Made by a program: the position numbers and the translations under genes
The notes under the pieces: generated by a model
The model's database searches: none
What the model was told of the DNA's origin: nothing
Seen by the model: the letters and a program-made list of their open reading frames with translations, nothing else
Part shown: positions 1-64,000 of the stretch, piece after piece
Numbering within the stretch: the first letter of the stretch is position 1
How the letters are laid out: every line of letters begins with the position of its first letter
Assembly: GCF_017094505.1 (NCBI RefSeq)
Contig: NZ_CP064787.1
Location: 744,001 to 808,000 of the forward strand
Source: Halapricum desulfuricans
Lineage (GTDB): Archaea; Halobacteriota; Halobacteria; Halobacteriales; Haloarculaceae
Length of the DNA stretch: 64,000 nt
Reading direction: 5' to 3'

Positions 1-946
1 CGACGATGTGCGTCGCTGGCTTCCACGGACGTCGGCTCCTCGGGACAGTGCGCTCACGGATCGCTTCGAGGAACGCCTCTGCAGCCGTACCCGTTCGCTT
101 CGTCGCCTCGATCGCATACGAGGTATATCCGACGGCTGCGAATGCCGTTCCCAACGCGTCGATCCGGTCGTGGGCTTCCGTTTCCTCACTGGTCGATCGC
201 GGGAGGGCCACCGCACGAAGGGTTACGTCGAAACAGCGGCGAGCGTCTTTCCGGGCCAGTTCCTCGAGTCGCTGGCGCTCACTCTCTGCGAGTTCGACAT
301 GCTCAGGATCGGGCCGGCCGACCAGACTATTGATGAGCTTGCCTGAGAGCGAGTCTTGCTGGCGTTCGATATCGAGCCTGCGCTCGTCTGCCTCAAGCGT
401 CCAGTCTGCACGCGGCTGGAGGAGACACTGAAAGACCATCGGCATATTCGACACAGCCATCGTTTCGACCACCGTCGACAGCGGAACGCGCCGATGCTCG
501 TTTTCGTGCTCGCCTTCGAACGCCTCGAAGGGCGTCAGACACGTTTGCCAGTCTTTGCGGTGGTCGAGTTGGCGCTGAAAATCAAGGCCGACAGGCGTGG
601 TCTGAGTGGCTGTGTGAAGGACGTGGTCGGGCGCTAGCGTCCGAGAGATATCGTAGCTATCGGGGAACAGCTCCTGGATGAGGTGTTCGAGCGATTCGTC
701 TTTGGCATCATCGTCGACGCCGATATCGTAGTAGATCTCCTCGTCGACTTTCGTGAGGCGGATCTCGAGTGTGCTCGGCCGTGCTCGAAAGCGCCTGTCG
801 GTGGATTGCAGCAGCGTGTGCAGGCGGCGAAATTGCGCCGCGACGGTCTCGGGATCGACCGTGGTTGTCGCTGGCTGAATTCGGATGACCGTTCGAGTGT
901 CCGCAGCGACAGCCGGTAGATCTGCGGTCTCGCCTGGGGTAGGCAT
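1..946 (-). CDS. Partial protein, possible conjugative-transfer ATPase N-terminal region
   Basis: A reading frame opens with ATG at 944-946 and stays open through the left edge, giving about 315 residues without a stop. It has typical haloarchaeal acidic composition. The N-terminus (MPTPGETADLPAVAADTRTV) is followed by an alpha/beta region rich in RRLH and DDD stretches. No Walker motif falls inside the visible part. Large coupling or VirB4-type ATPases of haloarchaeal elements have a long N-terminal domain before the P-loop, and the element carries a transfer operon at 9560-16938, so such an ATPase is my guess. The coding call is firm; the function is a context-based inference. Confidence 0.6.
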   Translation of the reverse strand, partial: MPTPGETADLPAVAADTRTVIRIQPATTTVDPETVAAQFRRLHTLLQSTDRRFRARPSTLEIRLTKVDEEIYYDIGVDDDAKDESLEHLIQELFPDSYDISRTLAPDHVLHTATQTTPVGLDFQRQLDHRKDWQTCLTPFEAFEGEHENEHRRVPLSTVVETMAVSNMPMVFQCLLQPRADWTLEADERRLDIERQQDSLSGKLINSLVGRPDPEHVELAESERQRLEELARKDARRCFDVTLRAVALPRSTSEETEAHDRIDALGTAFAAVGYTSYAIEATKRTGTAAEAFLEAIRERTVPRSRRPWKPATHIV

Positions 947-1024
947 TGGTCTTCGCTCACGTGAAGAGATCATAACTGCATCTATTGCAGCGATCGATAC
1001 AGACGAGCGTACCGTCGGTGTACA

Positions 1025-1771
1025 CTACGGAACGTGTGACAGTTGTTCTTCGAGTTCCTCGGTCGTCGTCCACGAAAAGCACTGATTCAAAGAGTCAAGA
1101 TGGACAAGTGAATCGGTTATCACGCCGCTATACGACGGCGTACGGCCGTCGAGTTCGGAGTCCAGGTACGAGTCGAGATCCTGTGTCGAAATATCTACTC
1201 CGTGGTCACGAGCGCATTCAGCGAGCGCCGCAAGCCTCTGATCAAGGTCATCAGCGTGATATGCTAGTTCGGTGGCCCGAGCAAGAACCCTGTCTTGTGT
1301 TGTGAGTAGGGACTCGTCATCGTAGTGCTCCTCCAGCGCCCGAGGGAAGAGATACGTGCGGTCAAGCAGCCACGGGCGTTCAACGCGCCCAAACTCAGCG
1401 ACTGCGCCACCAGTGTCGTGTTCGAGGATGAGCGGGATCGCATCTGCGTAGAGGGCATGGAGAAAGAACTTCACTTTGAGATCTGGAATGTCATCCGATA
1501 CGTGGAGGTCGGGTTGCGTAGCGAGGAGGTACGCGTAGGCATCGTAACGGTGGTTCAACACGTCAAGCGCTTCATCGAGTCGGTACTTGAACGGGGATTC
1601 GTAGCTTCCCAGAACGAAATACGTCGAATGCGGGCCGAACAGGTGTTCGTGACGTTCTCGCATATACGAGAGGATTCGTTCACTATCTACTGGGTCGAGT
1701 TCTAACCCGTAGAGAACGTCAGCCAGGATGAAATCCGTAAGTTCGTCAGTGGTCTCTGGTATCTTCGCCAT
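1025..1771 (-). CDS. Hypothetical protein, possible Rossmann/TIR-like fold
   Basis: This encodes 248 residues with no signal peptide or membrane segment. I do not recognise a named family. Around residues 50-140 it has the rhythm of a nucleoside-deoxyribosyltransferase or TIR-like fold: a strand reading YFVLGSY, a run ending in LYADAIPLILEHD, then GGAVAEFGR, which resembles the D-x-G-x-x-x-E-x-G site of those enzymes. That resemblance is by eye only. The gene is divergent from the winged-helix regulator at 1872, across an AT-rich spacer with an inverted repeat, so the regulator may control it. It may be a defence or signalling protein of the element. Confidence 0.7.
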   Translation of the reverse strand: MAKIPETTDELTDFILADVLYGLELDPVDSERILSYMRERHEHLFGPHSTYFVLGSYESPFKYRLDEALDVLNHRYDAYAYLLATQPDLHVSDDIPDLKVKFFLHALYADAIPLILEHDTGGAVAEFGRVERPWLLDRTYLFPRALEEHYDDESLLTTQDRVLARATELAYHADDLDQRLAALAECARDHGVDISTQDLDSYLDSELDGRTPSYSGVITDSLVHLDSLNQCFSWTTTEELEEQLSHVP

Positions 1772-1802
1772 ATTTACTAATATGGAAATACAGGCTTATA
1801 AC

Positions 1803-1838
1803 CACACTGGTTAAACTCATAGAAATCAATCCAGTGTG
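1803..1838. promoter_or_regulatory. Inverted repeat between divergent genes, candidate operator
   Basis: The arms cacactgg (1803-1810) and ccagtgtg (1831-1838) are perfect 8-bp inverted repeats 20 nt apart in the AT-rich spacer between the unknown gene ending at 1771 and the regulator starting at 1872. A TATA-like stretch lies just to the left. A winged-helix dimer could bind here and control both genes. Confidence 0.4.
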
Positions 1839-1871
1839 TTTATGTGGGCTGCCACTGTATGTTCAGACACC

Positions 1872-2345
1872 ATGGCTGACATCTCTGCGCGCTCCAACTC
1901 CGACGGGGAGGAAAACCCGTTAGAACGGCAGCGGGAGTTGATGGCGTTGCTGTCGCAGGAAACCCGGCATAGCATCATCCAGGCACTCCTGGGGCATCCA
2001 GCAGTCCTCGCGTCAGCGGATGAGATTAACCACTTTATTTCGAGCAAATCGAAAAAGACAGTCCAAGAGCAACTGGAGGTCCTCGTTGAAGCGGGGATCC
2101 TTGCAATCTACGAGTATCCCCCAAATAAGGACAGACGTGGGTTACCGTGGAAATTCTATGGGTTCACGAAATATGGTGCTGACATCCTCGGGGATTTCAA
2201 TTACCTCAAGGGTGTCCCGATGGCGCGAGCGGTGCATCAGAAAACGCGGAAGCCCGAGAAAATCGAACGGCATGAGACGGCGCCGCGACCACCGCTCCCA
2301 GAGCCGGTTCGTATGACATTCCGACTCGACGAAGAGGCAAAATAA
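1872..2345 (+). CDS. Winged helix-turn-helix transcriptional regulator
   Basis: The protein has 157 residues. After a short polar N-terminus, residues about 18-90 form an ArsR/MarR-like winged helix: LLSQETRHSIIQALL, then the recognition region with KKTVQEQLEVLVEAGI, then a wing with KDRRGLPWKFYGFT. The tail is rich in proline and charged residues. I chose the ATG at 1872 (MADISARS) because the residues that a start at 1836 would add do not look structured. The gene is divergent from 1025-1771 and probably autoregulates through the inverted repeat at 1803-1838. A T-rich run at 2359-2365 after the gene could terminate transcription. Confidence 0.8.
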   Translation: MADISARSNSDGEENPLERQRELMALLSQETRHSIIQALLGHPAVLASADEINHFISSKSKKTVQEQLEVLVEAGILAIYEYPPNKDRRGLPWKFYGFTKYGADILGDFNYLKGVPMARAVHQKTRKPEKIERHETAPRPPLPEPVRMTFRLDEEAK

Positions 2346-2751
2346 CGTCTACCTGGGTTTTTTGTTTGATTCGTGCTGGTGGCCTTGCGGTATCGAGATG
2401 GCCCGCCCCGCTCGCTTCCTCTGGACAGCGCGCTCACTCTCGTTCGCGCCTCGGTGCTCGCTCGCGCTCCCACCGGGCATCGCTCGCCCTGTCGGGACGC
2501 CAGCGGGGTAGTTGGTCGGTTCCTGCGCTCGCGTTGCGTGCTCGAAACGCGAGCAGACTACTCCCGCTGGCCGCTCGCACTGCCCACTCAGCGCGCGTGG
2601 CTAGTCTGTCGCTGGACGGCGCCGCTCGCGCCCCAAGGGGCGCTCATGAAGGCGCGAGCGGCGCTGTGACGTGTCTGTCGAGGACTGTAGAAAACCCGCG
2701 GTAGTGACGCGGGTGTCGGGCGTCGTGAAACGCCTTCGGAGCAGAACTCCA
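2346..2751. other. Non-coding stretch with nested inverted repeats
   Basis: I see no credible gene here; the open frames are arginine/serine-rich shadows. It opens with a T-run (2359-2365), a likely terminator. Two structured parts follow. The first has outer arms ccagcggggtagt (2500-2512) and actactcccgctgg (2557-2570), which pair almost perfectly, around inner 9-bp arms gctcgcgtt (2527-2535) and aacgcgagc (2546-2554). The second has perfect 14-bp arms gcgccgctcgcgcc (2619-2632) and ggcgcgagcggcgc (2651-2664) around a ccccaagggg core. These could act as terminators or as part of a replication or transfer origin. Confidence 0.5.
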
Positions 2752-3600
2752 ATGTCGAGTAAGACCCGAACCGGATATGAAGTTTCGCATGATGAACACG
2801 CGGTCGTGGACGAAGCGATTCCCGAGGACGACCACGAACCAGTACTTCGACCCTCGGTTGCACAGGAGAGCAACGCGAAGGTGGACGGGGTGCACCCAGA
2901 TGCGGTGTCACGGGGACTGAGCCTCGAAGCCGAGGAACGAGTGGCAGCCAGAGAGTGGGAGATCTGGCGAACTCGAAGCCGGTGGGATCGACGGCAGGAA
3001 TCGGACCGGGAGGCACGGACGCGACAGGCAGCTGAGCGGGCGAACGTCGAACGACGTCGCGACGTGGCCAGGCGAGCGGGGAGTGTAAACCGGTGGGCGG
3101 ATACGGAGACAGTGGATCCGAGAGCGCAACTGTCCCGAAAGGCGTTGGGCCAGGTGAACACAGAGGCGGCGCGGCTGGCTGGCGAGCTACAGGGCTGGAC
3201 GCGAGCGGCGATCAGTCGACTGCTAGCTGAACGCGTCGTCGAGGGAATGGACATGCTGGATGCCGTCGTCACGGTGTACGATGACCTCCGGGAAGGGCCG
3301 GGGCAGGTAATCCCGATCGGTGCCGTGGAACGCGTCGACGAGTACGAGGTGGACATCGAGGGGACGGTGAGCGTCCTCTGGAAACCCAGTAGTGCGGCGA
3401 TCAATCAGGTCGGCTTGCTCGAAGACGAGAGCGGGCGGATCAAGTTCACGGCCTGGCAGAAGTCCGGACAGCCAGCGGTTCGAGAGGGTGAGCGGGTGCG
3501 GATGCGGTCAGTAGCGAAGAACTGGTATCAGGGCCGGTGTTCGGTTGCGCTGACCGGGCGAACGATGGTCTCCTTCCTCGAAGGCCAGGGCGAATCGTAG
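2752..3600 (+). CDS. OB-fold single-strand DNA-binding (RPA-like) protein
   Basis: This is a protein of 282 residues from the ATG at 2752 (MSSKTRTGYEV); a start at 2671 would add an arginine-rich stretch with no obvious structure. Residues about 60-135 are charged and probably helical. The C-terminal 90 residues read as an OB fold: VDIEGTVSVLWKPSS, then LLEDESGRIKFTAW, VREGERVRMRSVAKNWY and GRCSVALTGRT, the strand pattern of RPA and SOSS-B-type nucleic-acid binding domains. Haloarchaeal plasmids often carry such RPA-like proteins. I infer ssDNA binding in replication or transfer of the element. A T-run follows at 3616-3622. Confidence 0.75.
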   Translation: MSSKTRTGYEVSHDEHAVVDEAIPEDDHEPVLRPSVAQESNAKVDGVHPDAVSRGLSLEAEERVAAREWEIWRTRSRWDRRQESDREARTRQAAERANVERRRDVARRAGSVNRWADTETVDPRAQLSRKALGQVNTEAARLAGELQGWTRAAISRLLAERVVEGMDMLDAVVTVYDDLREGPGQVIPIGAVERVDEYEVDIEGTVSVLWKPSSAAINQVGLLEDESGRIKFTAWQKSGQPAVREGERVRMRSVAKNWYQGRCSVALTGRTMVSFLEGQGES

Positions 3601-3809
3601 CCAGGTGGCACTCTCTTTTTTGTGGCCGACCACCCACGACCCGCCTCCCCACCCACCGCTCCGTGCTCGCGGTGAGAGCGCTCCCGGTCGTCGCGCCTCA
3701 TCGCTGCGCGCGCAGCCACAACCGACCGCAGGTCGAGCGTGGGTATGAGAGCCTGCAAAGGAGATCTGTCTGAGATGACACCACCGGTCGGCACGATCAA
3801 ACGGCCAGT

Positions 3810-3838
3810 TTTTATCCACCCCTAACGGGTGCGGGGCC
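3810..3838 (+). promoter_or_regulatory. Promoter: TATA box plus ACGGGTGC element (SWIM gene)
   Basis: A TATA-like tttttatcc is followed by cccctaacgggtgcggggcc (3819-3838), whose CCCC and GGGG ends can pair. The same element, 19 of 20 bases identical and at the same spacing from the TATA box, precedes the TFB gene (4236-4255), and a relative precedes the DUF932 gene (6712-6742). The SWIM gene starts 17 nt downstream. Confidence 0.5.
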
Positions 3839-3855
3839 TCCCCCGCTACGTCAAA

Positions 3856-4188
3856 ATGACCGCACTACCACTCGAGGAGATCCCACGGAGGGTCCTCAAG
3901 CGCGCCCAATACGAAGCCTTCGAGTTCGAGCTCGTTGGTGAGCAGATCCGAGTCCGTAACGCCAGTTATGTCGATCCGGAAAATCACGAATACGAACTCA
4001 CGATTGCCGAAGGCATTCCAATTCAGTGTACCTGCCCGGCCGATGCACGATTCGACTCCCCTTGCAAGCATCGCGTTGCAGTCGCGATTCGGCGTCCAAT
4101 CCTCGATCTCGTAACCGAGGTCCAATCAAAAAATACAGGAGAAACCCCGCGGCTACGGGTGGGTAACTCAGCTGAAGAGAGGCACTAG
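3856..4188 (+). CDS. SWIM zinc-finger domain protein
   Basis: This encodes 110 residues from the ATG at 3856. The centre carries the SWIM signature C-x-C-x(n)-C-x-H: CTCPADARFDSPCKH, preceded by a short beta-rich stretch with VRNASYVDPENHEYEL. SWIM fingers bind DNA or mediate protein contacts, and small SWIM proteins are common on haloarchaeal plasmids. The promoter is shared in design with the TFB and DUF932 genes, so the three may be co-regulated. Its precise role is unknown. Confidence 0.85.
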   Translation: MTALPLEEIPRRVLKRAQYEAFEFELVGEQIRVRNASYVDPENHEYELTIAEGIPIQCTCPADARFDSPCKHRVAVAIRRPILDLVTEVQSKNTGETPRLRVGNSAEERH

Positions 4189-4223
4189 ACGCCTTCTTAT
4201 CACAAATTCATACCGCTCAGACG

Positions 4224-4255
4224 GCATTTTATGCCCCCCTGACGGGTGCGGGGCC
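4224..4255 (+). promoter_or_regulatory. Promoter: TATA box plus ACGGGTGC element (TFB gene)
   Basis: A cattttatg TATA box is followed by cccctgacgggtgcggggcc (4236-4255), nearly identical to the element at 3819-3838 and at the same distance from the TATA box. The TFB start lies 22 nt further on. Confidence 0.5.
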
Positions 4256-4277
4256 ATGCAGGTCTCGCAGAGTAGAT

Positions 4278-5237
4278 ATGACACCAAGAGACATCTACGA
4301 CGACGGATTCGACGAAGATGACGGACGAAGTCTTTCGAACACTGATTGTCCCGAGTGTGAGGGGCAGCTCCGAACTGATGGCGGCGAAACAGCCTGTACC
4401 CACTGTGGGTTGATCGTCGAGGAGTATCGATTCGATCACGAAGATATCCCACGGGAGCTGTCCGATACGCTGGGTCGCAGCCGGACAGGAGCGCCACTGT
4501 GCGAGCACAGACACGATCGCGGCCTCTCCTCGGAGATCGGCTTCGGGACCGACGGGAAAGGTAATACCCTCCCGGGGCGGACGCGACGACGACTCGAGCG
4601 ACTCCGACGCGAACACAGTCGGGCCCGGTGGAGGAACAAGGTCGAGCGGAATCTCGCACACGGTCTGACCGAAATCGCACGGATTCGGAGCGCCCGTTCC
4701 CTTCCCCGTTCCATTCGCGATGCGGCATGTCGACACTTTCGGAAGGCCCAAGAGGCAGATCTCCTCCGGGGTCGGTCGGTCGAAGCGTTCGCCGCAGCAG
4801 GTGTCTACGCAGCCTGCCGAGAGCACGAACGGACGGAGACAATCACGGATGTGGCCACCGTCGCCTGTGCTACCGAATCGGGCATAAAAAACGCCTACGG
4901 GGTGCTCAATCGAGAATTCGGGCTAGCCGTGATGCCACGCGATCCGGCGGCGTTCGTCCCGAGACTCGTCTCTGACCTCAGCCTGAGTCGAGCGGTCGAA
5001 CGCTCGGCACGGGAACTCGCACACGAGGCGACTACACAGGGGATCGCCATCGGCTGCCAGCCGCTCGGTGTCGCGGCTGGCTGTCTGGCGATCGTCCTCG
5101 CCGACAGAGAGATTGCGGTGAGACAAGTCGATCTCGCCAATAGCGCTGGCGTTTCGACTGCGACCGTTCGGGCACGTCGCGATCAACTCCAGACGGAACT
5201 CGGCCAGGCAGACCGCCGGGAGACGACTCGACGATGA
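4278..5237 (+). CDS. tfb: Transcription initiation factor IIB (TFB) paralogue
   Basis: The protein has 319 residues. An N-terminal zinc ribbon (residues about 23-45) has paired cysteines CPEC and CTHC, and a B-finger-like region follows. The rest forms two cyclin-like repeats: repeat one at about 105-200 (RSIRDAACRHFRKAQE, AAAGVYAACREH) and repeat two at about 210-305, ending in the helix-turn-helix ANSAGVSTATVRARRDQL. TFB recruits RNA polymerase to TBP-bound promoters. Haloarchaea carry several TFBs with different promoter sets; this copy sits inside a mobile element and shares a promoter design with two neighbours. Its stop overlaps the start of a small zinc-ribbon gene. Confidence 0.92.
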   Translation: MTPRDIYDDGFDEDDGRSLSNTDCPECEGQLRTDGGETACTHCGLIVEEYRFDHEDIPRELSDTLGRSRTGAPLCEHRHDRGLSSEIGFGTDGKGNTLPGRTRRRLERLRREHSRARWRNKVERNLAHGLTEIARIRSARSLPRSIRDAACRHFRKAQEADLLRGRSVEAFAAAGVYAACREHERTETITDVATVACATESGIKNAYGVLNREFGLAVMPRDPAAFVPRLVSDLSLSRAVERSARELAHEATTQGIAIGCQPLGVAAGCLAIVLADREIAVRQVDLANSAGVSTATVRARRDQLQTELGQADRRETTRR

Positions 5238-5377
5238 TCGAACTGATATGCAAGGTTCTCTGGAGGAACCACACGACGGTCTTCGAGTGTCGACAGTGTG
5301 GATTGACGGTCGACGCGAGGACGACAGTTTGCCCTCGATGCCAACACGGTGGAATCGCCCGCTACGAGTGCGAATAG
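5234..5377 (+). CDS. Small zinc-ribbon protein
   Basis: Only 47 residues long. Its ATG overlaps the TFB stop (ATGA at 5234-5237), so the two are translationally coupled. It has the paired cysteines CRQC and CPRC, 14 residues apart, forming one zinc ribbon of about 25 residues, plus flanking cysteines near each end. Haloarchaea contain many such one-finger proteins. The coupling suggests it acts with the TFB, but this is inference. Confidence 0.75.
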   Translation: MIELICKVLWRNHTTVFECRQCGLTVDARTTVCPRCQHGGIARYECE

Positions 5378-5435
5378 GAGAGACAAGCGAATTGCAGGAC
5401 ACCACGGTTGACAGAGGCTATGGGTTATCGTGGGC

Positions 5436-5445
5436 AAAATATATG
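5436..5445 (+). promoter_or_regulatory. TATA box of the toxin-antitoxin operon
   Basis: The AT-rich aaaatatatg lies about 25-30 nt before the antitoxin start at 5470, the usual archaeal spacing for a leaderless or nearly leaderless message. Confidence 0.45.
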
Positions 5446-5469
5446 TTTGAATGGGCTATAGTGGGTACT

Positions 5470-5706
5470 ATGAAGATTGAGGCAGACGAACTTCAGACCA
5501 ACGAAACCGACGACAGGGGGCGTATTTATCTCGGAACAGAGTATGCGAACAAACGAGTCACGGTAGCAGTCGTTGAGGTCGAAAACGACCACCCAGAGGA
5601 AGACGAACTGGCCGCAGCCTACCGTGACGCGTCAGAGAGTGCCAGCGAACTTGCCGAAGAATGGGCCGAGACATCTGCTGAAGCGTGGGATGACCTCGAC
5701 AAATGA
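5470..5706 (+). CDS. Antitoxin of a MazF/PemK-type pair
   Basis: An acidic protein of 78 residues. The first half (MKIEADELQTNETDDRGRIY, then LGTEYANKRVTVAVVE) looks like an AbrB/SpoVT-type beta-rich DNA-binding unit, which is the usual antitoxin fold for MazF-class toxins. The second half is a glutamate-rich helix (DASESASELAEEWAETSAEA) that would neutralise the toxin. The stop overlaps the toxin start by 4 nt. The assignment rests mainly on this coupling to an evident PemK-like toxin. Confidence 0.8.
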   Translation: MKIEADELQTNETDDRGRIYLGTEYANKRVTVAVVEVENDHPEEDELAAAYRDASESASELAEEWAETSAEAWDDLDK

Positions 5707-6056
5707 GTGAGAGCATACAAATCCGACGCGGTGACGTCGTAATCGTCCGCCTCGACCCTGCCGAAGGCCATGAAATGAAGAAGACTCGTCCAGCGGTGGT
5801 TGTCCAGAACGACGTTGGAAATAAAAACGCCAGTACAACGATCGTCGCACCTGCAACCGGAACGCATCGAGGTTATCCATTCGAAGTGCCAGTCGAAGCG
5901 TCTGATTCGCCGTTCGAAAACGATTCGTCAGTCCGGCTTGACCAACTTCGTGTTGTCTCTATTAGCGAGCGGATTCACTCGGTTGCGGGAAGCCTCGAAA
6001 AGTCAACGATGGCTAAGATAGACGACGCGTTGAAACTGAGTCTTGGATTGGAGTAG
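5703..6056 (+). CDS. MazF/PemK-family endoribonuclease toxin
   Basis: A toxin of 117 residues. The N-terminus has the family hallmark IRRGDVVIVRLDP followed by GHEMKKTRPAVVVQNDVGN, the conserved beta-strand and R-P-x-V-V-V motif of MazF/PemK. Later come TIVAPATG and SSVRLDQLRVVS, matching the other conserved strands. These enzymes cleave mRNA when the antitoxin is lost, and so stabilise plasmids and integrated elements. Length is normal for the family. It is co-transcribed with the antitoxin. Confidence 0.92.
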   Translation: MSESIQIRRGDVVIVRLDPAEGHEMKKTRPAVVVQNDVGNKNASTTIVAPATGTHRGYPFEVPVEASDSPFENDSSVRLDQLRVVSISERIHSVAGSLEKSTMAKIDDALKLSLGLE

Positions 6057-6711
6057 TCCTCCAACCGGTAGCTGACGTCAAAGACAGTGAGAGCGTGACC
6101 TCCTCTACGGCCTGAAGGACGTGGCATCCGGCCACCGGATGACCGGCCGACCGAAGCAGACCGTTGCGGTTTCAACCCGCACTCAGAGGGAACTTGCAGC
6201 ATGCCGGGGAAACTCTCGTTTTCTCCCTCGCTGTAGGGCTGTGGCTCGGTCACACAGGCCTATCGGAATCGATGTCATCGCCGTGTGACGAACAGACCGC
6301 GTTCGTCACCGCCCCTTGTCTGTTGGGGGCCAGCACTTCACCGATTCCGTAGCGGTATCCAGTATGTCGGGTCACGACAAAAACATTCAGTCGGTCAGCC
6401 AGCACAGCCACAGTGGGGTCGTTGTTGTCCCTGAAGTGTCCGCTCGACCCCCGCCTGTTCGCTCGTGAGCTTTGACAGCGCGTCGGAACACTCGTCCTTC
6501 GCGAGAAGGGGAAGATTCTCTCGCTGAACGAAAATGGCAGCGTTTCCAACGAGTCAGCACGACTGCTGAAACCTAGCACGGGGTACGGGTGTTCACAAGC
6601 GGTGCGTGGCGGATGCCATGGGGTCGCCCGGAAATCGAAGATTTCCGGGATGACGAGAGACGAAGTCTCTCGAACCACTTGACGCCGTCGCGGTTGACCA
6701 AAGCCACTTCC
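6057..6711. other. Non-coding or decayed stretch with two GAA-loop hairpins
   Basis: I find no intact gene in this 650-nt gap. Minus-strand open frames at 6250-6744 and 5975-6253 overlap out of frame, start poorly and read like remnants; the lower one ends in a serine/arginine/proline-rich tail. Two perfect hairpins stand side by side: arms cccggaaatc and gatttccggg around GAA (6627-6649), and cgagagac and gtctctcg around GAA (6654-6672). This may be a degraded insertion sequence read on the minus strand, but I cannot name it. Confidence 0.4.
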
Positions 6712-6742
6712 CTTTATTCGCGCCTGCGACGGGCGCAGGCGC
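6712..6742 (+). promoter_or_regulatory. Promoter: TATA box plus hairpin (DUF932 gene)
   Basis: A ctttatt TATA-like box at 6712-6718 is followed by arms gcgcctgc (6720-6727) and gcaggcgc (6735-6742) around gacgggc. The centre ACGGGCGC matches the ACGGGTGC of the SWIM and TFB promoters. The coding start is at 6766. Confidence 0.4.
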
Positions 6743-6765
6743 ACAGATTGCCTGCGTGAGAATCG

Positions 6766-7920
6766 ATGAAATCACCAGAACAGCGAGTCGTATTCGCAGG
6801 TGTCGACGGCAGAACGACGACCGACCTCCCCGAGTGGTATCAGGCCGTGACCGAGGATCCGGATCCAGTGAGCTTCGCCGAGGCGGTACGTCAACTCCCG
6901 AGAGCGGCCACCACGCCCGTGGCGTATCACAATCCCCACACCGACGAGTGGGTCGAAACCAACCGATTCAGTGCGGTCGTCGAGCCGACGCGCCTCCAAA
7001 CCCGGGACGACGAAGCAGCGATCGATCCACTGTTCAACGTACCGACGGACTCCTATGCGATTATCAATCCGACCGACGTGTACGCACCTCTAGAAGACGT
7101 CCTCGAAGCGACGACCTATGACGAGCGGCCACTTGGGGAGGTCGTCTTCGGCGAGATCAGGCAGTACCGCGGTGGCGGCGAGGTCCATATGGACGTCATG
7201 TTCGACGGCCTCGCAGTCGAACTGCCGGGCGAGCGCGAACCGATCACGATGGGGCTCACGTCGGGATACGATTACTTCGGTTGCCACGCGGTCTACGTCG
7301 AGGGATTCGCCAGAGATACCCACTGTGCGAACTCGATTCGAGCGCTGACTGATCGAAAGACCGTCAAGCACATCGGCGATGTCGGAGATTTCCGGAGATG
7401 GTGGGAGACGATCCTCGAACAACTCGAACTCGTCGTCAACGATCTGCACGCGTTCATCCTCGATGCACAAGACATCACCGTCGATATCACGAACGTGCCG
7501 TTCGACCTCGTCGAGTTCTACGACCTCCTTGGATTTCCTGCTTACCTCGCGAGAAGAGCAGCCGAAGACGCCCGTTCTGAATCGGATGATCCCTTCGAAA
7601 TCGATATGTGGGCGCTGCACTCGGGAGCGACCTACGCACTGACGCACTTTTTCAGCGGGAAAGAGGGCACGGCATTGGATGGGTACGTCCGGATTGCGAA
7701 CGACATCTTGTTCAACCCTGACGCGACGCTCGAGGCGGTCACGCATACCTTCGAACAGCGTGCCCAAGAGGTCACTACGGCTGAGGGACAGACCGGTCTC
7801 GAACAGCAATCAGCGCTGGCGCAACTCGAGCGGGTCAGTTCGGATGTCCGCGAGAAGGCTCACCGATTCGAGTCCCGCGAACAGCAGCTCCGAGATCGCT
7901 TCGAAGCACTCGTCGAGTAA
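6766..7920 (+). CDS. DUF932-like plasmid protein
   Basis: The protein has 384 residues and no membrane segments. The middle (about residues 165-205) reads GLTSGYDYFGCHAVYVEG, THCANSIRALTDRKTVKHIG, the pattern of the DUF932 phage/plasmid family in which a conserved C-x-N precedes a helix and a basic H-x-G. An acidic C-terminal region with EQRAQEV and REQQLRDRFEALV looks coiled-coil. DUF932 proteins are common on plasmids; their function is unknown. The promoter shares its design with those of the SWIM and TFB genes. A TnpB element is inserted directly after the stop. Confidence 0.7.
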   Translation: MKSPEQRVVFAGVDGRTTTDLPEWYQAVTEDPDPVSFAEAVRQLPRAATTPVAYHNPHTDEWVETNRFSAVVEPTRLQTRDDEAAIDPLFNVPTDSYAIINPTDVYAPLEDVLEATTYDERPLGEVVFGEIRQYRGGGEVHMDVMFDGLAVELPGEREPITMGLTSGYDYFGCHAVYVEGFARDTHCANSIRALTDRKTVKHIGDVGDFRRWWETILEQLELVVNDLHAFILDAQDITVDITNVPFDLVEFYDLLGFPAYLARRAAEDARSESDDPFEIDMWALHSGATYALTHFFSGKEGTALDGYVRIANDILFNPDATLEAVTHTFEQRAQEVTTAEGQTGLEQQSALAQLERVSSDVREKAHRFESREQQLRDRFEALVE

Positions 7921-9345
7921 ACTACCCCACCCTACTTCGCTCGGTCTGACGACCTCACTTCGTTGAGGGTGGGGCTTTCGCGTGGACTCCCGCTCTGGCC
8001 GGAATCCCCGGCAGGAGGGTCATATTCTCCGTTCGCGTTCACCATCCCGCGATTCAAGCGCACGCCTACGGGTGCGCCTCCGCCGTCCCCTGTTTGGTTA
8101 CGGCGGAGATACCGCAGTCCAATGTTCTTGGCGGCGTTGTAGTCAGCGTGGTTTTCGTAGCCGCATTTCAGACACTCGAAATCTTCCCCGTCGCGGTTGT
8201 CCGGGTGGGTGAATCCACAGTGCGAACACCGCCGTGACGTGTTCTTCGGGCCTACCTGCTCTACGTCGATGCCGTACATCTCGGCTTTGTATTCGACGTA
8301 CTCGTACACCCGCTCGAACGCCCACTTGTGTCCCCACGAGGCACCCGAGAGTCGGTCGCGGATGCCGGTCAACTCCTCGAAAGCGATAACCGTGCAGCCG
8401 TTCTCGGCGGCTTCTTCGATGATGCCGTTCGCAATCCGGTGGAGCATCAGCTTGAACCGGCCCGTCTCTTTGCGCCCGACTGCCTGGATGTTCTCGTGAG
8501 CGTGACGGCTTCCGCATTGCTGGAGCGATGCACGCCGCTTCTCGTACTCCCGCCGCCAGTGGTCGAACTCGTGACCACTCCAGAATGTGCCTGTCGAAGT
8601 GACCGCGAGTTGGTTCACGCCGAGGTCAACGCCGAGGACTGTGCTGTGCCCGGTCGGTGCCTGGTCCGACGTGTCGGACTCCACCTCCGCCTTTGTGCGA
8701 AGATGAAGGAACCACTCGCCGTCTTTGTCGTGGAGTTCTGCGCCCGTCACCTCGTAGTCGTCGTTGTCGAGATACCGACTGTGAGGTGTATCGCGGTCCT
8801 CGTCTGGCAGGACGTACTCGACTCCGATGCGTCCGTCTACCGTGGCGAGAGAAACGTGGTCGTCGTGGAAGGTCGCACACCGCTTGTCGTAGACGACAGT
8901 GGGCTTCGAGAAGTGTGGTTGGCCAGCGTACTCGCCTTGTTTCCAGCGGGCGATGACGCTTTGTACGGCGTCGGCGGCCTTGTTGCGAGCGTTCTGGACG
9001 AGATTGGCGTGTAATCGCGTCTGTTCGCGCACCTCGTCGTAGGTTTCCTCCTGCAACTGGGCCTTGCTGGTCGTTTTGTATTCGCCCTGCCAAGCGTGGT
9101 CCACGACGTAGTTCGCGGCCCACAAAAACTCGTCAACAGTTTCGCGGAGAAGTGCGGCGTCGTCGCTGTCCACGTCGAGTTTGACCGGGACAGTGCGCCG
9201 CACCTCCATACGTCAGATGGATGGCTGGTGGTTTATTAACGTTGGGGAGAAAAGGCGGCCACAGTCCGTGGTTTCTGCCGGAGTTGTCGGCTTCCCCTCC
9301 GGCCTCAAGGAGCGAGCGAAGCGAGCGAGTAGGCCGGAGGCTCCG
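7921..9345 (-). mobile_element. TnpB-only IS200/IS605-family element (IS1341-like), ends approximate
   Basis: The element holds tnpB without a tnpA. At the gene's 3' side a hairpin with arms ccccaccct (7925-7933) and agggtgggg (7966-7974) overlaps the tnpB stop, the expected place for the right end and omega RNA, whose guide would be read from the flank below 7921. On the 5' side the arms cctccggcct (9296-9305) and aggccggagg (9331-9340) form a hairpin typical of a left end. The right end falls directly after the stop of the DUF932-like gene. Exact borders cannot be set from this window. Confidence 0.6.
7932..9209 (-). CDS. tnpB: RNA-guided endonuclease TnpB
   Basis: 425 residues, normal for the family. 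The RuvC-like nuclease residues are all present: Asp in [13 protein letters not shown] (about residue 194), Glu in VIAFEEL (about 274) and Asp in [10 protein letters not shown] (about 357). The four-cysteine zinc finger CSHCGF and CLKCGY lies between the last two. TnpB cuts DNA guided by an RNA made from the element's right end. No TnpA lies nearby, so movement would need a transposase in trans. It appears intact and probably active as a nuclease. Confidence 0.93.
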
Positions 9346-9559
9346 CCTCGAAACTGCTGAACTGTGGACAGTCCGCTCGAAATAGATATTCGATTCGGGT
9401 ATATGTGTGCTAGAATAGTCTATATTGTTCCAATATCAATCGAATTCTAACCGAAATAGTTAAGAGATATCGTTGTGAGCGCTCCAACTGCGAATCACTC
9501 ACAGCCGTTTCCTACTCACGGGAGGGAAGGATCGCTGATCGAGTGACGTAGTCACAACC
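9210..9559. other. IS left-end region and leader of the transfer operon
   Basis: I see no gene here. The left-end hairpin of the TnpB element occupies 9296-9340. An AT-rich stretch at about 9380-9470 may hold the promoter of the operon starting at 9560. A short palindrome gtgacgtagtcac (9543-9555) lies just before the start codon and could be an operator. Confidence 0.4.
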
Positions 9560-9970
9560 ATGGATAGCAATGCGTCTCTGCAGACACCGATTGCACTGTC
9601 AAAGAGCCTTCTCACGAGATTTCCACACGCATTGAGTGCGGTGTGGGTGGGAGCCATATTCGGAACGCTCGCGATCGAACCCGCACTCGCCCAGAGTACC
9701 GGGGAAGCGTTCTGTGAGACCGATATGGCAACGACGATCGGCAACATCTTCACCCTGATTCAGTTCGGTGGCCCGCTCATTGGCGGCGTCATCGCACTCG
9801 GTGCGATTGTCGCCATCCCGACCGTCCGTCGGGCCGATCTCAAAAAGGAACTCAAAGAGATCCGAAACCAGGGGATCATCTGGGGCGTGATCGTCGCGCC
9901 ACTGGGGACGACGATCATCACGTTCTTGCTGAACAACGTGGTCGCCGGAGGTAGCAGTTGCGGCTTTTGA
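9560..9970 (+). CDS. VirB2/TrbC-like small membrane protein
   Basis: A protein of 136 residues. Residues about 20-45 look like a signal peptide ending in EPALA before QSTGE. The mature part has two hydrophobic segments (IFTLIQFGGPLIGGVIALGA and IIWGVIVAPLGTTIITFLL) joined by a short charged loop, with two cysteines, one near each end. Signal plus two membrane helices in about 90 mature residues is the layout of VirB2/TrbC pilins. It is the first gene of the transfer-like operon, the position a pilin often has. The assignment is structural and by context, not by sequence match. Confidence 0.6.
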   Translation: MDSNASLQTPIALSKSLLTRFPHALSAVWVGAIFGTLAIEPALAQSTGEAFCETDMATTIGNIFTLIQFGGPLIGGVIALGAIVAIPTVRRADLKKELKEIRNQGIIWGVIVAPLGTTIITFLLNNVVAGGSSCGF

Positions 9971-11667
9971 GCCACCTCTGCTTCGTCGTGATACTCCTCA
10001 TCAGCATGACTGCGAGCACACTCGCGCCAGGCGCTCGTGCGCATCCACCCACAGCACCCGATCACGGCGTGAACGAGTCGCTCTTCCCGACGCTCTGGTC
10101 GGGCGACCTCGGTCGCTTCGTCAACGAATCTGACTACCGAGAGCTGACGGGCGAGAGTCGAACGCCACTCGAGATCATCACGAATGCGACCGATATCCCA
10201 CTGGATCGACCCCCGGAAGCGGTCGAACGCTGGAATCGTGGCGATCTCCGTGACGTGCCGGAGACCAACCAGTCAGTGTCGATCGGGCCGCCCACTGCCG
10301 AGCGAGCACGTGCTGCCTACATCGAAGACGCCTTTGTCTCGATCTTCGCGATCCAGCCGTCGACGCGTGCACATCTCACACCTGACGATACCCCGCTGTA
10401 CGTCGGCGACACGGGATCAGTGTTGGCATTGGTGGATTACCGGGTGGATCTCCGCGATAACCACACCGTCGACAACGTCACCTATCGCTGGCGACTCGAC
10501 TCCCATCAGGTGCAACGTGTTCGCCTCCTCGTCGACGGCGAACTCGAAAACGAAACGCTCGGCTCACAGACGCCAGAGCTGGGATTCGACGAGTTAGCAG
10601 CGTACCCAGGGGTGAGACACAACCTGACGATTGAGGCTGACATCGCCGTAGCTGTCGAGCGTAGCAAGGACGAATGCCTCGAACGCGGGGCAAACGGGAC
10701 CTGCGGTGACTGGCAGAACGAAACGTGGCAGATCCAGTCGGCACTGACCGTTACTGATAGTCGGGACGTAACCCGATACAGACTGGGCGTCTCAGGATAC
10801 GAGACATCATATCCGAACGGCGATCAGGGCTTAGAACTCTACATGAACAGGCCCTGGCTCGGCTTCGAGACGCCAGCGGGGACAGTCAGAGGAAGCTGGC
10901 GATTCTACACGGCTCGGGACAGGAATTGGGATGCGCTCCGCGTCGATTCGACAGACGGGTCGAGACAGACACACTCGCCGATGCACCCGCTCCAAGTGTA
11001 CGCCTTCCCGATGGAGGGTGGCCCAACCATCCGTTCGACCGCAGTTACGTTGCTCGATAGCTACGGCGTGGAAATGGACGCACCCGAACTGCAACCCGAC
11101 GTCTATCTCGATGTCGCCGAAGACACGTACACCGCGAGTTACGGACTGGTGGTGCGCGTCGAAGACGGATCTGAGGGCAGCGAGCCGACCGGAGCCGTCC
11201 AGGGCCTCGTTCGAGGTGTCGAGCGCCCACTCTCAGACGCCTCCCTCGCGACCGTGCCGTTGATCGAAACCGAGCTGCGACTATCGGTAGATTCGATTGA
11301 GGATGGCATAGCTACTGTCGAAATCAGCTTACGAGAAGCATCGAGTGGCCGGCCGATCGAAACGTCCAGTCAACCGGGCGTGATCCAGATCGACGGGACC
11401 ACAGTCGATACCGGACCGGACGGTACAACCGTCCAGCGAGTGTCGATCGGCAACGGGATCGTCAGCGCACGCTACGTCCCCGAGCCGTGGTGGCGCCACA
11501 CGCCCGGATACCTCGGCGATTCGGATGCCGTGTTCGCGAGTCACGGCTCGATCGATATTGTGAACGCGATCTACCAGATCGGCATCCCGATCGGATTGCT
11601 CCTCATCGCTGCGTTCCTTGTCGATCGCATCACGGGTATCCCGATCTGGCCCCCGTGGAGGCACTGA
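9958..11667 (+). CDS. Large exported, membrane-anchored protein of the transfer operon
   Basis: 569 residues. The proposed TTG start at 9958 gives a clear signal peptide (MRLLSHLCFVVILLISMTAS, cut near GARA); a GTG at 9988 is the main alternative. The long middle is beta-rich and extracellular, with several N-x-S/T glycosylation sites. A single hydrophobic helix near the C-terminus (about 540-560) leaves a short WPPWRH tail inside. It overlaps the gene before it by 13 nt and the next by 1 nt. I do not recognise a family. It is a candidate surface component, such as an adhesin or mating-contact protein. Confidence 0.75.
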   Translation: MRLLSHLCFVVILLISMTASTLAPGARAHPPTAPDHGVNESLFPTLWSGDLGRFVNESDYRELTGESRTPLEIITNATDIPLDRPPEAVERWNRGDLRDVPETNQSVSIGPPTAERARAAYIEDAFVSIFAIQPSTRAHLTPDDTPLYVGDTGSVLALVDYRVDLRDNHTVDNVTYRWRLDSHQVQRVRLLVDGELENETLGSQTPELGFDELAAYPGVRHNLTIEADIAVAVERSKDECLERGANGTCGDWQNETWQIQSALTVTDSRDVTRYRLGVSGYETSYPNGDQGLELYMNRPWLGFETPAGTVRGSWRFYTARDRNWDALRVDSTDGSRQTHSPMHPLQVYAFPMEGGPTIRSTAVTLLDSYGVEMDAPELQPDVYLDVAEDTYTASYGLVVRVEDGSEGSEPTGAVQGLVRGVERPLSDASLATVPLIETELRLSVDSIEDGIATVEISLREASSGRPIETSSQPGVIQIDGTTVDTGPDGTTVQRVSIGNGIVSARYVPEPWWRHTPGYLGDSDAVFASHGSIDIVNAIYQIGIPIGLLLIAAFLVDRITGIPIWPPWRH

Positions 11668-12512
11668 TGTCGCCACAGCCGCTGACGAGACGGCAGGTGC
11701 TTAGCCTAGGCTGTCTGTCCGTCGCCAGCCTTGCAGGGTGTGCCAGTCAAGCGACTCTCTCGGAGGATACGCCGCCTGTGCAAACGGACATCCCAACGTT
11801 CACGAAAGCGATTGCGATCGAGGAACGCGATCTAGTCGTGACGTTGCCCGATGGGCACGATATCGAGGAACTCACGCTCGTCGATCCGGACGGCCAGCAC
11901 TTTGCGACGAGGCCCATCCAGACGGGCGTTACACAGGCCCGGTTCGAGTTGCTTGATCCCCGACTCTGGGGTGCGGATTACGTCCACTACGAACCGGGGA
12001 CTTACGAACTGGTCGGGGTGAGCGAGGAACGAACCGAGAAGCAGGAAATCCCGCTTGAACCCGATATCCGGATTGCCGATGTGCGACAACCCACGGGTAG
12101 CGGTATTTCTGGAGAGGAATCTCTGATAGAGGTCGAAGTTGAAAACTTAGGAACAGGACCGACTTGGATCTACGAGATTACCTATGCTGACGCACCATAC
12201 TGGGGTGCAAATAACGAGATGGGCGATAATCCAGGTCAAGTATATCTGATATCTCCAAATCCAAATCAAGCGACGATCTTAGAACCGAAAGAGAAAGGCC
12301 GATACGTCGGATTCGGGAGGCCCCTTCTATTTGAAAGCGAGTCAGCCTGCCATGGTACCCAAGTGGAGTTCGGCATCCAAATTGGACTGGGCACTGGTTC
12401 AGTGGTTAGCGACGAGATAGTCGTTCTGCCAAATGGCAACAGCAAAGAGTCGTATCCTCAAGGGCGGTGGTCCTGTGGCTCTGTTGAGCTTCGGATAAGA
12501 GATGAAAAGTAA
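11667..12512 (+). CDS. Tat-exported lipoprotein of the transfer operon
   Basis: 281 residues from the ATG at 11667, which overlaps the stop of the gene before (TGATG). The N-terminus has a twin-arginine motif (RRQVLSLG) and a lipobox (SLAGC), so the protein should be exported folded and anchored by lipid at Cys25, as haloarchaeal lipoproteins are. The rest is beta-rich: residues about 55-120 and 130-270 look like two beta-sandwich units. Codon use in the last third is more AT-rich than in neighbouring genes. No family is recognised; it may help build the surface complex, like VirB7 lipoproteins. Confidence 0.75.
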   Translation: MSPQPLTRRQVLSLGCLSVASLAGCASQATLSEDTPPVQTDIPTFTKAIAIEERDLVVTLPDGHDIEELTLVDPDGQHFATRPIQTGVTQARFELLDPRLWGADYVHYEPGTYELVGVSEERTEKQEIPLEPDIRIADVRQPTGSGISGEESLIEVEVENLGTGPTWIYEITYADAPYWGANNEMGDNPGQVYLISPNPNQATILEPKEKGRYVGFGRPLLFESESACHGTQVEFGIQIGLGTGSVVSDEIVVLPNGNSKESYPQGRWSCGSVELRIRDEK

Positions 12513-13848
12513 CAGCCGGATGACGGCGTTCCCGTTAGAAGAAGCGATTACTGTCAACGGTGGCAGTGCAATCCTTCAGGCGGGGATGTTCGATCCAATT
12601 GGGGATATTATCATTGACGCACTGCAGTCTGTACTCAAAGTCCTGTTTACTCCGATTAAGAAGATTATACAGGACTCTGCAAGTGCGGTTGTCAATCTAA
12701 TCCTCGAAACCCCACACCCGAACGAGATTTTCGGACCTCCCTCGAACGGCGTGTGGCCGGATCTCTATGTGTACTACTGGGATTCGCTCATTCCACTGGT
12801 GTTGTTCCTGTATGGCGCGACGATCATGCTGGTCATCTTCCTCCAGGCAACGAGTCATCTCTTCGGGAGCTACCATCGGGCGAAACTCATCAAGCGTTCG
12901 TTCACGGGTCTGATGGGGATCCTCGCGTGGTGGTGGATCGCCGGGTTATCGCTTCGATTCGCCAATTCATTGACCGCCCTACTCGCCCCGGATCTCTCCT
13001 CAATCACCCTCTTCGAGACGCTTTCGTTCGGAGCGATGGGCGTCCTCGGACTGGTAATCACGCTCTCGGTCGATCTCGTGCTCTTTGGGCTCTTGGCGCT
13101 GCTATATTTCTCCCGACAGGTCGTCCTCTACCTGTTCGTCATCGCCATGCCGATCCTGATCGTCTTCTGGATCCCCGGCGTCGGCCCGATGACGCTGCTC
13201 TCAAACTTCGCCAGACGCCTGGCCGGGTTCTACGTCCCCTTCCTATTCATGACCCTCCCCGTCGCCCTGCTGTTCAGACTCGCCGATATCCTCGGCAACA
13301 GCTTCGGCCTGAGTGCCGAAGGGATCACGGCCTGGTTGCTCGCGCTCGTAATCCCGTTCGTCGCCGTGCTCGCACCGATCATCTTCATCTGGCAAGCCGG
13401 GGCGATATTCTTCATTGGTCGCCAGACCGCCAGTCATACCTCCAGACGCCAGGCTGCCAATCGCGCCCAGACGATGCGATCGGGAGGACAGACAACCACA
13501 CACGCCGGCCAGAACTTCTCGCGCGGCCTCCAGGGCCAGCCCGCGATGACTCCCGACGGCCAGTACGTCTTTGACTCCGGTGATTCGCGGGCGCACGCAG
13601 CCGGTGCACGCGTCAACTCACTGGGCTCGCGCGTCCAACGCGTCGTCGACGAACGCCGCGGCAACCCACCAGGCCCGCCAAGCGGCGGCGCGCCGGCCAC
13701 GCCAGCACTCCCCAAGCCGAGAGCGACCGAGGAGCCAGTCTCACGCCACGGCGAGTTCGAAACGCTTCGCGGCCGCACCTCGAGAGGATCGGAACGAACG
13801 CCGCCACCTCGCGAATCAGACGACACAGACCAGCGATCTACAGAGTAA
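12502..13848 (+). CDS. VirB6/TrbL-like polytopic membrane protein
   Basis: 448 residues. About six to seven membrane helices lie between residues 85 and 310, for example LIPLVLFLYGATIMLVIFLQ, GVLGLVITLSVDLVLFGLLA and GITAWLLALVIPFVAVLAPI. The C-terminal 130 residues are soluble, proline- and arginine-rich. This layout, in an operon with VirB3- and VirB4-like genes, fits VirB6/TrbL, the inner-membrane channel part of type IV secretion. It overlaps the lipoprotein gene by 11 nt. The start at 12502 lies inside an AT-rich stretch; an ATG at 12520 is possible. Confidence 0.7.
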   Translation: MKSNSRMTAFPLEEAITVNGGSAILQAGMFDPIGDIIIDALQSVLKVLFTPIKKIIQDSASAVVNLILETPHPNEIFGPPSNGVWPDLYVYYWDSLIPLVLFLYGATIMLVIFLQATSHLFGSYHRAKLIKRSFTGLMGILAWWWIAGLSLRFANSLTALLAPDLSSITLFETLSFGAMGVLGLVITLSVDLVLFGLLALLYFSRQVVLYLFVIAMPILIVFWIPGVGPMTLLSNFARRLAGFYVPFLFMTLPVALLFRLADILGNSFGLSAEGITAWLLALVIPFVAVLAPIIFIWQAGAIFFIGRQTASHTSRRQAANRAQTMRSGGQTTTHAGQNFSRGLQGQPAMTPDGQYVFDSGDSRAHAAGARVNSLGSRVQRVVDERRGNPPGPPSGGAPATPALPKPRATEEPVSRHGEFETLRGRTSRGSERTPPPRESDDTDQRSTE

Positions 13849-13849
13849 C

Positions 13850-14866
13850 ATGCAACCACCACATCGCAATCCATCGAAACGCATCCCAAAGTCGATCGGT
13901 ACCGACGCCAAACTCTTCGGTCGGTTCACCCTCATGGACGTGATCGTCGCGCTCGTTCCGGGCGTGGCCGTCATCCTCGTCGTTCAGACGGTCGTCCCAC
14001 CGGATCTGGCCGTTTTCGGCTACTCGATTCAAGTATTCGGCCTGCCACTTGCGCTCGTCGCCATCGCGATCGGCGGGCTGTTCGTCAGTCTGACTCCGAA
14101 CTATACCACGAGTCTGGACTGGCTCACCGCCTTCGTGAGCTTTCGCTTCACATCGAACACGGCCGAGCACCGCGAAGCGAGCGAGCAGACGCTCGTCGAA
14201 CGCTTGCATCCCGATCACGACGCCATCGAGCGGACCGATGGCGCACTCGTCGGGTTCGTGCGTGTCGAACCACCGTCGATGGCCCTCGCCACAGATACAC
14301 AGTGGAGCGCAACGGCCGACGCCTTCACCGACTTCCTCAACACGACAGTCGAGTTTCCCATCCAGATTTACTCGACGACACAGCCGTTTCCCGTCGCGAA
14401 CCATCTCGCCCATTACGAGACACGGCTCTCCGATCCTGACGTCCGCGCGAATCCCCGCCTCCAGGCACTCATTGAGCACTACGTCGAGTGGTACGGTGAG
14501 GAACTCGAACGGCGACGGATGACGATCCGCGATCACTACGTCATCGTCTCGGTCGCACCATCGGACGTCCGCTACGAGAGCGAGAGCCTGGCTGCACGCG
14601 TCAGTCGAGTGCCGATCGTGGGGCGTGTCATCGGGCTCTGGGCGCGCCCGTCACAGGCACTCGCCCGCGAGGCTATGTTCGAGGAACTCGACAGTCGCTG
14701 TGACCGCGTCGCGCGCGGCCTCCGCGATATCGAGGGCTGTCGCGCGAGACGGATCCCACTGGGGGAGGCGCTCCCGATCGTCAGGCGGTTCTGGACCGGC
14801 CATGCTGATGACCTCGATGCCACGGCCCAGATCCGATCGACGGCGCTCCTTGGGAGTCAGTCATGA
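13850..14866 (+). CDS. VirB3/PrgI-like membrane protein
   Basis: 338 residues. Two hydrophobic helices near the N-terminus (about 28-45 and 52-78) are followed by a long soluble domain. VirB3/PrgI proteins are short, have this paired-helix start and are encoded directly before VirB4, which is the case here: the stop overlaps the VirB4-like ATG (ATGA at 14863-14866). Unlike bacterial VirB3 it has an extra 250-residue cytoplasmic part with DYVEWYGEEL-like helical stretches. The gene begins 1 nt after the stop of its neighbour. Confidence 0.65.
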   Translation: MQPPHRNPSKRIPKSIGTDAKLFGRFTLMDVIVALVPGVAVILVVQTVVPPDLAVFGYSIQVFGLPLALVAIAIGGLFVSLTPNYTTSLDWLTAFVSFRFTSNTAEHREASEQTLVERLHPDHDAIERTDGALVGFVRVEPPSMALATDTQWSATADAFTDFLNTTVEFPIQIYSTTQPFPVANHLAHYETRLSDPDVRANPRLQALIEHYVEWYGEELERRRMTIRDHYVIVSVAPSDVRYESESLAARVSRVPIVGRVIGLWARPSQALAREAMFEELDSRCDRVARGLRDIEGCRARRIPLGEALPIVRRFWTGHADDLDATAQIRSTALLGSQS

Positions 14867-16938
14867 GCCGCAAGCAAAGACACGAAGAGGACGATCCTGT
14901 GGGGGCGAATCGCGAGGCAGGCGAGCACGACCACTCCAGTGCGGACACTGCTGCGGGGCCCGCGACAGCCGCGGCCAAACAAGAGCGCAATGCTGAACAG
15001 ACCGAGGTCCAGCATGCGGAGACACAGCGTGATGCGAAAGACGCGACTGCAGACCCAACAGCGGACGCATCACAAAGCGGGTTCAATGTGACGTACACCC
15101 CGTCACAGCGACCGCTGCAATCCGTGGAATCCACACAGCAGTCGTTGCTCACGCCCGGTGCGATCGAAGAGCATCCGGCGACGGTCGAACTCGACGGCTC
15201 CTGGACACAGACGTTCTGGATTGCGGGCTATCCCGATGCGCCGACCGATGGGCTGTTCGAACAGCTCTATTCGAGTGCTGACGCCCGACAGACGGATATC
15301 TCGATCCACCTCGATCCGCGCGATACAGACGCCACGCTCGACGGGATCGAGAACCACATCGAGTCATTGGATGCCGACGTCGAATACCTCACCGAGAAGC
15401 GCCGTGCCGGGGCACGTGGCCTCGCCAAAGATCTGGCAGACTATCGTGACCTCTACGACGTGTTACGGAACACACCCACGAAGGCGTTCGACGTCTCGAT
15501 GTTCCTCACCACGTCGGCCGAAGAACGCGACGCACTCGATCCGGAACGCGTCCGCAAGACGGCGATGCGCGCCCCATCGAATCTGACGCCCGTCACACCG
15601 CGCTGGCGACAGGTAACAGCGCTCACCGCTACGAGCCCGATCTGTCGGGATCCCCTCGATGAGGCGATAGACACGACCACACCCATGCTTGCCGGGGCCG
15701 TCGGCGCGATGTTTCCTTTCCACGCTGGGGCGTTCGCCGAACACGGTATCGAGTACGGCACCTACGCACTGAACGAGAGTCCACTCGTCATCGATCGCTT
15801 CGCTCGCGAAACCGGTTACTGCATGATGACTATCGGCCAGCTCGGCGCAGGCAAATCCTTCGCGACCAAGCTCCACCTGTTGCGCCGGGCGATGTTCGAT
15901 CCCGAGACGATTGTCGTCATGCTTGATCCAATGGAAGGGTTCGCAACGCTCACCGAGGTGCTCGACGGCGAGCGTGTCACTGTCGGCGGAACGCGTGGCC
16001 TGAACCCGCTCGATATTCGGCCGACACCACAGTCAGTCCTCGACCGCGTCCGCGATCTCGACCCCTGGGCCGAACAGATCTCCTGGGTCGTCACGTTCTT
16101 CGAGACGTTTTTCCAGCACGTCGCGAACAACCCGCTGGAAGACCGCAAACAGACCCTGCGCCGAGCGATCCAGGAGACCTACGAACGTGCCGGGATTACC
16201 CGCGATCCGGCCACACATGACGAGCGCTCACCAACGACTACGGACCTTATCGATGTCCTCGAAACTATGCTTGCGGATCCTGAGGAGTTCGGCTATGAAA
16301 CCGACGGCGAGCAGCGAAGTGTCGTCCTCGACGTCGAATCACTCCTAAAGGATCTCCGTCCGTCCTTTCGGGAGGGCGGTGACCTCGCGAATCTAGCGCG
16401 GCCGACGGCGTTCGACCTCGACTCGAACGTCATCTATCTCGATCTTCATCAAGACGAGGGTGTGCGTGGCCGCAGCGAGACCAGTCTCATGATGCAGGTG
16501 CTGTTCAACGCCGTCTATGAGCGTGCGAAAGGGACTGACAAGCGCGTCATCTTCGCGATCGACGAAGCACACTACCTGCTCAACGACTCCGCCTCGCTCG
16601 GCTACCTCGAGACGGCCGTGCGGCACAGTCGCCACTACGATCTCTCCCTCCAGTTCATCACGCAGACGGGTGGTGAGTTCGAACTGACCGCCGAAGCGAA
16701 GACGATCGCTGATCTCTGTTCGATCACGGTCATCCATCGCGTCAAAGAAGACGCCGGCCAGCTCGCCGAGTGGTTCGGGCTCACCGAGCGCGAGGCCAAT
16801 TGGGTCCGAACCGCGAAGGCAGGCAACGAAGACGATGGCTTCTCCGAAGCACTCTTGGGGATCGACGAGGAAGGCTGGTTTCCAGTTCGGGTGCGCGCCA
16901 GTCCGTTCGAGGCCGACGCAATCGACAGCAGCGGCTGA
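14863..16938 (+). CDS. VirB4-like secretion/transfer ATPase
   Basis: 691 residues. A disordered N-terminus of about 100 residues precedes a VirB4 N-domain. The P-loop GQLGAGKS is at about 324-331, a Walker B with RVIFAIDEAH at about 560, and a motif QFITQTGG follows, as in VirB4/CedB and HerA-FtsK ATPases. VirB4 drives assembly and transport in type IV systems, at the cell membrane. It is the last gene of the operon and coupled to the VirB3-like gene. This is the best supported gene of the transfer set. Confidence 0.9.
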   Translation: MSRKQRHEEDDPVGANREAGEHDHSSADTAAGPATAAAKQERNAEQTEVQHAETQRDAKDATADPTADASQSGFNVTYTPSQRPLQSVESTQQSLLTPGAIEEHPATVELDGSWTQTFWIAGYPDAPTDGLFEQLYSSADARQTDISIHLDPRDTDATLDGIENHIESLDADVEYLTEKRRAGARGLAKDLADYRDLYDVLRNTPTKAFDVSMFLTTSAEERDALDPERVRKTAMRAPSNLTPVTPRWRQVTALTATSPICRDPLDEAIDTTTPMLAGAVGAMFPFHAGAFAEHGIEYGTYALNESPLVIDRFARETGYCMMTIGQLGAGKSFATKLHLLRRAMFDPETIVVMLDPMEGFATLTEVLDGERVTVGGTRGLNPLDIRPTPQSVLDRVRDLDPWAEQISWVVTFFETFFQHVANNPLEDRKQTLRRAIQETYERAGITRDPATHDERSPTTTDLIDVLETMLADPEEFGYETDGEQRSVVLDVESLLKDLRPSFREGGDLANLARPTAFDLDSNVIYLDLHQDEGVRGRSETSLMMQVLFNAVYERAKGTDKRVIFAIDEAHYLLNDSASLGYLETAVRHSRHYDLSLQFITQTGGEFELTAEAKTIADLCSITVIHRVKEDAGQLAEWFGLTEREANWVRTAKAGNEDDGFSEALLGIDEEGWFPVRVRASPFEADAIDSSG

Positions 16939-17075
16939 GAATCCAGTCTGACACAGCACGCAGCGCTGGCTCACCGTCAACTGCCTCAGAGGGCACTGTC
17001 TAGGTGAGGGATTGAGAAGCGAGGAGGTCATAGTGAGTGCTGTCCATCAAACTCGTAGACCGCCACAGAGAACGC

Positions 17076-17378
17076 TCAGACGTCTGCAGCCTCGTCGATG
17101 AAGTCCTCGTCCAATTGTTGTTTCAGCACTTGGAGGTTCGCGGCCTCTTCAGCGCCGACAAGCGATTTGAGGAGTTCAAGGGAAATCTCATCGTCGTAGT
17201 AGGCGGCCGCGATTTCTTGAGTGAGCGCATCGTCGTGGGTAGCATCTTGGAGGTATTCACGGAGCGCGGTCACCAAGATATCAGTCCGATCCTCTCCGAG
17301 GACGTCTGCGAGAGCATCGGTTCGGTCAACAAGCCGGCGTGGGGCCCGGAACTGGACACGTTTCTTCTCACTGCCCAT
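17076..17378 (-). CDS. Ribbon-helix-helix regulator
   Basis: 100 residues from the ATG at 17376-17378 (MGSEKKRVQFRAPRRLVDRT). The first 45 residues form a ribbon-helix-helix: a beta strand KRVQFRAP, then two helices around DRTDALADVLGEDRTDILVTAL. The C-terminal half is acidic and helical, with DDEISLELLKSLVGAEEA, as in antitoxins or partners. No toxin gene lies beside it in this window. Palindromes at 17380-17404 directly upstream suggest autoregulation. It is the last gene that I assign to the element. Confidence 0.8.
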   Translation of the reverse strand: MGSEKKRVQFRAPRRLVDRTDALADVLGEDRTDILVTALREYLQDATHDDALTQEIAAAYYDDEISLELLKSLVGAEEAANLQVLKQQLDEDFIDEAADV

Positions 17379-17379
17379 T

Positions 17380-17404
17380 ATGTATACATTGTGAGCTAAC
17401 TCAC
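17380..17404 (-). promoter_or_regulatory. Paired palindromes, candidate RHH operator
   Basis: Directly upstream of the RHH start lie atgtatacat (17380-17389), a perfect 10-bp palindrome, and gtgagctaactcac (17391-17404), with 5-bp arms. Ribbon-helix-helix proteins bind short tandem palindromes as dimers, so this is a likely autoregulatory site. Confidence 0.5.
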
Positions 17405-17513
17405 TTAGCCCTTGCCGTGACCCGAGTGAGAGCCAACAGCACAGGTTCGCGGGCGACCACGTCGACAGCTCGCGGGAGTAACATTCACTTTGCTGTCTCC
17501 CATACCCTGGAAC

Positions 17514-18035
17514 ATGCACGTCGATATCGTGCCGGTCGGCGACGTGTCCGCCTCGGTCAAACGCGAGGCGTCGGCCGGACTCCGATCTGTCTACGACTGC
17601 GACGTGACCGTCCACGACACGCAGTCGATCCCGACGGGGGCCTACGATTCGAGCCGCGAACAGTACCGGGCCGAGGAGTTCATCCAGCTCGCCAGCGAGC
17701 TCGGTGGGGGCCAGAAGAACATCGCGATCACCGACAAGGACCTGTTCTACCGGCGGCGCAACTACGTCTTCGGACTCGCCTATCTCGACGGCAACGGGTC
17801 GGTCATCTCGACCTATCGCCTGCAGACCTCCTCAGACGGCGGCTTCACCAACCGCTCCTCCGGCGAGGTGTTCGCCGAGCGCGTCCGCAAGGAGGTCGTC
17901 CACGAGATCGGCCACACCCTCGGGCTCGAGCACTGCGACAACAAGCGCTGCGTGATGAGTTTCTCCCCGACCGTCCGCGAGGTCGACGTCAAGGAACAGC
18001 ACCTCTGTGGGTCCTGCCAGCGCGAGATCCTCTAG
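17514..18035 (+). CDS. amzA: Archaemetzincin zinc metalloprotease
   Basis: 173 residues. The active site HEIGHTLGLEHC (about residue 129) is followed by DNKRC, then VM, and after about 17 residues by CGSC. This is the archaemetzincin arrangement: three histidines bind catalytic zinc and four cysteines bind a structural zinc. The physiological substrate in archaea is unknown. ATG 17514 was chosen because it gives the typical N-terminus MHVDIVPVGDV. The coding style is much more GC-rich than in the element on the left and marks the return to chromosome. Confidence 0.93.
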   Translation: MHVDIVPVGDVSASVKREASAGLRSVYDCDVTVHDTQSIPTGAYDSSREQYRAEEFIQLASELGGGQKNIAITDKDLFYRRRNYVFGLAYLDGNGSVISTYRLQTSSDGGFTNRSSGEVFAERVRKEVVHEIGHTLGLEHCDNKRCVMSFSPTVREVDVKEQHLCGSCQREIL

Positions 18036-18073
18036 TCGCCGGGTTCTTGTTCCGACCTCGCCTTTCTCGATAC

Positions 18074-18865
18074 ATGTCTGACCTGCTGACAGTCGCCGAG
18101 CGCGCGGCCGACGCCGGCGCCGAGTTCGCGATCGAGCGGTTCCGTCGCGACGTCGCCGTCGAGACCAAATCGACGGCGATGGATCTCGTCACCGAGGTCG
18201 ACCGCCGCGCACAGGAGCGCATCGTCGACGTCGTCCGCGAGCACGACCCCGACGCGACGATCGTCGCCGAGGAAGACGACTTCCGCAAGACGGTCCCGGA
18301 CCGCGGCGAGGCCTGGGTGATCGACCCGATCGACGGCACCACGAACTTCGTCCACGGGCTGCTGACGTGGGGCCCCGCCGTCGCAGTCGTTCGGGACGGC
18401 GATCCCGTGGCCGGTGCCGTCGTCGCTCCGGCGCGCGAGGAGCGCTATCTCGTCGGTCCCGAACGCGCGACCGGGAACGGCGACCCCCTGCGCGTCAGCG
18501 ACCGCTCCGACCCCGACTCGTTCGTCGTCGCCCCGATCCTCCGGTACACCGGAAGTGCGGCCGACAGGGACCGGTTCGCCGCCCTGACGACCCGGCTGGT
18601 GACCGAACTGGGCGACGTGCGACGGCTCGGGTCGGCGCAGGTGACCCTCGCGCTCGTCGCGGCGGGAGTGCTCGACGCGACGATCGGACCGTTCCCGCCG
18701 AACGCGTGGGACACCGTCGCAGGGGCGCTCATGGTCGAACGCGCCGGCGGGACCGTCACCGATCTCGCCGGCGAGCCGTGGACGCCCGACAGCGACGCGA
18801 TCGTCGCGACCAACGGCGAGGCGCACGACGCCGTCCTCGACCGGCTCGACGGGTTCGACGAGTGA
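18074..18865 (+). CDS. Inositol monophosphatase / FBPase-family sugar phosphatase
   Basis: 263 residues. Metal-binding motifs are intact: EEDD (about 77-80), WVIDPIDGTTNF (about 87-98, the D-P-x-D-G-T core) and the C-terminal NAWDTVAGAL (about 217-226). In archaea this family covers inositol-1-phosphatase and fructose-1,6-bisphosphatase, acting in lipid or gluconeogenic pathways; I cannot choose between them. The last 54 nt plus the stop are duplicated in tandem after the gene (18811-18968). Confidence 0.88.
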   Translation: MSDLLTVAERAADAGAEFAIERFRRDVAVETKSTAMDLVTEVDRRAQERIVDVVREHDPDATIVAEEDDFRKTVPDRGEAWVIDPIDGTTNFVHGLLTWGPAVAVVRDGDPVAGAVVAPAREERYLVGPERATGNGDPLRVSDRSDPDSFVVAPILRYTGSAADRDRFAALTTRLVTELGDVRRLGSAQVTLALVAAGVLDATIGPFPPNAWDTVAGALMVERAGGTVTDLAGEPWTPDSDAIVATNGEAHDAVLDRLDGFDE

Positions 18866-18968
18866 TCAACGGCGAGGCGCACGACGCCGTCCTCGACCGG
18901 CTCGACGGGTTCGACGAGTGATCAACGGCGAGGCGCACGACGCCGTCCTCGACCGACTCGACCGATTC
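18811..18968. repeat. Tandem duplication of the phosphatase 3' end, 56-nt period
   Basis: Copies start at 18811, 18867 and 18923. The first two are almost identical over 56 nt and contain the final 18 codons and stop of the phosphatase gene; the third is partial (about 46 nt, with mismatches near its end). The period is not a multiple of three, so only the first copy is read in frame. Confidence 0.9.
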
Positions 18969-18974
18969 GCCGCG

Positions 18975-19232
18975 CTAGCGCGCGTCTCTGAGCGCGCCGA
19001 TCAGTTCGGTCTCGTCGACGAACAGTTCGAACCGCTCGCGGCCGTCGACGGCCACGACCGGCACGCGGTCGCCGTATCGGTCGCGCAACGCCGGATCGCT
19101 GTCGACGTCGACGGTCTCGATCGCGACCGGAATCGAAGCCTCCTCGGCGGCCGATTCGATCGTCTCGACGGCCTCCTCGCAGAGCTCGCAGGGGTGGCGG
19201 CGATACACGGTGATGGGGACCGGATCGGTCAT
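18975..19232 (-). CDS. Glutaredoxin-like thiol-disulfide protein
   Basis: 85 residues from the ATG at 19230-19232 (MTDPVPITVYRRHPCELC). The active site CELC sits after a first beta strand; PVVAVDG follows at the place of the cis-proline loop. This is the small glutaredoxin/thioredoxin-like fold that reduces disulfides in the cytoplasm; haloarchaea use gamma-glutamylcysteine rather than glutathione. The gene ends close to the duplicated phosphatase tail and its stop region lies beside the third repeat copy. Confidence 0.88.
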   Translation of the reverse strand: MTDPVPITVYRRHPCELCEEAVETIESAAEEASIPVAIETVDVDSDPALRDRYGDRVPVVAVDGRERFELFVDETELIGALRDAR

Positions 19233-19284
19233 CGATCGGGCTTTGCGCCGCGCCCGTTTTTGCCTTCCGGCCCGTCTGGACGGT

Positions 19285-20244
19285 ATGAGCAACTGGTCGA
19301 TCGACGACGCGCCGCGACTCGAGGACGAAACGATCGTCGTCACCGGGGCCAACAGCGGGCTCGGTTTCGAGGCGACACGAGTGTTCGCTCAGCGCGGCGC
19401 GACGGTCGTGATGGCCTGCCGGAGTATCGAACGGGGCGAGGACGCTCGACGGGAGATCGAAGCGACGGACCCGGACGGGCGACTCGACGTCCGGGAGTGT
19501 GATCTGGCCGACCTCGAGTCGGTGGAGCGCTTCGCCGAGGGGGTCCGCGAGACCTACGACTCGATCGACGCCCTCTGTAACAACGCCGGCGTGATGGCGA
19601 TCCCCCGCAGCGAGACCGCCGACGGCTTCGAGACGCAGTTCGGCGTCAACCACCTCGGACACTTCGCGCTGACGGCCCAGTTGCTGGAGCCGCTGCGCGC
19701 CGGCGGCGAGACGCGTGTGGTCACCCAGTCAAGCGGGATGCACGAGCGCGGCGAGATCGACTTCGAGGACCTCCACGGGGAGCGCGACTACGACAAGTGG
19801 GACGCCTACGGACAGAGCAAGCTGGCGAACGTGCTGTTCGGCTACGAACTCCAGCGGCGACTCGACGCGGCGGGGATCGAGGACGTCACCAGCGTCGTCG
19901 TCCACCCCGGCTACGCGGACACGAACCTGCAGGCCCGGACGGGCCGCGAGTCCGGTTCGAAACTCGTCTACACAGGAATGAAACTCGCCAACGCGATCTT
20001 CGCACAGTCGGCCCGACAGGGCGCGCTCCCGATGATCTACGCGACGGTCGCCGAGGAGGTCGACGGCGGCAGCTACGTCGGGCCCGGCGGGTTCCTGAAC
20101 ATGCGAGGCGCGCCCGAGGAGCAGCGGTCGAGCGATCGATCCTACGACCGGGAGACCGCGAAGCGACTGTGGGCAGTGTCCGAGGACGCGACCGGCGTGG
20201 CGTACGATTTGCCGACGAGTGGTGACGGTCCGTCGAGCGCGTAG
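19285..20244 (+). CDS. Short-chain dehydrogenase/reductase
   Basis: 319 residues. The nucleotide-binding motif TGANSGLG is at about 22-29, CNNAGVMA at about 98 and the catalytic serine (TQSSGM) and YGQSK (Tyr/Lys) follow. It resembles retinol-dehydrogenase or WW-oxidoreductase-like SDRs, which are slightly longer than classical ones. The substrate is unknown. The start ATG at 19285 lies 52 nt after the divergent glutaredoxin start, so the two may share a promoter region. Confidence 0.9.
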   Translation: MSNWSIDDAPRLEDETIVVTGANSGLGFEATRVFAQRGATVVMACRSIERGEDARREIEATDPDGRLDVRECDLADLESVERFAEGVRETYDSIDALCNNAGVMAIPRSETADGFETQFGVNHLGHFALTAQLLEPLRAGGETRVVTQSSGMHERGEIDFEDLHGERDYDKWDAYGQSKLANVLFGYELQRRLDAAGIEDVTSVVVHPGYADTNLQARTGRESGSKLVYTGMKLANAIFAQSARQGALPMIYATVAEEVDGGSYVGPGGFLNMRGAPEEQRSSDRSYDRETAKRLWAVSEDATGVAYDLPTSGDGPSSA

Positions 20245-20310
20245 TCGCGGCCGTTGGACGGGACGCGCTTCGCGACCGTCCCGACGGCGCCCGGTATGAC
20301 GAGGCGTCGA

Positions 20311-20934
20311 TCAGACGATGCCACCGGACTCGAGGAGTGTGGACACCACCGAGAGGATCTCGCGTGCGGCTCCGAACGTCCGGAACCCGTACCCGAACCC
20401 GATCGCACCCACGGGAATCGCCGCCAGCGTCGCCCGCCGGTAGGACGTCTCGTGGACGACGGCGATGCCGACGACCAGCAGGACGAACCCGTACACCCCG
20501 CAGGCGAGTCTGACGGCCGGCACGGGAACGCCGGCCGCGACGCACGGCGCGCTCGCGTACGCGAGTACCTGCACCGTCTCGCTGACGCCGGCGCGATCGG
20601 AGACGAGCGCCATCAAGACGAGCGTCTGGAGCGCGACCAGCAGGTGCAGCGCCACCGGCGCGACGAGCACGACCGTCAGCGCGAGCGCGAGGACCGGCCC
20701 GGCGACCGGGTGGCTGCTGACCGCCGGCGCGCCGTCGGCGACGAGCAGATACCGCCCGCCCTCTGCGACGAACACGACCGCCATCAGGAAGAACAGCCCG
20801 GGGGCCTGATCGGCCGGGGCGACGCCCGTCCGGAAGAACCGCCGCGGGGCGGTCAGCACCTCGAACCAGGCGCGGGCGACCGCTCGCGGCCCCCGATCGC
20901 GCCCGCCCTCCGGGTCCTCGATCCACTGTGTCAC
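20311..20934 (-). CDS. YIP1-family membrane protein
   Basis: 207 residues with five hydrophobic stretches, among them LFFLMAVVFVAEGGRYLLV, LALALTVVLVAPVALHLLVA and LACGVYGFVLLVVGIAVVHE. The soluble N-terminus ends in the pattern PRRFFRTGVAP, common to archaeal Yip1-like proteins. The start codon is GTG. The function of archaeal family members is unknown. It stands alone, facing left. Confidence 0.8.
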   Translation of the reverse strand: MTQWIEDPEGGRDRGPRAVARAWFEVLTAPRRFFRTGVAPADQAPGLFFLMAVVFVAEGGRYLLVADGAPAVSSHPVAGPVLALALTVVLVAPVALHLLVALQTLVLMALVSDRAGVSETVQVLAYASAPCVAAGVPVPAVRLACGVYGFVLLVVGIAVVHETSYRRATLAAIPVGAIGFGYGFRTFGAAREILSVVSTLLESGGIV

Positions 20935-21000
20935 GCCCGCCTCTTGCAGCGGTGGTGATTTGTCCGTTTGGAAACCGGCCGTCCGCTCACGAAACAGTCG

Positions 21001-21486
21001 TTACTCGTTCGCCGTGGCTCTGACCGTACTTCCGATCGCGAGCGCCGCACCGATGATGACGAGGTTCTTGACGATGTACTGGCCCTCGACGGTCAGCGCG
21101 TAGGGCACCGTCGTGAAGACGACCTCGGGCAACAGCACAATCGGCAGGAACGTCCCGGGCAGCTGCAGAAAGAGCAGGAAGATCCCGGCCCGGATCAGCG
21201 GCCGATAGAGCAGGAAGAGCCCGATGAGCATCTCCCAGACGCCGAGCACGGGGACGAACACCTCCGGCGGGACGACGTAGACGGTGGACGCGACCAGCTC
21301 CGCCGCCGGGCTGACATCAAGCACTTTCAGCGCGCCGAACCAGATGAACACGACAGCCACGGAGACCCGGAGCATCGGAATACTCCATCGCTCCATTGCC
21401 CGGGCGATGGTCCTGTCGAGTTCGTCGAACCGCGCTTTGTACGTCTCGAGTCGCTCGCTGACGGTTCCGTTTTCCATGGCTGACAT
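21001..21486 (-). CDS. DoxX/DUF417-like membrane protein
   Basis: 161 residues from the ATG at 21484-21486 (MSAMENGTVSERL). Four membrane helices are visible, the first reading VSVAVVFIWFGALKVLDVSP, the second LGVWEMLIGLFLL with the conserved W-E. This is the pattern of DoxX-like and YkgB (DUF417) proteins, small membrane proteins often tied to redox or stress response. A second ATG (21477) would shorten it by three residues. No operon partner is visible. Confidence 0.75.
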   Translation of the reverse strand: MSAMENGTVSERLETYKARFDELDRTIARAMERWSIPMLRVSVAVVFIWFGALKVLDVSPAAELVASTVYVVPPEVFVPVLGVWEMLIGLFLLYRPLIRAGIFLLFLQLPGTFLPIVLLPEVVFTTVPYALTVEGQYIVKNLVIIGAALAIGSTVRATANE

Positions 21487-21560
21487 ACGTGCTGGGCCCG
21501 AAAATCCCTTTCTGCTGATATCGGCAGGCCCGGCTGGTCGGATCGTCGCTCGACCCGGTC

Positions 21561-21726
21561 GCTCAGTTGTCACGGCACACGAGCTGTGAAGGCTAATCGC
21601 CGGCGCCTTCCACACCGCCGCTCAGTTCGCACGGCACACGATCCGGGAAAGCTAATCGCCGGCGCCTTCGATGCCACCGCTCAGTTCGCACGGTACATCA
21701 CCCGTGAAGCTAATCGCCGGCACCGA
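21561..21726. repeat. Tandem duplication of the FMN-reductase 3' end, 59-nt period
   Basis: Copies begin at 21561, 21620 and 21679 with gctcagtt, then cacggcacac, and end in gctaatcgccggc. The third copy contains the stop codon of the reductase gene (21710-21712) and its last codons. The first two copies lie downstream and resemble each other more closely than the copy in the gene. Confidence 0.88.
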
Positions 21727-22288
21727 CGTTCTCCTCGCTCTCGAACGACGCCGGTTCGGGCTCGATGTTCGCGTACTGGACGGCGTCCGCACCCAGCGTC
21801 GCCACGCGCGACTCCAGGTCGCTATCGACGAACTCGCCGTCTTCGATCGCGCTGCTGGCTCGCGGAACGGCCGCCTGATGGGGGATCACCCAGCAGTCAA
21901 GCGCCCGACAGACAGACCGCAGGTGATCCAGCGCGGTGATCGGAAACGACCCGCCGGCGACCGCGAGCAGCCCGACGGTCTTCTTCTCGAACTCGTCGAA
22001 CCCGCAGTAATCGAGCGCGTTCTTCAGCGGCGCGGCGTACGAGCCGTGATACACCGGCGTTCCAAGCAGGATCGAATCTGCCGCCCGGATTCGCCGTGTG
22101 AGCTCGGGGGCGTCTCCGGCCTCCCGGGCGTCCGCGTCGAAGACCGGCAGTTCGAGCTCGCGGAGGTCGATCAGATCGGTGCTCGCGCCGGCCGCGCTGG
22201 CGTCCCGCAGCGCGCGCTCCAGCGCGACTCGCGTGTAACTGTCCTCCCGGAGACTTCCAGCGACCGCGGCGACGTGTGGCTCGGACAT
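21710..22288 (-). CDS. NADPH-dependent FMN reductase family protein
   Basis: 192 residues from the ATG at 22286-22288 (MSEPHVAAVAGSLREDS). GSLREDS is the phosphate-binding loop for FMN, and GTPVYHGSYAAPLKNALD is the conserved motif after strand three. This is a flavodoxin fold; members reduce FMN, quinones or chromate. The 3' end is copied twice downstream. The C-terminus after the fold is short and acidic. Confidence 0.9.
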   Translation of the reverse strand: MSEPHVAAVAGSLREDSYTRVALERALRDASAAGASTDLIDLRELELPVFDADAREAGDAPELTRRIRAADSILLGTPVYHGSYAAPLKNALDYCGFDEFEKKTVGLLAVAGGSFPITALDHLRSVCRALDCWVIPHQAAVPRASSAIEDGEFVDSDLESRVATLGADAVQYANIEPEPASFESEENVGAGD

Positions 22289-22355
22289 GGACCGTCGTAC
22301 TCCCACCGCCACAAAGAGTGTCGGGGGAATATGATCGATATGTGTGATCGGGCGG

Positions 22356-22640
22356 CTACGGTTCGAACGACGCTCCGACGGCCTCGGCAATCGCCCGGAG
22401 ATCGGCCTTCCGGAACGTGGCGTCGTCCGCCGCTGCCGGTGACTCCGCGAGGCCGACCTGCGCCCGGATCAGTCGGCGCATCCGCGTCGTCGATGGCCGT
22501 CCAGCACGGTCGATCTCGACGTCAAGCACCCCGCAGATCGCCTCTAGCTCTTCTTTCGTGAACGACGCCTCAACGTCCCGTTCGAAGCGGCCTGTCGCCG
22601 CTCGGATCGCGTTCCGAATCTCGTGTACGGTCGGGCTCAT
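22356..22640 (-). CDS. Small haloarchaeal protein with two similar halves
   Basis: 94 residues, no membrane segment. The protein seems to contain an internal repeat: FTKEELEAICGVLDVEID in the first half and FRKADLRAIAEAVGASFEP in the second, each a helix-turn-helix-like unit similar in spacing to SAP/HeH nucleic-acid-binding motifs. I do not know the family. No operon partner is visible. Confidence 0.7.
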   Translation of the reverse strand: MSPTVHEIRNAIRAATGRFERDVEASFTKEELEAICGVLDVEIDRAGRPSTTRMRRLIRAQVGLAESPAAADDATFRKADLRAIAEAVGASFEP

Positions 22641-22752
22641 CGTTCTCTACTTCCCTGTCGGGTTCTTCACGGTTCCGACTTGATAGCACTGCACCGCTTG
22701 CCGGGGGAGTGCGAGCCAAAGAACCAAGACAGTCGCAGGTGCAACGACACGT

Positions 22753-23076
22753 ATGGATCTCGGGATCATCGTTGAGACGAACGACCCAGAGAAGGTCTGG
22801 AACGGCTTTCGGCTCGCGAACACAGCACTGGAAGACGGCCACTCCGTCGAGACGTTTCTCCTCGGTGACGGCGTCGAGGCGCCCGATCTCGAACACCCGA
22901 AAATGAACCCGCGCGGCGCGATGCGCAAGTACGTGCTCAACGACGGCGAACTGCTGGCCTGTGGGACCTGTCTCGACTCGCGCGACCTCGAGTCCGGCGA
23001 GCTCCGTCCCCGGGCGACGATGAGCGACTGTCTGGCCGTCGTCGAGAACGCCGACAAGGTGCTCACGATCGGATAG
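22753..23076 (+). CDS. DsrE/TusD-like sulfur-relay family protein
   Basis: 107 residues. The fold starts with DLGIIVETNDPEKVWNGFRL and a middle helix ANTALEDGHSVETFLLGDGV, the DsrE/DsrF pattern. Two cysteines in ACGTCLDSR (about residues 70-73) stand where the sulfur-carrying cysteine of the family sits. Members take part in sulfur relay or tRNA thiolation. The partner is not in the window. Confidence 0.85.
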   Translation: MDLGIIVETNDPEKVWNGFRLANTALEDGHSVETFLLGDGVEAPDLEHPKMNPRGAMRKYVLNDGELLACGTCLDSRDLESGELRPRATMSDCLAVVENADKVLTIG

Positions 23077-23100
23077 CGGAGTCCGACACGGCGGTCACTA

Positions 23101-23832
23101 TCAATCCGCCGGTCGTTCGGATCGGCCCTGCTCGACCGACAGCGGGTCACCTGTCGACTGTGCGGTCACCAATCGCAGGAACTCGCCCGCGCTGGTGAGT
23201 AGCTTGTTCTCGGCTTTCCGGAGGTGCTCCTCGTAGGTCGACCGGGCGATGTCCGTCTGCGCGGCCAGCTCCCGCAACGAGGTCCGTCGAGGCTGTTCGT
23301 AGTACCCGCGCTCCAGCGCCAGCCGGAGCGCCGCCAGCTGTCGGTCGGTCAGTCCCTCGAACAGTCGGTCGACCGGCGCGAGCATGCTGTGGGGGACCGG
23401 CTCCTGCTCGATCGACGTCTTCGAGAGGACCTCGATCTCGCGGTCGTCCTCCAGGTCTTGCAGCAGCGCCCGGACGTCCGCTTCGTCGAACGCGATGACG
23501 GTGTAGTGCTCCCAGCCCTGACGGTGGATCGTCGGCGGCTGGTAGAGGCAGTTGTGCTCCTCGAAACGCTCGACGATCGACCCCTCCAGCGAGCAGAGAC
23601 ACGACTGCGTGACGACGTGCAGCCCCGACTCGTCGACCGATTCGTGCAGGACCGTCCCGATGTCGTCGATTCGGTCGAGCACGTCCGCGCCCGGGACGTC
23701 CGGCGCCGTGATCTCCACGACCTGACAGTCGTCGAGGTACCACTCCCTGATCGTCAACTCGGGGTTGCGCTCGGAGATCTCCCGGTAGGGACACTCGTGT
23801 CTGACCCGGAAGGACGCCTCGTAGAGGCTCAT
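23101..23832 (-). CDS. Bat-type HTH-10 transcriptional regulator
   Basis: 243 residues. The C-terminal part (about 168-220) is the haloarchaeal HTH-10 domain: LTDRQLAALRLALERGYYEQ, then TSLRELAAQTDIARSTYEEH and LRKAENKLL. The N-terminal 150 residues resemble the GAF-like sensor region of bacterioopsin-activator proteins, with a C-x-C pair (SCLCS). It is divergent from the MFS transporter at 23921 and may regulate it. Confidence 0.9.
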   Translation of the reverse strand: MSLYEASFRVRHECPYREISERNPELTIREWYLDDCQVVEITAPDVPGADVLDRIDDIGTVLHESVDESGLHVVTQSCLCSLEGSIVERFEEHNCLYQPPTIHRQGWEHYTVIAFDEADVRALLQDLEDDREIEVLSKTSIEQEPVPHSMLAPVDRLFEGLTDRQLAALRLALERGYYEQPRRTSLRELAAQTDIARSTYEEHLRKAENKLLTSAGEFLRLVTAQSTGDPLSVEQGRSERPAD

Positions 23833-23920
23833 ACCTGCTTTTGTCCCGCCATATGATTAAGGGTACCGGACATGGCCGGCAGCATATACAATCGAGTGGT
23901 GCTCGTACGGGCGAGCACTC

Positions 23921-25201
23921 ATGGACGAGACCACGGAATTGCGACAGGGGATCCGCGAGCACCTCGGGCAGTTCTCGCTGCACGTGCTGCTGGTGTTCGC
24001 GACCGGGCTGACGATCGGCTCCGAGCGGACGGTCGTTCCCGTGCTGGGCGAGGACGTCCTCGGCGTCGAGTCGTTTCTCGTCATCGGATCGTTCGTCGTC
24101 TCCTTCGGATTCGTCAAGGCACTGCTGAACCTCTACGCGGGCAAGTGGGGCGAGGAGTACGGCCGCAAGCCGGTGCTCGTCGCCGGGTGGCTCACCGCGC
24201 TGCCGATCCCGGTGATCCTCATCTACGCGCCCAGTTGGGCCTGGATCACCGTCGGGAACGTCCTGCTCGGGATCAACCAGGGATTGACCTGGAGTATGGC
24301 GATCAACGCGAAGATCGACCTCGCCGGTCCCGACCAGCGCGGGCTGGCGGTCGGGATCGACGAGGCGTTCGGGTACACCGGCGTCGCAGTCGGCGCGTGG
24401 GTCACGGGCGTCATCGCCGGTCGGACGAGCCTTCGGCCCGAACCGTTCTACTTCCTGGCGGTCGTCGTCGTGCTGGCGCTGGTGCTGTCGGTCGTCCTCG
24501 TCAGAGAGACCGTCCAGCTGGCGCGTCTGGAGGGCGACGACGACCACCGCGACGCGAACCTCCCGTTCCGTGCCGTGCTGAAGCGGGCGACCTACGGCGA
24601 CCGGACGCTGTTCGCCGCGGCCCAGGCCGGCCACGTCGAGAACTTCGTCGACACGCTGTTCTGGATCGCCGTCCCGCTGTATCTCACGAGCGAGGGACTC
24701 GCGATCGAGGCCGTCGGCGTCGTCGTCGGGATCCACAGCGCGATGTACTTCCTGCAGATCGGGACCGGCGGACTCGCGGATCGGATCGGCCGCCGGCCGC
24801 CGGTCGTCTGGGGGATGTTTCTGGCCGGTGGCGGCGTCCTCGGGATGGCCCTCGTCGATAGCTACCTCGGCTGGGCGGTGCTGGCCGCGCTCTCGGGGCT
24901 CGGCATGGCGCTGCTGTACCCGAACCTGATGACCGTGCCCGGCGACGCGGCCCACCCCTCCTGGCGTTCGGCGGGCATGGGCGTCTACCGGATGTGGCGC
25001 GACGCGGGCTACGGCGTCGGGGCCGTCCTCATCGGCCTGTCGATGGAACTGGTCAGTGCAGAGGCCGCGTTCTACGTGACCGGCGGGCTGATGTTCCTCT
25101 CGGGCGCGGTCGTGTACGGCTGGATGGAGGAGACCCACCCGGAGTTCGGGACGCACGAACCACCGGCACCGGCTCCGGAGGCCGCGGTCGCCGACGATTG
25201 A
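23921..25201 (+). CDS. Major facilitator superfamily transporter
   Basis: 426 residues with about 12 membrane helices. The loop between helices 2 and 3 has the MFS pattern GKWGEEYGRKPVLVAG, and the equivalent loop in the second half reads GGLADRIGRRPPVVWG. The substrate is not evident; such genes near Bat-type regulators are often drug or metabolite exporters. It starts 88 nt from the divergent regulator and ends 3 nt before the convergent mutY stop. Confidence 0.9.
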   Translation: MDETTELRQGIREHLGQFSLHVLLVFATGLTIGSERTVVPVLGEDVLGVESFLVIGSFVVSFGFVKALLNLYAGKWGEEYGRKPVLVAGWLTALPIPVILIYAPSWAWITVGNVLLGINQGLTWSMAINAKIDLAGPDQRGLAVGIDEAFGYTGVAVGAWVTGVIAGRTSLRPEPFYFLAVVVVLALVLSVVLVRETVQLARLEGDDDHRDANLPFRAVLKRATYGDRTLFAAAQAGHVENFVDTLFWIAVPLYLTSEGLAIEAVGVVVGIHSAMYFLQIGTGGLADRIGRRPPVVWGMFLAGGGVLGMALVDSYLGWAVLAALSGLGMALLYPNLMTVPGDAAHPSWRSAGMGVYRMWRDAGYGVGAVLIGLSMELVSAEAAFYVTGGLMFLSGAVVYGWMEETHPEFGTHEPPAPAPEAAVADD

Positions 25202-25204
25202 TCA

Positions 25205-26131
25205 CTACTGCAGTCGAACCACGGCGTCGCCGTCCCGCGTGTCGAGTTCGACCAGTCCATCGGCCTCGAGATCGGAGACCAGTTCTCGCAGCCACTCGCG
25301 GCTCCCCTCGCCGTCGCCGTCGGGGACGTAATCGACCCGGACGCGCGGGCCGAGGTCGTCGAGCGGCAGTTCGTTGGCGTCTCCGAGCACCGAAATCACC
25401 CGACCCCGGAACTGCCGGCGGCTCCCCTCGAAGTCGGGCTGGGTCGGGACGTCCGGCGCGGTGAAATCGCCGGTCTCGTAGGCGTCACACCACTTCCGCC
25501 AGGGACAGGCCGCGCCGTCACAGGCCGGCGTCTTCATGCAGGCCACGCCCCCGAGTTCCATGATCGCGTTGTTCCAGACCCGCGACTCGCCGTCGGGCAT
25601 GAGCTGTCCCGCGATGCGCTCGAACGCGTCGTCCTCGTCCGGGACACCGAAAGCGCGATACAGCACTCGCCTAACGTTCGTGTCGACGACCGCGTCGCCG
25701 TTGTCGAACGCGAAGGAGGCGACGGCGTTGGCGGTATAGGGACCGACGCCCATCAGCTCCTGCAGGTCGTCGGGATCGCGGGGGAACTGCCCGCCGTGTT
25801 CGTCCCGGACTTCCCGGGCAGCCTCGTGGAGGTACTTCGCGCGGTTGTTGTACCCGAGGCTGTGGTCGGTCCAGAAGCCGACGACGTCAGCCCGGTCGGC
25901 CGCGGCGAGATCCTCGACGATCGGCCAGCGGTCGAGAAAGTCCGCCCAGGCGTCGACGACGCGGTCGAGCTGAGTCTGCTGGCTCATCACTTCCGAGACG
26001 AGGATCGGATACGGATCGGTCGTCTCCCGCCAGGGGTACTCCCGGTGGTCGGCCTCGTACCATTCGATTAACGCCGCCCTGACGCGATCGACGTCGTCAG
26101 GGAGACACCCGCTACCGGACGCCTCGGTCAT
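25205..26131 (-). CDS. mutY: A/G-specific adenine DNA glycosylase MutY
   Basis: 308 residues from the ATG at 26129-26131. The helix-hairpin-helix GVGPYTANAVASF (about 125-137) is followed by the catalytic Asp in VVDTNVRR (about 150). SEVMSQQTQLDRV in the N-terminus matches the MutY MSQQTQ motif. Four cysteines for the iron-sulfur cluster are present, with spacing C-x5-C-x4-C-x5-C rather than the common C-x6-C-x2-C-x5-C. The C-terminal domain for 8-oxoG recognition is replaced by a winged-helix-like stretch. It removes adenine opposite 8-oxoguanine. Confidence 0.93.
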   Translation of the reverse strand: MTEASGSGCLPDDVDRVRAALIEWYEADHREYPWRETTDPYPILVSEVMSQQTQLDRVVDAWADFLDRWPIVEDLAAADRADVVGFWTDHSLGYNNRAKYLHEAAREVRDEHGGQFPRDPDDLQELMGVGPYTANAVASFAFDNGDAVVDTNVRRVLYRAFGVPDEDDAFERIAGQLMPDGESRVWNNAIMELGGVACMKTPACDGAACPWRKWCDAYETGDFTAPDVPTQPDFEGSRRQFRGRVISVLGDANELPLDDLGPRVRVDYVPDGDGEGSREWLRELVSDLEADGLVELDTRDGDAVVRLQ

Positions 26132-26245
26132 CACCGGTTTGTTCGGCCGCGGACGTTTGATACTGTCGGCACGGCCGCGGGAATCGAGGTCCGATCGGAC
26201 CCACACTGATATGTACGAGGAGAGTAAACACCCCGAGGAGAGCCG

Positions 26246-26830
26246 ATGTCAGATCCCGACGCACCCGTCGTGCTCATCGTCGAAGACGAACCGGACGTCG
26301 CCGAGACGTACAATCTCTGGCTACAGGACGAGTACGTGGTCCGGGTAGCCCAGAACGGCGACGAAGCCCTCGACATGCTCGACGAGTCGGTCGACGTGGT
26401 CTTGCTGGATCGGATGATGCCCGGCCTGTCGGGAGACGAAGTCCTCTCGCGGATCCGCGAGAGCGGCTACGAGTGTCGGATCGCGATGGTGACGGCGGTC
26501 GAACCGGACTTCGACATCCTCGAGATGGGGTTCGACTCGTATCTCACCAAGCCGATTCGGAGCGAGCAACTCCACGAGACGATCGAGAACCTCCTCGAAC
26601 GCTCGGCGTACGACGGACTGCTACAGGAATACTACTCACTCGTCGAAAAGCAGGCGACGCTTGAAGCGACCAAGAGCAGCGCGGAGCTGGCCGAAAGCGA
26701 CGAATACGAGGAATTAACGGAGCGGATCGACGACTTGCAGGACGATCTCTCACAGACGCTGGGGGGAATCGAAGACGACGAGGACTTCATCGCGACGCTG
26801 CGGGGGCTCGGGAATGGCGACGAACACTGA
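26246..26830 (+). CDS. Response regulator with HalX domain
   Basis: 194 residues. The receiver domain (about 8-122) has the acidic pair VEDE, the phospho-acceptor Asp in VVLLDRMMPG (about 57), Thr in MVTAVEPD and Lys in YLTKPI. The HalX domain (about 125-180) follows, a helical haloarchaeal module of unknown output. No DNA-binding domain is visible, so signalling must pass through partners. It overlaps the RecA-like gene by 17 nt, so both are made together. Confidence 0.93.
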   Translation: MSDPDAPVVLIVEDEPDVAETYNLWLQDEYVVRVAQNGDEALDMLDESVDVVLLDRMMPGLSGDEVLSRIRESGYECRIAMVTAVEPDFDILEMGFDSYLTKPIRSEQLHETIENLLERSAYDGLLQEYYSLVEKQATLEATKSSAELAESDEYEELTERIDDLQDDLSQTLGGIEDDEDFIATLRGLGNGDEH

Positions 26831-27500
26831 TCACACCGGGACAATGTACGATCTCACTTCCGTACTTGATGTGGATGCACTGGCCTCGGTCAGGCCCGGC
26901 TCGACGATCCTCATCTCGGGTCCGGCCATGACGGGAAAGGAATCGCTCGCGTACGACCTGCTGGCGGACGGCGTCAGGCAGAACGAGGGCGCCGTGATCG
27001 TCTCGACCGGCGACCGGGCCGACAACGTCATCAGCGACTTCAGCGAGCGGACCGGCCGTGGATCGTTCCCGCTGGGCGTCATCGACTGCGTCTCGGATCG
27101 GTCCGGCGGCGAGACGACCGACGACGGCGTGTACGCACACCACGTCTCCTCGCCGGGCGACCTGACGGGGATCGGGATCGGGATCACTAAGGCCCTCGAG
27201 GGGCTCCACGAGAGCGGCGTCGAGAAGGGGCGGCTCGCGCTCTCGTCGCTGTCGACGATGCTGACTTACACCGACCGCAAGACGGTCTTCAAGTTCTGTC
27301 ACGTCCTCTCCTCGCGGCTTGACTCGGCGGGCTATCTCGGCCTGTTCACGATCGATTCGGGCGCACACGACGATCAGACGCTGCAGGTCATCAAACAGGC
27401 GTTCGACGGCATGATCGAGATCCGCGAACGGGACGGCACCCGAGAGGCGCGGGTCGTCGGGCTGACCTCCTCGCCGTCCGACTGGCAGACCCTAGAGTAA
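26814..27500 (+). CDS. RecA/KaiC-like protein with degenerate P-loop (DUF7504-like)
   Basis: 228 residues. The core fold is that of RecA/KaiC ATPases: a P-loop-like GPAMTGKES where the usual Ser/Thr after GK is Glu, a RADNVIS region, and strand motifs LALSSLSTML and YLGLFTIDSG. Haloarchaea contain many such proteins next to HalX regulators or HTH-10 genes. Loss of the canonical P-loop residue suggests a non-catalytic or altered nucleotide role. The ATG at 26814 overlaps the regulator; ATG 26844 is possible. Confidence 0.85.
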   Translation: MATNTDHTGTMYDLTSVLDVDALASVRPGSTILISGPAMTGKESLAYDLLADGVRQNEGAVIVSTGDRADNVISDFSERTGRGSFPLGVIDCVSDRSGGETTDDGVYAHHVSSPGDLTGIGIGITKALEGLHESGVEKGRLALSSLSTMLTYTDRKTVFKFCHVLSSRLDSAGYLGLFTIDSGAHDDQTLQVIKQAFDGMIEIRERDGTREARVVGLTSSPSDWQTLE

Positions 27501-27917
27501 CTGGTCGATAAAGTTGACCCAGCGGCGGTTGCTTTCCACGTATTCCTCGTGTGTGTGTTGCTGAAGGTCGGGTTCGCGGAGGTTCTTCAGCGCGGAGATC
27601 GCCCGATCGAGCCCGACGATCGTATCGGCCAGTTCCTTGGCCTCCTCGGGCGAGACGTCCGCAGTTCGAAGCCGTTCTTTCAGTCGGTCGCGTTCTCGAT
27701 TGAGCGTCGCGCGAACGTCCTGAACGGCCTCGCGTTTCTCCGGCGGGACGACGCCCTGCTTTTTGGTCTCCCAGACGAACGACCGCAGCGCGATCGTCTG
27801 CCCGTCGATCGTCACCTCGTCGGGGATCTGTTCGCCGATCGTCGCCCCCCGTTTGGAGATGCGATCGAGCAGTTCCGACCGTCGCTCCTCCGAGACGACG
27901 TCACTCTCGCTGCTCAT
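27492..27917 (-). CDS. DUF5788-like haloarchaeal protein
   Basis: 141 residues from the ATG at 27915-27917; a GTG nine bases upstream is less likely. It is highly charged and helical: VSEERRSELLDRISKRGA, then a short beta unit EVTIDGQTIALRSF, then long helices with KREAVQDVRATLNRERDRL and AKELADTIVGLDRAIS. This matches the DUF5788 haloarchaeal family as I remember it; function unknown. It converges with the RecA-like gene, overlapping its end by 9 nt. Confidence 0.75.
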   Translation of the reverse strand: MSSESDVVSEERRSELLDRISKRGATIGEQIPDEVTIDGQTIALRSFVWETKKQGVVPPEKREAVQDVRATLNRERDRLKERLRTADVSPEEAKELADTIVGLDRAISALKNLREPDLQQHTHEEYVESNRRWVNFIDQLL

Positions 27918-28038
27918 ACCCGTCACTGGACGGTCCGGCGTAGCCAGTCTTTCGGTTTCCGGCGTCGTCTCGAGGAACGCTCGGACGTGCGCGACCGGGA
28001 TGGCAGGTATTATTTCTCCGCCGGTCTCGAACGTGCGT

Positions 28039-28782
28039 ATGGACGTTCGTCTGCTCGACGCGACCGACGACCCCGAGGAACTGATCTGTCAGGCCGCCCG
28101 CAACGACTACGCCTCGGAGTTCATCGCCGACCAGTCCTTCGAGGAGGTCATGTCGACGATCGACGGCGACTCGATAGAGGACAAAAAGGAGACGCTGCTC
28201 ACCCACCTGCTCGAGCACGGCCACTTCGGCCCCTTCGAGCACCCTCACGCCACCTTCGCCATCGAGGGCGTCAGCCGGTCGTGCATGGCCCAGATCACCC
28301 GCCACCGCCACGTCACCTTCGACATCCAGTCGATGCGGTACGTCTCCTTCGACGACGTCGATCCCGAGAACGTCCGGGAGGGCGAGCTCGTCGTCTACCC
28401 GCCCTCCGCGACCGATCCCGGCTGGGTCGGACGCAACCAGGACACCGGCCCCGTCGACGAGGAGACCGTCGAGAAACGCGAGGAGATCTTCGCAGACACC
28501 GTCTCCAGTGCCGTCGAGTCCTATCAGGAACTGCTCGAGCTGGGCATGCCGCCCGAGGACGCCCGGTTCGTCCTCCCGATCGGCACGAAAGTCAACATCG
28601 TGATGACGATGAACGCCCGCATGCTGATGCACATCGGCGACATGCGGGCCGCTGCGGACGCCCAGTGGGAGATTCGGGAGATGTCCGAGCAGATCCTCGA
28701 TCTGGCCGAGGCGTGGGCACCGATCACCTTCGAGTACTACAACGAGCACATGAAAAACCGGAAGAACCGGCTCGCGCCGTGA
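28039..28782 (+). CDS. thyX: Flavin-dependent thymidylate synthase ThyX
   Basis: 247 residues. The ThyX motif RHRHVTFDIQS (R-H-R-x7-S, about 87-97) is intact, and the N-terminal HGHFGPFEHPHATFAI and C-terminal VMTMNARMLMHIGDMRAA are family-typical. The enzyme methylates dUMP to dTMP using FAD and methylenetetrahydrofolate, as a homotetramer. The start at 28039 follows from the conserved MDVRLLDATDD. It stands alone. Confidence 0.95.
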   Translation: MDVRLLDATDDPEELICQAARNDYASEFIADQSFEEVMSTIDGDSIEDKKETLLTHLLEHGHFGPFEHPHATFAIEGVSRSCMAQITRHRHVTFDIQSMRYVSFDDVDPENVREGELVVYPPSATDPGWVGRNQDTGPVDEETVEKREEIFADTVSSAVESYQELLELGMPPEDARFVLPIGTKVNIVMTMNARMLMHIGDMRAAADAQWEIREMSEQILDLAEAWAPITFEYYNEHMKNRKNRLAP

Positions 28783-28929
28783 CAGTCGGCCACCCGAGAG
28801 TCACGGCCGCGGTTCCGGAGCGGCCGCGTGGAATCGACCGTTCACACCGGTCTGACGACAACTCTCGACGTCGATCGACTGTGAAGACGGGATCACGGAC
28901 TATTTGACGCTCACGAACCGAGAACACCT

Positions 28930-30105
28930 ATGGTCGAAGTTCTCCTCGTAGTCGGCGTACTCGTCGCGATGTTCGTCGGGTACAACATCGGCGGCTCGAC
29001 GACCGGACCGGCGTTCGGCCCGGCGGTCGGCGCCGGTGCGATCTCGAAGACTGGTGCGGCGGGACTGATGTCGATCTTCTTTTTCGTTGGTGCGTGGACG
29101 ATCGGCCGCAACGTCGTCGAGACGCTCGGTTCGGATCTCGTGACCCGGGCCGGCGTCTTCACCCTTGAGACCAGCATCGGCGTGCTGTTTTTCATCGGAC
29201 TCGCGCTGTTCGTCGGGAACGTTTTCGGCGTGCCGGCCTCGACGTCGATGACCGCGGTCGGGGCCATCGCCGGCCTCGGCGTCGCAACGGGATCGCTGAA
29301 TCTGGAAGTGATGGGCGCGATCGCCATCTGGTGGATCGTCGCGCCGGTCATCGGCTTCTGGGTGTCGCTGATCATCGGTCGGTACTTCTACGCGCGCATC
29401 AACGAGGCGATCGCGATGGACCGCTCTTCGGGACCGCTGGTCGAACTCGACCGTTCGGGGGTCGTCCCGGTCCCGCGCCCGCACGAGACGACGAACCGCC
29501 GAGAGTTGTTCGGCGTCGTGACAGTCATCGCGATCGGCTGTCTAATGGCGTTCAGTTCCGGCACTTCGAACATCGCGAACGCGGTCGCGCCGCTGGTCGG
29601 CAGCGACTCGCTTGAGATGAACCGCGCGATCATCCTGGGCGGCGTCGCCGTCGCAATCGGGACGTTCACGATCGCCCGACGCACGCTGGAGACGATGGGC
29701 AGCGACATCACCGAACTCCCGCTGACGGCAGCCATCGTCGTCGCGTCGGTCAGTTCGGCGCTGGTGGTCTTCCTCTCGGTGATCGGCATCCCTGCGAGTT
29801 TCGTCGTCATCGCCACGGTCTCGATCATCGGCCTGGGCTGGGGCCGGGCGACGCGCCCGGTGACACTTCCCGAAGCAGTCAGCGGCGACGAGACGCCGCC
29901 GGTCTCAGTCGACGCACTCGCCGAAGACGAGCCCGGACAGGAGCTGCCGGACATCGGCGAAGAAAAGGCTGCTGTCCCCAGTGCCGCGGACCTGTTCGAT
30001 CCGGCGACGACGGCCCGAGTCGTGCTGCTACAGAACGTCGTGCCGGTGATCGCGACGATCGGCGCGTACCTGACCTTCGAGTTCGTTCCCGTGTTCGGGA
30101 TCTAG
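28930..30105 (+). CDS. PiT-family inorganic phosphate permease
   Basis: 391 residues with about ten membrane helices in two repeats. Family motifs are visible: GYNIGGSTTGPAFG at the N-terminus and FSSGTSNIANAVAPLVGS in the second half, the duplicated PiT signature. An acidic central-to-C-terminal loop (EDEPGQELPDIGEEKAA) lies before the last helix. It probably imports phosphate with Na+ or H+. The gene ends 4 nt inside the convergent SDR gene. Confidence 0.9.
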   Translation: MVEVLLVVGVLVAMFVGYNIGGSTTGPAFGPAVGAGAISKTGAAGLMSIFFFVGAWTIGRNVVETLGSDLVTRAGVFTLETSIGVLFFIGLALFVGNVFGVPASTSMTAVGAIAGLGVATGSLNLEVMGAIAIWWIVAPVIGFWVSLIIGRYFYARINEAIAMDRSSGPLVELDRSGVVPVPRPHETTNRRELFGVVTVIAIGCLMAFSSGTSNIANAVAPLVGSDSLEMNRAIILGGVAVAIGTFTIARRTLETMGSDITELPLTAAIVVASVSSALVVFLSVIGIPASFVVIATVSIIGLGWGRATRPVTLPEAVSGDETPPVSVDALAEDEPGQELPDIGEEKAAVPSAADLFDPATTARVVLLQNVVPVIATIGAYLTFEFVPVFGI

Positions 30106-30815
30106 GCCTCGCCGTAGACTGGGACCGACGCACCGCTGGTGACGCCCGCCGCGTCGCTGCAGAGAAACTTGACGACCGCGGCGATCTCGCTCGGATCGAC
30201 CCACGCGTCGTGATCGGCGTCGGGCATCATCTCGCGGTTCATGGGTGTGTCGATCACGCTCGGCAGGACCGCGTTGGCTCGCACCTCTCCCTCGTTCTCC
30301 TCGGCGATCGTCTCGGTGAGCAGTTTGACGCCCGCCTTCGATGCGCGGTAGATCCCGTCGCCTTCGCCGCCTTCGAGCGCCGAGCGCGCCGAGACGCTGA
30401 CGATCGCACCCTCGCGTCCGCGCAAGTGCGGGAGTGCGTGTTTCGAGGCGAGAAACATCGTCTTGAGATTGACGTCGAACAGGAACTCGAAGGTCGTGAG
30501 GTTCGTCTCCTCGATAGGTGTCCCGCCGCGCCAGGTCCCGGCGACGTTCGCGAGGGCGTCGATCCCGCCGTGATCGGCGACGACCGCCTCGACGGTGTCA
30601 CTGACCTGTTCTTCGTCGGTGAAATCGGCCTGATAGACGTCGATCCCGTCCCGTTCTGGATCGAGCAGGAAGTCCTCGCTCTCGGGCTCGACGATGTCCA
30701 CCGCCGCGACTGTCGCCCCCGACTCGGCGAAGGCCGTCGCGATCGCGCTTCCGAGCGCGCCGCCCGCACCGGTCACGAGCGCCACCGAATCGCTGAAATC
30801 GAACTCGACTGACAT
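30102..30815 (-). CDS. Short-chain dehydrogenase/reductase (3-oxoacyl-ACP reductase-like)
   Basis: 237 residues. TGAGGALGSA is the cofactor loop; ANVAGTW, SVSARSALEGG and YRASKAG give the N, S, Y and K residues of classical SDRs. The acidic residue after strand 2 (VAAVDIVEP) favours NAD over NADP. The substrate is unknown. It converges with the phosphate permease and overlaps it by 4 nt. Confidence 0.9.
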   Translation of the reverse strand: MSVEFDFSDSVALVTGAGGALGSAIATAFAESGATVAAVDIVEPESEDFLLDPERDGIDVYQADFTDEEQVSDTVEAVVADHGGIDALANVAGTWRGGTPIEETNLTTFEFLFDVNLKTMFLASKHALPHLRGREGAIVSVSARSALEGGEGDGIYRASKAGVKLLTETIAEENEGEVRANAVLPSVIDTPMNREMMPDADHDAWVDPSEIAAVVKFLCSDAAGVTSGASVPVYGEA

Positions 30816-30923
30816 CGGTGCCTGTTCTCAAGGCACGAAAGCGAATAAAACATGGCATGCTCACGCCGGCCCCGCTGAGTCACCCTCCAAAGTCCTATTG
30901 TCACCCCGGCCGTGGCTATCGAT

Positions 30924-31583
30924 ATGCGCTGTATCGCCCATCGCGGATTCGCCGGGCTCTATCCTGAGAACACGCTGACAGCCGTCCGCCAGGCCGCAGA
31001 CCGGGCGGACATGATCGAAGTCGACGTCCGCCAGTGTCGCTCGGGCGACCCGGTCGTCATCCACGACGAGACCGTCGATCGGGTGACTGACTCGACCGGG
31101 ACTGTAGCCGACATCTCTCTGGCGACGCTGCAGTCGATGGACGTGCTCGGGACCGGCGAAGGCGTCCCCTCGCTGGAAGCTGTACTGCGGACCGTTCCCG
31201 AGGGCGTCGGGCTGAATCTCGAACTCAAAGAGCCCGGCCTCGTCGAGCGAGTGCTCGAGCTCCTCGAGGAGTTCGACACCGAGATCCTGCTGTCGTCGTT
31301 TGACACCGAGGCGCTCGCGACCGCCCGCGATCTCGATCCGTCGGTCGACCGCGCGTTGCTGGTCGATTCCTCCTCCGAGGCGGCGATCGAGCGGGCGGCG
31401 AGTCTGGACTGTACGGCGATCCACCCCCACTGGCGGCTGGTCGATTTCGCACTGCTGGAACGCGCTCACCGCTCGGATCTGGCGGTCAACGTCTGGCCGA
31501 TAAACGATCCGGAGCGGGCCGCGGAGTACGAGAAAATGGGGGCTGACGGCGTCATCGTCGACGAACCCGCTGCCTGTCGATGA
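30924..31583 (+). CDS. Glycerophosphodiester phosphodiesterase (GDPD)
   Basis: 219 residues from ATG 30924 (MRCIAHRGFAG); GTG 30912 would add four. The GDPD catalytic set is present: AHRGFAGLYPENT, the metal pair in IEVDVR, HDETVDR, and LELKEP. It hydrolyses glycerophosphodiesters to glycerol-3-phosphate and an alcohol. No signal peptide is seen, so it acts inside the cell. A TATA-like stretch lies before it in the spacer shared with the SDR gene. Confidence 0.93.
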   Translation: MRCIAHRGFAGLYPENTLTAVRQAADRADMIEVDVRQCRSGDPVVIHDETVDRVTDSTGTVADISLATLQSMDVLGTGEGVPSLEAVLRTVPEGVGLNLELKEPGLVERVLELLEEFDTEILLSSFDTEALATARDLDPSVDRALLVDSSSEAAIERAASLDCTAIHPHWRLVDFALLERAHRSDLAVNVWPINDPERAAEYEKMGADGVIVDEPAACR

Positions 31584-31601
31584 ACAGTCCTGGAGCCGCC
31601 G

Positions 31602-32333
31602 TCAGGCTCGCATCCCGCGGAGGTTCTGCCGGAGTTTGATCGTCGAGGTCATCAGCGTCGTCGCGGTCATGATCACCAGCACGACCTGAACGTGCAACAC
31701 GATCACGCGATCGAGCCCCGCGAACACGGCCAGCTCCGCGATCGGGATCAGCGCCGCGAACAGCAGTACTGGAAGCAGATGGCGCAGCAGCGTCTCCAGC
31801 AACGTGCCACGGACGCGCGTCCGATCCAGTTGCCGCTGTCCGAAGCGATATCCGTACGACAGAAAGAGGAGCCCGCCGGCCCCGACCAGCCCGGCGATCG
31901 ACTGGCGATACGCCGGCAGCGCCACGAGCGCGACCGTGACGAGGCCGACAGCGCCCAGAAACAGCACCGTCAGCGACGCCCCCACACCCGACCTCGGCTC
32001 CCCACCTGCGCTCGCAGCGTCGATTTCCCGTAACGCGAGCGCCAACACGAGCGCGAACAGCAGCGCTGTCCCGCTGGCCACTTCCAGAAGCCAGTCGGCG
32101 AACAGGACGATCCGGCCGATCCCGACCAGTCCGTATCCCGTGGCGACGACGCCGACAAGCAACAGGTATCCCCACAGCGTCGTCTGGGTGTCGTCGCCGG
32201 CGCGACCGTTCCAGTAGGCGTACAGCGCGAATCGAACGCCGAGGACAGCCAGCAGGAAGAACGCGATGAAGGCGATAAACGTGAGGTTCGGGTCGTTCGC
32301 CAGTTCGTTGAGTCCGACCAGATCGGCCATCAT
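31602..32333 (-). CDS. Multi-spanning membrane protein linked to the pseudokinase
   Basis: 243 residues with about seven hydrophobic stretches, including FIAFIAFFLLAVLGVRFALY, SLTVLFLGAVGLVTVALVAL and VIVLHVQVVLVIMTATTLMT. No family is recognised. Its ATG overlaps the pseudokinase stop (ATGA at 32330-32333), so both are made from one message and may act together. It may be the membrane partner of the kinase-like protein. Confidence 0.75.
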   Translation of the reverse strand: MMADLVGLNELANDPNLTFIAFIAFFLLAVLGVRFALYAYWNGRAGDDTQTTLWGYLLLVGVVATGYGLVGIGRIVLFADWLLEVASGTALLFALVLALALREIDAASAGGEPRSGVGASLTVLFLGAVGLVTVALVALPAYRQSIAGLVGAGGLLFLSYGYRFGQRQLDRTRVRGTLLETLLRHLLPVLLFAALIPIAELAVFAGLDRVIVLHVQVVLVIMTATTLMTSTIKLRQNLRGMRA

Positions 32334-33757
32334 ATTCGCCCCCGTGCGTCGAGCAGGTCCTGTTTGAACGCGGTCGCAGTTTCGTATCGCGTCAGTTTCT
32401 GGCGGTCGAGCGCCTTCGAGACGACGTCGTCGAGCACCTCGGGACTGTCCGCGACCGCGGAGGGCGGTGTGGGTCGGGTGTCACCGGGTACCTGCGCGCG
32501 CACCTCGTCGTACTCGCCGCCGTAGGGCGGTTCCTCGGCCAGCAAGTAGTAGAGGACGGCCCCGAGGTGATAGACATCAGTCGCCTGATCGATCCCGCCG
32601 AAGGAGACGTCGAAGTACTCCGGCGCGGCGAAGCGCGGATCCAGACACGTCGAGGGGTGGACGAACTGCCGATAGACGGGCAACAGCCCGACGTTGTCGA
32701 GTCTGGCGCGACGGCCCGCCTCCGTTTCGAGTTCGACCGCGACGCTCCCGGGATCGATTCCGCCGTGAACGACGCCGCGCTGGTGGATCGCCGCGAGTCC
32801 GTCCGCGAGACGCGAAACGGTGCCGACGGCCTCTGAGACGTTCCAGGCCGACAGGTCGGCCGCCAGCGTCAGATCGACGTGCTGGGTCGCCGTCCACGGC
32901 TCGGGTCGAGGGTCGCCGTCGTACAGTGAGACGACGTGCTCGTGGTCGAGTTGCCCCCACTGTTCGATCGCGGCCTCGAATTGCGACCGAAACGATTCGC
33001 GGTCGCCCGCCGGCTCGTGAAACAGTCGAAGCGAGACCGCCTCCTCGCGGCCGGCACGCGTCGCCAGCACGCGATAGCTGTCCGCGTAGCGGCCGGTCGA
33101 CTGCCCGGTCAGCAACATCAACTGATCGAATCTGCTCCGTTCGACGATCGCATCGACCCGCTCGCGGAGGCGGTCGATTCGCTGACGGGGCGTCTCTGTC
33201 GACGGCTCGTCGGTCTCACTCGGGAACCCGTCGGACGACGCGTCCGTCTCGTCCGGTGGCGCCTCCCGATCGGACTCGGATCGCTCGTCGATCGACCCGT
33301 AGACGTGCCCCTCACCCGGGGAGTTCCCCTCACCGGGCCGGCGCACTCGTCCGACGTCGTCTTGGTGTGTCTCGGACGGCTGGAAATACCCGCTCCGGAC
33401 GAACCCGCCCTGTCGAGTGTACCGGAGCGGTTCCGTCTCGCGCTCTTCCCGGAGTTGCTGCAAGACGTCGTCGACGCGTTCCGGGAACTGCGTCGCGAGA
33501 TACTCGAACGCCAGAATCGCCTCCGGCCGCGACGTGTCGTCGTCGAGCCGATCGACGAGCCGCCGAACTGTGTATTCGACGCTTCCCGGGTCGTCACTGG
33601 CGATCAGACAGACCCCGCAGGCCGCGCCGAGCCGAACCGTCCGGTCGTCGCTGTCGAGACTCCCGAACAGACGCGGCAAGGCCCGCTGGCCGCGGTCCGG
33701 GTCGCCGACGATGTCCGCGAGCACCGCACGCACACCCTCACTTTCGAAACTCGGCAT
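32330..33757 (-). CDS. Protein-kinase-like protein, probable pseudokinase
   Basis: 475 residues. The N-terminal 110 residues are helical and HEAT-like. A charged linker follows. The C-terminal part (about 205-475) has a protein-kinase fold: the ATP-lysine region reads AVSLRLF, where Lys is missing; the catalytic loop reads VVHGGIDPGS in place of H-R-D-x-K-x-x-N; the D-F-G position reads LDNVG; but AAPEYF and DVYHLGAVLYYLL are well kept. Loss of the catalytic Asp and Lys means it should not phosphorylate. It probably acts as a scaffold. The start lies 7 nt from a 14-bp palindrome. Confidence 0.8.
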   Translation of the reverse strand: MPSFESEGVRAVLADIVGDPDRGQRALPRLFGSLDSDDRTVRLGAACGVCLIASDDPGSVEYTVRRLVDRLDDDTSRPEAILAFEYLATQFPERVDDVLQQLREERETEPLRYTRQGGFVRSGYFQPSETHQDDVGRVRRPGEGNSPGEGHVYGSIDERSESDREAPPDETDASSDGFPSETDEPSTETPRQRIDRLRERVDAIVERSRFDQLMLLTGQSTGRYADSYRVLATRAGREEAVSLRLFHEPAGDRESFRSQFEAAIEQWGQLDHEHVVSLYDGDPRPEPWTATQHVDLTLAADLSAWNVSEAVGTVSRLADGLAAIHQRGVVHGGIDPGSVAVELETEAGRRARLDNVGLLPVYRQFVHPSTCLDPRFAAPEYFDVSFGGIDQATDVYHLGAVLYYLLAEEPPYGGEYDEVRAQVPGDTRPTPPSAVADSPEVLDDVVSKALDRQKLTRYETATAFKQDLLDARGRI

Positions 33758-33763
33758 GTGACA

Positions 33764-33777
33764 AGTGTCATGACACT
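33764..33777. promoter_or_regulatory. Perfect 14-bp palindrome, candidate operator
   Basis: agtgtcatgacact reads the same on both strands and lies 7 nt upstream of the pseudokinase start and 117 nt upstream of the divergent transducer start. It could be bound by a dimeric regulator that controls either gene. Confidence 0.45.
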
Positions 33778-33893
33778 ATTCGGTCCCGAGTAATGATAGT
33801 ACCGGCCTACCTGACTGGCGCCAGCTATCCGTTTGTGTTATCACCGATGAAAATCGAGGGGCTGCGTTTTAGTATCACAGGCCGAATGTTGCA

Positions 33894-36206
33894 ATGATGC
33901 AACCGTCGAAACGATCGCTTCTTCCCGCAGTTGTTCGTCGGAGCTACGCGATGCGTCTGGGCGCGGCGCTCGCGTTCTCGGTGGTGGTGATTGTCGTGTT
34001 CGGTGGTGTGATCAGCGCCCAGACGAGCGGGCAACTGCAGGAGAAGGTCGAAGGTGATCTGACTGCGCAATCGAGTACCGAGGCGCGCCAGCTCGACACC
34101 TGGCTGCAATCGGTCAAAAACGACGTTCGGACGACGTCACAGTTGTCCGTCTACGAGAGCGGTGATACCGACGCAGTAAAACGGCAACTCGATGAGTTGA
34201 TCGCCGACGAGCAGGTGCCCGAAGACGTCGTTGCGGTCCATTACATGAATACCGACACGATGGAACTGACGACGAGTTCCGCCGACGAGATGGTCGGCGT
34301 CGATGCCGAAGACCAGGGCGCACCGTTCGCGACTGATCCCCTCGAATTCGACGGGCCTGACGACGTCGTCCTGACCGAACCGTTCAGCGTCCCGATCGTG
34401 GACGCTCCGATCGTCTCCGTGATGTCGCCGATCGAGGGTGCCGAAGACCGGGCGCTGGTGTACATGATCGATCTCTCGGCACACGCTGACCGAATCACAC
34501 AGGACGCGGTCGACACGCAGACGGTGGTGCTCGACCAGCAGGGACGGTACGTGGCCCACCCCAACGAGAACCGACTCCTCGATGACTATCCCGAGTCCGG
34601 GGAGATCGGCTCGCTGGCCGCCGGCGAGAGCACAGTCGCGTCGGGTGACGCGGTCGTGACCGGGGCGACGCGACTCGAGACGGTCGACTGGACGGTGATG
34701 GTGCGTTCCGACCACGACGACGCCTACGCGCTGGCCGACCAGATCAACGCCGACCTGCTCGCGCTGGTCTTGCTCTCGGTGATCAACCTCGGACTCGTCG
34801 GCGTGACCATCGGGAGCAACACGATCACGTCGCTCCGTCGGCTGACGGCCCGTGCCGAGGAGATGGCCGACGGCGATCTGGACGTGGATCTCAGGACGAC
34901 CCGCGAGGACGAATTCGGCTCGCTGTATCAGTCGTTCGCGGACATGCGCGACTCGTTGCGGGAGAACATCGACGAGGCCGAGACGGCACGCAAAGACGCC
35001 GAAGACGCCAGACAGGAGGCCGAACAGGCCCGCAAGGAGGCCGAAAACGAACGGGCCGAGATGGAGGCGATGACGTCGCATCTCACCTCCAAGGCCGGCG
35101 AATACGAGTCGGTACTCGACCGGGCCGCCGACGGCGATCTGACTGGCCGGGTCGAACCACGGAGCGAGAGCGAAGCGATGGAGCGGGTCGGCAAGCGGAT
35201 CAACGCGACGCTGGACTCGCTCGAACGGATCGTCGCCGACGTCGAGTCGTTCTCGACGGACGTGCTGGCGGCGTCCGATCGCGTCCAGCGAAACGCCGAC
35301 GAGGTCAGCGACGCCAGCCGGCAGGTGACCAGTTCGATCGACGAGATCTCCGAGGGGGCGCGCAAACAAAGCGAGCGCCTCCAGGACGCCTCCGGGGAGA
35401 TGGAGAACCTCTCGGCGACCGCTGAGGAAGTCGCCTCCTCCGCGCAGGAAGTCGCGGAGACCTCCCGGGCCGCCGCCGAAGCCGGCGAAACCGGCCGCGA
35501 GGCCGCCCAGGTGGCCATCGAGGAGATGAACGCGATCGAGGCAGAAACAGAGGCGATGGTCGAGGAGATCAACGAACTGGACGACGACCTCGACGAGATC
35601 AACGACATCATCAACGTCATCACTGAGATCGTCGAGCAGACGAACATGCTGGCGCTGAACGCCTCGATCGAGGCCGCCCACGCCGACGGGCAGGGCGACG
35701 GCTTCGCCGTCGTCGCCGACGAGATCAAGAGCCTCGCCGAGGAGACCAAGTCGGCCGCCGGCGACATCGAACAGCGCATCGAGCGCATCCAGAGCCAGGC
35801 CGGCGACACCGTCGAGACGATGGAGTCGACCAGCGAGCGGATCACCGACGGCGTCGAGACCGTCACCGAAACCGTCGACGCCCTGGAGACGATCGTCGAA
35901 CGCACCGAGGACGCCGACGCCGGCATCCAGGAGATCGACGACGCGACCGCCGAGCAGGCCCGGACGGCTCAGGAGGTCATGCAGACGATCGACGACCTCT
36001 CCGCGATCAGCCGACAGACCGCCCAGGAAGCGGACACGGTCGCGTCGGCCACAGACGATCAAGAACGTGCTATCGCGGAGGTGTCTGACTCCGCGAGCGA
36101 TCTGCGCCAGCGGGCGGCTGACCTCGAACAGCTACTCGAACGATTCTCCGTCGAGACGGCCGCCTCGACGGGCCCGACCGGCGAAACCGCGGCCACGGAC
36201 GACTGA
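33894..36206 (+). CDS. Haloarchaeal transducer (Htr), partner of the sensory rhodopsin
   Basis: 770 residues. Helix 1 (about 20-44) and helix 2 (about 283-306) flank a 235-residue outside domain whose end reads [17 protein letters not shown] and [12 protein letters not shown], typical of Cache sensors. HAMP units follow at about 305-360 and 400-455, then a coiled coil and the signalling domain with hairpin tip [17 protein letters not shown]. The outside domain is long, like the serine-sensing Halobacterium HtrII (764 residues), not like the short Natronomonas HtrII. It likely couples both light and a chemical signal to the flagellar motor. The rhodopsin gene follows 2 nt later. Confidence 0.92.
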
Positions 36207-36208
36207 CC

Positions 36209-36922
36209 ATGGAGCTGACTATCACGACCTGGTTCGCGCTCGGTACCGTCGGCATGGCAGCCGGAACGATCGGTCTCGCGGCGGGATACACGCGCCTGTC
36301 CGATCCCCATCGCATCCCATTTCTCGATCTGGTCGCCGTCACGGCGATCGCGACGGTCGCCTACGGGCTGATGGCGCTGGACCTCGGCGCGGTCACCAGC
36401 GCCCGCGGCGCGACGCTGTATGTCCCCCGCTACGTCGACTGGTTGCTGACGACGCCGCTACACATCGTCTACGTCGGCTGGCTGGCCGGTGCTGACCGAT
36501 CGACGCTGGCCAAACTCGCCGCGCTGCAGGCATCGACGATCGTGTTCGGGTTCGCCGGCGGCATGGTCGCCGCGCCGCTGAACCTGGTGTTGTTCGCCGC
36601 CGGCGCGGTCGTCTTCGGCGTGTTGATATACCTGCTGTACACCGATATCAGCGAACTGGCCCGCGAGCGCGACGACATGACGCTCGCGCTGTACCGGACG
36701 CTTCGGAACTTCGTCGTCGTGCTCTGGCTGGTCTACCCGGTCGTCTGGCTGCTCGGCGGCCCCGGAATCGGATTCATGGACACCGAGACCGCCTCGCTGG
36801 TCGTCACCTACATCGACGTCGTCGCGAAGGTCGGCTTCGGCCTGATCGCCTACTCGACGCTGCGCGACATCGAGTTCCTCCGGTCCTCGGCAGACGGCGC
36901 GATGGCGACGTCGGTAGACTAG
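36209..36922 (+). CDS. Sensory rhodopsin (SRII-like)
   Basis: 237 residues, seven helices. Helix C has RYVDWLLTTP with Arg74, Asp77 (counter-ion) and, at the proton-donor position of bacteriorhodopsin, Tyr88 rather than Asp, so it is a sensor, not a pump. Helix G carries the retinal Lys207 in YIDVVAKVGFG. By alignment to Natronomonas SRII, Tyr174 is kept (Tyr176 here) but Thr204 is Ala (Ala206), as in bacteriorhodopsin and SRI. The start is 2 nt after the transducer stop. It may be SRII proper or a middle/SRM-type rhodopsin. Confidence 0.93.
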   Translation: MELTITTWFALGTVGMAAGTIGLAAGYTRLSDPHRIPFLDLVAVTAIATVAYGLMALDLGAVTSARGATLYVPRYVDWLLTTPLHIVYVGWLAGADRSTLAKLAALQASTIVFGFAGGMVAAPLNLVLFAAGAVVFGVLIYLLYTDISELARERDDMTLALYRTLRNFVVVLWLVYPVVWLLGGPGIGFMDTETASLVVTYIDVVAKVGFGLIAYSTLRDIEFLRSSADGAMATSVD

Positions 36923-36980
36923 AGACGCCTGGTTCATTACCCGCAGTTTTTCATTATCAAATGCCGGAAAAGTCACAAAG

Positions 36981-36990
36981 GTTTATAATC
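36981..36990 (+). promoter_or_regulatory. TATA box of the small gene at 37014
   Basis: gtttataatc lies about 26 nt before the expected transcription start and the GTG start at 37014, the spacing of a leaderless archaeal gene. Upstream caaag and downstream ctttg flank it as a short inverted repeat. Confidence 0.45.
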
Positions 36991-37013
36991 CCTTTGTCCG
37001 AACGGTTCGGAAA

Positions 37014-37172
37014 GTGCCATCTCAACGCAGCGGGGGAAGTGACCTCAAGGAGCGTCTTCAACGCGTAATCGAGCAAGCGCACGCGACTATCGACGATCCC
37101 CAGGGTGCGTACTATATTCCCCTCGACGAAGACAGCGGATATCAAGTCCAGATCTCCAAAGTCGAACGTTGA
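37014..37172 (+). CDS. Small conserved-looking protein, 52 residues
   Basis: GTG 37014 opens a frame of 52 residues (MPSQRSGGSDLKERLQRVIE, then QAHATIDDPQGAYYIPLDED and a short tail ending KVER). It has haloarchaeal codon use, an acidic-basic balance like real proteins, and a well-placed TATA box at 36981. A competing ATG at 36961 gives 35 residues that look random. The end at 37172 touches the tRNA tail array. I do not know the family. Confidence 0.6.
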   Translation: MPSQRSGGSDLKERLQRVIEQAHATIDDPQGAYYIPLDEDSGYQVQISKVER

Positions 37173-37689
37173 CGGCTTGCGACGACGCGAACTCGTCGCT
37201 TCGCTCCTCGTTTTGCGTCGTCAGAACTAGCGGGAGGTGGATTGAACCACGCGAAACGCTCGCTACGCTCGCGTTTTTCTCATTCAAATCCACCACAGAC
37301 GAATTCGTCGCTCACGGTTTTGTGAGCGACAGAATATAGCGGGAGGTGGATTTGAACCACGCCCACTTCGCTCCCGTTCGGTCGCTCGTGTTCTCGTTCA
37401 AATCACCGTGACCGATGCTTGCCGCTCACGGGTTTGTGAGCGGCAAAACATAGCGGGAGGTGGATTTGAACCACGCGAAACGCTCGCTACGCTCGCGTTT
37501 CTCTCATTCAAATCCACGCTATACGACTTGCGACGACGCAGACTCGTCACTTCGCTCCTCGTCTTGCGTCGTCAGAAAGTAGCGGGAGGTGGATTTGAAC
37601 CACGCGAAACGCTCGCTACGCTCGCGTTTCTCTCGTTCAAATCACCGCGACCGATGCTTGCCGCTCACGGTTTTGTGAGCGGCAAAACA
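37173..37689 (-). repeat. Array of tRNA-iMet 3'-end copies with stem-loop linkers
   Basis: Four copies of the 24-nt 3' end of the initiator tRNA (T-arm plus acceptor strand and discriminator) lie at 37228-37250 (one base short), 37337-37360, 37451-37474 and 37580-37603, downstream of the true tRNA. Read on the minus strand each is preceded by a partner arm gtggatttgaa or gtgatttgaa, making an outer stem around an inner hairpin such as aaacgc...gcgttt. Linkers between units carry their own hairpins, e.g. ttgccgctcac and gtgagcggcaa. Spacing is 109-129 nt. No gene lies here; a 94-residue open frame on the plus strand is a product of the repeats. Confidence 0.85.
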
Positions 37690-37764
<75 letters not shown>

Positions 37765-37891
37765 ACCGGGTCATAATTCGGCACTACGATTAAGGGTTGT
37801 GATTCGTGTCCCGTCCGTGACTTTCTACCGTGGCTCGGCGTTGCACGTCTACAGCGGTGTGCAACACAGGCCGCGGCAAAACAGACGCCTG

Positions 37892-38617
37892 TCACTCCGA
37901 TTCCGGTCGCTCTCGCTGGACGATGAGAACCGGCCCGAGGAACCGTTCGGCGACCTGCTCGGCGGGCATCCCGAAGACGAACGTCGCGAGGGAGGGATCG
38001 CTCTCGCCCATAACGACAGCGTCGAACGTGTCGCTGGCCTCGACGATCGCGTCGATCGGCTTTCGGTCGCGTTCGATCCGCGTCTCGATCCGGTCCGGGT
38101 CGACGCCCGACTCCGCCAGCCGATCGGCCAGCCCGGAGAGGAGCGTCTCGGCGTCGGCGTCGCTCTCGGACTCGCCCGCGACGTGATAGAGGGTGACGTC
38201 CGCGTCGGCGTTCGCGAACAACCCGGACACGACCCGCGCAAGGCGGTCGATCCCGACGGTTCCGCGGACGGCTACGAGCACGTCCTCGAGTTCGACGACG
38301 GCGTTGGGAACCAGCACGGCCAGACAGTCGTGTTCGTAGATCGTCCGGTCGATCGTCTTCTGGGCCTCACCGGTGAACACGAGCCGTCGCTCGACGGTCG
38401 CGCCGGCGTCTTCGAACAGCGATTCGAGTTCGTCCATGCGGGCGGTGGCCTGCTCCTCGAACTGCATCCGGGCCTGACCGGGCGGGGTCTGCTCGGGGAT
38501 GACGTGATACCCCAGCAGGACGACGTGAGCGTCGGCGAGCAGTTCCGGGACGCCGTCGGGGATCGATTCACCTTTTAGCACGCGGATCGGGACGAGTACG
38601 GCTGGTCGGTCTGACAT
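37892..38617 (-). CDS. Tandem universal-stress-protein domain protein
   Basis: 241 residues from the ATG at 38615-38617. Two USP-type halves can be seen: residues about 6-125 (VLVPIRVLKGE, then VVLLGYHVIPEQ) and about 145-238, ending in DAVVMGESDPSLATFVFGMP, AEQVAERFLGPVLIVQRE, which is the G-x-S-R-like ATP loop region in altered form. It follows the amino-acid permease gene by 2 nt in the same operon; haloarchaeal permeases often pair with USP proteins that adjust transport. Confidence 0.88.
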   Translation of the reverse strand: MSDRPAVLVPIRVLKGESIPDGVPELLADAHVVLLGYHVIPEQTPPGQARMQFEEQATARMDELESLFEDAGATVERRLVFTGEAQKTIDRTIYEHDCLAVLVPNAVVELEDVLVAVRGTVGIDRLARVVSGLFANADADVTLYHVAGESESDADAETLLSGLADRLAESGVDPDRIETRIERDRKPIDAIVEASDTFDAVVMGESDPSLATFVFGMPAEQVAERFLGPVLIVQRERPESE

Positions 38618-38619
38618 GG

Positions 38620-40059
38620 TTAAACGTCTCCTTTGAGTCGAACGTCGGTCGCGTAGTAGCGATACCACAGGTACGACAGGGCCATGATCGCGACGCCGAT
38701 CACGATCGAAGCGAGTTCCATGAACGCGATGAGGCCCGCACTGGTGACGGCACCGAGGACAGGCACGGCGGGATAGCCGGGAATGGTGAAACTCGGATCG
38801 TACCACGCCGGGTCACGGCGACGGACGACCAGCAACGCCACGCACATCAGCGCGTACAATACCAGATGTAGGAACGACGCGACTTCGGCGAGTACCTCGA
38901 CCTGACCGGTGGCGACGAGCACTAGAATCGGGCCGCCGGCCATCCCGAGCGCGACGTGAGGCGTGCCATACTGGAGGTTGATCCGGCTGGCCCATCGCGG
39001 GAGCAGGGCGTCGCGGCTCAGCGCGTACACCGACCGCGAGGCGCTGAGGATCGAGGCGTTCGCGCTCGAAAACGTCGCCAACAGCCCGGCGGCGAGGATC
39101 AACACCGCGCCGGGCCGTCCAAGCAGGTCGCGGGCGACCTCGACCATCGCGGTCTCGCCGAACTGCCCGAGGCGTTCGGCCCCGAAGGAACTGGTCGCGA
39201 CGAAGATCGTCACGACGTAAAACAGCGTGACGATCAGCACGGAGCCGACCATCGCCAGCGGGAGGTTGCGCTTTGGCTCGGTGATCTCTCCGGCGACGGT
39301 CGCGACCTGCGCGAACCCGAGATACGAGGTAAAGACGAGCGCGGCCGTGCTCAACACCGGGAGCTGTCCCTGCGAGAAGAACGCCTCCGGAACTGACTCA
39401 CGTCCGAACAGCCCGGTGGCGTCGAGCACGCCGTAGGTCAGGAACCCAGTGAGGATCACCAGCAGGACGACGACGATCACGTTCTGGAGCGAGGCGGTGT
39501 TCTCCGTCCCGGTTACGCTGAGTGCCGTCAGCGCGATCCCGAACACGAGTCCGAGCAGGACGTGCGGTCCGACCGGCAGTCCCGTGATCGAGACGCCGAT
39601 CTCAGCGAGGACGGCCACGACGTAGTGGCCCAGCCCGACGAGGTAAAACGCCGAGGCGAACACCAGTCCGAGCCACAGCCCCAGTCCGACGATCGCGCCG
39701 TAGGACGTGCCCATACTCCGGGAGATGAAGTAGTACCCCCCACCGCTCCGGGGCATCGCCGTCGCGAGCTCCGAGGTGGGGAGTGCGACCAACAGCGCGA
39801 TCACGCCGCCGATGGCGAACGACAGCGTCGCCGCCGGGCCGGCCTCGCTGGCGGCGAGTCCGGGGAACACGAAGATCCCCGCGCCGATCATCGTCCCGAT
39901 CCCGATCGCCAGTCCGCCGACCAGTCCGATCGTCCGCTCGAGCTCGACGTCCTCCTCGTGGACCGTCGTCTCCTCGGTGACGCCGACCGGTTCCGCTTCC
40001 GGCCGCTCGCCGGTGACGTTCTCCCCGCCCGGTTCGTCACCCGCTGCCGGGGTGGACAT
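38620..40059 (-). CDS. APC-superfamily amino-acid permease
   Basis: 479 residues from the ATG at 40057-40059 ([12 protein letters not shown]). About 12 membrane helices; the first has the APC pattern [15 protein letters not shown], and helix 3 [14 protein letters not shown] polar N-terminal stretch of about 40 residues is cytoplasmic. Substrate unknown; probably a cationic or broad amino acid. It is the first gene of the operon with the USP protein. Confidence 0.9.
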
Positions 40060-40113
40060 ACGTACTACTGGCGTGACTCGATACAAAAAGACCGGGGCCG
40101 AAACGCGCCGGTG

Positions 40114-40287
40114 TCACTGAGGGGCCGACCCGAACAGCGCGTACCCGACCAGTCCGGTCGCCGGAACCGACCCGGCCCCGATCGCCGTCGCGAGCGACAG
40201 CGACGAGACGACACCGACGGCCGCGCCGATCACGAGCGGTGCCGGGATCAGTGCGAGCAACCAGTCGGCCGGGCTCAGTTCTGTCAC
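40114..40287 (-). CDS. Small membrane protein
   Basis: 57 residues from GTG 40287, or 64 from GTG 40308. Two hydrophobic stretches (LLALIPAPLVIGAAVGVVSS and AIGAGSVPATGLVGYALFG) are joined by a short turn. An AT-rich TATA-like run at about 40309-40322 suggests a leaderless start near 40287, which is why I prefer it. Conserved-looking small hydrophobic proteins like this are common in haloarchaea; function unknown. Confidence 0.65.
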   Translation of the reverse strand: MTELSPADWLLALIPAPLVIGAAVGVVSSLSLATAIGAGSVPATGLVGYALFGSAPQ

Positions 40288-40322
40288 GTCTCTACCATGT
40301 GGCTCCACCTAATTAAATATTA

Positions 40323-41171
40323 TTACCCGAGTTGTGCGTGCTCGAACCGCCAGGAGCCCAGTCCCAGCGGGACGACGACCCAGGCGGCGAGGATGACGAT
40401 CATAAACCACCCCTGGATGTAGAAGGGGTCGCCGGCCGAGTTCGCCGTGCCGACGCCCTCGAGGAACCGGTCGGACATGAACAGTTTCGTCGAGTTGAGG
40501 TACGCGCCGGTCGGGCTCACGCTGAAGACGAACTCGAGGAGGTGCTCGTAGTTGTCGGGATTCCGACCGAGTTCCTCAAGTACGAACTCAAGCATCTGCG
40601 TCGGGCTGACCGGCAGGAAGTTCCAGACGAGATTGAACACGAAGAAGAAGCCGATCCCGCCGGCCATCGCCCGCGACCGGGTAGCGGTCGCCGCCGATAT
40701 CGCGACCGCGACTGCGACGTACGCGAGCGCGTACAGCAGCGTCACCCCGATGAAGATCGCGTAATCGGCGTACTCGAACGTCATCTCGGGGACGAGCACC
40801 TGGGCGATCCCCGTGCCGACCACGAACGAGACGCCCAGCCCGGCCAGCACGACGCCCGACCGCGAGAGCAGTTTGCCGAGCACGACCGCCGATCGGTCGA
40901 CCGGCGCGCCCAGCGTGAACTTGATGCTGCCCGATTCGCGCTCGCCGGCGATCGAGAGGTACGCGGCGACGAGCGCGATCAGCGGCACGACCAGCGCGCC
41001 GCCGACGCCCAGCAGCGACCACAGCACGGCGTAGAAATCGGGCTCGCTACTGGTGCTCTGTCCCCAGAAGAAAAGCACCATGAACAGCGTGTACAGCGCG
41101 ACCGGGGCCCAGACGAGTTTGGCCCGTCGCACGTCCAGGAAATCCCGCTTCGCGACCGCGAGCGTGCTCAT
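40323..41171 (-). CDS. ABC-2 type transporter permease
   Basis: 282 residues with six membrane helices. The N-terminal MSTLAVAKRDFLDVRRAK and the conserved AGERESGSIKFTLGAPVDRS (the first cytoplasmic loop) are typical of ABC-2 family permeases like NosY/YhaP. Its start overlaps the ATPase stop (41168-41171). Together they form an exporter of unknown substrate, possibly lipid, ion or drug. Confidence 0.9.
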   Translation of the reverse strand: MSTLAVAKRDFLDVRRAKLVWAPVALYTLFMVLFFWGQSTSSEPDFYAVLWSLLGVGGALVVPLIALVAAYLSIAGERESGSIKFTLGAPVDRSAVVLGKLLSRSGVVLAGLGVSFVVGTGIAQVLVPEMTFEYADYAIFIGVTLLYALAYVAVAVAISAATATRSRAMAGGIGFFFVFNLVWNFLPVSPTQMLEFVLEELGRNPDNYEHLLEFVFSVSPTGAYLNSTKLFMSDRFLEGVGTANSAGDPFYIQGWFMIVILAAWVVVPLGLGSWRFEHAQLG

Positions 41172-42166
41172 GCGGACACCTCCGCTCTCTCAGACTCGGC
41201 TCGCCCGTCTGCGCCGGACGCGTCGGTGTTCGACGCGGCCGAGTCGGCCGTTCCGGGGTTCTGACCCGTGTATCGCTGGAACAGCTCCTCGAGGGAGGTG
41301 TCCTCGGAGACGATGTCCGTCACCGCCGTCCGCTCGTCGACGTGTCTGACGACGTCGACCTTTCTCGCCGCGCTCGAGCAGACGGCCGTGATTTCCCCGT
41401 CTCTAACTGTCACGTCCCGGACCCCGTCGATCGACTGCAGGTCGAGGCCCTCCGGGACGGACGCGACGTCGAGTTGGATGCTGGCCGTGCCCCCGTTCGC
41501 GTCCCGGAGGTTCTCGATCGTGTCCTCGATCATCAGCTCGCCCTCGTTGAGGATCGCGACCCGGTCACAGACGGCCTCGACCTCGCTGAGGATGTGGCTG
41601 GAAAAGAAGACGGTCGTCCCCGACGCCGCTTGCTCGCGGACGAGCTCCCGCATCTCTCGCATCCCCGTCGGATCGAGCCCGCTCGAGGGCTCGTCGAGGA
41701 TCAGCAGATCGGGGTCGCCGACCAGCGCCATCCCGAGCGCGAGCCGCTGGGTCATCCCCTTCGAGAAGTCCCCCGCCGCTCGGTCGGCCGCCTCGGCGAT
41801 ACCGACGGTCTCCAGAACGGCGTCGGCGTCGACGCTGACGCCTTTCGTGTCGGCCATCCACTCGAGGTGCTCGCGGGCAGTCAGTCGCTCGAACACCTCA
41901 AACCCCTCCGGGAGTACGCCCGTTCGCGCCCGGATCGCTTTCGACTCCGAGCGGACGTCGTGGCCCAGCACCTCGGCGTGTCCCGCCGTCGGCTCGATGA
42001 AATCGAGCAATACGTTGATGGTCGTCGACTTGCCGGCCCCGTTGGGTCCCAGAAAGCCGAACACCTCACCCTCTCGAACCGTCAGATCGAGGTCGTCAAG
42101 CGCCAGGACCGCGTCCGATCCGGACCCGTATCGTTTCCTCAACCCCGCTGTCCGTATTGCAGCCAT
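41168..42166 (-). CDS. ABC transporter ATP-binding protein
   Basis: 332 residues from the ATG at 42164-42166. The P-loop GPNGAGKST (about 41-49), signature FSKGMTQRLALG, Walker B LLILDEP and the switch His in FFSSHIL are intact. The C-terminal 100 residues form the extra domain of CcmA/DrrA-type ATPases that dimerise on export permeases. It is the first gene of the exporter operon. A TATA-like stretch (ttataaa region at about 42190-42205) lies upstream. Confidence 0.93.
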   Translation of the reverse strand: MAAIRTAGLRKRYGSGSDAVLALDDLDLTVREGEVFGFLGPNGAGKSTTINVLLDFIEPTAGHAEVLGHDVRSESKAIRARTGVLPEGFEVFERLTAREHLEWMADTKGVSVDADAVLETVGIAEAADRAAGDFSKGMTQRLALGMALVGDPDLLILDEPSSGLDPTGMREMRELVREQAASGTTVFFSSHILSEVEAVCDRVAILNEGELMIEDTIENLRDANGGTASIQLDVASVPEGLDLQSIDGVRDVTVRDGEITAVCSSAARKVDVVRHVDERTAVTDIVSEDTSLEELFQRYTGQNPGTADSAASNTDASGADGRAESERAEVSA

Positions 42167-42268
42167 ATATCGGCCAGTGATACGTGTCTGTAATATGTTT
42201 TTATGAACCGGATAATATGTCATCCATGCCACGAGCAATTTGAAGCGCGGCGAGGACGACGGGTACGT

Positions 42269-42859
42269 ATGGCTGATCACGTCCCGATACCGGGAGGTCG
42301 TGACGTTCGCGGCGTCAGAGACGGCCCCGAGGGGGCGGACTCGATCGTCGTCGCGTGCCCGCCGCATCCACAGCAGGGCGGTTCGAGAGCCGACAGCCGG
42401 CTGGGTAGCGTCGCCGACGCGCTCGCGGAGCGGTCGATCGCGACGCTGCGGTTCGATTACGGCCCCTGGGACGAGGGGCGTGGCGAAGTGACCGACGCCG
42501 TCGCAGCCTGTCGATGGGCGCGCGAGCGGTACGATCGCGTCGGGCTGTTCGGCTACAGTTTCGGCGGCGGAGTCGCGATCCTGGCTGCACCCGAGGCCGA
42601 GCCCGACGCGCTCTCGGTGCTCGCGCCCGCGGCGACGATCGGCGACCGCGACGTCGCAGCCGCAGTGGCCGGCGTCGGCGTGCCGATGCAGGTGCTCGTC
42701 GGCGAGCGCGACGAGACCGTCGCGTGGCAGCGTGTCCTCGAGGCCGCCCGCGAACGTGGCGCGACTGTCGAAGTCGTCGGCGGCGATCACTTCTTCGTCG
42801 GCCAGCGTGACCGGATCGCCGAGACGGTCGCGTCGTGGCTGGCGCGCGAGTTGGCGTAG
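42269..42859 (+). CDS. Alpha/beta-hydrolase (dienelactone-like)
   Basis: 196 residues. The nucleophile elbow GYSFGG is at about 94-99, HPQQGG (oxyanion region) at about 33, and the catalytic His in GGDHFFVGQ at about 170. The Asp may be in VGERDETV. This is the small alpha/beta hydrolase family (YdjA/YfbB-like). Start ATG 42269 (MADHVPIPGG) follows from a short spacer to the divergent ABC gene. Confidence 0.85.
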   Translation: MADHVPIPGGRDVRGVRDGPEGADSIVVACPPHPQQGGSRADSRLGSVADALAERSIATLRFDYGPWDEGRGEVTDAVAACRWARERYDRVGLFGYSFGGGVAILAAPEAEPDALSVLAPAATIGDRDVAAAVAGVGVPMQVLVGERDETVAWQRVLEAARERGATVEVVGGDHFFVGQRDRIAETVASWLARELA

Positions 42860-42907
42860 CGGCAATGCAAGGGGAAGGTTTGAGACGGATCGTCTCCTAG
42901 GAAACGT

Positions 42908-43111
42908 ATGGACAGAGAGCAACTGATCGAACTTGTGCCACATTACGTCGCAATGCTTATTCTAGCCTTCCTGACTCTTGCGGTCGTGTCAGTGGCAGTG
43001 GGCGAGATTGGTTTCTGGATCGAAGTCGCGCTCATAGTTGTCGTTGTCTTCGGTTACCGTCTCATCGTAGTGAGACTCGGCGTCGGACCCAGCGTATGGG
43101 AGTCGCCGTGA
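42908..43111 (+). CDS. Small two-helix membrane protein
   Basis: 67 residues with two hydrophobic stretches (HYVAMLILAFLTLAVVSVAV and FWIEVALIVVVVFGYRLIVV) joined by a short loop. The start codon is ATG. It may be a small conserved haloarchaeal membrane protein; function unknown. A short hairpin gagacg-atcg-tctc lies just before it. The region after it (43112-43405) holds a piece of thymidylate kinase and no gene. Confidence 0.65.
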   Translation: MDREQLIELVPHYVAMLILAFLTLAVVSVAVGEIGFWIEVALIVVVVFGYRLIVVRLGVGPSVWESP

Positions 43112-43405
43112 AAAGTTCGCGCAGTACGTTTCACACGCCGTTGCTGCCAGCCCCCGAGAAGGTGTACCGAAAGTGTTGTTCCGCGAGTGCCTCTCAGAGT
43201 CGCTCGCGGATGGCTTCGGTGACAGCCTGCTGAACGATGTCCGGCGGCCGTTCGGCGTCGATCCGGACGAACCGCTACTGGCGACAAATGCTGATGATGT
43301 CTTGGAGTCTACGATTGCCACAGCCGACGGGTGGTCCCCGTCGTGATGTGGTGCGGTCGCTGTCCGACAACAGCACTCCTGGAGGGGCTCGGCCGGACGG
43401 CGTCG
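43112..43405. other. Spacer with a thymidylate-kinase fragment
   Basis: This 294-nt gap holds a copied 3' end of tmk at 43194-43274. Upstream of it, 43150-43193 also resembles the sequence beyond the real tmk stop (about 46145-46187) more loosely. Beyond the fragment (43275-43405) I see no gene or repeat. Confidence 0.6.
43194..43274 (-). pseudogene. Truncated copy of the thymidylate kinase 3' end
   Basis: About 80 nt matches the 3' end of tmk (46189-46268) with 72 of 80 bases identical. It encodes the last 25 residues and stop (RIDAERPPDIVQQAVTEAIR...) of a thymidylate kinase that differs slightly from the intact one. With the intact gene it forms a direct repeat around the RND exporter. 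Confidence 0.85.
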
Positions 43406-45973
43406 TCAGTCCTGTGGTATGCCCTCTACTGCGGATTCCGTCGTCACGGCTTCCGGGCTGTATCGCTCCCACAGCACCAGCAGACTCGGCAGGACGAGGA
43501 GACTCACCAGGAACGCAGTGAGTAACGCGATCACGACGATCGACGCGAAGCTCTGCAGCTGTGCGTCCGGGACGAGCGCTAGCGTCGCGAACGCGCCTGC
43601 AGAGGTGAGTGTGCTCCCGAGCAGCGCGCCACCGGTGCCGGTGACCGCGGCAGTGAGTGCTTCGAAGGTGGTCTTCCCCGCACGTCGTTCGTCCGCAAAG
43701 CGATCGCCGACGTGGATGTTGTAATCGACACCCAGCCCGATGACGAGACTCATCAGCAGGGCAGTCAGGAGCGTCAGCGGGATCGACAGGAGGTACATCC
43801 CGCCGATGACGAGCCCCAGCACGAGCGCGATCGGGAGAGAAACCACGAGCCCGAGCGTCGCGCTCCCGTGCATGGCCCGGAAGGCGACGGCCATCGTCAG
43901 CGTGATCGCCGCCAGAGCCAGCGCCATCGTCTGCAGGATACCGCCGACGATCGCGTCCAGGACGGCCGCGTTGACTCCCAGCGATCCGGCCACGGTGGCC
44001 ACCCGGTCGCCGTTGCCCTCCATCCGGCTCGCACCGGCCTCGAGGTCGGCAACCGCCTCGTTCGCGTCGGCGTAATCAGCGTTGACCGCCAGCTGAACCA
44101 GCATCGAACGGTACTCGCCGTCGGTCCGTTCGAGTACCTGCCCTGCGACCTCGCTGTCTGCCTCGTAAAAGGCGTCGTAGACGGTTTCGAGATCCCTGTC
44201 GGGAATCCCGTCGCCGTCGGTATCACGGTCGGCGTCCTCGAAGACGGCCCTGAACGTATCGTCCCGCTGTGCCACCGCCTGCATCGCCGTCACGGGGGAG
44301 GTGACGGACTGGACGCCGGGCTGATCGAGTAGCACGCCACGGCGTTCGATCGTCTCGACACCCGCCTGTACGTCCGCCAGCGTCCCGTCGGCGGTTACGT
44401 CGTCCTCGAGCAGTATCCGTTCGCGGATCGCGTCGTCGGCCGTGGCGGGCTGGTAGACCTCCTGGACGTGACTCAGCCGCTCGGCGGCCGGGTGGGTCTC
44501 CCAGCCGACCGGGTCGGGGAGTTGCTGCTTCCATTCGGCCACGTCACCGTCCGATCGCTGGAAGCTCTCCTCGTCCAGTTCGGTCCAGGCGAGCGCGCCG
44601 AGTGCGCCCACGACGATCGCTACAGCCAGCACGACCGGTGCGCCCCGGCGGGCGAGTGTCACGGTCTTCGACAGCGCCGGCCGCAGGTACCGACCGTGAC
44701 CCAGTGCGCGTTTCCGTCGGCTCCAGCCCACGCGCTCGAGCAGGCCGTCGATACTGATCTTCAGCGCGGGCACGACAGTCACGAAGATCAGCAGTGACGC
44801 GATCACGCCGAGCGTGATTGCGACCCCGAGGTCGCGGATCTGCCCCAACGGGTTGACGACGTTCGAGAGGAACCCGATCGCGGCGGTGACGGTTACCAGC
44901 ACGAGTGCGGTAGCGACGAGCCGGACCCCCCGGTTCATCGGCTCGCGGATCCCCGCGTCTTGGCTGTTCGGTCTCTCTCCTGCCGCACGCTCTTCTCGAT
45001 ACCGGTTGAACACGTGGAAACCGAAGTCGATGCTCAGCCCCGTCACGAGGACTACCGGAACGATGAGTGCCAGCCCCGCCGCGACGCCGAGCCATCCGAG
45101 CAGCCCGAACATCCACAGCACCGACAGCACCACCCCGACCATCCCGACGACGATGTCGACCAGGTCACGATAGGTGAACGCGAGCACCCCCAGGATCAAC
45201 ACCAGCGCGAACGGCAAGACCAGCCAGACCATCTCTCCGAAGAAGTGGCTGTTGTACTCGTCGTAGGCAAACTGGTTCAACACGAAGACCCCGCTATCAG
45301 AGTAGTCTTCGGCAGTGTCATAGAGGGCGGCATCGACCCGGTCGGCGGTCGTCGTTTCACCGCCAGTCGCTTCTCCGCCTGTCACTGCACTCGCGTTCAG
45401 GGCGACCAGCAGGCGGCGATCGGTCGCCGTCACGTTCGAGGGACCGTGACCGTCTGGAAGCAGCCGGAGCGCCTGTGGCTGGTTCGCCAACGTCGATTCG
45501 ACCTGTGCTTCGACCGCAGTCGGATCGGCATCGTCGAGGGCAGTGATCTGCTCGTCGAGCGATGCCGCCGGATCTCCGGCGAGACCTGTTGCGACAATAT
45601 TCGCGATATCGACGACTCCATCGTCGTGAAGCACCGCCTCGACCGAGTCGTTGTGCAGTAAGTCGCGTTGATAACGGAGCGTCGCCAGCAGTGACGGCTT
45701 CGAGAGGACGTCACCGTCTTTCTGACGGACGTATACGGTCTTGATCGTCCGATTCGAATCGTCTCCGGTGTCGTAGTGGTCCGCGACGTAGTTGGCCTTC
45801 TGGACGCGGTCGATGTCCTCGAAGGCAGAGGCGTTCGCTCCTGCCTCACTCTCCGTGTCGAGCATCGGAATCCCGGCCAGCACGACCGCCGAGAGCAAGA
45901 CCATCCCAGCGAGTGTGAGTCGATTGTGGTCCGTGACGAAGTCGATCACCTTTGCCAGCGCTGATCGAAGCAT
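43406..45973 (-). CDS. RND/MMPL-superfamily exporter
   Basis: 855 residues from the ATG at 45971-45973 (MLRSALAKVIDF); a GTG at 46012 would add 13. The protein has the two-fold RND layout: an N-terminal helix, an outside domain, five helices (including VLVTGLSIDFGFHVFNRYRE), a second outside domain and five more helices ending with VIGLGVDYNIHVGDRFADE. The D-F-G-F-H and D-Y-N-I-H motifs are the family's SSD/MMPL signatures. It may export lipids or isoprenoid compounds. Direct repeats of the tmk tail flank it. Confidence 0.9.
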   Translation of the reverse strand: MLRSALAKVIDFVTDHNRLTLAGMVLLSAVVLAGIPMLDTESEAGANASAFEDIDRVQKANYVADHYDTGDDSNRTIKTVYVRQKDGDVLSKPSLLATLRYQRDLLHNDSVEAVLHDDGVVDIANIVATGLAGDPAASLDEQITALDDADPTAVEAQVESTLANQPQALRLLPDGHGPSNVTATDRRLLVALNASAVTGGEATGGETTTADRVDAALYDTAEDYSDSGVFVLNQFAYDEYNSHFFGEMVWLVLPFALVLILGVLAFTYRDLVDIVVGMVGVVLSVLWMFGLLGWLGVAAGLALIVPVVLVTGLSIDFGFHVFNRYREERAAGERPNSQDAGIREPMNRGVRLVATALVLVTVTAAIGFLSNVVNPLGQIRDLGVAITLGVIASLLIFVTVVPALKISIDGLLERVGWSRRKRALGHGRYLRPALSKTVTLARRGAPVVLAVAIVVGALGALAWTELDEESFQRSDGDVAEWKQQLPDPVGWETHPAAERLSHVQEVYQPATADDAIRERILLEDDVTADGTLADVQAGVETIERRGVLLDQPGVQSVTSPVTAMQAVAQRDDTFRAVFEDADRDTDGDGIPDRDLETVYDAFYEADSEVAGQVLERTDGEYRSMLVQLAVNADYADANEAVADLEAGASRMEGNGDRVATVAGSLGVNAAVLDAIVGGILQTMALALAAITLTMAVAFRAMHGSATLGLVVSLPIALVLGLVIGGMYLLSIPLTLLTALLMSLVIGLGVDYNIHVGDRFADERRAGKTTFEALTAAVTGTGGALLGSTLTSAGAFATLALVPDAQLQSFASIVVIALLTAFLVSLLVLPSLLVLWERYSPEAVTTESAVEGIPQD

Positions 45974-46187
45974 ACCTGTCAAACTGTTCACGAACCAGCC
46001 CCATATACCCACGATAAAGTCAAATCCCCTCAGATATTGGGTGGGGATTTTTATGTTAGCATTTTCAGGAGATAAAAGTTCTGCGTCAGGGGTGGCAGTA
46101 GAGATACGGAATACACGCGGCCCGTCACGCTGTTTCCGACAGTCCCGGAGAAGGACTGTTGTACAGTGCGTTGTTCCCTGATTCCTG

Positions 46188-46778
46188 TCAGAGTCGCTCG
46201 CGGACAGCCTCGATGACGTCCTGCTGAACGATGTCCGGCGACCGTTCAGCGTCGATCCGGACGAACCGGTCGGGCTCGGCCTCGATCAGCCGTTCGTAGT
46301 TTTCGGCGACCGACCGGAGGTAATCCGTCTGTTCGAACTTGTTGGTCGCGCCCGCCCGCTCGGCTCCGACCGACGGCGCGACGTCCAGATAGACCGTCAG
46401 ATCCGGCGGTCGCGTCCAGGGATCGTGGATCTCTCGGACGAACGCGAGCGGGTCGTCCAGTTCGGAGTGATCGGATAGCGTCGCCCCCTGATAGGCGTAC
46501 CGCGAATCGGAGTAGCGATCCGAGATCACGACCTCGCCCCGGTCGAGCGCGGGCCGGACGACGCGCGAGAGGTGATCGGCGTGGTCAGCCGTATAGAGGA
46601 ACAGTTCCGCCAGCGAGTCGGCCTCCTCGTCGCCGATCGAACGGGCGACGGCCTCGCCGTACCACGAGTCGGTCGGTTCGCGCGTGAACGTCGTCTCGAC
46701 GCCCAGCTCGGCCGCCCGGAGCGCCTCCCAGGCGCTCGTTTTGCCGCTGCCGTCGATCCCTTCCAGCGTGACGAGCAT
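46188..46778 (-). CDS. tmk: Thymidylate kinase
   Basis: 196 residues from ATG 46776-46778 ([15 protein letters not shown]). The P-loop GIDGSGKT, the [12 protein letters not shown] region (D-R-Y/H motif) and [13 protein letters not shown] are typical. It phosphorylates dTMP to dTDP, linking with ThyX. A partial second copy of the last 80 nt lies 3 kb downstream (43194-43274). Confidence 0.93.
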
Positions 46779-46890
46779 ATCTGCACCTCGCGGCCCCGGC
46801 CCGTAAACGCCGCGCTTGCTGTCCGCGGGAGCGGTCGCGCCTGCAGACGGTTTCAGCCTCCGGTAACCGAACCGGTTGCGCCAGGGATTG

Positions 46891-47584
46891 ATGCCTGAAG
46901 ACGGCACGACGCGCGGTGTGACCACCGAGTCTGAGTGCATTGAGGCGTTGTGGGGTGCCGCCGAGGAGTTGAGTGAATCGCCGACGAAACCCCAGTACGA
47001 GGAGTTGGGGCTGACCCTTGCCTCGGGAACGATCCAGCGCGTGATGGGCGGCTGGAACGACGCCAAAGAAGCGGCGGGACTGGTGACGTACGAACAGGGT
47101 GAGAACGGTGGACAGGACGTCCAACCGAAGCCAGACTGGGTCGACTTGCCACCGGACAAAGACTGGGAGGTGCTGTCCGGAAACATGCGGTGGTACTACA
47201 AGAATCGCGAGCGGGATATCGCGAAGAAGGATCGCCGACGTGTCCGGTTGCGCGGCTGGCTTCACGATTACAGCGGTAGCGAGGCGAAAGCCCACCGGTT
47301 CAGTCGTGTGGAGGAGGTCAAAAGGCCGAGCACTGCCAGTGTGCCCGGTGTGGGGAGGATGCCCACCGGCACTGGATTTCCACCACGTCGATCCGTCGAA
47401 CAAAGAGCGCAGCGTTTCGCGGATGGTCGCGTTCGGCTACGCCAAAGAGAAAATTCGGGCAGAAATCGACAAGTGTGAGGTTCTGTGTGCGAACTGCCAC
47501 AGAGCGGATCACTACGAGGTTCCGATGGAGGCAACCACCGGGAGAGAATCGATAACAAATGCGGACGAAAGCGACAAGGTTTAG
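46891..47584 (+). pseudogene. Broken HNH endonuclease with homing-associated repeat
   Basis: The first frame starts at ATG 46891 and contains a homing-endonuclease-associated unit ([20 protein letters not shown], then [17 protein letters not shown]). The HNH part is split over other frames: CARCGED in one, then LDFHHVDPSNKERS and CEVLCANCHRADHYEVP in another. At least two frameshifts are visible, one in an A-run at 47320-47323 and one at about 47361-47372. The intact gene would have been a zinc-type HNH nuclease. It lies directly upstream of tRNA-Gln. Confidence 0.8.
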
Positions 47585-47615
47585 TTACCCAGCACCCTCC
47601 GTTTCAAACACACGC

Positions 47616-47730
47616 AGTCCATTAGGGTAGCGGCCAATCCTGCGAGCTTCTGGACGCCAACGAGGCGCGTTGTGCGACGCCTCATGGCGGGAAACGGCTC
47701 GCGACCCTGGTTCGAATCCAGGATGGACTA
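47616..47730 (+). tRNA. tRNA-Gln (CTG) with intron
   Basis: The acceptor AGTCCAT (47616-47622) pairs with ATGGACT (47723-47729), discriminator A at 47730. The D-arm GGGTAGCGGCCAATCC, T-arm CCTGG-TTCGAAT-CCAGG (47706-47722) and anticodon stem CGAGC/GCTCG are clear; the loop holds TT-CTG-G. An intron of about 42 nt (about 47654-47695) separates position 37 from 38; its CGCC...GGCG and GAGGCG...CGCCTC arms form a strong hairpin as in archaeal bulge-helix-bulge introns. Haloarchaeal tRNA-Gln begins AGTCC. If the stem is shifted one base the anticodon would read TCT, but the variable loop then becomes too short. Confidence 0.85.
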
Positions 47731-47873
47731 CTTCTGCGAGGAACGGACGTGACGAGCGAATAATCGATAGACTGGATTCAAAGTAGAGAAACGAGCGACG
47801 ACAGGAGTGAGTTTCGCGTGGTTCGAATCCAGGATGGACTACTTCTGCGAGGAACGGACGTGACGAGCGAATA
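47708..47873 (+). repeat. Tandem copy of the tRNA-Gln 3' end with a stem-loop linker
   Basis: A 55-nt block from the T-arm of the tRNA to 32 nt past its end (47708-47762) is repeated exactly at 47819-47873. The 56-nt linker contains ctggattc, which pairs with gaatccag of the second copy, and the core agagaaacg...gtttcgcgtggttcgaatcca, the same core as in the tRNA-iMet array. No gene is visible from 47731 to 47933. Confidence 0.88.
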
Positions 47874-47933
47874 GCCGATCGCGGATTCGGACCCTGAAAG
47901 ACGACCGGAGCGAGTCGAAGTCGTTCTACGACC

Positions 47934-48350
47934 TCAATCGTTTCGCGCACTCGCGTGTGCCCGCCGAACTTCGTCCGGAAACGCTTCGCCCTCGCCGCCG
48001 TACACCAGATGGCTGTTACAGTCGCAGTCCGACGCACCGACCCCCTCGATCGGCTCGCCGGGCAGACGCCGGCTGACCGCACACTCGATGTCGGCCTCGG
48101 CCGAGCGGACGACTTCGACGATCCGCGTGCCCGGATGGCCGAGCAGGTAATCGATGTGCCAGTGGCGGGCGTCGTTTTCGCCACTCGCCACTCGTCGGTG
48201 GCGATCGATCCGGGAGAACCCGCCGGGACCGAACGCGCTGCCGGTGTAGGCGTAGATCCCGGCCGCCAGTTCGCGCTCGCCGGCCGCGCCGAACGTGATC
48301 GCCGCCGCTTCGGGCAGCTCGATCAACAGTGTATAGGTGCCACTCGTCAC
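47934..48350 (-). CDS. DUF123 / GIY-YIG-like domain protein
   Basis: 138 residues from GTG 48350 (starting VTSGTYTLLIELPE). The DUF123 pattern GTYTLLIELP, GIYAYTGSAFGPGG, SRIDRHRR and HWHIDYLL is complete. A C-terminal cysteine cluster (DCDCNSHLVYG) follows. In some archaea this domain is fused to endonuclease III, so a role in nucleic-acid processing is possible. Upstream TTG 48419 is a weaker start. Confidence 0.9.
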   Translation of the reverse strand: MTSGTYTLLIELPEAAAITFGAAGERELAAGIYAYTGSAFGPGGFSRIDRHRRVASGENDARHWHIDYLLGHPGTRIVEVVRSAEADIECAVSRRLPGEPIEGVGASDCDCNSHLVYGGEGEAFPDEVRRAHASARND

Positions 48351-48489
48351 AGCCGCCCTTGTCCCGTCGGGCACAAAACCGCACCGCCATCTGGTTTTGG
48401 CTGGCCAAATTCTACACAATTGTAAACATCTGTTTTCAACGCCTGGGAACCGTCGCCCTTTCTTTACCCCTTTGGTTGGCTATCTTCAG

Positions 48490-48503
48490 TTAGGTGGACC
48501 TAA
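48490..48503 (+). promoter_or_regulatory. Iron-box-like operator of the feo operon
   Basis: ttaggtggacctaa ends one base before the feoA ATG. It is a palindrome (TTAGGT/ACCTAA) of the type bound by DtxR/Idr-family iron repressors. In a leaderless operon a repressor here would block transcription start when iron is plentiful. Confidence 0.65.
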
Positions 48504-48737
48504 ATGACTGAGGTGCTGGCCGACACGGCCCCGGGCGAGTCCGTCTCGCTGGAGCAGGTACCGGACGACGACGTCCGGGCGCGCCTGCTCAGGCTCGGCT
48601 TTCTGGACGGAACCGTGGAGTGTCGCCATCGGCTCCGGAAGGGGCCGATCGTTCTCAGGCGCAACGGCACGGAGATGGCGCTCGGGGCCGATCTGGCCGC
48701 CGAGATCGAAATCTCGCGAGCGGGGGCCGATAGATGA
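48504..48737 (+). CDS. feoA: FeoA, small SH3-like ferrous-iron transport protein
   Basis: 77 residues with the FeoA pattern: LEQVPDDDVRARLLRLGFLD, then VECRHRLRKGPIVLRRNGTE and a last strand MALGADLAAEIEI. FeoA helps FeoB to import Fe2+. Its stop overlaps the feoB start (48734-48737). The iron box directly upstream shows that iron level probably controls the operon. Confidence 0.92.
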   Translation: MTEVLADTAPGESVSLEQVPDDDVRARLLRLGFLDGTVECRHRLRKGPIVLRRNGTEMALGADLAAEIEISRAGADR

Positions 48738-50614
48738 GCTGTCACGAGACCCGCGACCGCGAGGTCGACGCCGAGGAGACGGTCGCGCTGGTCGGCTGTC
48801 CGAACGTCGGCAAAAGCGTCGTCTTCGGCGAGCTCGCTGAACAGTACGTCGACGTCTCGAACTACCCGGGAACGACCGTCGACACGACCGAGGCCGCTTT
48901 CGGCGACGCGAAACTGACCGACACCCCCGGTGTCTACGGGATCTCCAGCTTCGACGAGGAAGAGCGGGTCACGCGCGAGATCGTTCTCGAGGCCGACGCC
49001 GTGGTCAACGTCGTCGACGCGACCCAACTCGAGCGGGACCTGTTCCTGACACTGCAGTTGCTCGATATGGGGATTCCGACGGTCGTCGCGCTGAACATGA
49101 TGGACGAGGCCGAGGCCGACGGGATCGATATCGACGCCGACGCGCTCGAGGCGGAACTCGGCGTCCCGGTCGTCCCTACAGTCGCGGTCGACGGCGGGGG
49201 GATCGACGAGTTGCGCGACCGCGTCGACGAGGCCCGCGCGCCCGAGTCGACTTCGATCGCACGGTGGTTCGACGAGTTGCCCGACGAGGTGGAGGCCACG
49301 CGCGCGGAGAAGACGCTGCTGGTCGAGGGCGACGAGCCGACCGCCGAGCGCGTTTCGACCGGCAAGGTCGTCGCCGACGGCGGCGTCCCGGCGCTCGCGG
49401 AGATCGGCCAGCGCGAAGACGTCTACGGGCACCGCCGTCGCCGCGTCGAAGACATCGTCGGCGGCGTCCTCTCTCGCGAGGAGCGCGATTCGTCCTGGGC
49501 CGAACGGTTCAGCGATCTCATGCTTCACCCCCTGACCGGGACCCCGATCGCGCTCGCGATGCTGGGTGCGATCTTCTACTTCATCGGGGTCGTCGTCGCC
49601 CAGAAGATCGTCGGCTTCCTCGAGACGATCGTGTTCGGCGAGTACTACAACCCGGTCGTCAACAACACCGTCGAGAGCCTTCTGCCTGCTGCGGGCTGGG
49701 CCGAGCCGGTCGAGTTCATGCTGATCAACGGCAACCTCGGCCTGCTGACAATCACCGTCCAGTACATCGTCGGCGTCCTGTTGCCGCTGGTCGTGGCCTT
49801 CTACTTCGTGATCGGAATCCTCGAGGACTCGGGGATGCTCCCCCGGCTGGCCGTGCTGACCGACCGCGGGCTCAACCGGATCGGGCTGAACGGCCGGGCG
49901 ATCGTCCCGATGATCGTCGGCGTCGGGTGTGTGACGATGGCGGTGATCACGACCAGAATGGTCGGCAACCGCCGCGAGCGGCTCATCTCGACCGCGCTGC
50001 TCGGGCTGGCCGTGCCCTGCTCTGCCCAGCTCGGGATCATCATGGGACTGCTCGCCGGCCTGGGGCTGATCTGGTGGTTCGGCTACCTCGGCGTCCTGCT
50101 GGTCGTGCTTGGGGTCGCCGGGCTCTTCCTCGACCGGACGCTGCCCGGCGATAGCACGCCGCTGGTGACCGAGCTTCCGCGGATGCGCGCCCCGCGTCCG
50201 CGAAACATCCTCCGGAAGACCTACAACCGGACGAAGATGTTCCTCCGCGAGGCGATCCCGCTGTTCGGCGTGACCGCGATCGCGATCTCGGTCCTCGAAT
50301 ACGTCGGCGGCTTCGGGCTTATCCAGCGTGCTCTGTCGCCGGTCACGGCACTGGTCGGACTCCCGCAGGAGTTCGCGCGCGTCCTCTTGCTGGGGCTGGT
50401 CCGACGTGACTTCGCCGCGGCCGGGATGACCGACATGGCGTTCACCACCGCCGAGACCTTCGTCGGGCTGGTCGTCATCACGCTGTTCGTCCCCTGCATC
50501 CTCGCGATGGTGATGATCCTCAAGGAACGGGACGCAAAGAGCGCGCTACTGATGTGGGTCGGCTCCTGGGTCGTCGCCTTCGGCGTCGGTGGCCTGCTGG
50601 CGGTGATCCTATGA
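48734..50614 (+). CDS. feoB: FeoB ferrous-iron transporter
   Basis: 626 residues. The GTPase domain (residues about 16-165) has G1 GCPNVGKS, G2 YPGTTV, G3 DTPG and G4 NMMD. The membrane part (about 265-620) has about ten helices, with the family cysteine motifs VPCSAQLG and FVPCILAM. It imports Fe2+. A zinc-ribbon gene starts 4 nt before its stop. Shorter than bacterial FeoB (about 770), as in many archaea. Confidence 0.94.
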   Translation: MSCHETRDREVDAEETVALVGCPNVGKSVVFGELAEQYVDVSNYPGTTVDTTEAAFGDAKLTDTPGVYGISSFDEEERVTREIVLEADAVVNVVDATQLERDLFLTLQLLDMGIPTVVALNMMDEAEADGIDIDADALEAELGVPVVPTVAVDGGGIDELRDRVDEARAPESTSIARWFDELPDEVEATRAEKTLLVEGDEPTAERVSTGKVVADGGVPALAEIGQREDVYGHRRRRVEDIVGGVLSREERDSSWAERFSDLMLHPLTGTPIALAMLGAIFYFIGVVVAQKIVGFLETIVFGEYYNPVVNNTVESLLPAAGWAEPVEFMLINGNLGLLTITVQYIVGVLLPLVVAFYFVIGILEDSGMLPRLAVLTDRGLNRIGLNGRAIVPMIVGVGCVTMAVITTRMVGNRRERLISTALLGLAVPCSAQLGIIMGLLAGLGLIWWFGYLGVLLVVLGVAGLFLDRTLPGDSTPLVTELPRMRAPRPRNILRKTYNRTKMFLREAIPLFGVTAIAISVLEYVGGFGLIQRALSPVTALVGLPQEFARVLLLGLVRRDFAAAGMTDMAFTTAETFVGLVVITLFVPCILAMVMILKERDAKSALLMWVGSWVVAFGVGGLLAVIL

Positions 50615-50772
50615 TCTGTCCGAGTTGCGACTTCGAGTTCGACCCCTCCCGCGGGCTGCAGTGTCCGCGCTGCGGCGCGGCCATCGACTGCAGCGAGATC
50701 GGCTGTGCCAACTGCGACGCCTGCAACGATGTCTTCCAGCAGATCGGCCGGAAGATTCGCTCGGGCGACTGA
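50611..50772 (+). CDS. Small cysteine-rich zinc-ribbon protein of the feo operon
   Basis: 53 residues starting at ATG 50611, overlapping the feoB stop. It holds eight cysteines: CPSC, CPRC, then CSEIGC and ANCDAC near the C-terminus, enough for two zinc sites. Haloarchaeal feo operons often end with such a gene. It may sense iron or aid FeoB assembly, like bacterial FeoC, but there is no sequence proof. Confidence 0.8.
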   Translation: MICPSCDFEFDPSRGLQCPRCGAAIDCSEIGCANCDACNDVFQQIGRKIRSGD

Positions 50773-50850
50773 TCGTGACTACGGTCCGTCTGTTTCGGAC
50801 CGATCGGCCGACGGCAACGATTGCAGCGGTAAATCGTCACACCGACACTA

Positions 50851-51300
50851 TCACTCAGAGAGGACCCAGAGCGAGACGAGAAGCACTGTGAGTAGACTCA
50901 TCGCGAGCAGGCCGAGCTGTGGCAACGTCACGCCGATCGGCTCGAGCCGATACTGGACAGTCGAGCACCCGCCGGCGAGAGCGCACGTCCCCGTCGACGA
51001 CGCGGTGAACTGAAGCCACGAGTGGTACGCCCCGATCAGGACGCCCCCGACCGAGAGCGGGAGCGCCGTTCGATACACTGTTGCCCTGTGTTCGAGCGCG
51101 GCGACGCCGAAGACGACGACGAGGGGGAACGTCACGATCCGCTGATACCAGCAGAGCGGGCACGGCTCGATTCCCAGTACCGTGCTAACGAAGAGGCTCC
51201 CCGCTGTCGCGACAGCAGCGATTAGCGCACAGCACCAGACGACGAGCGTCTGGACGTCGCCGACTGGCGTCTCCTCGAGCGCGTCGATTCGCCATGCCAT
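50851..51300 (-). CDS. dsbB: DsbB-family disulfide bond formation protein
   Basis: 149 residues, four membrane helices. The CPLCWYQR motif in the first outside loop (about residues 47-54) and the second Cys pair in GTCALAGGC (about 105-113) are the redox centres. DsbB reoxidises DsbA-like partners using quinones. No dsbA-like gene lies beside it here. Confidence 0.9.
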   Translation of the reverse strand: MAWRIDALEETPVGDVQTLVVWCCALIAAVATAGSLFVSTVLGIEPCPLCWYQRIVTFPLVVVFGVAALEHRATVYRTALPLSVGGVLIGAYHSWLQFTASSTGTCALAGGCSTVQYRLEPIGVTLPQLGLLAMSLLTVLLVSLWVLSE

Positions 51301-51428
51301 CCGTGTGTGTTACTCCTCGAGATAACAGGATAAGATTTCCTATACCACTGCTATTAAATACTATTTCGGTGTCGCTACCGTCAGAACGATCCGATACGAA
51401 TTTGGTATGCCTCAAGGAATACTCGGGC

Positions 51429-51608
51429 ATGCCGAAGATAAGCGTTGAGGTGCCACAGGAGTTGCTGGAGGACCTGGACAGACACGTCGGCGAGGACGGA
51501 AAGTTCGTCAACCGGAGCGAGGCGATCCGCGCGTCAGTCCGGAAGACGCTGGATCTGCTCGACGAGATAGACGCCCGCCACGACCGACTGGACGATGACG
51601 AGGAATAG
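51429..51608 (+). CDS. Ribbon-helix-helix (CopG-type) regulator
   Basis: 59 residues from ATG 51429 (MPKISVEVPQELLEDLDRHV). A strand and two helices (GKFVNRSEAIRASVRKTLDL) give a CopG/NikR-type fold, followed by an acidic tail. It overlaps the queuosine-precursor transporter by 14 nt, so it may regulate it. The chosen start leaves out the stretch from 51294 that lacks coding signals. Confidence 0.88.
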   Translation: MPKISVEVPQELLEDLDRHVGEDGKFVNRSEAIRASVRKTLDLLDEIDARHDRLDDDEE

Positions 51609-52299
51609 CTCTCAACTCGCAGTCCCGCAAGTCGCACTGCTCGCGCTGTTCGTCACGGCGCTGGTGACGGCACAGGTGACCGCGGCGAAGGTGCTGGCCT
51701 TCGAGTTACCGGTCTCGATCCCGGTCGCCGGCGAGACGCTGCTGTTACCGGGCGCGGCGCTGGCCTACGCGCTGACCTTCTTCGCCTCCGACTGCTACGC
51801 CGAACTGTACGGCCGTCGGGCGGCGCAGCTAATGGTCAACGTCGCCTTCGCGATGAACTTCGTGTTGCTGGCGCTGGTCTGGAGTACCATCGGCGCGCCG
51901 ATCGCACCAGACGCTTCGAGCGTCTCGCAGGCGCAGTTCGCGGACGTACTGGGGGCCTCGACGGGCATCGTCGTCGGGAGCCTCGCCGCCTACGTCGTCA
52001 GCCAGAACTGGGACGTGATCGTCTTCCATTGGATTCGAGACGCCACCGACGGCGAACACCTCTGGCTGCGAAACCTCGGCTCGACCGCGACGAGCCAGCT
52101 CATCGACACGGTGCTCTTCGTCGGGATCGCCTTTTTCCTGTTTCTGGGCGTCCCGCTCGAAGCGGCCCTCTCGCTGATCGTCGGGCAGTACCTCCTCAAA
52201 CTGGTCATCGCCGCGCTGGACACGCCCTTCGTCTATCTCGTCGTCGGACTCGTCCGTTCGCGCGAGCAGGACTCGACCGCGCTTTCGTTCGGCGACTGA
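51595..52299 (+). CDS. Queuosine/archaeosine precursor transporter (QPTR/YhhQ family)
   Basis: 234 residues with six helices. It has the YhhQ/DUF165 features: VTAAKVLAFELP, GAALAYALTFFASDCYAELY and GSTATSQLIDTVLFVGIAFF. In bacteria this family carries queuosine precursors; in haloarchaea it could feed preQ0 for archaeosine synthesis. It follows the RHH gene in the same operon. Confidence 0.9.
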   Translation: MTRNSSQLAVPQVALLALFVTALVTAQVTAAKVLAFELPVSIPVAGETLLLPGAALAYALTFFASDCYAELYGRRAAQLMVNVAFAMNFVLLALVWSTIGAPIAPDASSVSQAQFADVLGASTGIVVGSLAAYVVSQNWDVIVFHWIRDATDGEHLWLRNLGSTATSQLIDTVLFVGIAFFLFLGVPLEAALSLIVGQYLLKLVIAALDTPFVYLVVGLVRSREQDSTALSFGD

Positions 52300-52327
52300 C
52301 TAGTTGGTGGCTATACCACCACTAGTA

Positions 52328-52729
52328 TCAGTCGTGACTGTACGCGTCCAGTGCTGCCCACTCCTCGTCGATCAACTCACGCACGCCGTGGGTCAGTATC
52401 CCTTCGCCCAGGCTCGTGGCCCGATAGTACGAGTACAGCCCCTCGTGATCTGGCTCGCTGCGCTTGCGGTTCTCGATCAGCCCCACGTCGACCAGTTCGT
52501 CCAAGTGGTAGTGCAGCGTGTTCCCCGGCACGTCCAGCAGCTCTTCCAGTTCGGTCGGCGTCATCGGACCTCGCTCGACGAGCATCGATAGCAGCCGGAA
52601 ACGCGTCTCGTTGCCGATCGCCCGCTGCATCGCCAGATAATCCGACAGCTCCAGCAGGCTCTGCTCGGGAAGGAACCGTTCCCGACCGTTTCCGGGTTGC
52701 CGTCGTGCTCGATCACCGCTCTCGGCCAT
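52328..52729 (-). CDS. ArsR-like winged-helix transcriptional regulator
   Basis: 133 residues from ATG 52727-52729 (MAESGDRARRQPG). Residues about 35-110 form the winged helix: MQRAIGNETRFRLLSMLVER, then MTPTELEELLDVPGNTLHYH (recognition helix) and DELVDVGLIENRKRSEPD (wing). A GTG at 52753 is an alternative start. The AT-rich tatatatttaaaa next to the start could be the TATA box of either divergent gene. Confidence 0.88.
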   Translation of the reverse strand: MAESGDRARRQPGNGRERFLPEQSLLELSDYLAMQRAIGNETRFRLLSMLVERGPMTPTELEELLDVPGNTLHYHLDELVDVGLIENRKRSEPDHEGLYSYYRATSLGEGILTHGVRELIDEEWAALDAYSHD

Positions 52730-52827
52730 ACGTATATATTTAAAATCAGCCACTGTAAGTGTTTCCTGACTCAGCGAATGCTGTATTAATCGCTATTTAT
52801 ATTAGCCTGACGCGAGCGGCAGTAGTT

Positions 52828-53472
52828 ATGCGCGATCGGATCATTGGGGAATTGGGTGATCTCGCCCACGGACGATTGCTGGTCTATCTGATGGGGCCGT
52901 ACTCGGCGTTCGACGTCGGGACAGTCCTCCAGGAGACCGAGACACCTGAGGACGTCATCGACCTGCAAGCGCTCCCGGAGGCAGTCGATTTCGGGGCGCT
53001 CGTCGGCACTGACGAAGGCGTCGAGGGCGAAGAGGCGACGCTCGATCTCCTGTTGGACGTACGGGACGCGCTCCGTACCGATCCGGGAGTGAACGCCTTC
53101 CTGGCGATCGATGTCGATGTACCCCTCGAGGAAATGGACGCCGCGACCCAGAGCATCGAGTTCGCGCTGGCCAGCAACGGTGTCGTCTACGTCGTCCCGA
53201 AGGTCGGCGACAATCTCGGCGTCGGCATCGAGACCGGCGCGGTGCTGGAGGCGATCTTCCAGCGCGAGGCGGATCCGACCGACCACCGCGATCGCGTCGT
53301 CTTCGTCCACGAGGAGGGCGTCACGAGTGCGATGATCGCCGCAGTCCTCGATCGCTGGGACGCTCGTGTCTACGATTACACGGATCGCGACGATCTCGTC
53401 CGGCAGGTCCGGCTGTTCGTCAGAGATATCGTCCGGCGCGAGCAGGTCGGCGATCTGCCGAAACTAGATTGA
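52828..53472 (+). CDS. DUF7509-like haloarchaeal protein
   Basis: 214 residues. Start: MRDRIIGELGDLAHGRLLVY, then LMGPYSAFDV, which has the pattern of a nucleotide-handling Rossmann-like fold, followed by LDLLLDVRDALRTDPGVNAF and IEFALASNGVVYVVPKVG. The family seems restricted to haloarchaea; function unknown. A TATA box (ctatttatatta at about 52791-52802) gives a leaderless start at 52828. The gene is divergent from the ArsR-like regulator. Confidence 0.85.
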   Translation: MRDRIIGELGDLAHGRLLVYLMGPYSAFDVGTVLQETETPEDVIDLQALPEAVDFGALVGTDEGVEGEEATLDLLLDVRDALRTDPGVNAFLAIDVDVPLEEMDAATQSIEFALASNGVVYVVPKVGDNLGVGIETGAVLEAIFQREADPTDHRDRVVFVHEEGVTSAMIAAVLDRWDARVYDYTDRDDLVRQVRLFVRDIVRREQVGDLPKLD

Positions 53473-53748
53473 ACGACGCTCGCTCCGCTCACGCCGTATG
53501 CTAATCCGCTATTTACGCTTCAGCTTCAGCGACCGGAACTACAGCGATCTCGCAACCACTTTTTCCTCCTTCGGGTTTCCTCAGCTCGCGAAGCGAGCCT
53601 GCGGGAACCACTCAGTCAGAAAAACGTGGGGAAAAACGACCTCGACCTCACTGCGCTCGGTCGAGTGAAACGACGCTCGTTCCGCTCACGCCGTATGCTA
53701 ATCCGCTATTTACGCTTCAGCTTCAGCGACCGGAACTACAGCGATCTC
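53472..53748. repeat. Duplicated ileS 3' end around a hairpin-bearing linker
   Basis: 80 nt at 53472-53551 and 53669-53748 are 79/80 identical. The second copy contains the last 13 codons and stop of ileS (53710-53748) plus 41 nt beyond it. The linker between the copies includes hairpin gctcgc-gaa-gcgagc (53584-53598). There is no gene in 53473-53709. Confidence 0.9.
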
Positions 53749-56700
53749 CATCTCGATGCCTTCGACCTCCCAAGTCTTGCGGTGGCCGTCCTCGACGCGT
53801 CCGAGTTCGTCGGCACGGACCTCCTCTTTGATCAGGTCCTCGTGCTCGGCCACGAGGTCGGCCACGCGATCGTCGTCGACGTCCAGTTCGACGCGGATCC
53901 GCGCTTCGAGATCGAGTTCGAGGTCCTTGCGCATCTCCTGTACGCGGCGGATGACCTCGCGGGCGTAGCCCTCGCTCTCGATGTCCTCGGTGAGCGTCGT
54001 GTCGACGTAGACGACCCCCTCGCCGGACAGGGCCTCGAAGGCGGTGCCGGCGACCCCGTCCGGCAACTGGCGGACGAACTCGACCATCTCCGATTCGAGG
54101 TCGATCTCCCGGTCGAGTTCGTCGGCGACCGCCGCCTCCAGCGCCTCGATGGCGGGGTCGGCGATCCGGGCGTCGTTGCAGGCCTGCATGACCTCCTGGG
54201 CGTCGCCACCGAACGCGGGCCCGAGTTCGCTCATGTCTGCCTCGGCGCTGTATGAGAGTTCCTCCCAGTCCGACCCGGAGCCGACGACCTCGACGCGCCG
54301 GGCGTTGAGTCGATCGGCGATCAGCGCAGCGCGGCGCCGGACTGTCTCGACTAGTTCGCCGGAATCGTCCGCGTCGACGTCGACGACGACGCGCTTGACC
54401 GGCCAGCGAAGCTTTCGCTCCGCCTGCTGGCGGGCGTTCGAGCCGGCCTCTTCGACCGCGCGGACGACCGCGATGTCGTCCTCGAGGCTGACGTCCTGCC
54501 AGTCTGGATCGGGCTCGGGATAGTCGCACATGTGGACCGTCGGATGGCCGGCGTCGCCGGTGAGATTCTGGTAGATCTCCTCGCTGACGAAGGGCGCGTA
54601 GGGCGCGAGCAGAGCGACGACCTCCTCCAGCACGCGATACAGCGTCGCGTAGGCGGCCAGTTTGCTCGGGCTGTTGTCCTCCTCCCACATGCGCTCCCGG
54701 ACTTCCTGGATGTAGAACCGGGAGACGTCCTCGACGACGAAATCCAGCAGCGCGTTCAGGCCCTTGTCGTGCTCGAAGTCCTCGAAGGCCTCGTCCATCT
54801 CTGCCTTCACAGTCTGGAGCCTGGAGAGGAGCCACTCGTCGATAAGTTCGAGGTCCGATTCGACGGACTCGACGGCCGTCTCTTCGGGGTCAAAACCGTC
54901 GGCGCGCATGTACGGAAGCGGGAACCGAAAGACGTTCCAGAGGATGTTGAGCCGCCGTCCCATCTCCTGAGTCTCGTCCCAGGAGAAGTTCATGTCCTCG
55001 CCCTGTGCGGTGACAGACAGCAGGAACAGCCGCATCGGATCGCGGCCGTGCTCGTCGATGACCTCGTGGGGATCGACGAGAATGCCCTTCGATTTGGACA
55101 TGCCGCGGCCGTCGGGCATGTTGGCGTAGCCGTGCATCAGCACCTCCTCGTAGGGGATCTCGCCCATCGAAGCCCCGCCCATACCGAGCTGGGACCAGAA
55201 CCACCCGCGGGTCTGGTCGTGGGCCTCGATGATGAGGTCGGCGGGCCACAGCTCCTCGAAGGCCTCGGTCTGCTCGGGGTAGTCAAGCGTCCCCCACGTC
55301 GCGACCGAGGAATCGAGCCACACGTCGAAGACGTCCTCGACGCGGGTGTAGGTGGTCCCGTTCTCGGTGATCGTCAGCTCGTCGACGGTGTCCTTGTGGA
55401 GGTCGACGGTTTCGGGATCGACGTCCTGATCGACCCGCTCGGCGAGTTCCTCGCGGTCGCCGACGACGATGGCGCCGTCCATCGAGCCGTCCCAGTCTTC
55501 AGGAGTCCAGATCGGGATCGGGATCCCCCAGTAGCGCTGGCGGGAGACGTTCCAGTCGGGGGCCTCCTCGACGAAGTCACGGAACCGATTATCGCGGGCC
55601 CACTCGGGGTGCCACTCGCTGTCCTCGATGAGCTCCAGCAGCTCGTCCTTGATGTCGGTGATCGTGATGAACCACTGGTCGGTGACGATCCGGACGATGT
55701 CGGTGTCACACCGCCAGCAGTGACCCTCGCGGACAGACGTCGAATCGTGAGCGAGCAACAGACCCTTCTCGTCCAGATCCGCGATAATCTCGTCGTTTGC
55801 GTCCCGGACGAACGTGCCCGCGTATTTGCCGGCCTCGCCGGTGTACTCTCCGTCGGGGTCGACCGGACAGAAGATCTCCAGATCGAGTTCCCGCCCGCGC
55901 TCGAAGTCCTCCTCACCGTGGCCGGGTGCGGAGTGGACGAGTCCGGTGCGGTCGGCCTCGACGTACTCGGCGGTGTAGACCTGTCCGGAGCCCTCGGCCT
56001 GGGCGTGGTCGGGGACCTCTTTCGCGAGGGGGTGGTCGTACTCCCAGCCGACCAGCTCTTCGCCGTCGAGGTGTTCGACGACCTCGTAGTCGTCGTAGCG
56101 ACCCTCCCTGAGCACGTCCTCGACGACCGCCTCGGCGACGTACAGGCGTTCGGTCTCGCCGTCTTTCGTGGCGTCGACGCCGACGTACTCCAGATCGCCG
56201 TCGACCGCGACGAAGGTGTTTGCGACGATGGTCCAGGGCGTCGTGGTCCAGATGACGAGGTATGCGTCGCTCGCGGCGTCGCCGTCTTCTCGCGGGCTTT
56301 GCCCGCTCGAACGGTCCGCGGAACTCCGTTCCGCGCTACTCGCGCGTTCCGAGGACTCGCTTCGCTCGTCCTCGCGCTCGCTCAATGGGAACTTCACGTA
56401 GATCGAGGGCTTCTCGACCTGATCGTACTCGACCTCGTTGTTGGCGATTGCGGTCTCACACCGCGGGCACTGGTTGATCGAACGTTTGCCCTGTTCGACG
56501 AGGCCGCGCTCGTGGGCGTTCTCGAATCCCCACCAGGCCGCCTCCATGTACTCGGGGTCGACCGTCTTGTAGGGATTGTCCCAGTCCATCCAGACGCCGA
56601 AGTCCCGGAAATCCTCCTGCAGGCCCTCGAGTTGCTCGTCGGCGAAGGCCTTGCACTCCTCGATGAAGGCGTCCTCGCCGAACTCCTCGATGTCTTTCTT

Positions 56701-57018
56701 GTTCTCGAAGTCCAGCCGTTCCTCGACTTTCGTCTCGATCGGCAGCCCGTGCATGTCATAGCCCGGTCGATCGGTCACGTCGTAGCCCTGCATTCGCAGG
56801 TAGCGGATATAGATATCTTTCAGGGTCTTGTTCCAGGTCGTTCCCATGTGGGCTGCCCCCGACGTGTACGGCGGTCCATCGACGAAGAAGAAATCCTCCC
56901 CGTCGGCACGATGCTCCACGGTCTTCTCGTAGGCGTCGACCTCTTCCCAGTAGTCGAAGACACGCTCTTCGACGGCGTGTGGGTCGTACTGGTCGTCGAC
57001 GTCGGCGAACCGGTCCAT
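53710..57018 (-). CDS. ileS: Isoleucyl-tRNA synthetase
   Basis: 1102 residues. The HIGH-type motif HMGTTWNKT is at about 57, the editing domain has WTTTPWTIVANTF (about 250), and the KMSKS motif reads MSKSKG (about 640). An anticodon-binding region and a C-terminal domain follow. It charges tRNA-Ile and edits valine. An insertion rich in Ser/Arg/Glu (about 208-245) holds three small palindromes at the DNA level (56292-56373). The 3' end is duplicated 197 nt downstream. Confidence 0.96.
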   Translation of the reverse strand: MDRFADVDDQYDPHAVEERVFDYWEEVDAYEKTVEHRADGEDFFFVDGPPYTSGAAHMGTTWNKTLKDIYIRYLRMQGYDVTDRPGYDMHGLPIETKVEERLDFENKKDIEEFGEDAFIEECKAFADEQLEGLQEDFRDFGVWMDWDNPYKTVDPEYMEAAWWGFENAHERGLVEQGKRSINQCPRCETAIANNEVEYDQVEKPSIYVKFPLSEREDERSESSERASSAERSSADRSSGQSPREDGDAASDAYLVIWTTTPWTIVANTFVAVDGDLEYVGVDATKDGETERLYVAEAVVEDVLREGRYDDYEVVEHLDGEELVGWEYDHPLAKEVPDHAQAEGSGQVYTAEYVEADRTGLVHSAPGHGEEDFERGRELDLEIFCPVDPDGEYTGEAGKYAGTFVRDANDEIIADLDEKGLLLAHDSTSVREGHCWRCDTDIVRIVTDQWFITITDIKDELLELIEDSEWHPEWARDNRFRDFVEEAPDWNVSRQRYWGIPIPIWTPEDWDGSMDGAIVVGDREELAERVDQDVDPETVDLHKDTVDELTITENGTTYTRVEDVFDVWLDSSVATWGTLDYPEQTEAFEELWPADLIIEAHDQTRGWFWSQLGMGGASMGEIPYEEVLMHGYANMPDGRGMSKSKGILVDPHEVIDEHGRDPMRLFLLSVTAQGEDMNFSWDETQEMGRRLNILWNVFRFPLPYMRADGFDPEETAVESVESDLELIDEWLLSRLQTVKAEMDEAFEDFEHDKGLNALLDFVVEDVSRFYIQEVRERMWEEDNSPSKLAAYATLYRVLEEVVALLAPYAPFVSEEIYQNLTGDAGHPTVHMCDYPEPDPDWQDVSLEDDIAVVRAVEEAGSNARQQAERKLRWPVKRVVVDVDADDSGELVETVRRRAALIADRLNARRVEVVGSGSDWEELSYSAEADMSELGPAFGGDAQEVMQACNDARIADPAIEALEAAVADELDREIDLESEMVEFVRQLPDGVAGTAFEALSGEGVVYVDTTLTEDIESEGYAREVIRRVQEMRKDLELDLEARIRVELDVDDDRVADLVAEHEDLIKEEVRADELGRVEDGHRKTWEVEGIEMEIAVVPVAEAEA
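56292..56373. repeat. Three palindromes in frame inside ileS
   Basis: gcgggc-ttt-gcccgc (56292-56306), cgcggaac-tcc-gttccgcg (56317-56335) and gaggac...gtcctc (56351-56373) lie in a row inside the coding region. They encode the serine/arginine-rich insert that other IleRS proteins lack between the editing domain and its neighbour. Confidence 0.75.
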
Positions 57019-57087
57019 ACTGGAAGGAATCGCCGCCGGGATTAAAGGACAATCGGTTGTGTGCTACCGCCTCGAGTGGCCACGTTA

Positions 57088-58446
57088 TCAGGGGCGTTCG
57101 ACCCCGACGACGTCGATCCGGGCGCCACCCGTTTCGCTATCGGAGACCGCTATCCGCCACCCCTGTTCGTCGGCGATCTGTTGGGCGATATACAGCCCGA
57201 AGCCGCTCTCGCCGTCGGCGGACGTGACCGCTGCCTGCAGTACCTGCCGCGGGGGGTCGAAGTCGATCCCGGGTCCGTCGTCGGCGACAAAAAAGCCCGA
57301 TTCGGTTTCCCCGACGTCGACGGTTACCCCGGGACCGGCGTGGACGACGGCGTTGTCAACCAAAAGCTCCAGGAGGAGCTGCGTCGCGTCACGGTCGCCG
57401 ACCAGCCGTCGGTCCGACTCGATCGAGAGCGTCGATTCGGGTGTCGAGACTGTCTCCCAGACGTCACGAACCAGTGCAGATAGCCACAGCGTGTCGGTTT
57501 CGTGCTCGCGTTCGTTCCGCGTTGCCAGCGAGACGATCTTGTCCACGATCCCCGCAACGTGTTCGACCGACGTGCTCGCGGCCGCGAGGTGCTCGCTGTC
57601 GCTGTCGATCTGCGAGAGGTGGCCGGTCGCGATCTGGAGTTCGTTGCGGAGTTCGTGGGCCGTCATCAGCGCGACCTTCCGGAGGCGTCTGTTCTGGCGG
57701 CGGAGCCGTTCTTTCTGCTCGCGGTACTCGGTGACGTCCTGGGTAATCCCGACGAGCCCCAGGATGTCGCCGGACGCGTCCCACCAGGGGACTTTCGACG
57801 TGCGAAGGAACAGCCCCGGCGAGTCCGCGTATTCGTCGGTGTTCAGGATCGGTTCGCCCTCCTCGATCACCCGCTGGTCGTCGATGTAGTTGGCTTCGTC
57901 GTAACACTCGTCGCCCGAGAGCGTCTCCATGTCGGTGAGTCCGAGCAGGTCGCCGGGTGCGAACATCTCGTCGCTGGCCAGCAGGTGCCGGGCGTCGAGG
58001 TCCTTTGCGTAGATGTGTGCCGGGAACCCCTCGAGCATCGCCGCCAGCAGCGTCTCGGGTCGTGACGGCGGCCGTGCAGCGTCGGAGTCGCTCCCCGCTT
58101 CGAGCGCGTCCCGGACTGTGTCGACGACCGCGGCAGTGGCGACCGAGTCCGCAGCCAGGACGGTCGCACTCTCGCTGTCAGCAGCGTCGGGACCAGCGCC
58201 GTCGGGGTCGACTACGACGATCGGTAGCGACGGGAACAGCCCGGAGACCGCGTGGACGATGTTCTCGGGATCGGCCCGCGCCAGATCACCAGGGACGAGC
58301 AATGCGTGGACCGTCGAACGGCAGAGCTGGACCGGCAAGTCGTCGACGTCGACCGCCTGGATCGCGACGTCGGGGAGTTCTGACGCGAGCTCTCCGATCG
58401 ACACCGAGAGACTGTCGACGACGAGGAGTTGCCGAACGTCAGCCAT
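57088..58446 (-). CDS. PAS-domain sensor histidine kinase
   Basis: 452 residues from ATG 58444-58446 (MADVRQLLVVDSLSVSIGEL); GTG 58467 is an alternative. Residues 1-125 look like a degenerate receiver domain, about 135-245 a PAS domain, then the dimerisation helix with the phospho-His in LMTAHELRNE (about 263), and the ATPase domain with LLVDNAVVHA (N box), DDGPGID (G1) and GFGLYIAQ (G2). No membrane helix, so it is cytoplasmic. The cognate regulator is not obvious. Confidence 0.92.
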   Translation of the reverse strand: MADVRQLLVVDSLSVSIGELASELPDVAIQAVDVDDLPVQLCRSTVHALLVPGDLARADPENIVHAVSGLFPSLPIVVVDPDGAGPDAADSESATVLAADSVATAAVVDTVRDALEAGSDSDAARPPSRPETLLAAMLEGFPAHIYAKDLDARHLLASDEMFAPGDLLGLTDMETLSGDECYDEANYIDDQRVIEEGEPILNTDEYADSPGLFLRTSKVPWWDASGDILGLVGITQDVTEYREQKERLRRQNRRLRKVALMTAHELRNELQIATGHLSQIDSDSEHLAAASTSVEHVAGIVDKIVSLATRNEREHETDTLWLSALVRDVWETVSTPESTLSIESDRRLVGDRDATQLLLELLVDNAVVHAGPGVTVDVGETESGFFVADDGPGIDFDPPRQVLQAAVTSADGESGFGLYIAQQIADEQGWRIAVSDSETGGARIDVVGVERP

Positions 58447-58523
58447 CGGCCGGGATACAGTGTCCACGTATTTAAATCATACAAAACAGGCGCCGAGTTG
58501 CCGGCCGCAACACACTTGCGTGT

Positions 58524-59147
58524 GTGCACGTACGCACGATCGTGCCAGATGCCCCGTTTCCGGACGATCAGCACCCACTCGCCGAGGACTGCCAGCACTG
58601 CCCCGCACTCGTCGAGGCGCGTGAGCGGATCTCCTGGGGGACCGGTCCGCTAGAGGCCGACGCGGTTGTCGTCGGCGAAGCGCCGGCAGCCGGCAATCCG
58701 GACGCCGAGCAATGGCGGGGCGGGAACCTGACCGGGATGGCGTATACGTCCCGCCACTCCGGGCGGAAGATCCGGACGTTGCTGGCCGAGGCAGGTATCG
58801 AGTCGGTCTACTACACGAACGCGGTCAAGTGCCACCCGCCCGAAAACCGCGATCCGACCGACGAGGAACTGGCGAACTGCCGACCGTATCTCCTCCGGGA
58901 GATCGAGGCCGTCGAGCCGGCGGCGGTCCTGCCGACGGGCAAACACGCCACACGGACGGTACTGGCACTCGACGACCGGTCGCTGGACGGGTTCGTCGAT
59001 ACGGTGCTGGAGCCGACGAGAAGCGACGCGCTCGGGGTTCGGGTCGTCCCGCTGTTGCACCCGAGCTATCAGGACGTGTGGCTGTCGCGGCTAGGCTACA
59101 GTCGCGACGAGTACGTGGCAGAAATCGCTACGGTAGTCGAGGCGTGA
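58524..59147 (+). CDS. Uracil-DNA glycosylase superfamily protein
   Basis: 207 residues with GTG start at 58524. The active-site region GEAPAAGNPD, the motif NAVKCHPPENRDPTDEEL (cysteine-bearing loop of family 4/5) and LLHPSYQ at the C-terminus are present. Cysteines at DCQHCPALVE and KCHPPE fit the [4Fe-4S] cluster of family-4 UDGs. It removes uracil from DNA. It lies convergently to the cupin gene. Confidence 0.9.
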   Translation: MHVRTIVPDAPFPDDQHPLAEDCQHCPALVEARERISWGTGPLEADAVVVGEAPAAGNPDAEQWRGGNLTGMAYTSRHSGRKIRTLLAEAGIESVYYTNAVKCHPPENRDPTDEELANCRPYLLREIEAVEPAAVLPTGKHATRTVLALDDRSLDGFVDTVLEPTRSDALGVRVVPLLHPSYQDVWLSRLGYSRDEYVAEIATVVEA

Positions 59148-59205
59148 CCGCTGGACACGCGAAACGTGACCGCGATCGCTCACCGGAGAGCCGTCACGGC
59201 GTCGC

Positions 59206-59541
59206 TCACCGGAGCATCGTCAGAAACATCTTGAACTGCGAGGCGGCCTCGACGGCGTGGGGCTCGTTCGCCGGGAGGACGATCGACTCGCCGGCTGCGA
59301 CCTCGTGTTCGGTCCCGGAGACGGTGACGAGAGCTGTCCCGTCGACGACCTGCAAGAAAGCGTCGTGCGGGGCCGTGTGCTCGCTGAGGCGCTCGCCCTC
59401 GTCGAAGGCGAAGACGGTGACCGTGACGGCCTCCTCGTCGACGAGCGTCTGACTCACGACGGCACCGGGCTGATAGTCGAGCAAGTCCTCGATCTCGAAC
59501 GACGAGCCGGCGAGATCGAGGAGTTTCTCGCGGTCGGCCAT
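59206..59541 (-). CDS. Cupin-domain protein
   Basis: 111 residues. The cupin motifs LSEHTAPHDAFLQVVDG (first, with His and Glu-like ligands partly replaced) and ANEPHAVEAASQFK (second, with His) form a single-domain beta-barrel. Substrate unknown; such proteins often bind a metal and a small sugar or acid. It overlaps the Hsp20 stop by one base, so both form an operon. Confidence 0.85.
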   Translation of the reverse strand: MADREKLLDLAGSSFEIEDLLDYQPGAVVSQTLVDEEAVTVTVFAFDEGERLSEHTAPHDAFLQVVDGTALVTVSGTEHEVAAGESIVLPANEPHAVEAASQFKMFLTMLR

Positions 59542-59936
59542 CAGGACAGGTCGATATCAGCGGAGTCGTCTCGCCGCTGGAAAGTCACTTCCAGAATCCC
59601 GTTGTTGTAGGTCGCGCTGGCCGAATGCTCGTCGACGCTGACCGGGAGCTGGACGCGCTCGAAGTACTCACGTTCGGGGCCGGCTGCGTCGATCGTCAGT
59701 TCCTCGCCGTCGCACTTCAGGCCGATGGCGTCCTTCTCGACGCCGGGTACGTCAGCGACGACCCGGACCTCGTCGTCGGCCTCGTAGATGTCCAGATGGA
59801 TGTCGCGGCCGTGGCTCTCGCCGTCGCCGTGGCGCTCGACGTGCATGTCGAAGTCACCGCCGGTCATCTCGTTCATCATTCGTTCCAGTTCACGGAAGAA
59901 ATCGTCGAAGGGGTCGTCGCGGTCGTCTCGTCGCAT
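59541..59936 (-). CDS. Hsp20-family small heat-shock protein
   Basis: 131 residues from ATG 59934-59936 (MRRDDRDDPFDDFFRELERM). The alpha-crystallin domain (about 40-130) has VRVVADVPGVEKDAI and YNNGILEVTF, ending in QRRDDSADIDLS; the I-x-I tail is weak. It prevents aggregation. A TATA-like box may lie in the 59937-60116 spacer shared with GAPDH. Confidence 0.92.
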   Translation of the reverse strand: MRRDDRDDPFDDFFRELERMMNEMTGGDFDMHVERHGDGESHGRDIHLDIYEADDEVRVVADVPGVEKDAIGLKCDGEELTIDAAGPEREYFERVQLPVSVDEHSASATYNNGILEVTFQRRDDSADIDLS

Positions 59937-60203
59937 ACCTGTCGGTAGGACTGTCCGGCCCAAAAGCCTTCGCCTCGGGGCCCGAAACACCGAGTGAGCG
60001 CGACTGGGCCGAACCGGTTGACGGAGGGGCCTCCTCTGGCGGAATCGATACAGTGATCCGTGGCCGTCCGGGAGCGAATGTGACGGCTCGTTCGACGTGC
60101 GTCGAATCATGCCCCATTGTTCATGCAATTCAGTTACACGTGCGCGACAACAACCGAAAAACATTTACTCGCTACCGTAGCAATTTCACACGGAGTAGTA
60201 ATC

Positions 60204-61214
60204 ATGAGTGCAAGCGACACGGTCAGGATCGGGATCAACGGTTTCGGCCGAATCGGACGATGTACGTTCCGCGCCGCGCTAAACAACGACGACGTCGAGA
60301 TCGTCGGGATCAACGACGTGATGGACTTCGACCAGATGGAATACCTAGCGAAGTACGACACCACGCTGGGTAACCTCCCCTACGACCTCGAGCGCGACGG
60401 GGACACGATGCGCGTCGACGGTGAAGACATCTCGCTGTATAACATCCAGAGTCCCGAGGAACTGCCGTGGGACGACCTGGACGTCGACGTCGCCGTCGAG
60501 TCGACCGGGATCTTCCGGACGAAAGACGAGGCCTCGGCGCACCTCGACGCCGGTGCCGACAAGGCGCTGATCTCCGCGCCGCCGAAGGGCGACAAGCCGG
60601 TGCCGCAGTTCGTCTACGGCGTCAACCACGACGAGTACGACGGCGAGGACGTCGTCTCCGGCGCGTCCTGTACGACCAACAGCGTTTCGCCGCCGATGTA
60701 CGTCCTGCTCGAGGAGTTCGGCGTCAACGCCGCCGAGATGACGACCATCCACGCCTACACGGGCTCGCAGAACATCGTGGACGGCCCCAAGAGCAAGACC
60801 CGCCGCGGTCGCGCCGCCGCCGAGAACATCGTCCCGACGACGACCGGCGCGTCGACGGCGACGACCGACATCCTGCCCGACCTGAAAGGCAAGTTCGAGG
60901 CCATGGCGATCCGCGTCCCGACCCCCAGCGGGTCGATCACCGAGATTGTCGCCGATCTGGAGGGCAACCCCAGCGCCGAGGAGATCAACGCCGCCATGGA
61001 GGAGTACGCCAACGGCGAACTCGAAGGCTCGATGGGCGCCATCGACGACGAGATCGTCTCCCGTGACATCCTCGGCTGGGAGTACGGCTCCGCGGTCGAC
61101 CTCGAGCAGACCAGCACGGTCGAGGGCGGCGACCTCGCGAAGGTCTTCGCCTGGTACGACAACGAGATGGGCTACACGGCCCAGATGATGCGCCTCGCCG
61201 AGTACATCGCGTAA
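60204..61214 (+). CDS. gap: Glyceraldehyde-3-phosphate dehydrogenase (bacterial type)
   Basis: 336 residues from ATG 60204 (MSASDTVRIGINGFGRIGR). NAD-binding GINGFGRIG, the catalytic Cys in SGASCTTNS (about 156), His in HAYTGSQ and the phosphate-binding TTGAS are intact. It converts GAP to 1,3-bisphosphoglycerate in glycolysis. Bacterial-type GAPDH is known in haloarchaea and was acquired from bacteria. Its neighbour pgk follows 55 nt later. A start at 60117 would add a disordered stretch. Confidence 0.95.
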   Translation: MSASDTVRIGINGFGRIGRCTFRAALNNDDVEIVGINDVMDFDQMEYLAKYDTTLGNLPYDLERDGDTMRVDGEDISLYNIQSPEELPWDDLDVDVAVESTGIFRTKDEASAHLDAGADKALISAPPKGDKPVPQFVYGVNHDEYDGEDVVSGASCTTNSVSPPMYVLLEEFGVNAAEMTTIHAYTGSQNIVDGPKSKTRRGRAAAENIVPTTTGASTATTDILPDLKGKFEAMAIRVPTPSGSITEIVADLEGNPSAEEINAAMEEYANGELEGSMGAIDDEIVSRDILGWEYGSAVDLEQTSTVEGGDLAKVFAWYDNEMGYTAQMMRLAEYIA

Positions 61215-61269
61215 GCGTCTCAACTGCACCGTTTTTTCAGCCACACGCCACCGAACCAGCCACAACACT

Positions 61270-62484
61270 ATGCCCGAATACAACACGCTCGACGACCTCG
61301 AGCCCGGTCAGCGCGTCCTCGTCAGGGTCGACCTCAACTCCCCCGTCGAGGACGGCGTCGTACAGGACAACAACCGATTCGACCGCTACTCCGAGACCGT
61401 CGCCGCACTCGCAGACGACGACCACAAGGTCGTGCTGATGGCCCATCAGGGCCGGCCCGGTCGCGACGACTTCGTCTCGCTGGACCAGCACGCCGAGATC
61501 CTCGAAGAGCACGTCGGCAAGCCGATCAAGTTCGTCGACGACATCTACGGTGACGACGCCATCGAGGCCATCGAAGCCCTCGAAGCTGGCGAGATCCTCC
61601 TGCTGGAGAACACCCGGATGGCCGACGACGAACTGCCCGAAAAGCCCGCCGAAGAGCACGCCGAGAGCGACTTCGTCCAGACGCTCGCCCCGCTCTTCGA
61701 CGCCTTCGTCAACGACGCCTACTCGGCGGCCCACCGCGCCCACGCTTCGACGGTCGGCTTCGCCGTCGAACTGCCGACCTACGCCGGCCTCGTGATGGAC
61801 AAGGAGTACCAGTACAACACGAGCGTCGCCGAGAAGGAGTTCGACGGCCAGGTGACGATGCTCTGCGGCGGCAACAAGTCTGAGGACGTCATCAGCGTCG
61901 TCAACAACCTCGAGGAGAAGGTCGACACCTTCCTCGTCGGCGGGCTGCCCGGGGAACTGTTCCTCCGCGCGGAGGGCTATCCCGTCGGGATGGACGTCGG
62001 CGACATGGACCTGCTAGACGACCAGTGGGAGGAGACCAGAGACACTCTCGAAGACCTCGTCGAGAACCGCCGCGACGACTTCGAACTGCCCGTCGACTTC
62101 GCCTACGAGGACGACGACGGCGAGCGCGCCGAGATCTCTCTCGAGGACATCGACGAGAAAGAGACCGGCTATCTCGACATCGGCCACGAGACGATCGAGG
62201 CCTACGAGCCGATCATCCGCGAGTCCGAGGCCGTCTTCGTGAAGGGCGCGGTCGGCGTCTTCGAGGACGAGCGCTTCGCCGACGGGACGGTCGAACTCAT
62301 CGAGGCCATCGGCGAGACCGACTGCTTCTCGGTCGTCGGCGGCGGTGACACCGCCCGCACGCTGTCGCTGTACGGTCTCGACGAGGACAACTACGATCAC
62401 GTCTCCATCGCCGGCGGCGCGTATCTGAACGCCCTGACCGGTCAGGAACTGGTCGTCGTCGACGTGCTGAAGAAGTACGCCTGA
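61270..62484 (+). CDS. pgk: Phosphoglycerate kinase
   Basis: 404 residues. RVDLNSPVEDG, the ENTRM region, GGNKSEDV and the GGGDTART motif near the C-terminus are typical. It converts 1,3-bisphosphoglycerate and ADP to 3-phosphoglycerate and ATP, the step after GAPDH. A 20-residue acidic insert (YEDDDGERAEISLEDID) is haloarchaea-specific. The two genes probably form a glycolytic operon. Confidence 0.95.
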   Translation: MPEYNTLDDLEPGQRVLVRVDLNSPVEDGVVQDNNRFDRYSETVAALADDDHKVVLMAHQGRPGRDDFVSLDQHAEILEEHVGKPIKFVDDIYGDDAIEAIEALEAGEILLLENTRMADDELPEKPAEEHAESDFVQTLAPLFDAFVNDAYSAAHRAHASTVGFAVELPTYAGLVMDKEYQYNTSVAEKEFDGQVTMLCGGNKSEDVISVVNNLEEKVDTFLVGGLPGELFLRAEGYPVGMDVGDMDLLDDQWEETRDTLEDLVENRRDDFELPVDFAYEDDDGERAEISLEDIDEKETGYLDIGHETIEAYEPIIRESEAVFVKGAVGVFEDERFADGTVELIEAIGETDCFSVVGGGDTARTLSLYGLDEDNYDHVSIAGGAYLNALTGQELVVVDVLKKYA

Positions 62485-62666
62485 TCGCCGTCGGATAACG
62501 CGTCTTCTTTCGCCGGGCGGATCGGCAGACTGCGCCCGCTGACGACTGTTTGACCGCCGAGCGCTCCGGCCGGGCTGTCCGTTCTCGTTCTGCCAGCGAC
62601 CGGTTCGTGAGAGTTTTCGGCACCTCGGAGCGCCGACATACGTGCGCAAAACGATAGCCTGCGAGA

Positions 62667-64000
62667 TCACTCTCCGCCGAACGACTCGGGGTCGTCGGCG
62701 GCGGCTACCACGTCCCGGGCGGCGACGTTCTCCTCGACGTCGTGGACGCGGATCACGTCCGCGCCGCGCTCGGTCGAAAGCGCCGTCCCTGCGACCGTCG
62801 CGGCCGTCCGCTCGTCGGCCTCGAGCCCGACGTGTCCGAACATCGATTTGTGAGAGTGTCCGACCAGCACCGGACAGCCCAGCGCTTTGAACTCCCCGAT
62901 CCGGCCCAGCAACTCGAAGTCCTCGGCGGGGGTCTTCCCGAACCCGATCCCGGGATCGACGAGGATCTGTGCTCGGTCCAGTCCGGCCTTCTCGGCAAGC
63001 AGGACGCGCTCTTTCAGCTGGTCGATGGCGTCTTCGACGACGTCGTCGTACTCGATTTCCCGGTCGGGATCGACCGGCGTGTCGATGCTGTGCATCACGA
63101 CCACCGGCACGTCGCGCTCGGCGGCGAGATGGCGCATCTCGGGGTCTTCCAGCCCCGAGACGTCGTTGAGGACGTCCGCGCCCGCCTCCAGTGCGGCCTC
63201 TGCGACTGCGGCCTTGCGCGTGTCGATCGAGACGGCCACGTCCAGTTCGGCGATCCGCTCGATTACCGGGACGACGCGGTCGATCTCCTCCTCGACCGGG
63301 ACCGGATCCGCACCGGGTCGGGTCGACTCCCCGCCGACGTCGACGATGTCGACGCCGTTGTCGACCATCGTTTCGGCTCTGGCGACGGCGTCCTCGACGG
63401 CGTCGTACTCCCCGCCGTCGTGAAACGAGTCCGGCGTGACGTTCAGAATGCCCATGATCGCGGTCCCGTCCTCCCAGGGGTAGCCCCGCCGGTCGGGTTC
63501 GACGCCGATCCCGAGGTGTTCGCGCAGCCGATCCGCAAGCGGCGAGAGGCCGTACGGCTGGCCGTCGAGTTTCCCGACCAGGCGCTTGAACTGGGCCATC
63601 GTCGCCATCATGACCACGTCAAGCGGTTCCTCGTCCTGATTGTTCAGCCCCGATATCGCACACTCCCCGCCCAGCGAGAGCAGTTCCTCCTTGAGATACT
63701 GGGCCTGTCGGGGCTGGACGCGCGTCTTGACGGCGCGGTGGACGCCCTTCCCGCGCATCCGCCAGACGCCGGCGTCGGTCACGTGTGCGCCCGCGAGCGT
63801 CTCGCGGGCGTCGCCGAGGTCCTCGATGCGCTTTTCGATCGTCGCTCGCGTCCAGCGCGTGCGCGCCTCCCGCACGGCGTACAGCGATCCCGAGACGAGC
63901 ACGGCGTCGCCCTCCGCCGCGGCGTCGAGCGCGATGTCCAGCGCGCCCGCCACGTCCGAACGCGTCTCGACGGTCGCCTCGGGATACTCGCTCTCGAAGG
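62667..64000 (-). CDS. folP: FolC-FolP fusion, C-terminal part (dihydropteroate synthase), partial
   Basis: Open to the right edge, about 444 residues visible. The first part (AEGDAVLVSGSLYAVREART) is the end of a folylpolyglutamate synthase (FolC). After a linker (about residues 60-175) comes the dihydropteroate synthase: GILNVTPDSFHDGGEYD, VDVGGESTRPGADPV, VNDVSGLEDP (here NDVSG), DPGIGFGKT and GHSHKSMFG. Haloferax volcanii has a known FolCP fusion of this kind. It makes dihydropteroate for folate. The N-terminal FolC part is outside the window. Confidence 0.93.
   Translation of the reverse strand, partial: FESEYPEATVETRSDVAGALDIALDAAAEGDAVLVSGSLYAVREARTRWTRATIEKRIEDLGDARETLAGAHVTDAGVWRMRGKGVHRAVKTRVQPRQAQYLKEELLSLGGECAISGLNNQDEEPLDVVMMATMAQFKRLVGKLDGQPYGLSPLADRLREHLGIGVEPDRRGYPWEDGTAIMGILNVTPDSFHDGGEYDAVEDAVARAETMVDNGVDIVDVGGESTRPGADPVPVEEEIDRVVPVIERIAELDVAVSIDTRKAAVAEAALEAGADVLNDVSGLEDPEMRHLAAERDVPVVVMHSIDTPVDPDREIEYDDVVEDAIDQLKERVLLAEKAGLDRAQILVDPGIGFGKTPAEDFELLGRIGEFKALGCPVLVGHSHKSMFGHVGLEADERTAATVAGTALSTERGADVIRVHDVEENVAARDVVAAADDPESFGGE

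Follow-up and report, generated by a model that had tools for sequence, protein, structure and literature searches.

Units matched to their host tRNAs downstream of haloarchaeal tRNA genes, possibly an order-wide family of gene-less integrative elements

The stretch of DNA analysed here, referred to as the window, comprises 64 kb of a 2.94-Mb single-contig genome and contains an intron-bearing tRNA-Gln(CTG) gene, which was overlooked by the default tRNA scan and was detected once introns were allowed. The gene is followed by a unit with the plan linker, arm, core and 21-nt copy of the tRNA tail, and by the remains of a second unit:

47616-47730, plus strand: tRNA-Gln(CTG), intron-bearing, host tRNA of the unit (intron-allowing tRNA scan)
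47710-47730, plus strand: tail block of tRNA-Gln, from G53 to the discriminator base, 21 nt (boundaries from the copy alignment)
47731-47772, plus strand: linker of unit 1
47773-47783, plus strand: arm of unit 1, complement of the T-arm with mismatches
47784-47820, plus strand: core hairpin of unit 1, of the [gt]ag..gcgt flavour
47821-47841, plus strand: tail copy of unit 1, exact, 21 nt
47842-47892, plus strand: second linker (47842-47881) and arm-like CGGATTCGGAC (47882-47892), a decayed second unit without a tail copy

The two linkers agree at 37/42 positions. Folded alone, the Gln unit is weak (RNA z -0.51, DNA z -1.72), and for this reason the Gln copy looks worn; the unit is missing in the three congeners examined. 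Upstream of tRNA-Gln, at 46890-47580 of the window, there seems to be a broken HNH-type endonuclease gene, according to a by-eye reading.

An earlier note on this DNA proposed that the duplicated tRNA-Gln end is built like the units behind tRNA-iMet, and the exact coordinates mapped above, together with the identity of the 21-nt copy, bear out the common plan of arm, core and copied tRNA end. The iMet array is larger and contains four units:

37689-37765, minus strand: tRNA-iMet, host of the array
37580-37688, minus strand: unit 1, with linker, arm (37636-37645), core and tail copy (37580-37600)
37451-37579, minus strand: unit 2, with arm (37507-37516) and tail copy (37451-37471)
37337-37450, minus strand: unit 3, with arm (37397-37406), a core of another type and tail copy (37337-37357)
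37228-37336, minus strand: unit 4, with arm (37283-37292) and the last tail copy (37228-37247), which is worn and lacks one base

The alignment of the Gln and iMet cores, from which the trailing GGTTC was excluded as tRNA sequence, has a score of 21, compared to a mean of -6.8 (sd 7.7) for shuffled sequences, 2/2000 of which reach this score. The core quoted in the earlier note is, hence, shared beyond chance, although a part of it ('tggttc') belongs to the tRNA's own T-arm. A search across the genome found the exact core pattern at three places, two at iMet and one at Gln. The tandem-GA motif was considered as a general repeat of the window and rejected, since it occurs five times in the 64 kb, three times inside the iMet array, and 0-1 times in shuffled sequences. 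Two tandem repeats, with periods of 56 and 59 nt and 2.8 copies in each, are located at 18811-18969 and 21560-21721 of the window, not at any tRNA from the default scan.

The Gln unit is one instance of a far larger phenomenon. Tail copies, counted at a minimum of 18/22 matches up to 600 nt downstream with other tRNAs masked, follow 23/42 tRNA genes of this genome, and the upstream count is 0/42; the unmasked count of 27/43 took in neighbouring tRNAs (L008, L022), and the loci L042 and L398 were dropped because they had no tRNA call. Copies were also found at 15/42 tRNAs in the congener G001, 15/42 in G006 (another genus of the same family), 22/42 in G206 (another family) and 2 of the 33 tRNAs examined in G126, which has 44 tRNA places. 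Pooled without G126, four genomes have downstream copies at 75/168 tRNAs versus 0/168 upstream; for all five genomes, upstream copies amount to 0/201 tRNAs and inverted tails to 5/201.

The arm-core-tail pattern is present in 58/60 sampled genomes of the order (the exceptions being G126 and G291), with a maximum of 28 strand-matches per genome, and the reversed pattern gave no match in any of these 60 genomes. All 18 distinct pattern sites of the genome studied are located downstream of tRNA genes, a distribution that led to the rejection of dispersed repeats of the REP/REPIN type; a tail with at least 20/22 identical positions was found within 140 nt ahead of the pattern match in 14 of the 18 order loci listed. 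Among the other genomes of the phylum, 38/235 contain 1-3 matches each; the listed ones seem to be chance hits, one example being an ordinary tRNA gene preceded by GATTTGA. Named records carrying the iMet unit belong, among others, to Halapricum, Halorussus, Salinibaculum, Halovenus and Halorhabdus. Almost any tRNA is open to units, though the strongly uneven occupancy is not chance (0/2000 shuffles): among six genomes, units always follow iMet, Ser(tga) and Val(tac) (6/6) and never Ala(tgc), Thr(cgt), Val(cac), Ser(gct) or Leu(cag).

The boundaries of the copied block are sharp. In the 101 copies starting with GTTC, the identity between copy and tRNA is 0.90-1.00 from G53 to N73. Ahead of the block, it is 0.12-0.24 at positions -4 to -8 and does not exceed 0.30 at more distant positions; past the tRNA end, it is about 0.33-0.58. 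The acceptor part is perfect in 85/140 copies, and the 22 nt that follow are near random. Random slippage duplication is ruled out by this sharp block with unrelated flanks. The arm agrees with the complement of its own T-arm at 8-11 of 11 positions in 113/118 units from five genomes. The suggestion that the arms covary with the tRNA holds for the T-arm, the arm score being 11.16 with the own tRNA and 10.12 (sd 0.10) with permuted tRNA labels (0/1000 permutations; two tRNAs without an anchor left out), but the signal beyond the T-arm is weak (21/1000 permutations). Where the T-loop is unusual (Asn, His, Lys, Gly, Val), the arms reflect it; for His, the arm reads AATCGA where the T-loop is TTCGATT (G000) and AATTGA where it is TTCAATT (G206). 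The tRNA-Ser(tga) and tRNA-Leu(gag) of G001 have G57, and the A57 form is kept in their copies and arms, as if the copies preserved an older tRNA sequence.

The two halves of the core covary as well (own helix 5.06 versus 4.03, 0/1000). In the fold of a typical unit, a T-arm helix of 11-12 bp is followed by an internal loop (2 by 3 where clearest), a stem of about 7 bp and tandem GA mismatches, with a GNA triloop at the tip. Strand preference was assessed with a set reduced from 118 units to 108 and then 103 after filtering by arm score, core length and redundancy. The GNA triloop is found on the tRNA-sense strand in 72/103 cores versus 3 on the antisense strand, and the tandem-GA hairpin in 33 versus 0; the latter form is concentrated 0-600 nt 3' of tRNAs (22 sense, 3 antisense; 43 loci of this genome). 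Non-Watson-Crick pairs between arm and T-arm comprise 54 G.U versus 19 A.C. The strand-specific hairpin and the G.U bias indicate that a single strand of tRNA sense, either RNA or ssDNA, matters. Folding energy alone was not decisive as a discriminator between the two; the cores alone have no sense bias (sense versus antisense 55 vs 47 as RNA, p 0.52; 61 vs 38 as DNA, p 0.12), whereas the RNA energy is lower on the sense strand for arm, core and T taken together in 66/103 units, and for linkers in 71/94 non-tied cases.

The sense-strand specificity of the loops, the excess of G.U over A.C, the lower sense-strand energies and the covariation of the core halves, as well as the constant occupancy of iMet, Ser(tga) and Val(tac), favour a function of the units as structured RNAs, which is the main rival to their interpretation as mobile elements. 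As tRNA trailers, the units might regulate maturation by means of the arm:T-arm pairing and the core, or might be small RNAs with a tRNA-like 3' end. However, the presence of a unit at a given tRNA varies inside one genus, an RNA role for the exact acceptor copy, which ends at N73, is not obvious, and T-rich starts are found after tRNAs whether or not a unit is present, so that transcripts may end ahead of the unit. A known structured RNA was rejected, as the sole match of the Rfam search was tRNA-iMet itself and the units were unmatched; all in all, an RNA function appears somewhat unlikely.

The idea of one element type with ends matching the host tRNA is supported by the arm matches and by near-identical cores at different tRNAs, with the refinement that the core shared by Gln and iMet is just one of about five flavours, besides an unclassed rest, each flavour being found on 5-17 different tRNAs. 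In 20/153 units, the core has a counterpart of 90% identity or more at another tRNA in the same genome; two of the 20 are a neighbour artefact (the Asp/Arg(gcg) pair is one shared locus); for linkers the count is 0/153. Successive tail blocks lie 47-242 nt apart, in most cases about 76-160 nt (118 units), which is too short for the units to encode an integrase.

Arrays of congeners differ by whole units. Among the 73 pairs of arrays at the same tRNA compared between congeners, 35 share a unit and 38 share none at 75% identity. The differences comprise 18 proximal, 21 distal and one internal; they occur at both ends, and therefore growth is not polar, and integron-like polar growth at the tRNA was rejected. 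A precise empty site was found in 12/91 comparisons of occupied and empty loci of four congeners (e.g., Asn, Tyr, Leu(taa) and Arg(ccg)), and Val(gac) is a near case (0.71 at a cut of 0.75); 79/91 comparisons have no clean empty site at this cut. Several 'empty' genomes retain the linker, so decay is common; the last copies of the arrays are more decayed than the inner ones (0.158 versus 0.073 acceptor mismatches per site). The G53-N73 block is what an attachment core of the T-loop type would leave, and such gain and loss fit a mobile element.

Tyrosine integrases of one family (phrog_1 match) were found in 44/116 genomes, directly after a tRNA in 27 of the 30 loci listed. In 24 of these 27 tRNA-linked loci, the integrase comes straight after the tRNA's own tail; at the other three (L402/L114, L416 and L427/L437), a unit sits between the tRNA and the integrase element, which starts past the copy, so that the copy, not the tRNA, borders the element. 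At L437 (G277:C14:14400-20400, minus strand), about 4.9 kb including an integrase lie between the copies of a 197-nt direct repeat (97%); the repeat contains the 3' half of tRNA-Glu, one whole unit and the flank on the integrase side, and the arrangement may stem from two tandem integrations. At L438 (G221:C8:5700-10900, minus strand), a 3.7-kb segment, which follows the tail copy, is located between two near-identical tRNA-Phe units and is flanked by a direct repeat of 114 nt containing the units; it is without a recognised integrase and has, judging by eye, two ORFs, one ATPase-like and the other GTPase-like. These loci show that integrated elements may be bordered by copies, and they do not establish that integrases move the units.

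The tail copies could serve as spare landing sites that are retained because integrative elements land there in place of the tRNA; a unit standing between tRNA and integrase element at the three loci, the segment after the copy in L438 and the conservation of the acceptor parts agree with this assumption. Nevertheless, the copies are not clearly preferred, since 24/27 integrases directly follow the tRNA's own tail, and the arms and core hairpins are left unexplained, which makes the assumption quite unlikely. Another explanation treats the units as scars, i.e., att duplications from decayed integrase elements, multiplied by slippage or unequal exchange of tails. The tail blocks do resemble att cores, direct repeats containing units flank the elements in L437 and L438, and the arrays vary by whole units, but random remnants should lack the uniform plan of these small units, their matched inverted arms, covarying hairpins and shared cores; the scar explanation is weakened accordingly and looks decidedly unlikely.

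The locus L114, where arm, core and tail border an integrase element, gave the idea of units as attP flanks of integrase elements. This idea is countered by the different flanks elsewhere, the sequence after the tail being unlike the unit flank at most integrase loci, and by the one mapped far end, that of the integrase element at tRNA-Glu(ttc) of G001, which has no arm, core or tail; the arm, core and tail of L114 may belong to a pre-existing unit, because a typical linker, read by eye, precedes the arm. An origin from halovirus attP sites is not supported by the viral-contig matches listed (of 118 stretches), 0/80 of which fit, the haloarchaeal core grammar being absent from them. Four viral contigs unlike haloarchaea (L148, L164, L185 and L191; GC 0.61-0.65) contain a tRNA-like tail enclosed by long, near-perfect palindromes, GGATTTGAACC..GGTTCAAATCC, which may represent a further system of T-arm palindromes.

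The explanation we tentatively prefer, giving it nearly an even chance, is that the units represent a family, spread across the order, of mini integrative elements that have no genes, are anchored at tRNAs and are moved in trans. The tail block, from the T-loop to the 3' end, would be the attachment core of a tyrosine-type recombinase, with strand exchange in the T-loop; because the block would serve as the attachment core, each insertion would restore the tRNA and leave the old tail behind as a copy. The element would have no enzyme of its own and would be mobilised by a recombinase supplied in trans. In the folded, tRNA-like strand, the arm may pair with the T-arm copy, and the resulting duplex T-arm site may be the form recognised. 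Tandem arrays would then be altered by recombination between tails, and the end copies would decay. We infer the recombinase, the single-stranded intermediate and the route by which the arms come to match the tRNA. Several points count against mobile elements: neither an enzyme nor a circular form nor an autonomous partner came to light; identical precise empty sites would result from deletion between direct repeats; one version of the idea predicts growth at the tRNA end, which was not seen; the uneven tRNA occupancy could also mean function; most comparisons lack a clean empty site; and most integrase flanks are different. A host-wide integron-like system at tRNAs, where a haloarchaeal recombinase would act on the folded strand with its duplex of arm and copied T-arm, and gene-less hairpin cassettes would be captured, shuffled from array to array and lost at nearly every tRNA, with the tRNA unharmed, is conceivable and in our estimation unlikely.

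The units seem to be undescribed tiny mobile elements. No published description of them was found in the literature, where an older notice is possible, the subscription journals being mostly outside the search; the accessible parts of PMC3119063, PMC3623002, PMC8371274 and PMC9668308 go no further than tRNA att sites, archaeal integrons and, at proviruses, single partial copies of tRNAs. tRNA genes are main landing sites of archaeal mobile DNA, and matched trailing units throughout an order have seemingly gone unremarked. Should the units prove mobile, they would rank with the smallest known site-specific elements, with a recombination site made from the tRNA's own T-arm; if RNAs, they would add a new layer to up to half of a genome's tRNA genes. 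Either way, haloarchaeal tRNA annotation, island mapping and the calling of att sites must reckon with them.

Integrative elements of tyrosine integrases targeted to tRNAs are reportedly collected in the Islander database. Families of such elements at archaeal tRNAs have been reviewed (PMC8371274) and, as far as the available part of the review describes them, the units resemble them in the direct repeat of the tRNA 3' end, from the T-arm to the exact gene end, and in the intact tRNA. These elements occupy the same tRNAs as the units, also at tail copies. The units are distinguished from them by their size (about 100 nt), lack of genes, tandem arrangement and presence at up to half of a genome's tRNAs, and by the inverted T-arm and hairpin core. 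The R box of attC sites has the consensus RYYYAAC and GTTRRRY; boxes of this consensus were found in 0/154 units, and assignment of the units to integron or CALIN attC arrays was rejected. Similarly to the attC cassette arrays of integrons, in the portion of PMC9668308 available, the units are arranged in tandem, each ending in a strand-specific imperfect hairpin with pairing ends; unlike the integrons presented there, they have no attC boxes, cassette genes or polar growth and are anchored at tRNA genes. MITEs, PATEs and the short mobile repeats of haloarchaea, terms that appear in PMC3119063, are likewise short, gene-less, hairpin-bearing and multi-copy. The arm and the T-arm are inverted repeats that can be compared with the terminal repeats of MITEs, and a parent element was not found. 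In contrast to these repeats, each unit carries its own tRNA's tail and inverted T-arm, and every pattern site of the genome studied is located at a tRNA.
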